DNA of 34,347 bases, from assembly GCA_025928935.1 (NCBI GenBank), contig JAICNB010000032.1, positions 1 to 34,347 of the forward strand. The letters run 5' to 3'. The stretch's first letter is position 1, and every line of letters begins with the position of its first letter. This DNA comes from Acidimicrobiia bacterium (lineage in GTDB: Bacteria > Actinomycetota > Acidimicrobiia > Spongiisociales > ZC4RG35). Under the pieces are notes generated by a model. The model did no database searches, was not told where the DNA came from, and saw only the letters and a list, made by a program, of their open reading frames with translations. Of the stretch, positions 1 through 34,347 are shown in pieces. A program made the translations under genes and the position numbers.

Positions 1-29
1 AGGTCGCTGGCCTTCTCGAGGACGGACAT
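1..29 (-). CDS. Possible start of a gene running off the window
   Basis: On the minus strand an ATG at 29 opens a frame of nine whole codons (reads MSVLEKASD) that runs off the left edge. It lies 15 bases after the dctM stop codon on the same strand, so it could be the next gene of the TRAP cluster. No convincing ribosome binding site precedes it, and nine residues are too few to name a family. Confidence 0.3.
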
Positions 30-44
30 CTCAGTGGATTCTGC

Positions 45-1319
45 TCACAGCCCGATCAGCTCCGGAAGCCAGAGCGTGATGGCGGGCACATAGGTAATGA
101 GAAGCAGCACGACGATCATGGCCGGGAGATAGATGGCTGCACCCTTGAACACGCGCTCGATGGGCAATCCGGTCACCGAGCTGAGCACGAAGATCACGCC
201 CCCCATCGGGGGGGTCAACAGCCCGACCATCAGGTTGAAGATGACGATCGACCCAAGTTGCAGGGGATCCACGCCGAAGGCAATGGCAACCGGCAACAGG
301 ATCGGCGTGACGATGATGAGCGCCGAGGTCGGCTCCAGCAGCATCCCGAGGAACAGAAGCAAGACATTGATGATTAGCAGGAAGACAAAGGGGTTGTCGG
401 TGAGGCCGACGAGCGACTCGGCGACCTTCTGCGGGACCTGCTCGCGGGCCAGGATCCAGCTGAGGAGTGCGGATGCCCCGATGATGATCATGATCTGCGC
501 AGAGATCACCGCGGTGTCGCGGAAGATGATGGCCACATCTCGCAAGCGCAGGGTCCGATATGAGAGCGCCAGCAAGAGCATGTAGAGGGCACCGATGCCG
601 GCCGCTTCGGTTGGAGTGAAGAAGCCGCCGAGGATTCCACCCAAGATGATCAGCGGAGCACCCATCGGCGGGAGTGCGCGGACGACGGCTCGACGCACTT
701 CGCTCCAGTCGTACGAGGTCCCGACCAGCTCGGGCCGTTTTCGGGCCCAGAGATACACGACTACGACCAGGGCCAGAGTCATGAGAAACGCCGGAATCAC
801 CGCGGCTGCGAAGAGCGCTCCTGTCGACACAGCAGCGACAGACGCAAACACCACCGCCGGGATGCTCGGCGGCATAATCGGACTGATGAGCGCAGAGCTG
901 GCGCTCAGCCCGACCGAGAACTCGGCCGGGTAACCCTTCTTGCGCATGTGGTTCACCTCGATCGAGCCCAGGCCCGCCGCATCGGCCAGAGCCGCCCCGC
1001 TCATCCACGAGAACCCGAGACTGACCGCGATGTTCACATACGCCAGGCCGGCCCGCAGGGGCCCGAGCAACAGAACGGCGGCGTCATAGAGGCGATCGGC
1101 GATCTCAGTGCGCGTCGCCACAATCCCGACGAGGATGAAAAGTGGGACGGCGAGAAGTGGCCAGCTGTCGATCCCCTGCATCACGAGCCGGACCGCGAGA
1201 TGCGCAGTATTGCCCTCGGCCAGGAGATATACGACTGACGGACCGAGGATGGCGAACGCCATCGGCACCCGGAGCAGGAAGAGGACGACGATGGCGATGA
1301 GCAGCAGAGTCACGCTCAT
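45..1319 (-). CDS. dctM: TRAP transporter large permease subunit (DctM family)
   Basis: A 424-residue, almost wholly hydrophobic protein of the DctM family, the large membrane subunit that carries the substrate across the inner membrane using a sodium gradient. About 12 membrane segments are visible. Family-typical stretches include RVPMAFAILGPSVVYLL near residue 17, the loop ISPIMPPSIPAVVFASV near 145-162, TPTEAAGIGALYMLLL near 234-249, and GLLTPPMGGVIFVLSSVTGLP near 365-385. The length is normal for DctM. The ATG overlaps the dctQ stop by four bases (ATGA), so the two permease subunits are translationally coupled. The order dctP-dctQ-dctM is the usual one. The substrate cannot be read from this subunit; the neighbours suggest an organic acid. 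Confidence 0.95.
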   Translation of the reverse strand: MSVTLLLIAIVVLFLLRVPMAFAILGPSVVYLLAEGNTAHLAVRLVMQGIDSWPLLAVPLFILVGIVATRTEIADRLYDAAVLLLGPLRAGLAYVNIAVSLGFSWMSGAALADAAGLGSIEVNHMRKKGYPAEFSVGLSASSALISPIMPPSIPAVVFASVAAVSTGALFAAAVIPAFLMTLALVVVVYLWARKRPELVGTSYDWSEVRRAVVRALPPMGAPLIILGGILGGFFTPTEAAGIGALYMLLLALSYRTLRLRDVAIIFRDTAVISAQIMIIIGASALLSWILAREQVPQKVAESLVGLTDNPFVFLLIINVLLLFLGMLLEPTSALIIVTPILLPVAIAFGVDPLQLGSIVIFNLMVGLLTPPMGGVIFVLSSVTGLPIERVFKGAAIYLPAMIVVLLLITYVPAITLWLPELIGL

Positions 1320-1957
1320 GCTGCATCACCACCAGGACCCCGGAGGGCCGGGATGTCCCTGATCACGATCCCGAGAACGGCACGCGTGGCGACGAGGACG
1401 AGGCCAATGAGTGGGACGGCGTTCACAAAGCGCATCGACAGCTCCCCCGCCGGCGTCACCTGATCGATTCCGCCGGTGACCAGGGTGTAGCTGCCGTAGA
1501 TGAGAATCAACGTCGTTGCCAGGATCACCACGTTGACGAACAGCTTGACCACGGCGAGCCAACGATCTTTCGCGACGTAGTCGATGACCTTGATGGCAAT
1601 GTGGAAAGGTGGATAGGCGAGTAGGTAGCCGGCCATGAGGAAGGTGGCCCAAACCATCGAAAGTCGGGCGAGCTCGCCGGTCCATGGTGCCGCCCAGTGC
1701 AGGTATCGCTGTGCCACCTGAGCCAGGACCAGGATGAGGACGAGCACCAACAGCAGTGATCCGACAACCTGCTCGAGCACTCCAAGTGCCTGAAGGATCC
1801 TGCGCATTGTCCCACCTGATGGAAGGAGGGGCTCCTCGTCTTGGAGCGCATCGGTCTCTACGGATTGAAGCTCTTCTTCCAGTGCGTGCAGCTCTTCCGA
1901 TGGGGACTCGTGGGCCGTGTCGTCACCCTCGGAGGGCGGACTTTCGCGTTGGTCCAT
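1316..1957 (-). CDS. dctQ: TRAP transporter small permease subunit (DctQ family)
   Basis: A 213-residue protein whose C-terminal 160 residues are a DctQ subunit: four membrane segments beginning at LEQVVGSLLLVLVLILVLAQ (residue about 60), then PWTGELARLSMVWATFLMAGY. It partners DctM in the TRAP complex. The first 50 residues are an unusual acidic, Glu/Ser-rich tail (GDDTAHESPSEELHALEEEL). A second ATG at 1807 (MRRILQAL) has a better-spaced AGGTGG ribosome site and would give a 163-residue protein of ordinary DctQ length. I keep the long form because its acidic composition looks like real protein, but the start is open. The dctP stop is 108 bases upstream, with a strong hairpin between the genes. 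Confidence 0.9.
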   Translation of the reverse strand: MDQRESPPSEGDDTAHESPSEELHALEEELQSVETDALQDEEPLLPSGGTMRRILQALGVLEQVVGSLLLVLVLILVLAQVAQRYLHWAAPWTGELARLSMVWATFLMAGYLLAYPPFHIAIKVIDYVAKDRWLAVVKLFVNVVILATTLILIYGSYTLVTGGIDQVTPAGELSMRFVNAVPLIGLVLVATRAVLGIVIRDIPALRGPGGDAA

Positions 1958-2029
1958 CAGAAGCTCGTCCTCCGTCCGCGAGCACCAGGTGCCGGCGCTC
2001 GCACGACCATAGGCTCGGTGAGGGAGATT

Positions 2030-2052
2030 GTGCCCGGGCCAAGCCCGGGCAC
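2030..2052 (-). promoter_or_regulatory. Perfect GC hairpin between dctP and dctQ
   Basis: A 10-base arm (2030-2039, GTGCCCGGGC) and its exact complement (2043-2052) are separated by a 3-base loop, 13 bases past the dctP stop. There is no T-run on the minus strand, so it is not a classic terminator. By analogy with binding-protein-dependent operons it may protect the dctP message or partly attenuate readthrough, giving more binding protein than permease. Confidence 0.6.
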
Positions 2053-2065
2053 AGTCAGCTCGGCT

Positions 2066-3169
2066 CTATCCCCCGGCCGTGGACCGGATCGCGTCCAGCA
2101 CGGCGATCTGCTCTTCCGACCAGGCATCCCTCAGGAACGGCTCGGCGCGCTCGCGGAACGCGTCCCGGTCGACGTCCTCGACTATCTCCAAGGACCCGTC
2201 AGTGCGCCAACCCTCGAGGATCTGCTCTTCCGAGTCGGCGGCACACTGTGGCTCCTGGACCATCGCATCGTCGACGCCGGCCTGGAGCGCCGCCTGCTGC
2301 TCCGGGCTGAGCGAGTTCCAAGTGTCGGCGTTGACCACAACGAGGTTCGAGCTGAGTTGGTGGCTCGACAGGCTGATGTAGTCCTGCACCTCGTCCAGGT
2401 TGATCGCGTCGATGTTGACGATCGGATTCTCCTGACCGTCGACTGTCCCCTGCTGTAGGGCCAGATACAGCTCCTCGAAAGCCACCTCGACCGGCTCAGC
2501 ACCCATCGCCTCCGCATTGAGGAGGAACTGAGGCGACGGAGGGAACCGCATCCGAAGCCCCTGAAGGTCATCCGGTGTGCGGATCGCCACGTTGGCCGTG
2601 AACTGTCGAGCCCCGGTGTTCCAGGCACCCAGGATGGCGACTCCCGTGGCTTCCTCGAACCCGGCGGTCAGCTCGTCCGATGCATCGCTGGTGAAGAACC
2701 CGTACAGGTGCTCGCTGTCGTCGAACACGAAGGCACCGTCGACCACGCTCATCGGCTCGTAGACCGCGCTCAAAGCCGAAGCCCCTTGGATGTCGATGTG
2801 GATGTCACCTGAGACAACAGACTCGATACGATCGGCGTCACCGCCGAGCGCGCTGTCACCGAAGATCTCAATGGTCAGGCCGACGTCGGCGGCCTCGGCG
2901 ACCTCCTTGATCACGTCGGCACCACAGACCACCTGGGGCTGGGTGTCCTGGTAGCTGTGGGCCAGGACCAGTTCGACACCCTCGGGCGCTTCCGCCGCGC
3001 TGGTAGTCGACTCGGCCGCCACTGAGGTGGTGGTCGCTTCAGCAGGCGCGGTGGTGGCCTCCTCGGCAGCAGTGGTCGTGGCCTCCTCTCCTCCACCATC
3101 ATCGCCACATGCGACGAGCACCAGGGCCATCGCCAGCGAAAGGGCGAGGATACGGGGACGCTTGGTCAT
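2066..3169 (-). CDS. dctP: TRAP transporter substrate-binding lipoprotein (DctP family)
   Basis: A 367-residue extracytoplasmic solute receptor. The start at 3169 is fixed by a strong GAGGAGGAGAT ribosome site and by the lipoprotein signal MTKRPRILALSLAMALVLVA followed by Cys21; the frame is open upstream but that part is not coding-like. After Cys21 comes a Thr/Ala/Glu-rich linker to about residue 57, then the DctP fold. The family's carboxylate-binding region is recognisable: DLQGLRMRFPPSPQFLLNAE, in which the Arg normally salt-bridges the substrate acid, followed by ELYLALQQGTVDGQENPI. It delivers an organic acid to DctQM. It is transcribed from its own probable promoter (3245-3273), which shares a block with the CoA-transferase promoter. 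Confidence 0.95.
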   Translation of the reverse strand: MTKRPRILALSLAMALVLVACGDDGGGEEATTTAAEEATTAPAEATTTSVAAESTTSAAEAPEGVELVLAHSYQDTQPQVVCGADVIKEVAEAADVGLTIEIFGDSALGGDADRIESVVSGDIHIDIQGASALSAVYEPMSVVDGAFVFDDSEHLYGFFTSDASDELTAGFEEATGVAILGAWNTGARQFTANVAIRTPDDLQGLRMRFPPSPQFLLNAEAMGAEPVEVAFEELYLALQQGTVDGQENPIVNIDAINLDEVQDYISLSSHQLSSNLVVVNADTWNSLSPEQQAALQAGVDDAMVQEPQCAADSEEQILEGWRTDGSLEIVEDVDRDAFRERAEPFLRDAWSEEQIAVLDAIRSTAGG

Positions 3170-3230
3170 ATCTCCTCCTCTTGTCACCCGGGAAACAGCG
3201 CCACAAGTACCTGTGACCGGTTCCACATAG

Positions 3231-3273
3231 TTGGACAGCAACCTAGCATACGGGACGCATTTGACTGGCGCAA
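3231..3273 (-). promoter_or_regulatory. Probable dctP promoter with shared operator block
   Basis: On the minus strand a -35-like TTGCGC (3268-3273) lies 17 bases before a -10-like TATGCT (3245-3250). Transcription would start near 3238, giving a leader of about 70 bases before dctP. The block 3231-3256 matches 6421-6446, at the CoA-transferase start, in 19 of 26 positions, including the whole -10 TATGCT and flanking TTGGACA and GGAC boxes. This extends well beyond a promoter consensus and suggests a common regulator. Confidence 0.6.
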
Positions 3274-3284
3274 CTGACTCTGAG

Positions 3285-4259
3285 CTAGGCAGCGACTCTG
3301 ATCCACGTCTTGCCGGCTGCCGATCCACTTCGATCAAAAGCGGCCTGGGCGTCTTCCAACGGGTACTCGTCGGTGACGATGCGGCCCGGATTGAGCCGGC
3401 CCCCGACGATCGCGTCGATGGCCGCTTCGAAATCGCCTGGGTGGTCATAGGTCAGCGAGCCCTGCAAAGTGAGCTGTTGGCGGACGAGGGTTTGCGTGGT
3501 CAATCCCAGGGGACGGCTGTCGAGACCAAGGCAGAGCAGTGTGGCGCCCGGCTCGGCCCGGTCCAGGGCCACCGCCATCGATGAGGGCCCTCCCGCCGCG
3601 TCGACGATCAGGCTGAAATGTCGACTGTCATCGCTTCCTGCCGAAATCGCGCCCAACTCGGTTGCCAAAGCGACGCGGTCCGGATTGATGTCCTCGACAA
3701 AGGTTGCGACCCCCCGCTCGATCAGAGCAAGCGACATCGTCAGTCCCTGGGCGCCCACACCGACCACGAGGGCGGAATCAGGCATAGGCATCTTCAGTCG
3801 GCGCAGCGCCGCCAGGACTACGGTCGTCGGCTCGACGCAGACGAGGTCAGTGGCGGGCAATTCCGGGATGGCCCATGCGAACTGGCTAGGGACAACGAGT
3901 CTCTCGGCCAGGGCACCAGGCCGGTTCATGCCGACCGATTGTCTTCCTGCACAGGCCGAGGTGAGCCCACGGCTGCATCGCTCGCAGGCAAGACACGCCA
4001 CGTTTGGTTCCACCACCACGGCCTGACCGATTCGATCGGGCGGCACACCCGGACCCAGGGCTACGACGACACCGAAGACCTCATGCCCCATGATCCAGGG
4101 ATAAGCGGGAGGCTTCCACCGTCCGCTGAAGACACTCAGATCCGAACCGCACAGACCGACACCACCAACGGAAATCATCACCTCCCGCGGCCCCGGCTCG
4201 GGGTCGGGGACGTCGTCGATCACGATTGTGTTCGGCTCGACCAACAGGGCGGCTTTCAC
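3285..4259 (-). CDS. Zinc-dependent medium-chain alcohol dehydrogenase
   Basis: A 324-residue MDR-family dehydrogenase. The catalytic zinc site is present as GLCGSD (about residue 35-40) and GHEVFGVV (about 59-66). The structural zinc loop is CLACERCSRGLTSAC, with the normal C-x2-C-x2-C-x7-C spacing. The Rossmann motif VGVGAQGLTMSLAL is followed by VEDINPDR, whose acidic residue at the end of the second strand favours NAD over NADP. It probably oxidises a secondary alcohol or polyol-type intermediate. The start overlaps the stop of the upstream phosphotriesterase-like gene by four bases (ATGA), so the two steps are made together. It is slightly shorter than the usual 340 residues, with no missing motif. 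The substrate is unknown. Confidence 0.93.
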   Translation of the reverse strand: MKAALLVEPNTIVIDDVPDPEPGPREVMISVGGVGLCGSDLSVFSGRWKPPAYPWIMGHEVFGVVVALGPGVPPDRIGQAVVVEPNVACLACERCSRGLTSACAGRQSVGMNRPGALAERLVVPSQFAWAIPELPATDLVCVEPTTVVLAALRRLKMPMPDSALVVGVGAQGLTMSLALIERGVATFVEDINPDRVALATELGAISAGSDDSRHFSLIVDAAGGPSSMAVALDRAEPGATLLCLGLDSRPLGLTTQTLVRQQLTLQGSLTYDHPGDFEAAIDAIVGGRLNPGRIVTDEYPLEDAQAAFDRSGSAAGKTWIRVAA

Positions 4260-5227
4260 GCGGCCCCCTCCAGCAGACGTCGTGGATTGCTCACCATCAT
4301 CTGGCTGATCGAGCCCGGCGACACACCAGCATCGACGAGCATTGGGAGGATGCGCTTCGAAATGGTGTCCATTCGCCAGTGCGGTGCCGAGGCGACGCGC
4401 CAGGATGGCGGGGTGATGTGACTGTAGAAAGCCGCATCATGGGAGAGAACCATGCGGTCTGCGTAACCGAGCTCGAGGAGGGCCAGGAGTGTTCGGACTC
4501 TCCGTTCGTCGGGGAGAACGTGCTCCATCCCGAATCGATCCATGCCGATGGTCGACCCGTTGTCCATCAACGCTCGGAGGTAGTCGAGGTCTTCGCTATC
4601 GCCTGAGTGGCCAATGATGATTCGCTCCGCCGCGACGCCCAGCTTTCCGAGGAATGCCTGCTGCTCCAAGCCGTTGCGTGACAACGGATGGGAATGGGTC
4701 GTGATTGGCGCCCCGGTCTCATGATGGGCATAGGCGGCGGCTGACATCACGCGGGCGACGTCCGGTGTGACACCCTCTTCATCGGTCACCACTTTCAGCA
4801 TCCCGGCCCTTACCTTCCCGTCGCCGATTCCTTCACGGATGTCACGGATGAATAGCCCGGCGAGAGGGTCTGCCACGTCGATCACTCGCCCGGGCCCATG
4901 GAAATGAAAATATCGAGGCAGGACGTTGGGCGTATACCAACCGGTCGCGGCGATGAGATTGATGGGGACACGTTCCGCCACCCGGGCCACTAGTCGCACG
5001 TCACGGCCCAACCCTGGGACTGTGAGGTCGACCACCGTCCGGACCCCCAGCTCGTAGAGCTTCGTGAGACCATGGACGGCGGCCTCGATTAGGCCGTTGG
5101 GTTCCCACTCACCGTCCGGATCGTTGACCTCGAGCTCTGGGTTGCGCACGAACACGTGCTCGTGGATCAGTGTCACCCCGAGCCGATCTGGGCTGACCGG
5201 CCCTCGAAATGTCTCAATCGATCCCAC
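4256..5227 (-). CDS. Phosphotriesterase-like metallohydrolase (PHP/lactonase type)
   Basis: About 323 residues of the amidohydrolase superfamily, phosphotriesterase-homology branch. All binuclear metal ligands are visible: HEH near residue 22-24 (GVTLIHEHVFV), the carbamylated-lysine segment AGMLKVVTDEEG, THSHP, IIGHSGDSED and LSHDA. Many members hydrolyse lactones or related esters rather than phosphotriesters. The start is uncertain: the frame stays open well into the upstream gene with no ATG. The GTG at 5227 (reads VGSIETFRGP) fits the family N-terminus and has an AGG eight bases or so upstream; a GTG at 5257 is an alternative. It overlaps the CoA-transferase stop by 14 bases and the dehydrogenase start by 4, so it sits inside a tight three-gene unit. 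Confidence 0.9.
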   Translation of the reverse strand: MGSIETFRGPVSPDRLGVTLIHEHVFVRNPELEVNDPDGEWEPNGLIEAAVHGLTKLYELGVRTVVDLTVPGLGRDVRLVARVAERVPINLIAATGWYTPNVLPRYFHFHGPGRVIDVADPLAGLFIRDIREGIGDGKVRAGMLKVVTDEEGVTPDVARVMSAAAYAHHETGAPITTHSHPLSRNGLEQQAFLGKLGVAAERIIIGHSGDSEDLDYLRALMDNGSTIGMDRFGMEHVLPDERRVRTLLALLELGYADRMVLSHDAAFYSHITPPSWRVASAPHWRMDTISKRILPMLVDAGVSPGSISQMMVSNPRRLLEGAA

Positions 5228-6428
5228 GCCGACCGACCTGGCCCCCTTGGTCGACACGGCCACGAATCCGCTCTGTGGCTTCACCCAGCTGCTGTGCGAG
5301 CGGGGGCACCACTCCGGGTGTGCGCGACAATTTCGGAATGACTCCGGGCACCAACAGCGGTCGGTCGAGCCGGGCATCCTCCACTTCGACGATTGCATCG
5401 CGTGCCAGGAATTGCGGGTCCAACACGATGTCCGCGATGCTGTTGATTCGGCTGACCGGCAGCTGCTGAGCTCGCAACATCTCCACTATCTCGTCGGCGG
5501 TCCGCGTCTCCGTCCAGGCTGCAATGGCTTCATCGAGTTCAACGACGCGTGCCACCCTGCCAGTGTTGGTGGCCAAGGACGGGTCGGAGGCGAGATCCTC
5601 TCTTCCCACGATCTGGCACAGCTTCCGAAAGAGGCCTGTCGTGTTTGCAGCGATGCAGACCAGCGCTCCATCTGCAGTGGGATACGCGTTGGTCGGGGCG
5701 GAGTTGTGGGCGATATTTCCTGTCCTGTGGCGGATCGCCCCGTGGTAGGAGAATTCAGGCAGGATCCCTTCCAGCATGGAGAAGGTCGATTCGGTCAAAG
5801 CCACGTCCACTACCTGGCCGCGTCCCGATGTCTCTCGTTCATGAAGCGCCGTCAGCGCCCCCATCACGGCGTACAACGATGCGATGGAATCACCAAGGCT
5901 GAGACCCACCCGTGTCGGAGGCCGATCCGGCTCGCCGGTGACGTGCCTCAAGCCGCCGGCGGCCTCTGCGATCGTGCCGAATGCCGGCTGGTCACTCAAC
6001 GGGCCTGATTGGCCGTAACCCGAGATGCGAACCACGATCAACCCTGGATTGGCCTCCATCAGGTCGTGGGGATCGAGATTCCATTTTTCGAGACGCCCGG
6101 GGCGGAAGTTCTCGATGAGCACGTCGCTCTCGATCGCCAGCTCCCGTACGAAGGACTGGTCTGCCGGATCGTGGAGATCGGCCGTGACAGAGAGCTTTCC
6201 GCGCGACTGGATGAGATGCCAGAGTGAATCGGTGCTGTCCGACGTCATCCCCCAGCTGCGTAGAGGGTCGCCACGGTCCGGATGCTCGACCTTTATGACC
6301 TCGGCGCCGAAGTCGGCGAACAATCGACCGGCGAAAGGCCCAGCGATCAGCGTCCCCAGCTCGAGGACGCGCAAGTCCGAGAGTGGACCGCCACCTGCTA
6401 CCCGGATGCGTCCCGCATTGTTGGACAT
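5214..6428 (-). CDS. CaiB/BaiF (family III) CoA-transferase
   Basis: A 404-residue formyl-CoA transferase/CaiB-type enzyme that moves CoA between carboxylic acids. Family-typical parts are PLSDLRVLELGTLIAGPFA near the N-terminus, GAEVIKVEHPDRGDPLRSWG, LIENFRPGRLEKW, GLIVVRISGYGQSGP, and the segment GRGQVVDVALTES where the catalytic acidic residue lies. The ATG at 6428 is chosen because a good promoter ends six bases before it, implying a leaderless message; a TTG at 6464 touches its only possible ribosome site and is less likely. It is the first gene of the minus-strand cluster and probably activates a dicarboxylic or hydroxy acid as a CoA ester. Substrate unknown. Confidence 0.93.
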   Translation of the reverse strand: MSNNAGRIRVAGGGPLSDLRVLELGTLIAGPFAGRLFADFGAEVIKVEHPDRGDPLRSWGMTSDSTDSLWHLIQSRGKLSVTADLHDPADQSFVRELAIESDVLIENFRPGRLEKWNLDPHDLMEANPGLIVVRISGYGQSGPLSDQPAFGTIAEAAGGLRHVTGEPDRPPTRVGLSLGDSIASLYAVMGALTALHERETSGRGQVVDVALTESTFSMLEGILPEFSYHGAIRHRTGNIAHNSAPTNAYPTADGALVCIAANTTGLFRKLCQIVGREDLASDPSLATNTGRVARVVELDEAIAAWTETRTADEIVEMLRAQQLPVSRINSIADIVLDPQFLARDAIVEVEDARLDRPLLVPGVIPKLSRTPGVVPPLAQQLGEATERIRGRVDQGGQVGRRGID

Positions 6429-6464
6429 GAGTCCAGCATATTGGACGGCCTTCGGTGCGGTCAA
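6421..6464 (-). promoter_or_regulatory. Probable leaderless promoter and operator of the CoA-transferase gene
   Basis: On the minus strand TTGACC (6459-6464) is followed after 18 bases by TATGCT (6435-6440), then six bases and the ATG. Start of transcription would fall at or next to the A of the ATG. Overlapping inverted repeats are present: GTCCA (6431-6435) with TGGAC (6442-6446), and TGGAC (6422-6426) with GTCCA (6431-6435). The block 6421-6446 recurs at 3231-3256 before dctP. Confidence 0.6.
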
Positions 6465-6494
6465 CCTCCGCTGAGACCTGCCGAGCGTCTGGCG

Positions 6495-7088
6495 TCAGAG
6501 CATGTCGCCGCGAGACTGCTCGGCCCGCGAGGCGCCGATCGCAGTCGTCACCTTCTTCTCTTCCTCGGGTGGAGGGAGGACCGCCGGCATCCCCAGTGAT
6601 TCGATCCACAGCTCACGGGCCCAGCCCATGGTGTGGTAGAGATGCATGTCCTCTTGTTCCTCGACCTGCTCGTAGGCGTCGGTCAGCACCGTGCGTCGCT
6701 CACCGGTCGCCTTCTCGGCGACCCTGCCGATCAGCTCCCAATTGGCATGGTCTTTGGTCTCCGCCTCGACGACGCACTCGGCCGCCACCAGCTCGGCCGT
6801 CGTCGGGTTCCCCGATTCGGAGGCCATCTCCATGGCCTTGAGGAGTGACTGACCCTTGTGCCGAACTACCTGTCGACCCGGCGTCTCGGTCGTTGGGTCC
6901 AGGCCCAGTTGGGAGAAGACGTCTTCCACGATGCGTACGTGGTCCTCGGTCTCGGAGAGATACTTCTCCCATTCCTCCCGAAGGTCCTCGTTGACCGCAC
7001 AGCTGATCGCCTTCTCATAGATCTTCACACCACCTAGCTCGGTCTCCAACGCCTGATACAACAGCTCGTCGACTTGGGCTTCCTTCAT
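6495..7088 (-). CDS. Ferritin-like diiron-carboxylate protein
   Basis: A 197-residue, largely helical protein with paired Glu/His motifs of a ferritin-like four-helix bundle: ALETELGGVKIYEKA (residues about 13-27), SETEDHVRIVEDVF (about 45-58), ECVVEAETKDHANWELI (about 104-120) and EQVEEQEDMHLYH (about 142-154). The Glu and ExxH residues on four helices fit a non-haem diiron or manganese site, so an iron-oxidising or stress role is likely. The C-terminal 40 residues are not part of the bundle. It stands alone, 66 bases from the divergent-looking CoA-transferase promoter region and about 80 bases from the STAS gene on the same strand. I cannot assign a specific named family. Confidence 0.8.
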   Translation of the reverse strand: MKEAQVDELLYQALETELGGVKIYEKAISCAVNEDLREEWEKYLSETEDHVRIVEDVFSQLGLDPTTETPGRQVVRHKGQSLLKAMEMASESGNPTTAELVAAECVVEAETKDHANWELIGRVAEKATGERRTVLTDAYEQVEEQEDMHLYHTMGWARELWIESLGMPAVLPPPEEEKKVTTAIGASRAEQSRGDML

Positions 7089-7167
7089 CCTGACCTCCGA
7101 TGTTGGGGAACGCAGCGATTACCCGTTCACGGAGCACCACAAACCGGGGCCCCAGGGATAGGTCGGA

Positions 7168-7986
7168 CTAGATGTCCCGGGTCCCCTCGACGGTCACGAA
7201 TCGGGGGGCGAGGACGTCGACGAGGCCACTGATCTCGACGAGCGGGCGCAGACGCTCGGGGAGGATGATTCGCATCTCGGCCCCGTCGTCTTGCAACCGC
7301 TTGTAGGCGGTGACGAGCAGGCTGATCCCGACCGAGTCGATGAACGTGACCCCGCGCAGGTCCAACTCGACGACGGCCGAGCCTTCCTCTCTCCGTGACA
7401 GGAGGATCTGATCCCGCAGTGCCCCCGCCGTCATCAGATCCAGCTCGCCTTCGAAGACGACCGAGTCGGTGCCGGCAACGACAGACCTGTCCCGCACCCC
7501 CTGATCGACCTCAATCAGGGTGCGTTCGTACTCCGGCCAGCTGAGGGGGTCCTGACCCTCCTCGATCTGACGGCTGAACTCGGCGAGGAACCATCGACGA
7601 AACGCAACGAGATCGGGCGGGGTGACAAGGGTCAACATCTCCTCACCTTCCCGACAGAACCGGTCCGCTCTGTCGAGCATGGAGGCGAGCTCTCTGCTGG
7701 CCGCGGCGGCAGCCCGCGGCACCGTGTAGACGAGATCGATCTCCTGCCTCCCCTCCTCAGCCGCTCGTTGCAGCTCGGCCGAGGTCTCGTCGCCGACACC
7801 CGCGAACCTCGCAGTCAGAGAGCTGACCAGATCATTCAGTTGGTTCGGGACCGAATCCTGGTCGAGGTTGGCCTTCAGAATGTCGAACTCTCGATGGATC
7901 GCCTCCTGGTGGGCCGACGCCCGTTGCCAGACTTCGACCGGAACGCCGAGCAGGGACACCCGAACGTGATCTGCCGTGTCGTTCAA
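7168..7986 (-). CDS. STAS-domain anti-anti-sigma-type protein with N-terminal helical domain
   Basis: A 272-residue protein. The C-terminal half (about 173-265) is a STAS domain with the classic phosphorylation loop DLRGVTFIDSVGISLL, where Ser218 is the expected phospho-acceptor. The N-terminal 170 residues are a helical region beginning VRVSLLGVPVEVWQRASAHQ, of the type often coupled to such regulators in actinobacteria, probably a sensing or scaffolding part. Its start overlaps the stop of the upstream HATPase gene by four bases, so a kinase-type anti-sigma factor and its antagonist are made in step. By family analogy, unphosphorylated STAS protein would bind the HATPase partner and free a sigma factor. 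No sigma factor gene is in the window. Confidence 0.88.
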   Translation of the reverse strand: MNDTADHVRVSLLGVPVEVWQRASAHQEAIHREFDILKANLDQDSVPNQLNDLVSSLTARFAGVGDETSAELQRAAEEGRQEIDLVYTVPRAAAAASRELASMLDRADRFCREGEEMLTLVTPPDLVAFRRWFLAEFSRQIEEGQDPLSWPEYERTLIEVDQGVRDRSVVAGTDSVVFEGELDLMTAGALRDQILLSRREEGSAVVELDLRGVTFIDSVGISLLVTAYKRLQDDGAEMRIILPERLRPLVEISGLVDVLAPRFVTVEGTRDI

Positions 7987-8396
7987 CTGGCCACCCGATC
8001 TCTATCCAGTTCGGCCCAGACGGTCTTGCCGGCCGGGTTCGGCGAGAACCCCCAATGGTCCGCGAATGCATCGACGACGTGCAGGCCCCTCCCGGTGACG
8101 CTCAGTTCCCCATAGGACCGCTTCTCCGGCATGTCCTCTGATTCGTCGGTCACTTCTATGCGGATCGATTCCCCATGATTCGTGACGGACACGACGAAGG
8201 AGGTCCGAGCGTGGAGGATCGCGTTGGTCACCAGCTCGGACACGACCGTGGCAAGACGGAGTCGTGAGGCCTCGTCGTCCGCCCAGCCGTCGGCGAGCAC
8301 GAACTGTCGGGCGTGTGACACCGATTTCGGCTCAGGAGGAAACCGGCGCTCTCGCTGTGACCGCACCGGGTCACCTCGATCGAAGTCCTGGGGCAT
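7983..8396 (-). CDS. HATPase_c anti-sigma factor / serine kinase (RsbW-like)
   Basis: A 137-residue GHKL ATP-binding protein. It has the N-box SELVTNAILHA (Glu54, Asn58), the G1-type IRIEVTDES (Asp84) and the G2-type VTGRGLHVVDAFADHWG (about 100-116). It lacks any histidine-kinase dimerisation domain, as expected of RsbW/SpoIIAB-like anti-sigma kinases. The ATG at 8396 (MPQDFD) is preferred; the frame is open to 8531 but that part has no family features. It overlaps the STAS gene by four bases. The probable target is the Ser218 loop of the neighbour. The sigma factor it controls is not visible here. Confidence 0.87.
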   Translation of the reverse strand: MPQDFDRGDPVRSQRERRFPPEPKSVSHARQFVLADGWADDEASRLRLATVVSELVTNAILHARTSFVVSVTNHGESIRIEVTDESEDMPEKRSYGELSVTGRGLHVVDAFADHWGFSPNPAGKTVWAELDRDRVAS

Positions 8397-8469
8397 CAGA
8401 CGGGACCCGGATGGTAGACAGGAGAATCGACTCCGCCGGGTATGGCCGGATGGATCGGCCCCTCTGGCG

Positions 8470-9123
8470 ATGCCGCAGGGCCATATACGACAAGAATCCA
8501 TCTCTCTGAGCGCCCGTCTCCCCTTCTTCATATCGACCGAATCGCAGCCGCGGGCACTCAGGCCCGCCGACGCGATGACGCTGGTGCTCGGCTGCCTCCT
8601 GGTCGGATTGGGCCTGTTCCGAATTGGAAGGTCTGGCCCCTGGGAGGAGGCAGGGACCCGGCTTATTGCCTATCTCGGGTCGTCGGCCGGATCTCTGTGG
8701 GCTCTGGTCTACACCTTCGGGCTCCTCTTCGCCCTCGCGGTCCTGATCGCGGTGTTGGCAGGCGGCAGGAAGAGACGCCATGCAGCACGGGACGTCGTGT
8801 TTGCGGCCCTGCTGTCCGTATTGCTGAGCACCTTGCTCTCCTTGGTGGCCAATCGCGCCTGGCCCTATGTCCTTCCCGAGCTCGGTCTCGAGGATCCGAC
8901 ACCGAGGTTCCCGGTCCTGCGGGTCGCCATCGTCGCGGCAGTCCTCGTGGCTTCGGGCCCACATCTCACCCGCCCGATGCGGCGTCTCGGCTGGGTCACC
9001 GTGTTCCTCACCGCCTTCGCCTCGGTCGGCCCGAGATACGGGGACCCATCTGACGCCATTGGAGCCTTTGGCATCGGCCTCGTCGCCGCAGGGAGGATCC
9101 TCCTGGCATACGGATACGTGTGA
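8470..9123 (+). CDS. Multi-TM membrane protein, probably shortened
   Basis: About 217 residues with four to six membrane segments: LVLGCLLVGLGLFRIG, LWALVYTFGLLFALAVLIAV, VVFAALLSVLLSTLLSLVA, VLRVAIVAAVLVASG, and LGWVTVFLTAFASVG. The N-terminal phrase RLPFFISTESQPRALRPADA followed by these segments resembles the PAP2-like first domain of large actinobacterial proteins that continue into a kinase or flippase-like domain. Here the frame stops right after the membrane part, so this may be a shortened relic or a stand-alone version. No ribosome site is clear. ATG 8470 keeps the recognisable N-terminus; ATG 8575 is the alternative. It is divergent from the HATPase gene, 73 bases away. Confidence 0.5.
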   Translation: MPQGHIRQESISLSARLPFFISTESQPRALRPADAMTLVLGCLLVGLGLFRIGRSGPWEEAGTRLIAYLGSSAGSLWALVYTFGLLFALAVLIAVLAGGRKRRHAARDVVFAALLSVLLSTLLSLVANRAWPYVLPELGLEDPTPRFPVLRVAIVAAVLVASGPHLTRPMRRLGWVTVFLTAFASVGPRYGDPSDAIGAFGIGLVAAGRILLAYGYV

Positions 9124-9212
9124 CCGCGAGGCGAGACGGGCTCGCAGCCGTATCGCGGATTACATTCACGAGCGCTCAGCAGGGGTCGCGGTGCTTCGAA
9201 GCAAGGTAGGAG

Positions 9213-10811
9213 ATGACGGATCCAATCAACTCGCCCGTAGCTGAAGAGGGAGCCTGGAACCCTCGGCTGGCGATCCTCCTGGCGATGGCGATGTTCGTGC
9301 TCGTCGTCGACACCACGCTGATGAACGTATCGATATCGGCGGTGGTGGAGGACCTCGGAACGACGGTCAGCAGTGTCCAGGCAGCCATCGCACTCGAGGC
9401 CCTGGTCTCGGCCGCATTCATCCTGATCAGCAGCAAGATCGGCGACTTGATCGGGAGGAAACTGGCCTACGTGCTCGGTCTGCTCGGCTATGCCGCCGGC
9501 GCACTCACGATGACCCTCACCGACAGCCTGGGCCCGATGATCATATTCTGGGCGGTGTTCGGTGGTCTGGGCGCATCGCTGCTGTTGCCGGCGATGCAGT
9601 CGCTGATCCACGGCAACTTCTCGGGGGAAGCCCAGAAGCGGGTCTACGCGTTGGTGGGAGCCTCTGCTGCGATCGCAGCCGCGGTCGGACCGCTCCTCGG
9701 AGGGTTCGTCACCACCTTTCTCTCGTGGCGTGTCGGGTTCCTGCTCGAGGTCGTCGTCATCGCAATAGTCCTGCTCGGCATCGGGCTGGTCCGCGATGTG
9801 GCCTATACGGGCGACAGACGTCTCGACCTCATCGGAGCGCTGTTCTCGGTCCTCGGCATGGGCGGCCTGGTGCTCGGGATACTGGTGTGGCAGGAAGGCG
9901 GGGAGGCGGTAGGTCTCCTGATCGGCCTTGGCCTGATCGGGTTGGCGCTCCTTGCCTGGTGGCTGGTCAAGCGCAAGAGGGAGGGGAACGTGACGCTGCT
10001 CGATCCCGACCTGTTGCGCTCGAAGATGTTCCGCCTCGGGATATCTGGTCAGATGATGCAGCAGATCGCCCTCGGCGGATCGATGATCGTCGTCCCGATC
10101 TTTCTCCAGATGGTGCTCGAGTACAACGCGCTGCAGACCGGCATCACCATCGCTCCCCTTTCCCTGACCATGTTTGCGGTGTCGATCCTGGCCGGGAAGA
10201 GGGCGGGAAAGAGACGCCCTCCGGCGGTGATCCGGGCGGGCTTCGCCCTGCTCAGCATCGGGATCGTCGTCATGATCCCGATCGTCCCGCGCACGGACAC
10301 CGGGTGGTGGCTGGCATTGCCCCTGTTCATCATGGGCATCGGGTTGGGATTGCTTGTCTCCCAGTTGAACAACTACGCGTTGGCTCCGATATCCGAAGAG
10401 CGAATCAGTGAGGCCGCCGGTGTCAATTCCGCGGCCGGGTCGTTCGGGTTGTCCTTCGGTCTCGCCTTCGCAGGAGGGGTGATGCTGGCGACCCTCTCGG
10501 CGGCATTCATCAGCATGAGCGACGCCAGCGCAGTCCTGCCCCCCGAAGAGAAGGCTCAGGTGGCCGCGGTCCTCGAAGAGGACGCCCAGGTCCTCAGCAA
10601 CACCGCAGTCGAAGCCATGCTCGCCTCGCAACCGGAGCCGATCCGCGATGAGGTCATCCGGATCAACGACGAGGCGCGGCCCTTCGCGCTTCAGGTGGCG
10701 TTGCTGGTGCCGCTCATCGCAGGCCTGGTCGGATTCTTCAATTCATTCCGGATGATGAAGCTTCCGGATGTCACGCCTTCGGCCGGTGTCGAAGGCATCC
10801 TGGGTGGCTGA
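9213..10811 (+). CDS. MFS drug/metabolite exporter, DHA2 (14-TM) family
   Basis: A 532-residue protein with about 14 membrane segments, as in EmrB/QacA-type proton-driven exporters. Segment 1 carries FVLVVDTTLMNVSISAVVED, the family's first-helix acidic signature. The loop SSKIGDLIGRKLAYVLG is motif A, GGLGASLLLPAMQSLIHGNF lies in the region of motif B, and ASAAIAAAVGPLLGGFVTTF is motif C, typical of antiporters. A central basic loop (WWLVKRKREGNVTLLDPDLL) separates the halves. The last 60 residues before the final helix form a long acidic loop (PEEKAQVAAVLEEDAQVL). The start has a purine-rich AAGGTAGGAG just upstream. Substrate unknown; no regulator is adjacent. Confidence 0.92.
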   Translation: MTDPINSPVAEEGAWNPRLAILLAMAMFVLVVDTTLMNVSISAVVEDLGTTVSSVQAAIALEALVSAAFILISSKIGDLIGRKLAYVLGLLGYAAGALTMTLTDSLGPMIIFWAVFGGLGASLLLPAMQSLIHGNFSGEAQKRVYALVGASAAIAAAVGPLLGGFVTTFLSWRVGFLLEVVVIAIVLLGIGLVRDVAYTGDRRLDLIGALFSVLGMGGLVLGILVWQEGGEAVGLLIGLGLIGLALLAWWLVKRKREGNVTLLDPDLLRSKMFRLGISGQMMQQIALGGSMIVVPIFLQMVLEYNALQTGITIAPLSLTMFAVSILAGKRAGKRRPPAVIRAGFALLSIGIVVMIPIVPRTDTGWWLALPLFIMGIGLGLLVSQLNNYALAPISEERISEAAGVNSAAGSFGLSFGLAFAGGVMLATLSAAFISMSDASAVLPPEEKAQVAAVLEEDAQVLSNTAVEAMLASQPEPIRDEVIRINDEARPFALQVALLVPLIAGLVGFFNSFRMMKLPDVTPSAGVEGILGG

Positions 10812-10829
10812 CGCCCCGCGCGGTGCGGG

Positions 10830-11063
10830 TCAACCCGCGGCGGTAGTGGCCACTGTTGTCGGAGCGGCCGTCGTCGCCACCGCGGTGGTCGCGGTCGTGG
10901 TCCCCGGCGCCGATGTGTCAGCCGTCGTCCCGTCGGTGTCGTCATTTCCTCCCAGGTAGACGATCAGAACGATGGCCAGGATCACAACGAGGACAACCAC
11001 GATCCAGGTGTTTCTTCCGGTGGGCGCCGGCGATGGCTCCATCGGAGGTGTCGGATCGGTCAT
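10830..11063 (-). CDS. Small single-TM protein with Thr/Ala-rich tail
   Basis: A 77-residue protein: a Pro-rich cytoplasmic N-terminus (TDPTPPMEPSPAPTGRN), one membrane helix (TWIVVVLVVILAIVLIVYLG, residues about 19-38) and an extracytoplasmic tail composed nearly only of Thr, Ala, Val and Pro. AAAGGAG five bases before the ATG is an excellent ribosome site, which makes the gene believable despite its low complexity. It converges with the MFS gene, ending 18 bases from that stop. Function unknown. Such tails resemble the linkers of secreted actinobacterial lipoproteins. Confidence 0.75.
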   Translation of the reverse strand: MTDPTPPMEPSPAPTGRNTWIVVVLVVILAIVLIVYLGGNDDTDGTTADTSAPGTTTATTAVATTAAPTTVATTAAG

Positions 11064-11210
11064 GCGAGCTCCTTTCGCGATGTCGAGCCGAAGCTACCCG
11101 GATCGTCGCCCTGGACGGGGGCGTCCACAGCGGAACTCCTTTTGCTCCCGGGGCGGCTCGGGCTCCCGGCGCAAGATGTCGCCGGCCTTCGTCTCTGTGG
11201 GAAACCCCGG

Positions 11211-13508
11211 CTAGGTGTCCCCAGGAGTGTCTGCTGGGCGTAGGTGGAAGGGGACGCTGGTGACAGCGATGTTCGGCTCACCGCCAAGGACTCCCTTGAT
11301 GGCCAGCCCCGTCTGGTTGTGGAGGAGTTGGGTGACACGACCTGGCACGATGAACTCGGGAATGATCGCCGAGATGAGCGTTCCGGGGATCGCGGCCCGT
11401 CTTCTTTGACGCAGATACCCGACCATCGGATCGACGATGCTTCGGAATGGGCTCGGGATGATCACCAATGGGAACTGGTATCCAGATTCCTCCCACTGAC
11501 TCTCCAGTCGCTCCCGCTGGGCGGTGTCGACATCGATGTGGATGGCGGTGACTCCGGGCCCAAGACGCTCGGCGTAGGTCAGTGCCTCCCGAATCGGCCT
11601 GGTCATGTCGGACACCAGGACCACCTGTTCGATGCGGTTCATCGGCACCCGCGGCAACCCGCTACGCCTGGAACGGCGAAGCACATTGAGGTCCGTCACG
11701 ACGACTCCTGGCTCGAACAGAAGGCGCGACTTGATGGCGAGGCTGTGACGGTGGGCGAACGGAGCGAGCACCGACCTCCTGAATACGCGATCGGCGAGGA
11801 TCACCGTGACCCTGGCGTTCTGATGCAGGTCACGCTCCCGACGGACGCGCTCGACCACCCTTCGGGAGATAGATTCGTCTTCGCCGGGTAGGACCTCGAG
11901 GGTGTGGCGGGGGTGAGCGGCATCCCAGGTGTAGATGAGATCGTCGGACCTCGGCTCCTCGGCATGAACACAGGTCACCGCATCGGCATGGATCAACTGG
12001 GCGTAACGCAGAGCCCGGTCGGTTCCGGCGTCGTGGTGGGCGATCAAGACCAGGACCCGGGTCGGACGCGGCTCGGCCTCCACCGGGATCTCCCTCAGTT
12101 GGGCCGCAACCCACCGGTAGTGCCGACGAGCACCCAGCATGAGGCCTACGAGGATCGGGATGGCCAGGATCACTATCCACGCACCATGACTGAACTTGAC
12201 GATGGCCACGACGATGAGGACGACGCCGGTCGTGACGGCGCCGACAGCGTTGATGACGACGGATCGTCTCCAGCCCGGCTCGCGCAGTCGCAGCCAGTGT
12301 CGGACCATCCCTGTCTGGCTGAGCGTGAAAGCGGTGAAGACGCCCACGACGTACAGTTGGATCAGACGACTCACCTCTGCTTGGAACACCACCAGAAGGG
12401 CGGCTGCGATCACAGCCAGAGTCACGATTCCGTTCGAGAAGACCAATCGGTCACCTCGGTTGATGTACTGCCGGGGCATCAGCTTGTGTCGGGCGAGGAT
12501 GGCCGAGAGGCGTGGGAAATCCTGATATGCAGTGTTCGCGGCCAGGATCAAGATGGCAGCGGTGAACACCTGCAACACGTAGAAGCCGAATCCTCCGTTG
12601 AACGCGGCGCGACCGATTTGGGAGATCACCGTGCCGTATTCGTCGATAGTGCTCTCCGAGATCCGTACATCGAACCAGCGGGCGAGAGTCGAGATCCCGA
12701 GAAACATCGAGATCGATATCGCCCCCATCACCGCGAGCGTGGTAGCTGCGTTGTGTGACTTGGGCTCGCGGAACGCCTGCACACCGTTGGCGACAGCCTC
12801 GACACCGGTGAGGGCGGTGGACCCGGATGCGAAGGCGCGCAGGACGAGGAAGAGGGTCACCGCCCCCACCTCGGCTTCGATGTCGAGCCCCGAAGAGATG
12901 GCGGTCGGACAGGTCCCGTCAGAGCACCGAGCAAACCCCACGACGAGCATTGCCCCCACCGTGAACACGAAGAGATACGTGGGGAAGGCGAACAGGGTGG
13001 AGGCCTCTTTCACTCCGCGCAGATTGGCTACGGTCAGTAGCAGAACGAAGCCAAGCGCGATCCAGACACGCCATGGGATCAGTCCAGGCGCCGCCGACGT
13101 GATCGCCGCCACACCGGCCGCCACCGACACCGATACCGTCAGCACGTAGTCCACCAAGAGCGCTGCGGCCGCCACCGCTCCGGTCTTGATCCCGAGGTTG
13201 TCGTTGGCCACGATGAATGCCCCACCCCCGTCCGGGTATGCCTTGATCGTCTGCCGATAGGAGATGACGACGATCAGCAAGAGCCCGGCAATGGCCAGGG
13301 AGATCGGGGTCAGAAGCGTGAACGCAGCCGTGCCGGCAAGAGCGAGGACCAGCATCGCTTCCTCGGTCGCATATGCCACCGACGACAATGGGTCGGAGGC
13401 GAACACTGGAAGCGCGAGTCGCTTGGGCAGGAGCTGGTGCTGTTCCTCGTGTGAGGCAAAGGGCCTGCCAAACACGCTCTGCTTGAGCCTCATCCCCGAC
13501 CTGCCCAT
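11211..13508 (-). CDS. kimA: KimA-like APC-superfamily potassium importer
   Basis: A 765-residue APC-superfamily transporter resembling Bacillus KimA (YdaO), a high-affinity proton-coupled potassium importer inhibited by c-di-AMP. Key matches are [15 protein letters not shown] (residues 36-50), [20 protein letters not shown] (about 80-100), [20 protein letters not shown], and [20 protein letters not shown]. About 12 membrane segments fill residues 45-480. The last 270 residues form a cytoplasmic domain with a stress-protein-like fold ([20 protein letters not shown]), the region that binds nucleotide in KimA. It lies directly downstream of the dead kdpA/kdpB on the same strand, with only about 160 bases between, so it may be read from the old kdp promoter. 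Start 13508 or 13493. The ion is inferred from homology and context. Confidence 0.85.
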
Positions 13509-13665
13509 CGCCTTTCAGCTCTCTCGGCATCCGTGCCACCACGCGGAGAACAGGCCGCCCTATCGACGGCCCACAATCACTTCTTACCCTCGTTGACGCG
13601 ATTGGCGGGCCCGTCTTGACGCGTTGTTGACGCTGGGCGTGACGAACCTTACGAAGTCTTGTGGT

Positions 13666-13869
13666 GGGGATCATCTCGCCTGCGGACACCACCACAACAT
13701 CGTCGACGCCCGGCTCGGAGGAGGGCACCTGCTCCAGCGTGCCGTCCCTCCTTCGTCGCTTGGCGATGGTCTCTTCCCTCGTCTTGCGAAGGGTGGCCGC
13801 CTGGGCCTTGCCACGGCCCTCGGCCATGGCCTCGGCGAAGTTGGCGAAGAGCACGGTGAACCAGAGCCA
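13666..13869 (-). pseudogene. kdpB: Fragment of kdpB (potassium pump ATPase subunit)
   Basis: Sixty-eight codons without a start or stop encode an unmistakable internal piece of Kdp[21 protein letters not shown], then [19 protein letters not shown], and finally [11 protein letters not shown]. In the intact pump this region lies before the TGES loop. The family sequence ends abruptly at 13666, so the phosphorylation site, ATP-binding domain and C-terminal membrane helices are absent, as is kdpC. The 5' end is joined at 13869-13871 to the kdpA remnant, across a repeated TGGCT. The first 80 or so residues of KdpB and most of KdpA were therefore lost in one deletion of roughly 1.6 kb. Confidence 0.88.
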
Positions 13870-13870
13870 G

Positions 13871-14224
13871 CCAGTTGGTGTTGGTCATGAGCTGACCGCG
13901 GTGTTGAAGGAGAGATGAGGCACCACTGCCGAGAGCTCGGCCGGGTTGACCGGCAGGGATCCCTGGACGCGTTGCAGCACATACACCCACGAACGAGAAG
14001 ATGCTGAACCCAGCAGTGTGTAGGCGTAGGTGGTCCATCGCTGCTCGGTGGCGGGGTCGATCCGGCACAGCCGATATATATATCGCTCGACGCGCAGGAA
14101 GACGCGGTCGCCTGGGGCGGGCCCCATCGCCGTATGCCCAGGCCATATAGCGGCCAAGGGGGACGGCCGTGACGAGCACCGCGGCGATGACCACGACGAA
14201 TTGGAGCCAGGCGGCGGCCGACAT
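13871..14224 (-). pseudogene. kdpA: Frameshifted and truncated kdpA (potassium channel subunit)
   Basis: The remnant starts normally at 14224 (reads MSAAAWLQFVVVIAAVLVTA, then VPLGRYMAWAYGDG) after a GAGGAG site. It then continues in a second frame (DRVFLRVERYIYRLCRIDPA, TEQRWTTYAYTLLG), briefly returns to the first frame (FSIFSFVGV), goes back (YVLQRVQGSLPVNPAELSA, HLSFNTAVS) and shifts again to TNTNW. All parts are in KdpA order, so at least four single-base indels separate them. It corresponds to roughly the first 115 residues of a 550-600-residue protein. The rest is deleted up to the kdpB fragment. Neighbouring genes of the window have no such indels, so sequencing error is an unlikely cause. 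Confidence 0.9.
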
Positions 14225-14233
14225 GAGAGCTCC

Positions 14234-14323
14234 TCAGAACTTCTCTGGGAAGAGAAGGGCGAACAGGAGAAAGCCGGCAAGCAAGATCGCAAGCACCAGG
14301 CCGATGATGTTGTCGACCATCAT
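14234..14323 (-). CDS. kdpF: KdpF, small stabilising subunit of the Kdp pump
   Basis: A 29-residue single-helix protein: MMVDNIIGLVLAILLAGFLL followed by a short tail ending FPEKF, the family's hallmark ending. KdpF sits in the membrane and stabilises the KdpABC complex. It is intact here although its partners are destroyed. The start overlaps the stop of the upstream 43-residue peptide (start ATG at 14323, or 14320), and its stop lies nine bases before the kdpA start, the normal operon spacing. It may now be a passenger on a transcript that reads toward the KimA-like gene. Confidence 0.88.
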   Translation of the reverse strand: MMVDNIIGLVLAILLAGFLLFALLFPEKF

Positions 14324-14451
14324 CCAGACTTCTCCTCGGTGCTGCGCTGTGTCTCCTCCGAAGCGCGGACGATGCGATCAAGCCCGCGGACATACGCCAC
14401 GCAGAGGGCGAAGAAGGCGATCGGCAGGAGCAGATATCCGAAATCGGCCAA
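14320..14451 (-). CDS. 43-residue membrane peptide heading the kdp operon
   Basis: A TTG at 14451, preceded by AGAGAGG four bases upstream, opens a 43-codon frame: an N-terminal helix (ADFGYLLLPIAFFALCVAYV) and a charged tail (RGLDRIVRASEETQRSTEE). The stop overlaps the kdpF start by four bases. Short proteins of this form (one helix, then a positively charged RGL/RG-type turn) commonly precede kdpF in actinobacterial kdp operons. Its function is not known to me. It is the first gene of the old kdp transcript. Confidence 0.7.
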   Translation of the reverse strand: MADFGYLLLPIAFFALCVAYVRGLDRIVRASEETQRSTEEKSG

Positions 14452-14540
14452 TGGCCTCTCTTGTACCGCGAGAGCGAGCGCATCGAGCCCTTCTTGACGG
14501 CTTCCTGTCGCCCGGTCGGTGAGGATTGACCGGGCCTTAG

Positions 14541-14571
14541 CGCGTTCGACCCAGCCTCAGCGACGCGTTCG
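14541..14571. promoter_or_regulatory. Direct repeat CGCGTTCG in the kdp divergent region
   Basis: CGCGTTCG occurs at 14541-14548 and 14564-14571, 23 bases (about two helical turns) apart, in the 192-base gap between the divergent kdp-relic and kdpDE transcripts. OmpR-family regulators such as KdpE bind tandem direct repeats, so this is a candidate KdpE site. No clear promoter hexamers were found for either direction. Confidence 0.3.
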
Positions 14572-14643
14572 GAACATGCGCCAGCCCGCTAGGAAACCGT
14601 TAGTTCCGATGACCCTGGCCGGGGCGAGACGTACGGTGATGGG

Positions 14644-14859
14644 GTGAGCGATTCACTATCGCTGCGTTTGGATTTGATTCCGCTCAGCATCGGCATCGCC
14701 CTCGTCGCGACTGCGACCTCGATGGCGGTGGTCCTGATCCGGAGGGCCAACCGGGAGCCGAGCAGCGAGACCGATCTGGCCATTACGGCCCGACTCTCCC
14801 TGGTGGTTGCCCTGGGGCTCATCGGGATCGTGTTCTTGTCCCTGGGGTTGTTCGAATGA
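14644..14859 (+). CDS. Small two-TM membrane protein of the kdpDE operon
   Basis: A 71-residue protein starting at GTG 14644, with two helices: LIPLSIGIALVATATSMAVV (about 11-30) and LSLVVALGLIGIVFLSLGLF (about 51-70), joined by a short charged loop (RRANREPSSETDLA). Its stop overlaps the next start by four bases (ATGA), which is the best argument that it is expressed. It is the first gene of the four-gene unit ending with kdpE. No family recognised; a membrane accessory to the KdpD sensor is a reasonable guess only. Confidence 0.6.
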   Translation: MSDSLSLRLDLIPLSIGIALVATATSMAVVLIRRANREPSSETDLAITARLSLVVALGLIGIVFLSLGLFE

Positions 14860-15242
14860 GGCCGGCGGAGTCGGCACCTGCGATCGAGCCGAGTGTTATG
14901 AAGCTCACCGGCAGGGCACTCGTCGGCGCCGCGATCGGGACCGCCGCGGCCTGGGTCTTCGTGCCGGCCGAGACGGCACAGGCCGTGATCGCCGTAGCCC
15001 TACCCATCGCGGCCGCCATCGCATCATGGTATGGAGGCCGCGAGGTGGGGGCGGTGGCCGCGGTCTCCGGAGCGATCTGGTTCGGGTATGCCCATACCGA
15101 GCCCCATTTCCATTGGGAGATCTACGAGCGGGCCGACGTGATCCTCACGCTGGCAGTCCTGGTGGTCGGGGTTCTCGCCAGTGAGCTGGCCCATGCCCGA
15201 AAGAGCCTGCGAAGCCGGCGTGGCGATACCGTAGAGAGGTGA
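14856..15242 (+). CDS. Membrane protein resembling the KdpD sensor TM domain (DUF4118-like)
   Basis: A 128-residue protein with about four short helices (GRALVGAAIGTAAAWVFV, AVIAVALPIAAAIASWY, REVGAVAAVSGAIWFGYA, VILTLAVLVVGVLASELA). The arrangement, including the loop TEPHFHWEIYERADV between helices three and four, mirrors the DUF4118 four-helix sensor of KdpD (compare FTPPVRSWTINSADN in the next gene). It could therefore be a free-standing copy of that sensor that pairs with KdpD. It is coupled on both sides by four-base overlaps: ATGA upstream and GTGA to kdpD downstream. The DUF4118 likeness is by eye and needs a profile search. Confidence 0.7.
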   Translation: MRPAESAPAIEPSVMKLTGRALVGAAIGTAAAWVFVPAETAQAVIAVALPIAAAIASWYGGREVGAVAAVSGAIWFGYAHTEPHFHWEIYERADVILTLAVLVVGVLASELAHARKSLRSRRGDTVER

Positions 15243-17776
15243 GCACCGGCAGGCTCAGGGTCTATCTCGGTGCCGCCCCCGGGGTCGGCAAGACGTACGC
15301 CATGCTCGAGGAGGGCCATCGTCTTCGAGCTGCAGGCCGCGACGTGGTCATCGGTTACGTAGAGCCTCACGCTCGCGCCGACACCGAAGCCATGATCGGG
15401 GACCTCGAAACCATCCCCCGTCGCACGATGGAGTACCGCGGCTCCACCTTCGAGGAGATGGACCTGGACACGGTGCTGCGCAGGGTGCCCGAGGTCGCCC
15501 TCGTCGATGAGTTGGCCCACACCAACATACCGGGATCAGCCAACCCCAAGCGATGGCAAGACGTCGACGCGCTTCTCGACGCCGGAATCGACGTTCTGAC
15601 GACACTCAACATTCAGCATCTCGAGTCCCTGAACGACGTCGTATACGAGATAACCGACATCGTCCAGCGTGAGACGATCCCTGACGCCGTCGTCCGCCGG
15701 GCGGAGGAGATCGAGTTGGTCGACCTCACACAGGAGGGGATCAGGGAGCGGATGGCGTCGGGCAAGATCTACCCGGCGGAGCGAATCGACGCCGCCCTCG
15801 GCAACTACTTCCGGCCCGGGAACCTGGGAGCCCTGCGCGAGCTCGCCCTCTCCTGGACAGCTGATCGGGTGGACGAGGCTCTGGCTCGATATCGGAGTGC
15901 CCACGGCATCCAGCACCAGTGGGAGACAAAGGAGAGGGTGGTTGTGGCGATCGCCGGTGCGATTGGCGGAGACGACATCGTCAGACGTGCCGCGAGGCTC
16001 GCCATGAGATCGCGCGCCGACCTGCTCGGAGTCTTCGTCCGACCCACCGACGGGCTGACCGACGAGACGAGCACGGCACTCACCGGGCAGGTCGGACTGT
16101 TGCAGAGCCTGGGAGGCCGGTATCACGAGGTGGTCGGAGACGATGTGGCCTCGTCTTTGATCGGATTCGCCAAGGGGGAGAATGCCACCCAGCTCGTCCT
16201 TGGGGCCTCGCGACGCTCCCGCTGGCAGGAGCTCCTGCTCGGCTCACCGGTATCCCGTGTGGTCCGCATGGCAGGCGACATTGACATACACGTCATCTCG
16301 TATGAGGGCGCCAGGCCCCGGCCCAACCGCCGACGGCGTTCGCGTGACGTGTTGAGCCCGGTGCGGCGGGCTTCGGCGTGGGCCCTGGCCCTGCTCGGGC
16401 CACCCGTGATCACTTGGGCCCTACTCACCTGGTTCGACGCTCCGCTACACAACGTGCTCCTCGTCTATCTCCTCGCGGCGGTCGGAGTCGGCGTTGTCGG
16501 CGGCGCCCTGCCCGCGGCGGCCACAGCGGTGTTGGGATTCTTCCTGGCCAACTGGTACTTCACGCCGCCGGTTCGCTCCTGGACCATCAACAGCGCAGAC
16601 AACCTGTTCTCGCTGTTCGCCTTCCTCTTCGTCTCCTTGGCGGTGGGGCTTCTGGTCGGGATCTCGAGACGTGGTGCGGCCGAAGGGCGACGGGCGCGGG
16701 CCCAGGCCGAGGCATTGGCCGCCACGGCGGCACCGGGTCACCCTGTCTTCGCTAGCGACGAGACGGGCCTGGTGAGTCGGATCAGGGAGACGTTCGGGCT
16801 GGAGGCTGTCAGCGTCCTCCGCCGGGACGACGCGGGTTGGGAGACACTGGCCTGGGACGGGAGCATGGTCCTCGACGCTCCGCAGAAGGGCACCGAGATG
16901 ATCGACCTCACCAACGGCGCGGTCCTGGTCATCCTCGATGGGAAGCTCTCCAACGACGACCGACTCGTGTTGCGAGCATTTGCCGCCCAGATCGTCCAGG
17001 CCATGGAGCGGGAGGTGCTCGAACGGGAGGCTGGGTCGGCTGAGGCCATGGCCGAGACCGATCGCCTGCGCACCGCCCTGCTCGGCGCGGTGTCGCACGA
17101 CCTCCGGACCCCGTTGGCCACGATCAAGGCCTCTGTGACGAGCCTGCTCGAGACCGACGTGGCATGGAGCCCGGCGCAGATCGGGTCCTTTCTACGGACG
17201 ATTCTGGAGGAGACAGAGCGTCTCAACCGCCTGGTGGGGCGTTTGCTCGATGCGAGCCGTGTCCAAGTTGGGGCGGTCCATGTGTTTTTCCGCCCAGTGG
17301 GACTGGACGAAGTCGTCAACGCCGCGGTGGCGGGCCTCGGAGTGAGCCGTGACCGGGTGGTGGTGGACATCCCCGAGACCCTCCCGGAGATCCAGACCGA
17401 TCCGGCGCTCCTCGAGAGGGTGGTCGCCAACCTGGTCGAGAATGCCCTCGTCTGGTCTCCTGGTTCCCAGACGGTTCGGGTCAGCGCCGGTGAGATCGCC
17501 CGGCGTATCGACCTGCGGATAAGCGACCGTGGGCCTGGCATACCCCAAGACTCCCGGGACACCGTCTTTCAGCCTTTCCAGCGTCTCGGCGACTCTGCTG
17601 CCAGCGAAGGAGTGGGGTTGGGCCTCGCCGTCTCCAGGGGCCTGCTGGAGGCGATGGGCAACGAACTGACTATCGAGGACACACCGGGGGGCGGCACCAC
17701 GATGGTGATCGGGTTCAAGATCGCTGGTCGCATCGTCGTCCCCGATGTAGTCGAGCCGGAGCCCCATCGTGTCTAG
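15239..17776 (+). CDS. kdpD: KdpD potassium/turgor sensor histidine kinase
   Basis: An 845-residue full-length KdpD. In order: the N-terminal KdpD domain with Walker A GAAPGVGKTY (11-20) and Walker-B-like VALVDELAHTN; a universal-stress-type domain (about 230-355; ERVVVAIAGAIGGDDIVRRA); the four-helix DUF4118 sensor (about 375-475); a GAF-like region; the HisKA box with phospho-acceptor His620 (AVSHDLRTPLATIK); and the HATPase domain (NLVENALVW, RISDRGPGIP, GVGLGLAVSRGLLEAMG). It senses low potassium and phosphorylates KdpE. Every catalytic motif is intact although the kdpFABC target is destroyed. GTG start overlapping the previous stop by four bases; overlaps kdpE by eight. Confidence 0.96.
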   Translation: MSTGRLRVYLGAAPGVGKTYAMLEEGHRLRAAGRDVVIGYVEPHARADTEAMIGDLETIPRRTMEYRGSTFEEMDLDTVLRRVPEVALVDELAHTNIPGSANPKRWQDVDALLDAGIDVLTTLNIQHLESLNDVVYEITDIVQRETIPDAVVRRAEEIELVDLTQEGIRERMASGKIYPAERIDAALGNYFRPGNLGALRELALSWTADRVDEALARYRSAHGIQHQWETKERVVVAIAGAIGGDDIVRRAARLAMRSRADLLGVFVRPTDGLTDETSTALTGQVGLLQSLGGRYHEVVGDDVASSLIGFAKGENATQLVLGASRRSRWQELLLGSPVSRVVRMAGDIDIHVISYEGARPRPNRRRRSRDVLSPVRRASAWALALLGPPVITWALLTWFDAPLHNVLLVYLLAAVGVGVVGGALPAAATAVLGFFLANWYFTPPVRSWTINSADNLFSLFAFLFVSLAVGLLVGISRRGAAEGRRARAQAEALAATAAPGHPVFASDETGLVSRIRETFGLEAVSVLRRDDAGWETLAWDGSMVLDAPQKGTEMIDLTNGAVLVILDGKLSNDDRLVLRAFAAQIVQAMEREVLEREAGSAEAMAETDRLRTALLGAVSHDLRTPLATIKASVTSLLETDVAWSPAQIGSFLRTILEETERLNRLVGRLLDASRVQVGAVHVFFRPVGLDEVVNAAVAGLGVSRDRVVVDIPETLPEIQTDPALLERVVANLVENALVWSPGSQTVRVSAGEIARRIDLRISDRGPGIPQDSRDTVFQPFQRLGDSAASEGVGLGLAVSRGLLEAMGNELTIEDTPGGGTTMVIGFKIAGRIVVPDVVEPEPHRV

Positions 17777-18485
17777 CCAGGGAAGGATCCTCCTGGTCGA
17801 CGACGAGCCGCAGATCCTGCGTGCACTGGCCATAAATCTCAAGGCCATCGGCTATCAGATCGACGCCGCCCACAGTGGCGAAGAGGCCCTGCAACGAGCG
17901 GCTGCCCAGCGTCCCGATGCGGTGATCCTCGATCTCGGGTTGCCGGGGATCGATGGGGTCGATGTGATCCGCGGCTTGCGAGGCTGGACCGATGTCCCGA
18001 TCATCGTGTTGACCGTTCGTGAGTCCGAGCGCGACAAGATCCAGGCACTCGACGCCGGAGCGGACGACTACGTCACCAAGCCGTTCGGCATGGGCGAGCT
18101 CCTCGCCAGGTTGCGGGCGGCCCTGCGCCGCTCGTTCCCAGACGACACGGCGGGGGCAGTGGTGACAACACCTCATTTCACCATCGACCTCCAGGCGAAA
18201 CGGGTGATTGGCTTCGACGGCTCCGAGATCCGGCTCACGCCGACCGAGTGGGGAATCGTTGAGGTCCTGGTCCGCAATCACGGCAAACTGGTCAGCCAGA
18301 CCAAGCTTCTGCACGACGTTTGGGGACCCCAGTACGGCGAAGAGACCAACTACCTGAGGGTATTCATGGCCCAGGTCAGACGAAAGCTCGAACCTGAACC
18401 GGGCGCACCCAGGTACTTCATCACCGAGCCGGGAATGGGCTACCGGTTCCAGCTTCCCCAGTCGGAGATGACGAGCATTCCCTGA
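17769..18485 (+). CDS. kdpE: KdpE response regulator (OmpR family)
   Basis: A 238-residue regulator: receiver domain with acidic pocket LLVDDEP (Asp11-Asp12), phospho-acceptor Asp55 (ILDLGLPGIDG) and Lys104 (YVTKPFG), followed by a winged-helix DNA-binding domain (RLTPTEWGIVEVLVRNHGKL, then NYLRVFMAQVRRKLEPEPG, then EPGMGYRF). The GTG start overlaps the end of kdpD by eight bases. KdpE classically activates kdpFABC, which is broken here. The same region now leads to a KimA-like importer, so that gene is the natural candidate target. It is followed by a 135-base gap before amt. Confidence 0.95.
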   Translation: MSSQGRILLVDDEPQILRALAINLKAIGYQIDAAHSGEEALQRAAAQRPDAVILDLGLPGIDGVDVIRGLRGWTDVPIIVLTVRESERDKIQALDAGADDYVTKPFGMGELLARLRAALRRSFPDDTAGAVVTTPHFTIDLQAKRVIGFDGSEIRLTPTEWGIVEVLVRNHGKLVSQTKLLHDVWGPQYGEETNYLRVFMAQVRRKLEPEPGAPRYFITEPGMGYRFQLPQSEMTSIP

Positions 18486-18526
18486 TCGAGCTGGTCGGCC
18501 CGAGTCAGGCAGGCCCGTGTGATCCT

Positions 18527-18578
18527 GTTAACGACCTCTTCGGCGAGCAGAAACATTTCTGAAACACAGCGCCGAAAC
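18527..18578 (+). promoter_or_regulatory. Possible nitrogen-regulator (GlnR-like) site before amt
   Basis: Between kdpE and amt lie GTTAAC (18527-18532) and three copies of GAAAC, at 18550, 18561 and 18574. The first two are exactly 11 bases apart, and the first overlaps an AGAAA/TTTCT inverted repeat (18549-18560). Actinobacterial GlnR boxes alternate GTnAC and GAAAC elements at 11-base spacing, and amt is a classic GlnR target. The match is partial, since no second GTnAC box is correctly spaced. Confidence 0.4.
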
Positions 18579-18620
18579 GATGCCGCAGCAACGGAGCCAT
18601 CCGGTTCGGGAGGAGTGCTG

Positions 18621-22528
<3,908 letters not shown>

Positions 22529-22638
22529 GCACCTTGCGTGTAGGCCGGCCCTGCCCACGAATCCTTGGATTTCCCGCGCCCAGAGCCGCGCCGATGAGTA
22601 TTCGGAGTTTGGGAAGTCATCTCTGCTGGAGGTGACAT

Positions 22639-23328
22639 ATGGCCGCATACGTATTGATACCGGGCGCCGGTGGTGATCCGTGGGAATGGCACCTGCTCGC
22701 GGCCGAACTCGAATCGCGCGGGCACGACGTCCTACCGGTCCGACTGCCTGCCGGAGACGAGGGTGCCGGCTGGAGTGAATACGCCGCCGCCGTGGTCGAG
22801 GCGATCGAGGACCGGGGCGACGTGATACTGGTCGCCCAGTCCCTCGCCGGGTTCACCGCACCGCTCGTCGCCCAACAGGTTCCGGTCGACCTCATCGTCC
22901 TGCTCAACGCGATGATTCCTCTCCCCGGTGAGACCGGGAACGAATGGTGGGCGAACACCGGGCAACACGAGGCCGAACAGGCCTACTTCGCCAGCATCGG
23001 CCTGCCCCCCGACACCGCCGACGACGAGGTGGCGGTCTACATGCACGACGTCCCACCGCAGGTGGTGCAGGAGGCGGCCAGCCGCATCCCGGAGCAGACG
23101 ATGACGCCGATGGAGCAGCCGTGGCCGCTCGAATCCTGGCCGGACGTCCCGACCCGGGTCCTCATCGGGCGCGACGACCGGTTGTTCCCGGCGAAGTTCC
23201 AGGTTCGGATCGCGAAGGAGCGTCTCGGTCTCGATGGTGACGTGATCGAAGGCGGCCACATGGTGGCCCTCAGCCGCCCTGCGGAGGTCGCCGAACGGCT
23301 GGAGGCCTATCGCCGCCAGACGGGATGA
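22639..23328 (+). CDS. Alpha/beta hydrolase (esterase/EstC-like)
   Basis: A 229-residue alpha/beta-fold hydrolase. The oxyanion region is LIPGAGGDPWEWHLL (6-20), the nucleophile elbow VAQSLAGFTAP with Ser68, the acid loop VLIGRDDRLFPAKF (Asp179/Asp180) and the catalytic His207 in EGGHMVALSRP. The pattern (short protein, A-Q-S-L-A-G elbow, GGHMxxLSxP end) is that of small esterases and hydroxynitrile-lyase-like hydrolases. GGAGG six bases before the ATG is a strong ribosome site. The substrate is unknown. It is followed after nine bases by a broken copy of the gene at 27485. Confidence 0.88.
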   Translation: MAAYVLIPGAGGDPWEWHLLAAELESRGHDVLPVRLPAGDEGAGWSEYAAAVVEAIEDRGDVILVAQSLAGFTAPLVAQQVPVDLIVLLNAMIPLPGETGNEWWANTGQHEAEQAYFASIGLPPDTADDEVAVYMHDVPPQVVQEAASRIPEQTMTPMEQPWPLESWPDVPTRVLIGRDDRLFPAKFQVRIAKERLGLDGDVIEGGHMVALSRPAEVAERLEAYRRQTG

Positions 23329-23337
23329 TTCCAATAC

Positions 23338-23444
23338 GTGGGCTTCCCCTTCCGTCTCTACCGGGATCTACTCCGCCCGCCGGCGAGGTTGCAGTGACCC
23401 TCGAGGTCGTCGACTCTCCGACGGTGGATCGTCGCTGCTTCTGA
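23338..23444 (+). pseudogene. Broken N-terminal copy of the gene at 27485
   Basis: A GTG at 23338 begins VGFPFRLYRDL, matching MGFSFHLYWDL at the start of the gene at 27485. After a frameshift near 23372 the similarity continues in another frame as AGEVAVTLEVVDSPTVDRRCF, against AQEVSVTLEVIEPPSVDRLYF in the intact gene, and then meets a TGA at 23442. Only about 35 codons are left. The matching residues in two frames, in the same order, identify it as a decayed paralogue rather than chance. Confidence 0.75.
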
Positions 23445-23726
23445 CCCCTTCCGTGGGGGACCCGCGCAACGAGCACTGTCGGGTCCATGATCTGGGCCGC
23501 CTGACCAGGGCTGCGGTTGGCATCGATCCCGATCCTCACGCCGAGGAGCAGACGATCATGCACGACACGCCCACCGACGACACCTCAGCGGCCCGAGCTG
23601 ATCCCACTTTCAAGGCACGACCGAAAAGCCCTGGTTCCGGCGTGGCATTACGATGCCTGGCCCGGTCATCCACGATTCGACGATGCCAGATCCGGTCAAC
23701 GCTCTGAACCACGCCCCGGCTGACTT
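23445..23726 (+). other. Gap without a confident gene
   Basis: This 282-base stretch separates the broken paralogue from the ABC permease genes. All three plus-strand frames hold only short open stretches. One frame ends in a 25-codon ORF (ATG 23653, reads MPGPVIHDSTMPDPVNALNH) whose TGA at 23728-23730 overlaps the permease GTG by four bases, which could be a tiny coupled peptide or the end of a lost gene. I recognise no family. Confidence 0.35.
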
Positions 23727-24683
23727 GTGACACTGGGGTCGTTCGCACGCCGACGCGTGCTTCAAGCGCTGGTGACATTGCTGGCATTGACACTCGTGGT
23801 CCACGCTGGCATCAGCCTGATCCCGGGTGACCCCGTCCGGGCTCTGTTCGGGTTCGTGCCACCGTCACCGGCGGAACTGGCCGAGTTGCGCGCCCGCTAT
23901 GGCCTCGACCAGCCCTACCCCGTGCAGTACCTGTCCTATTTGACCCAGCTGGTGCAGGGCAACCTGGGAGTGACCATAAGTTTCACCCCTCAGCCGGTGA
24001 AGAGGGTGGTAGCCGCGACCCTCCCGACGACTGCGGTCTTGATCGGTGTGGGGCTTCTCCTCCAGCTGACCACGGCCTACGGCCTGACCGTCCTATCGAT
24101 GCTTCGCCGCAGCAGGCTGATCTCCGCCCTCACCTGGTGGGTTGCCGTGGTGGCCACGGCCGCCCCTGTCATCTTCACGGCATGGGCGCTCCGCTCGTAT
24201 TTCACCCGTGGTTATCAAGGGCTCGACTGGTTCCCCTACCCCTTCGACGGCACGGCGAAAGCCTATGTGCTGCCCTTGATCGCCCTGGTGACCATGCTCA
24301 CCGGCCCGGTGGTCCTGCTGTTTCGTAGCGAGCTCCTGGGCACACTCCGGTCGACCTTCGCCAGGTTCGCCATGGCCAGCGGGCACTCGGATCTTCGCAT
24401 CGTGTCGGTGCACGCCGCCAAGGCGTCGGCCGGCCCGGTGATCGCCTACCTGGGCGCCAGCCTCGGGTATCTGCTGACGGGTGTGGTGATCGTCGAGTCG
24501 GTCTACGACATCCCCGGTGTCGGCAACCTGATCCTCGACAGCGTGGCGCGGCGTGACCGTGCCGTCGTCGTCGGAGGTGTGCTGGTGATCTCGGTGCTGG
24601 CCATCATCGGGGGGATGGTCGCCGACATCGTGGCGGCAGCCATGGACCCTCGCATCAGACTCGAAGGGGATGGCGCGAGATGA
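23727..24683 (+). CDS. Peptide/nickel-type ABC transporter permease (DppB family)
   Basis: A 318-residue DppB-type inner-membrane permease: first helix ALVTLLALTLVVHAGISLIP, then GDPVRALFGFVPPSPAELAEL and RARYGLDQPYPVQYLSYLTQ, the family's periplasmic loop (normally ending in a short G-L-S/G motif, here GNLGVTISFTPQPV). Six helices follow. The C-terminus carries VIVESVYDIPGVGNLILDSV, a strongly conserved DppB segment. The usual cytoplasmic EAA loop is weak (SGHSDLRIVSVHAAKASAGP, with HAAKAS where typical members read HALRNA). GTG start without a clear ribosome site. Coupled to the next permease by ATGA. No binding protein or ATPase gene is beside it. Confidence 0.88.
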   Translation: MTLGSFARRRVLQALVTLLALTLVVHAGISLIPGDPVRALFGFVPPSPAELAELRARYGLDQPYPVQYLSYLTQLVQGNLGVTISFTPQPVKRVVAATLPTTAVLIGVGLLLQLTTAYGLTVLSMLRRSRLISALTWWVAVVATAAPVIFTAWALRSYFTRGYQGLDWFPYPFDGTAKAYVLPLIALVTMLTGPVVLLFRSELLGTLRSTFARFAMASGHSDLRIVSVHAAKASAGPVIAYLGASLGYLLTGVVIVESVYDIPGVGNLILDSVARRDRAVVVGGVLVISVLAIIGGMVADIVAAAMDPRIRLEGDGAR

Positions 24684-25504
24684 GACCGAGACTGCAAAGC
24701 GCGGCGTCGGTGAGATGGGTGACGAAGGGCGCCGCCTTCGTGCTCGCTTGCGCGGCTCTCCTCGCGATCTTCTCGGAGGCACCGGCCGGCCTCGATCCCA
24801 GAGGTTGCTCCCTCGAGCGTTCGCTCGTCCCGCCGTCATTCCCGGCGCACGTGTTCGGGTACGACCTCCAGGGCTGTGACCTGTTGGTGCTGACGATGGC
24901 GGGCACCCGCAATTCCCTGCTGGTGGGCGTCCTGGCCACGATCCTGGCCCTGGCCGTGGCGATCCCGGCCGGCACGACGGCCGGATTCGGCGGGGGTTGG
25001 TTAGACGGTCTGGTGGGACGGCTGGTAGATCTGGTCACCGCCCTGCCGATCATCTTGATCGGGCTAGTGATCCTCAGCGGGCTCGACGATCGCGGGGTGC
25101 TCCTGGTGGCAATCGTCATGGCGGTGGCCGCCTGGCCGATCTACACACGGGTGATTCGCGCGGCGACATCGAGGGAGTCCGAGCAAGCGCACGTCGATGC
25201 GGCCAGGGCACTGGGTGCGTCTCGCTTCCGCCTGCTCGTCCGGCACGTGATTCCGGGCTCTATCGGATCCGTCATGGCGGTCATCCCGGCGACGATCGCC
25301 TTCACGATCGGGGCCGAAGCATTGCTCAGTTTTCTGGGGGCGGGCCTCCAGATGCCAGACGTCTCATGGGGAAGCTTGCTGGCTGAGGCACAGAGGTACA
25401 TCCGCCAGGCACCTCATCTCATGCTCCCCGGCCTCTTTCTGCTCATTGTGACCGGGGCTCTCGTGGTCGTGGGCGAGGCGGCTCGGGTGCGCCTGCCGGA
25501 GTGA
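24680..25504 (+). CDS. Peptide/nickel-type ABC transporter permease (DppC family)
   Basis: A 274-residue DppC-type permease, partner of the preceding gene, with which it overlaps by four bases. It has about six helices and a good EAA loop for ATPase contact (DAARALGASRFRLLVRHVIP, about 172-191), followed by SFLGAGLQMPDVSWGSLLAE, the family's conserved periplasmic segment. The N-terminal family motif, usually like GTDxxGRD, reads here FGYDLQGCDLLVLTMAG with Cys66, and another cysteine (Cys43) lies in the same outer loop, so a disulphide is possible. It ends the plus-strand run; the epoxide hydrolase converges from the right. The missing subunits must be encoded elsewhere or be lost. Confidence 0.88.
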   Translation: MRPRLQSAASVRWVTKGAAFVLACAALLAIFSEAPAGLDPRGCSLERSLVPPSFPAHVFGYDLQGCDLLVLTMAGTRNSLLVGVLATILALAVAIPAGTTAGFGGGWLDGLVGRLVDLVTALPIILIGLVILSGLDDRGVLLVAIVMAVAAWPIYTRVIRAATSRESEQAHVDAARALGASRFRLLVRHVIPGSIGSVMAVIPATIAFTIGAEALLSFLGAGLQMPDVSWGSLLAEAQRYIRQAPHLMLPGLFLLIVTGALVVVGEAARVRLPE

Positions 25505-25577
25505 CTGCCCGGGCGCCGCAGCAACAAACTGGCGAAGCCAAGAAAGCGATGGGCTGAGCTTCATCCGATCTGGTTGG

Positions 25578-26762
25578 TCACCCCTCAACCAGACGGAAGA
25601 ACCCACGGATGTCCTCCAACAGGAGGTCGGGCGCGTCGTAGGCCGCCCAGTGGCCGCCGCGGTCGTATTCGTTCCACGACACGATGTTGCGGTGGTCGCG
25701 CTCGGCGAGACGACGCACGGGCCGGAAGTCGTAGGCGAAGCTCGCCAGACCGATCGGCACCGTCGTCGGCTCGGTCGGATGCTCGGCGTGGCCGTCTTCG
25801 TAGTACATGCGGCCCGAGGAGCCCCCAGTGTTGGTCAGCCAGTAGATCGACACATTTGTCAGGATCTCGTCTGGGCTTGGGGCGTTTCCGAACAGCTGAC
25901 CGCTCCAGGCGAGCTGTCCGGCCGGGGAGTCTGCGAGCGCATGAGCGACATTCTGTGGCTTGGTCGACAACAGCGCGGAGAATCCCGACATCTCTTGGTT
26001 GAACAACTGCAGGAACTGCAGGTTCTCGAGATCGGCCTCGCTGAGCCCATCGAACTCGTCGGGGTCGCCGGAGGGGAAGGAGAATATCTGCGTCACGTGG
26101 ACACCAGTCACGTGGTCGGGAGCGATGCGGCCAAGCTCGGGCGACACGAGCGCCCCACCGTCGTTTCCGTGGGCGCCGTATCGGTCGTAGCCAAGTCGGC
26201 GCATGAGCTCCGCCCAGGCTCGGGCGATCCTGTAGCGATTCCACCCCGCCTCATGGGTGGGCCCCGAGAACCCGTAGCCCGGGACCGAGGGGATGACGAC
26301 GTGAAACGCGTCGGCTGGATCGCCACCATGTGACCGGGGATCGGTGAGCTCGTCGATGTGCCCCAGGTACTCCACCACGGTGCTCGGCCACCCGTGGGTC
26401 AGGATCAGTGGCGTGGCGTCGGGCTCCGGGGAGCGGACATGGAGGAAGTGGATGTTCTGGCCGTCGATGGTGGTGGTGAACTGGTCATATGAGTTCAGCC
26501 GGGCCTCCCAGACGCGCCAGTCGTACCCATCGCGCCAGTGCTGCACTAGCTGGCGGACATAGTCGACGGGTACGCCGTACTCCCAGCCGGGAGGGACGGG
26601 TCCGATGGCTACTCCAGTGCCACGTTGCTCCTCAGGGAGCTCATTGGCCCATCGAGTGCGGTCGAGTCGATCGCGGAGATCATCCAGGTCGGCCTGGGCG
26701 ATGTCGACGCGGTAGGGCTCGATGTCGGCCTCGGAGCGGGTCTCACGATCTGGACCGGTCAT
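25578..26762 (-). CDS. Epoxide hydrolase (EHN-domain, alpha/beta fold)
   Basis: A 394-residue microsomal-type epoxide hydrolase. The N-terminal EHN domain starts PYRVDIAQADLDDLRDRLDR and includes TRWANELPEE. The oxyanion motif is HGWP (123-126), the nucleophile Asp201 lies in AHGNDGGALVSPELG, and the catalytic His is in DRGGHWAAYDAPDLL near the C-terminus. It adds water to an epoxide through an ester intermediate. The ATG at 26762 is fixed by AAAGGAG six bases upstream; the open frame further upstream is a shadow of the TetR gene. It is divergent from that TetR gene across 81 bases packed with palindromes, so it is the likely target of that repressor. Confidence 0.93.
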   Translation of the reverse strand: MTGPDRETRSEADIEPYRVDIAQADLDDLRDRLDRTRWANELPEEQRGTGVAIGPVPPGWEYGVPVDYVRQLVQHWRDGYDWRVWEARLNSYDQFTTTIDGQNIHFLHVRSPEPDATPLILTHGWPSTVVEYLGHIDELTDPRSHGGDPADAFHVVIPSVPGYGFSGPTHEAGWNRYRIARAWAELMRRLGYDRYGAHGNDGGALVSPELGRIAPDHVTGVHVTQIFSFPSGDPDEFDGLSEADLENLQFLQLFNQEMSGFSALLSTKPQNVAHALADSPAGQLAWSGQLFGNAPSPDEILTNVSIYWLTNTGGSSGRMYYEDGHAEHPTEPTTVPIGLASFAYDFRPVRRLAERDHRNIVSWNEYDRGGHWAAYDAPDLLLEDIRGFFRLVEG

Positions 26763-26775
26763 TTCGGACTCCTTT

Positions 26776-26825
26776 CGGAACGAACCGTTCCGTTCCAAAA
26801 TACCAGAACGGAATGTTCCGGTCCA
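26776..26825. promoter_or_regulatory. Nested palindromic operators between epoxide hydrolase and TetR genes
   Basis: Two palindromes are seen: CGGAACG-AAC-CGTTCCG (26776-26792) and CGGAA-TG-TTCCG (26809-26820). A wider inverted repeat pairs TTCCGTTC (26788-26795) with GAACGGAA (26806-26813). For the hydrolase, a -35-like TGGACC (26820-26825, minus strand) and -10-like TATTTT (26797-26802) are 17 bases apart, so the palindromes sit over and just past its promoter. TATTCT (26830-26835) eight bases before the regulator ATG suggests a nearly leaderless TetR message. This is the classic layout of an autoregulated TetR repressor. Confidence 0.7.
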
Positions 26826-26843
26826 ATGGTATTCTTGTGTCAA

Positions 26844-27476
26844 ATGCCCAATCCGAACCAGGGTTTCAGTGGTCGCCGAGCCGAAGCGGCGCGCAACGAT
26901 GACCTCATCCTCGAGGCGGCCCGCGAAGTGTACGTCTCCGATCCCCACGCACCCATCTCGGCCGTTGCGCGGCGGGCAGGCGTGGGCATCAGCGCCTTGT
27001 ACCGCCGGTTCGAGAGCAAGGAGGACCTGCTCCGCCGGCTGGCTGCCGACGGCTTGAAGCGATATCTCGCCGAGGCAGAAGCTGCCCTGACCGACGACGC
27101 CGACCCGTGGACCTCGTTCGTCACGTTCCTGCAGAACATCGTGGACGCCGACACCGCCTCGCTCACGCTGCGTCTCGCCGGCACCTTCTCCCCGACCGAG
27201 GAGTTGATCGCCGACGCGGCCAGGTCCCAGGAATTGAACGTCCTGTTGGTGGAGCGGGCGAGGGCTGCTCGTGAGCTCCGCCCCGACTTCGATGTCAACG
27301 ACCTCGCGTTGATCATCGAGCAGATCGCGGCGATCCGGGTGGGCGACATAGAGCGGACCCGGCAGCTCAGGCGGCGATATCTGGCCCTGACACTCGAAGC
27401 CCTGCATCGCCCCGGCCCGGCTCGACTACCCGGCCCTCCTCCCACCTGGGAGGAGATCAGCGGACGGTGGGGCTAG
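26844..27476 (+). CDS. TetR-family transcriptional regulator
   Basis: A 210-residue TetR-type repressor. The helix-turn-helix occupies about residues 37-57 (ISAVARRAGVGISALYRRFE) after RNDDLILEAAREVY. The C-terminal ligand-binding half is helical (TSFVTFLQNIVDADTASLTL, DVNDLALIIEQIAAIR). The ATG at 26844 (reads MPNPNQGFSG) directly follows the intergenic operator; the frame is open upstream only as a shadow of the hydrolase gene. It probably represses both itself and the divergent epoxide hydrolase and responds to an epoxide or aromatic-type ligand, which is inference from layout. The next gene starts nine bases after its stop. Confidence 0.92.
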   Translation: MPNPNQGFSGRRAEAARNDDLILEAAREVYVSDPHAPISAVARRAGVGISALYRRFESKEDLLRRLAADGLKRYLAEAEAALTDDADPWTSFVTFLQNIVDADTASLTLRLAGTFSPTEELIADAARSQELNVLLVERARAARELRPDFDVNDLALIIEQIAAIRVGDIERTRQLRRRYLALTLEALHRPGPARLPGPPPTWEEISGRWG

Positions 27477-27484
27477 TCGAGGAC

Positions 27485-28156
27485 ATGGGTTTCTCCTTTC
27501 ATCTCTATTGGGATCTCCCTTCACCGGCCCAGGAGGTGTCGGTGACGCTGGAGGTGATCGAACCCCCATCGGTGGACCGTCTCTACTTCTGGGCCCTACA
27601 GGCGTCATTCCTGAGCGATACCGGTCCGCACGGCGCGGCGCATCTTGGGCTGCAGTGGAATCCCCGCTTCCCCGACCGCACCGCGGTCAACTGGGGAGGC
27701 TATGACCCCCATGGTGCCGTCCTCCCCGGCTCCGACTCGCCCCTTCCCAGCAGTCCACAGGATCGAAACACCCGGGACTTCGCATGGCTCCCGGTCAGGG
27801 GTTACAGGCTGCGGATCCTCCCCTCACCGGAGGTGGGTTGGAGGGGGGAGGTGACGGACATCGAGACTGGTGTGGTGACGGTCGTCCGCGACCTTCATGT
27901 CGGCGGTGGCCGTCTCGGTCGCGTCGTGGTTTGGTCCGAGCTCTTCTGTGAATGCTCCGATCCGAGAAGTGTCGTGGCATGGTCCGAGCCGGTGGCGATC
28001 GGTCTGGGCGGGGAGCATCTGGTTCCCAGGGCGTTCCGCGTCAACTACAAGGCCGAGGGTTGCCCCAACACCAACGTCTACACCGACGGGGGACGTGTGT
28101 TCCAGGCCACCGCGAGCGAGCGGATGACCCCGCAGGGCTCCCTCGTCCCCGTGTGA
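27485..28156 (+). CDS. Unrecognised protein, possibly beta-rich
   Basis: A 223-residue protein I do not recognise. It is rich in Trp, Gly and aromatic residues and looks like a beta-sandwich: SFHLYWDLPSPAQEVSVTLE, then RLYFWALQASFLSDTGPHGA, HLGLQWNPRFPDRTAVNWGG and DLHVGGGRLGRVVVWSELFC. No signal peptide or membrane helix is present. The ATG at 27485 follows the TetR stop closely; an upstream GTG at 27467 would overlap it. A broken copy of its first 35 codons lies at 23338, just after another alpha/beta hydrolase gene. The C-terminus may be cut by a frameshift: in the +1 frame protein-like sequence continues to 28256. Confidence 0.7.
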   Translation: MGFSFHLYWDLPSPAQEVSVTLEVIEPPSVDRLYFWALQASFLSDTGPHGAAHLGLQWNPRFPDRTAVNWGGYDPHGAVLPGSDSPLPSSPQDRNTRDFAWLPVRGYRLRILPSPEVGWRGEVTDIETGVVTVVRDLHVGGGRLGRVVVWSELFCECSDPRSVVAWSEPVAIGLGGEHLVPRAFRVNYKAEGCPNTNVYTDGGRVFQATASERMTPQGSLVPV

Positions 28157-28256
28157 TCGGTCGGCGATCAGCTTCGAATTCGTCGAGAGCACCGCCGACG
28201 CGGCCTCCGAGATCCGGTTCGAGGAAGGGAACGATCGATCGGTGACCGGGCCCTAA
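28157..28256 (+). pseudogene. Possible out-of-frame 3' tail of the preceding gene
   Basis: Shortly before the stop of the gene at 27485, the +1 frame becomes protein-like and reads AISFEFVESTADAASEIRFE followed by EGNDRSVTGP to a TAA at 28254-28256. It has no start of its own. It may be the original C-terminus separated by a single-base indel, or simply a chance open stretch. Confidence 0.3.
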
Positions 28257-28549
28257 TCGTCGTCTCCGGTCGGAACGTCGGACACTTCGGAATGGTCGAT
28301 CGACAGCCAACGAATCGACCCGAACGAGATTCGGATGCCGGTAGGTGAAGACACGATCACGAGCAGTTCGATACCGCACTTCGGGCAGCGGACCACGTCG
28401 CCGGCGCCCCGGTAGACGAGGACCGAACCGATGGCGCTGACCGTGCCGCATCCGTCACAGCAGCCATGTTGACCGGTCATGTCACGGCCGAAGATCTCAT
28501 GGAAGAGACCGCCGAGGGCATTGCCGTCGAGATGGGTATCAATGGTCAT
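28253..28549 (-). CDS. Small zinc-ribbon protein (DUF6510-like)
   Basis: A 98-residue protein with a short N-terminal helix (THLDGNALGGLFHEIFGRDM) and a zinc ribbon: GCCDGCG (Cys31, Cys34) and RCPKCG (Cys55, Cys58), with an extra Cys30. The order LDGN - C-x2-C - C-x2-C - hydrophobic strand fits DUF6510, a family of uncharacterised actinobacterial proteins; I make this call from memory of the pattern. It ends almost at the same bases as the possible tail of the convergent gene. Role unknown. Confidence 0.75.
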   Translation of the reverse strand: MTIDTHLDGNALGGLFHEIFGRDMTGQHGCCDGCGTVSAIGSVLVYRGAGDVVRCPKCGIELLVIVSSPTGIRISFGSIRWLSIDHSEVSDVPTGDDD

Positions 28550-28766
28550 GGTGTCCTCACTGTTCGACCGACGACCGATGCGGCGCGTTGAGGAGCAGGA
28601 CCTTACGGGGAATCGACGAGGATCATCGATAGTGGGGCAGTCATCTCTCGAGGCATCGTTTTCCAGCCCGGTTCGACGGTGTGGGAACGCCGGCAGCTCC
28701 GCCTGTCTGTGTTCGGCGCTGACGATGCATCTGCCCTTACCGCCCCTGTCGGTGTGGCCAGGGGGA

Positions 28767-29009
28767 TCAACCGATGCCGATAGCGTCAGCCGCCCACTGC
28801 TCGACGTACCCGCAGTTGTCGCATTTCACCACCAGCAAGGGAAAACCGACGTCACCCCCGAACAGAAGGCCACCTTTCTCATACGACGGGGACTTGACGA
28901 GATCACCGATCGTCCACTCATTGCGATCGCATTTGGGGCAATTCGGATTCTTGGCCTTGTCCCGGATCCATTTCTGGGCCGTCTTCGCTTGGGCCTTTTT
29001 CAGCGACAT
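28767..29009 (-). CDS. Small two-knuckle zinc-ribbon protein
   Basis: An 80-residue protein starting at ATG 29009 (reads MSLKKAQAKTAQKWIRDKAK). A basic N-terminal helix is followed by two zinc knuckles, NCPKCDRNEW (Cys24, Cys27) and VVKCDNCGYVE (Cys63, Cys66), with a loop between. The pattern is that of small nucleic-acid-binding or prophage-derived zinc-finger proteins, function unknown. The frame is open to 29063, but an AGAGAGG eight bases before 29009 supports the shorter form. A 217-base non-coding gap separates it from the DUF6510-like gene. Confidence 0.7.
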   Translation of the reverse strand: MSLKKAQAKTAQKWIRDKAKNPNCPKCDRNEWTIGDLVKSPSYEKGGLLFGGDVGFPLLVVKCDNCGYVEQWAADAIGIG

Positions 29010-29198
29010 CTCACGAGCCTCTCTTACAGCGTGCCGGTCGGGCACCCTTACCCCGGGGCGCATGCGGCAACACGTCCCCCGTCCCGGTTGTCCGTCACAT
29101 CGTGCGCAGCCTGGTCGATCGTCACGTAGGAAGGGTCTTTAGGCCGTGTCGAATCGAGCGTTGTCCTGTCATGCTCGTAGCGATGAAGGGAGTCGCAG

Positions 29199-29636
29199 AT
29201 GACTGTTGTCGCAGGCGTCGATGAGTCACCCGTGTCCAGGACCGTCGTTGCCAGAGCAATAGAGGAGGCCCGATGGCGTGGGGCCGATCTACATGTGGTC
29301 TACGTCGTCTACCTCCCGGCGGTGTACACCAACGCCGCCATCGATTGGGGAGAAGTGGCCGAGGCACAACGTGCTTCGGTATGGGCCGGCCTGGACGATG
29401 TGATCGCTGAGTCCGATGTGACCATCGATCGTGTCGAACTGGAGGGGTATCCCCCCGATGTGCTCGTCGACTACGCCGACGAGGTGAAGGCCTCTCTGCT
29501 CGTGGTGGGGACACGAGGACGAGGAGAGTTCGCCTCGTTGATCCTGGGCAGCACCAGTCATCGGGCGATCCATCTCGCCCGAAGTGACGTCCTCGTCGTG
29601 AAGGCCCACGAGGATCAGGAACGCATCGACGGTTGA
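29199..29636 (+). CDS. Universal stress protein (UspA family)
   Basis: A 145-residue single-domain stress protein. It has the N-terminal strand MTVVAGVDESPVSRTVV and the ATP-binding signature GTRGRGEFASLILGSTSH (104-121), with the standard G-x2-G-x9-G-(S/T) spacing, followed by the terminal strand SDVLVVKAH. It probably binds ATP and acts in dormancy or stress survival. No operon partner is evident; the zinc-ribbon gene is divergent upstream and an MFS relic follows. Confidence 0.92.
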   Translation: MTVVAGVDESPVSRTVVARAIEEARWRGADLHVVYVVYLPAVYTNAAIDWGEVAEAQRASVWAGLDDVIAESDVTIDRVELEGYPPDVLVDYADEVKASLLVVGTRGRGEFASLILGSTSHRAIHLARSDVLVVKAHEDQERIDG

Positions 29637-29729
29637 TCGCCTGATACTTCGGTCTGTTCGCCACCGTGGTTCGGTCTGTGATCGCTCACGATCTCTCAGA
29701 TCGTTCGCTCGCCCGGGTCTACGGGTTCA

Positions 29730-29917
29730 TTGTGGACGATCGGAACCTGGTTCGGCACCGGCCCGGATCGAGAGATTGCCCTGATCTTCATCGTGGCCGG
29801 GGTCATGGGCCTGCGGTCACGATCCTCGCCGCGACCTCACGTCCCTACCGGAATCTGTCGAATCGCTACGAGCAGACCAAACGGGAGCCGGTCCTGGGTG
29901 GAGCTGACCTGACATGA
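29730..29917 (+). pseudogene. Relic of an MFS transporter C-terminus
   Basis: One frame reads IGTWFGTGPDREIALIFIVA then GVMGL, typical of the last helix region of actinobacterial MFS proteins. At about 29814 a one-base shift moves the sense to a second frame, AVTILAATSRPYRNLSNRYE, ending at a TGA at 29915-29917. Together they resemble the final 55 residues of such a transporter; the upstream 10-11 helices are absent. The remainder of 29637-30043 shows no gene. Confidence 0.6.
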
Positions 29918-30007
29918 GCCCGTGATCCCACCACCGACCTCGAGGAGGAAAGAGAGGGCCCTAAGCCTCTAGCCGCTGCATGACCATTCCACGATCATCA
30001 AGATGGA

Positions 30008-30023
30008 AGACCCCCGCGGGTCT
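30008..30023 (+). promoter_or_regulatory. Hairpin just before the ribosome site of the three-TM gene
   Basis: AGACCC (30008-30013) pairs perfectly with GGGTCT (30018-30023) around a CCGC loop. Five bases further on, AAGGAGGTGAT (30029-30039) is a near-complete anti-ribosome match. The hairpin may shape the leader or ribosome access of the following gene, or be a weak terminator of the relic upstream. Confidence 0.35.
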
Positions 30024-30043
30024 CCAGGAAGGAGGTGATCTTC

Positions 30044-30388
30044 GTGACAGCTCTTCGTGAGAGGCCGATGACGGAGGTCACCCGGATGCCGACCCGGCGG
30101 TCCTACCTGACCGAAATGGTGCTGGGGATCGCAGGTGTGTTGGCGGCAGGAGTCGGGGCGTGGATGTACTACGTCCCTACCGACTGGTTCCTCGGTGGGC
30201 TTGCTGAGGGTTGGTACTTCGGCATGTTCATCGCGGCCGGTCTCCTGTTCGCAGCTGCATTCGGGCGCTTCGCTCGGATGACCTACCTCGCGGACCACGA
30301 GTACACGGTCCCCGTGGTGGTCAGCACGGTGCTGGCGCTGGCGGCCCTCGGTGGCGCCATCGCATTCGCCGTCATTCTGATCATCTAG
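30044..30388 (+). CDS. Three-TM membrane protein of unknown function
   Basis: A 114-residue protein with three helices: EMVLGIAGVLAAGVGAWMYY, GWYFGMFIAAGLLFAAAFG, and VPVVVSTVLALAALGGAIAF, preceded by a basic N-terminus (PTRRSYLTE). The start GTG 30044 is selected by a very strong AAGGAGGTGAT site eight bases upstream; an ATG at 30068 is possible. A strong terminator 14 bases after the stop makes it a single-gene transcript. I recognise no family. The combination of near-perfect ribosome site and isolated terminator suggests high expression. Confidence 0.75.
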   Translation: MTALRERPMTEVTRMPTRRSYLTEMVLGIAGVLAAGVGAWMYYVPTDWFLGGLAEGWYFGMFIAAGLLFAAAFGRFARMTYLADHEYTVPVVVSTVLALAALGGAIAFAVILII

Positions 30389-30401
30389 ACGCCCGATTTG
30401 G

Positions 30402-30429
30402 AACCGGGGCTCTCTTGAGAGCCCCGGTT
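30402..30429 (+). terminator. Rho-independent terminator
   Basis: A perfect 13-base inverted repeat (AACCGGGGCTCTC, TT, GAGAGCCCCGGTT) is followed by TTTC, starting 14 bases after the stop of the three-TM gene. It lies between convergent genes and may also end the P-type ATPase message on the other strand, where the tail is less T-rich. Confidence 0.8.
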
Positions 30430-30506
30430 TCGCATCACTGGCGACACGGGGTCGACTTCTCAGCGATCTGCGATCTGGGTGGGTGATACGGGCACTCGCC
30501 CGCGTC

Positions 30507-33086
30507 TCAACGCTCCGCTCGTCTGAGCGCCTTGTGCACCGCGTCCGCCCCGAGCAAAAGTGGGATCGATGCCAGGGCGATCACCCAACCAGCGCCCGAG
30601 GGCGATTCGTGGCCCAGGACTTCGGCAACGGCTGGGACGAACAAGAAGGCGGCGGCGATTGCCAACTCGACAAGGGCGGCACCGATGAGGAGCTTGTTGC
30701 TCAGGAATGGGAGCCGCCATGCCGGTCGAGTGGTGCTGCGACAGGCAAAGGCATTTGCCGTCTGTGCCAGGACGACGGTGGCAAAGGCGGCACCCGAAGC
30801 CGAAGCCAAAGCGCTCTCCGGGAAGGTCTCGCCTGGCCGCCATCCCGCAGCCAGAAACACGGCGAAGAATGCAGCCATCTCAGCGGCGGCCTCCACCGGG
30901 CCTAGTAGGCCGAAAGCCCGGAAGGCGACCTTGCGATCTAGAAGTCGCCCCCGACTCGGAGGCTGTTCGGACACATCACGATGTGACGGCTCTGCGCCCA
31001 GGGCCGTGGCCGACATGGTGTCCGTCCCCAGGTCGAGCGCAAGGATCTGTAGCACTCCGAGGGCGAGCGGGATCCGGTTCCCGGAGAGTGCCCAGATCAG
31101 GAAGGGCGTGATCTCGGCGACATTGTCGGTCAGGTGGTAGGTGAGGAATCGACGGGCGTTGATGAAAGTGGCCCGCCCCTGGCCGATGGCGGCGACGATC
31201 GTGGCCAGGTCGTCATCGAGCAACACGACGTCGGCGGCCTCCCGGGCAACATCGGTCCCACTGGCACCCATGGCCACACCGATGTCCGCCTCGCGAAGGG
31301 CCGGGCCATCGTTGACGCCGTCGCCGGTCATGGCCACCACATGACCCCTGCTCCGCAAGGCGCGGGCCATCCGTAGTTTGTCCTCGGGTGTGACCCGGCT
31401 GATCACCGCTCCGTCGCGATCCACCAGGGCTGCGAGCAAAGCATCGTCGTCTGGCAGGTTTCTCCCCGTCAGTACCGGTGCCCCGGGCAGATAGATCCCG
31501 ACCTCGTCGGCGATGGCTTTGGCGGTTGACGGGTGATCACCTGTCACCAGGGCGATACGGACGCCCGCGGCGCGGCATGCCGCCACAGAGGCGGCGGCAG
31601 ACGGTCGCGGCGGGTCCTCGAGCCCGATCAGACCGGCGAGCTCGAGGTCCCTCTCAACCGAGCTCGCCTCCGACCCTGACTCGGCCGGCACCTCCCCGAT
31701 AGCGACGGCAAGCACCCGCAGCCCACGACTCGACATGGCCTCGACCGCCCGAAACGCCACCTGGGAGGCGTTTACGCATACCGGGAACACGGCGTCAGGA
31801 GCCCCTTTCACGTAAACCCGCTTCGCGGTGATCACCGACATTCGTCTCCGGCGCGCATCGAAGGGAAACCTCGAAGTCTCTGGATCGAGGGTCATCTCCT
31901 CGTCGACGGCAGCACCGGCTCTACGTGCGAAGGCGTCGATGGCGGCCTCCATCGGGTCACCAACGGCGACCCAGGCCGAGCCCTCCAGGACGGCCTGCCC
32001 CGTCGAACAGCGTCGTGCGGCGACGGCGACATCGCGAACCCACGCCTCGACATCTGGGGAGGGCGCCGACACCTCGCCTTCGGGCTCGTATCCGATCCCT
32101 GTGATCGTTGCCGTCCCCAGTGGAGTCCAGACCTCGACCACCGCCATCCGATTCTGGGTCAGGGTGCCCGTCTTGTCGGTGCACAGGAATGTGGTCGATC
32201 CGAGCGTCTCGACTGCTTCCAAACGTCGGATTAGGGCGTGATGGGCGGCCATGCGCTGGGCCCCGATCGCCAAGGACAGCGTCACGGTCGGCAGCAACGC
32301 CTCGGGGACGAGCGCCACCATCACACCGATGCCGAAGACCAAACCCGACTGGAGATCGAATCCGAGAGCCGCGCTGGCGACGATGAAGGCCACCCCCACG
32401 CCCACCGCGATGAAGGTGGTGGTTCGGACAAGCCGACGGATTTCACGGGCCAGGGGCGTGACATGACGTCGCACCTGGGTGGTCAGGGCGGCGACCGACG
32501 CCAGCCTCGTCGCTGCAGCGGTGGCATCGATGACGGCCATCCCCTCGCCCTCCACGACGAACGTGCCCGAATAGATGACGTCACCACGGCCCTTGTCGAC
32601 GGCGACGCTCTCTCCCGTGAGGATCGACTCATCGATCCGCAGGGAGTGGGCCTCCACTGCTGTCATGTCTGCGCTGACCCGGTCACCCCCGGCGAGGACA
32701 ACCAGATCGCCGGGGACGAGGTCGACGGCTTCGATCTCGCGGTGCTGGCCGTCCCTTATGACGGTTGCCCGTCGGGGCACGATCTCCTTGAGCCGCTCCC
32801 CCGCTCTTTCGGCCCGGTGCTCCTGGATGAAGGCGAAAAGACCATTGAGGAGGATCACCCCGAAGATGGCGAACCCGAGCTCAGGCAGCCCGGCAACGAA
32901 GGCGAGCCCGCCGGCGACCCACAGGAGTAGGGCGAAGAAGTGGAAGAGCTGACCGGCGAGCTGTCGCCAAACACCCGGCCCGCGGACGATGGGCAACCGA
33001 TTCTGGCCATATGTCTCGAGCCGGGCCATCGCCTCCGACGTCGTCAGCCCCGAGGGGCGTGGTGGGATCGGGTCGCCCGGGCTCAC
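30507..33086 (-). CDS. P-type (P2-like) cation-transporting ATPase
   Basis: An 859-residue P-type ATPase. In order: N-terminal cation-ATPase domain (PSGLTTSEAMARLETYGQNR), helices 1-2, the actuator TGES (157-160), M4 motif VALVPEALLPTVTLSLAIGA (258-275), phosphorylation site CTDKTGTLTQNRM with Asp304, the nucleotide-binding KGAPDAVF, hinge TGDGVNDGPALREADIGVAM, and six C-terminal helices. The M4 sequence PEALLP differs from calcium-pump PEGLP and sodium/potassium PEGLL, so the ion (calcium, sodium, potassium or other) is not decidable by eye. GTG start overlapping by four bases the stop of a 34-residue ORF. No regulator is nearby. Confidence 0.94.
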   Translation of the reverse strand: MSPGDPIPPRPSGLTTSEAMARLETYGQNRLPIVRGPGVWRQLAGQLFHFFALLLWVAGGLAFVAGLPELGFAIFGVILLNGLFAFIQEHRAERAGERLKEIVPRRATVIRDGQHREIEAVDLVPGDLVVLAGGDRVSADMTAVEAHSLRIDESILTGESVAVDKGRGDVIYSGTFVVEGEGMAVIDATAAATRLASVAALTTQVRRHVTPLAREIRRLVRTTTFIAVGVGVAFIVASAALGFDLQSGLVFGIGVMVALVPEALLPTVTLSLAIGAQRMAAHHALIRRLEAVETLGSTTFLCTDKTGTLTQNRMAVVEVWTPLGTATITGIGYEPEGEVSAPSPDVEAWVRDVAVAARRCSTGQAVLEGSAWVAVGDPMEAAIDAFARRAGAAVDEEMTLDPETSRFPFDARRRRMSVITAKRVYVKGAPDAVFPVCVNASQVAFRAVEAMSSRGLRVLAVAIGEVPAESGSEASSVERDLELAGLIGLEDPPRPSAAASVAACRAAGVRIALVTGDHPSTAKAIADEVGIYLPGAPVLTGRNLPDDDALLAALVDRDGAVISRVTPEDKLRMARALRSRGHVVAMTGDGVNDGPALREADIGVAMGASGTDVAREAADVVLLDDDLATIVAAIGQGRATFINARRFLTYHLTDNVAEITPFLIWALSGNRIPLALGVLQILALDLGTDTMSATALGAEPSHRDVSEQPPSRGRLLDRKVAFRAFGLLGPVEAAAEMAAFFAVFLAAGWRPGETFPESALASASGAAFATVVLAQTANAFACRSTTRPAWRLPFLSNKLLIGAALVELAIAAAFLFVPAVAEVLGHESPSGAGWVIALASIPLLLGADAVHKALRRAER

Positions 33087-33187
33087 CCGCCGGCCGGCAC
33101 GACGAGACCCAACTTGCCTCCCACTTCGGCGACGTCTCCGATGCCGGGAGCGCCACGCAACTTCACGTATCGATTGCCCTGTCCCAT
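33083..33187 (-). CDS. 34-residue peptide coupled to the P-type ATPase
   Basis: An ATG at 33187 preceded by AAAGGGG five bases upstream opens a 34-codon frame: MGQGNRYVKLRGAPGIGDVA followed by a glycine- and valine-rich end. The TGA overlaps the ATPase GTG by four bases (GTGA). No membrane helix or signal is apparent. It starts 14 bases after the stop of the lipoprotein gene, so the three form a unit. It is either a real small partner of the pump or a leader peptide that sets its translation. I know no family. Confidence 0.6.
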   Translation of the reverse strand: MGQGNRYVKLRGAPGIGDVAEVGGKLGLVVPAGG

Positions 33188-33201
33188 CGCGTCCCCTTTG
33201 G

Positions 33202-34004
33202 TCAGCGCAGTTGGACGGGGTACTCCCGGATGTTGATCCGGCTCCCGTCCTCGGCCGAGTTCTCCCATACGATCAATGAGCCGAACTGCTCTCTGTCGAT
33301 GGTGTAGGGGATGTCGAGCTCCCATTCCCCCCAACAGCCGGTCCCGCAGGTGGCCGTCACCGTGTCTTCGAACAGGGTGAGGCCGTCGTCGTCGGTGAGC
33401 ATCACCTGGGACACCGCCTCGAACACGTTGCTGAGACCGCTCGCGTGGACTGGGCTGGTGATCGGCTCTCCCCACGCCGGAGAATCGACGAAGATCGGAG
33501 GCAGTTGGTCGTAGTAGTCGGCGCGTGCCTGTGGCCCGTCGAGCTCGATCCCTTCCCCCGAGAAGACGGTCACCGGCTGCCCCTCGATCGTGAACTCGAC
33601 CTCGTCGACACCATCGACTCGGGTGAGGGTGTAGACGACCTGGGCCAGCCTGGCGAACATCGAGAACGATCCACCTCCGTCGTCGAACTCGTCGCTGAGG
33701 TCGACGGCTGCCCGCCCATTCTCGACCTCGACGCCGAGAACCGAAGTGCCTTCGGGTATGGCCGTGGAGATCGAGGGGGTGCCCGCTGTCTCGTCCTCTG
33801 ATGGTCCGGCGACCAAGGCCTCCATCGAGGCCGTGGCGAGGTCGGGTTCGGCCGAAGCCGGCCGATAGACGGGCACTAGGAAGGGGCCGCCGGCGCCCTC
33901 CTCGAGCTCCTCCAGGAGGAAGTAGGCGGCGATCCCCGCGGCCACCGGTGCTGTGGTGGTTGTGGTGGACGGTTCCGTGAAAGTGGTGGTTGGTGCTTCG
34001 GTGG
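33202..34004 (-). CDS. GerMN-Gmad2 lipoprotein, N-terminus missing
   Basis: About 268 residues of a cell-surface protein typical of actinobacteria: a Thr-rich linker (TTTFTEPSTTTTTAPVAAG), a GerMN domain (YFLLEELEEGAGGPFLVPVY, ATASMEALVAGP, TAIPEGTSVLGVEVENGRAA and VDLSDEF), and a C-terminal immunoglobulin-like Gmad2 domain (SPVHASGLSNVFEAVSQVML, TCGTGCWGEW, and NIREYPVQLR at the end). These proteins are normally lipoproteins with a signal peptide before the Thr-rich linker. Here the signal is absent: the frame runs straight into a KdsD-like sequence. The boundary at about 34004 is approximate. The role is not known, probably envelope-related. Confidence 0.8.
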
Positions 34005-34347
34005 TGCTCGTTGTCGGCGCCAGATTCAACGGACAAGCCTCTTTGTCTACCGACGCATCGAGTACGACGTCAGCGCGCCGCGCGAGGGTTGAGTTGACGT
34101 TCCCGACAATCGCGACGATTGCGACTTGCCGGTTTTTCAAGTACGGCAACGTAGCCACAATCTCATCGGTTTCGCCACTATTGCTCAACATTATGACGAC
34201 GTCGTTCGGCTGCACGATTCCGAGCCCGCCGTGCAGCGCGTCCGATGGGTGCAGGTAAAGTGCCGCCGTGCCCGCACTGGTCATCGTCGCCGCAATCTTC
34301 TGTCCGATGATTCCCGACTTCCCAACCCCGAGAATCACCACCTTCCC
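34005..34347 (-). CDS. kdsD: Partial KdsD-like sugar isomerase (SIS domain) fused in frame
   Basis: About 114 residues of an arabinose-5-phosphate isomerase of the SIS fold, open at the right edge of the window: GVGKSGIIGQKIAATMTSAG, then LHPSDALHGGLGIVQPNDVV, MLSNSGETDEI, VNSTLARRADVVLDASVDKE and ACPLNLAPTTSTT. KdsD feeds KDO and lipopolysaccharide synthesis in Gram-negative bacteria and is not expected in an actinobacterium. G+C counted by hand over 34021-34347 is about 58 percent, against 70 and 75 percent in the two neighbouring 60-base lines. The frame passes into the GerMN lipoprotein linker at a Thr-rich stretch shared by both families. Most probably a misassembly, otherwise a foreign fusion. 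Confidence 0.75.

Follow-up and report, generated by a model that had tools for sequence, protein, structure and literature searches.

The window, i.e. the whole stretch of DNA that was analysed (34,347 nucleotides), is the entire contig C51. It carries a gene cluster which reads leftwards from a CoA-transferase gene through hydrolase, dehydrogenase, dctP, dctQ and dctM genes to the start of an iclR gene. The genes of the cluster are:

5214-6428, minus strand: CaiB-type CoA-transferase, ATG at 6428
4256-5248, minus strand: phosphotriesterase-family hydrolase, exact start uncertain
3285-4259, minus strand: zinc-type alcohol/sugar dehydrogenase
2066-3169, minus strand: dctP, TRAP solute-binding protein
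1316-1957, minus strand: dctQ, TRAP small permease
45-1319, minus strand: dctM, TRAP large permease
1-29, minus strand: first nine codons of iclR (MSVLEKASD), after dctM and cut by the contig end; the start VSVLQKASD in genome G137 matches

The catabolic set comprises window positions 45-6428 together with positions 9220-14083 of L110, a stretch of contig C44 of the same genome (G000:C44), and includes a SauS-like acylating aldehyde dehydrogenase and a TIM-barrel isomerase. On C44 the citryl-CoA-lyase-like gene is followed by the TPP-enzyme, acylating-aldehyde-dehydrogenase and TIM-barrel genes. A ferritin-like DUF892-type protein, probably the end of an unrelated unit, is encoded on the same strand at 6495-7088, immediately upstream of the CoA-transferase promoter.

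A preliminary description of this DNA reported a repeat at 3231-3256 and 6421-6446, both copies having the same orientation, 19 of 26 identical positions and a common TATGCT. On recheck the agreement, the coordinates, the orientation and the common hexamer (3250-3245 and 6440-6435, minus strand) were all exact. The shared element is longer than 26 bases, with 28 of 38 positions identical between 3220-3257 and 6410-6447 on the minus strand. About 840 same-strand 26-mer pairs with at least 19/26 identity are expected in the window (binomial estimate from composition alone), so that 19/26 is weak as a sole statistic. A 28/38 match to the dctP segment is expected about 0.0002 times anywhere in the window and, over all pairs in the window, about 1.9 pairs as good as 28/38 are expected. 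The case therefore rests on conservation and further copies; stronger evidence than the pairwise identity comes from G137, where the element is conserved, and from the window genome, which has a third copy. The candidate elements and promoters are:

3219-3257, minus strand: candidate dctP operator/promoter element, contains 3231-3256, kept in G137 (L102 3511-3550)
3245-3273, minus strand: possible dctP promoter, -35 TTGCGC at 3273-3268, 17-base spacer, -10 TATGCT at 3250-3245
6409-6447, minus strand: candidate CoA-transferase operator/promoter element, contains 6421-6446, kept in G137 (L102 6696-6735)
6435-6464, minus strand: likely CoA-transferase promoter, -35 TTGACC at 6464-6459, 18-base spacer, -10 TATGCT at 6440-6435

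The outer parts of the repeat, TTGGACA and GGAC, had been proposed as two half-sites around the -10. The sites are better described by TCCA and TGGA boxes that alternate at intervals of about 10 bp and extend about 11 bases further downstream than the 26-base block. The boxes are TCCC, TAGG, TCCA and TGGA in the dctP element and TCCA, TGGA, TCCA and CGGG in the CoA-transferase element, both with a 10-bp period. The core of the dctP element is TGTCCAACTATGTGGAACC (3237-3219); that of the CoA-transferase element is TGTCCAACAATGCGGGACG (6427-6409) and overlaps the start codon. The sequence conservation at the CoA-transferase start may be partly coding (MSNNA).

The two promoters differ in their relation to the start codon. 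With the CoA-transferase start taken as ATG 6428, six bases past the -10 TATGCT, the sequence suggests that this transcript is probably leaderless. In leaderless actinobacterial promoters (e.g. PMC3898074), TANNNT is found about 6-7 bases before the start codon. This is the arrangement at the CoA-transferase gene here (TATGCT, six bases, ATG) and in G137 (TAATCT, seven bases, ATG), unlike that of dctP, where the ATG is preceded by a Shine-Dalgarno-like AGGAGGAG and the transcript would have a leader of about 70 bases. TAGGTT (3245-3240) is an alternative -10 of dctP, and it is this hexamer that G137 retains. The possibility that a short peptide gene covers the dctP copy was rejected, as its frame is not conserved in G137.

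G137, which belongs to the same family, is the one other genome found to have the cluster, with the same gene order from the CoA-transferase to iclR, and the cluster is absent from both other genomes of the genus that were compared. The downstream part of the motif, TGTCCARYWATGYGGRAYS, is kept at both G137 promoters. This pattern was written from the four sites of the window and G137, so its fit there is a description and no test. The dctP intergenic alignment of the window genome and G137 reaches a score of 62, compared with a shuffle maximum of 50. At the G137 dctP promoter TAGGTT and TGTCCA..TATGTGGRA are kept and CATGGT stands in place of TATGCT; the G137 CoA-transferase promoter has TTGACC and TAATCT at the corresponding places. 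The same register of the repeat relative to an identical -10, as described earlier, thus holds in the window genome only.

A third copy of the motif, CCGGACTATGAGTCCAATATGTGGAACGAGGTCCAATGACC, is found in the C44 interval that separates iclR from the citryl-CoA-lyase-like gene. It has the same boxes with a centre that is one base shorter, and it lies downstream of TTGACA-N18-TAGCGT; the spacing differs by one base among the sites. A profile that was built without the C44 copy ranked this copy first in L110 (E 0.021, filters off); a 40-column profile missed it under default filters and put it in first place only once the filters were off. The ladder score, too, has its maxima at these promoters in the window, in L110 and in L102, the corresponding stretch of G137. 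After the C44 copy had been seen, we composed the widened pattern GTCCAN{1,3}ATGYGGRA, which has four matches in the window genome, three at these promoters and the fourth within an aldolase-like reading frame, and two in G137, both at cluster promoters. Six related control genomes have one to six matches each. A TCCA/TGGA ladder with three mismatches has 98 matches genome-wide and was rejected as a genome-wide signature for being too common. A third site before the citryl-CoA-lyase-like gene of G137 was looked for and is absent; that gene overlaps the end of iclR, so there is no separate promoter and no third site is expected.

The refined motif is not widespread and is kept in the sole orthologous cluster found, so that neither of the two results which the preliminary description named as refuting its interpretation was obtained. 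The element picked out in the preliminary description is a real control element. Its proposed role, that of a regulator site which ties uptake through dctP to catabolism through the CoA-transferase, is supported by the conservation and the third copy; the half-site layout and the missing regulator gene that went with it do not hold.

Two similar core promoters, using the same sigma factor and the same -10 and surrounded by chance similarity, would also produce a repeat of this kind. The common register of TATGCT, the plausible -35 hexamers TTGCGC and TTGACC and the frequency of 19/26 matches by chance fit this explanation, which we nevertheless regard as improbable, since most of what is conserved in G137 lies downstream of the -10, neither G137 promoter has TATGCT itself and the third copy follows a different promoter.

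The visible cluster had been described as lacking a regulator gene. An IclR-family gene starts at window positions 29-1, where the minus strand after dctM reads ATGTCCGTCCTCGAGAAGGCCAGCGAC, encoding MSVLEKASD. The rest of an IclR gene is found at the right end of C44 (G000:C44:30177-30827, L110 14178-14828) and begins with GMPKSSTHRLL; over 99 residues this part shares 81% identity with the G137 protein. An overlap between the ends of C51 and C44 was looked for and none was found. Because the start of iclR follows dctM on C51 and the remainder lies at the end of C44, the two ends very probably adjoin inside iclR with a gap of about 65 bases, which would link iclR across both contigs. The IclR-family gene of G137 likewise follows dctM. 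It is also broken by contig ends, and its pieces (C130:3-299 and C218:14875-15333) overlap in sequence and look like one gene.

Relatives of iclR at E <= 1e-25 occur in two of the 137 genomes of the order, which are exactly the two with the cluster. The C-terminal domain of the regulator matches PF01614 (E 5e-36). HTH_IclR is only partly present in the window genome, where the contig end truncates the gene, and the G137 copy has the full HTH stretch. The closest NCBIfam model is TIGR02431 (PcaR/PcaU/PobR), with 103.8 bits on the 216 available residues; the score, from a sequence without about 30 N-terminal residues, lies far below the cut-off of 284.75 and does not place the protein in the PcaR/PcaU/PobR subfamily.

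The binding sites of group 1 IclR regulators have been described as GKTYCRYW3-4RYGRAMC, with a subgroup NGTYCRAW4TYGRACN, and comprise alternating sites of three boxes as well as tandem sites at distances of 18-22 bp (PMC8222616). This consensus is independent of the present data. With its odd-length form the best-ranked place is the dctP site in the 34-kb window and the C44 site in L110 (14.8 kb); in L102 (20 kb of G137) two CoA-transferase sites at a distance of 21 bp share the first rank. With the NGT-12 form the CoA-transferase site is first in the window and in L102 and the C44 site is first in L110. With the even-length form the dctP site is tied with two other places in the window, and another place is first in L110. 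These promoters thus head most of the scans of the three stretches, alone or tied, and the even-length form lacks specificity in the window and L110. The margins in the window are one position or a tie. The matches are imperfect, with 15/17 positions for the dctP, C44 and G137 CoA-transferase sites and 14/16 for the CoA-transferase site. As in group 1 operators, the boxes alternate and tandem centres are about 20-21 bp apart; unlike them, odd and even spacings are both present here and four boxes can be drawn instead of two or three. An extra direct half-site has been described for PcaU and PobR (PMC8222616). The cluster shares with the PcaR/PcaU/PobR systems the closest NCBIfam model of its regulator, and differs from them in not being a beta-ketoadipate pathway.

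Of the features of an IclR regulon, domain content, linkage to the regulated genes and operators fitting the consensus are present here. On these sequence comparisons the block is likely to belong to a tandem operator to which the IclR-family regulator encoded in the cluster would bind.

A different protein might read the same site, for example a regulator encoded far away or the GntR/FCD protein encoded beside the G137 cluster. The gene order differs here: the TPP-enzyme, aldehyde-dehydrogenase and isomerase genes of G137 are located upstream of the CoA-transferase gene, by the GntR/FCD gene (L102 1-11693); in the window genome they come after iclR and the citryl-CoA-lyase-like gene, the latter with a promoter gap and a motif copy of its own. 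While the position of the GntR/FCD gene beside the TPP-enzyme gene and the indirect pairing of IclR with the site leave some room for another regulator, we consider this unlikely: no GntR relative was found at E <= 0.001 in the window genome, and an operon under GntR/FCD control would require one in both motif-bearing genomes. Moreover, neither the GntR nor the TPP promoter of G137 has a copy of the pattern, whereas iclR co-occurs with and is linked to the cluster in both genomes and the site fits the published IclR consensus.

A duplication of the CoA-transferase start region into the dctP promoter, of which the similarity would be a relic, with coding constraint rather than a regulator preserving the CoA-transferase copy, is very improbable: CTG TCC AAC TAT GTG GAA at dctP does align with ATG TCC AAC AAT GCG GGA at the CoA-transferase gene in the same register, but the dctP copy is noncoding and yet kept in G137, where the corresponding frame stops after 11 codons, its flanks in that intergenic region are poorly conserved, and the C44 copy precedes a different gene with another phase and spacing.

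For the tandem IclR operator we propose the following mechanism. The TCCA/TGGA boxes alternate about every 10 bp over the -10, the transcription start and, at the CoA-transferase gene, the start codon. A bound IclR dimer or tetramer would stop RNA polymerase at three promoters: that of dctP-dctQ-dctM-iclR, that of the CoA-transferase gene with the hydrolase and dehydrogenase genes, and a third one serving the citryl-CoA-lyase-like, TPP-enzyme and aldehyde-dehydrogenase genes. IclR would be released by an inducer, presumably the substrate itself or a compound formed from it. As iclR follows dctM, the regulator would also control its own expression. Through the two window sites the first catabolic genes would be coupled to uptake, with the remaining genes added by the C44 site.

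The boxes cover the -10, the start and, at the CoA-transferase gene, the first codons, where a bound protein would usually prevent transcription; repression that is lifted by a pathway compound therefore appears likeliest. PcaU and PobR are activators, unlike the regulator suggested by the position of the site here. We infer that this IclR protein reads and binds the site, represses rather than activates, and responds to an inducer.

Judged by its sequence, the element is most likely a fairly ordinary IclR-type operator pair of a common kind of regulator, and it is the pathway under this control which looks unusual. A more tentative reading, to which we give somewhat less than even weight, is that IclR and its operators may control an undescribed catabolic pathway that is rare in the class and has a leaderless catabolic promoter, the start codon being contained within the operator. 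The pathway would in this case consist of the CaiB-type CoA-transferase, the phosphotriesterase-like hydrolase, the dehydrogenase, the TPP enzyme, the SauS-like acylating aldehyde dehydrogenase, the citryl-CoA-lyase-like protein and TRAP uptake. With the IclR operator as the main reading, an apparently orphan control element gains a named candidate regulator, and an anonymous repeat becomes a testable local circuit of three operators, one candidate regulator and three transcription units, which look like they serve one pathway. Inducer screening with the candidate regulator would offer a handle on the substrate of this rare gene cluster.

Syntenic close copies of the hydrolase and aldehyde dehydrogenase genes are found in only two of the 395 genomes of the class, the window genome and G137, so the distribution is patchy. 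The CoA-transferase search of genome contigs gave no close ortholog (best 56%), and the neighbourhoods of its matches are without the cluster. None of the phosphotriesterase matches across the class is syntenic except that of G137. The aldehyde dehydrogenase search at phylum level detected one partial relative of the cluster, in G706, whose IclR-type genes were not detected as relatives of the cluster iclR. In this more distant actinobacterial relative (L165, G706:C1:52000-71999), TPP enzyme, citryl-CoA-lyase-like, acylating aldehyde dehydrogenase and TRAP genes are found. A large quinoprotein-like dehydrogenase, a QuiC-like and a shikimate-dehydrogenase-like gene are also part of the G706 locus, and these neighbours possibly hint at the kind of substrate.
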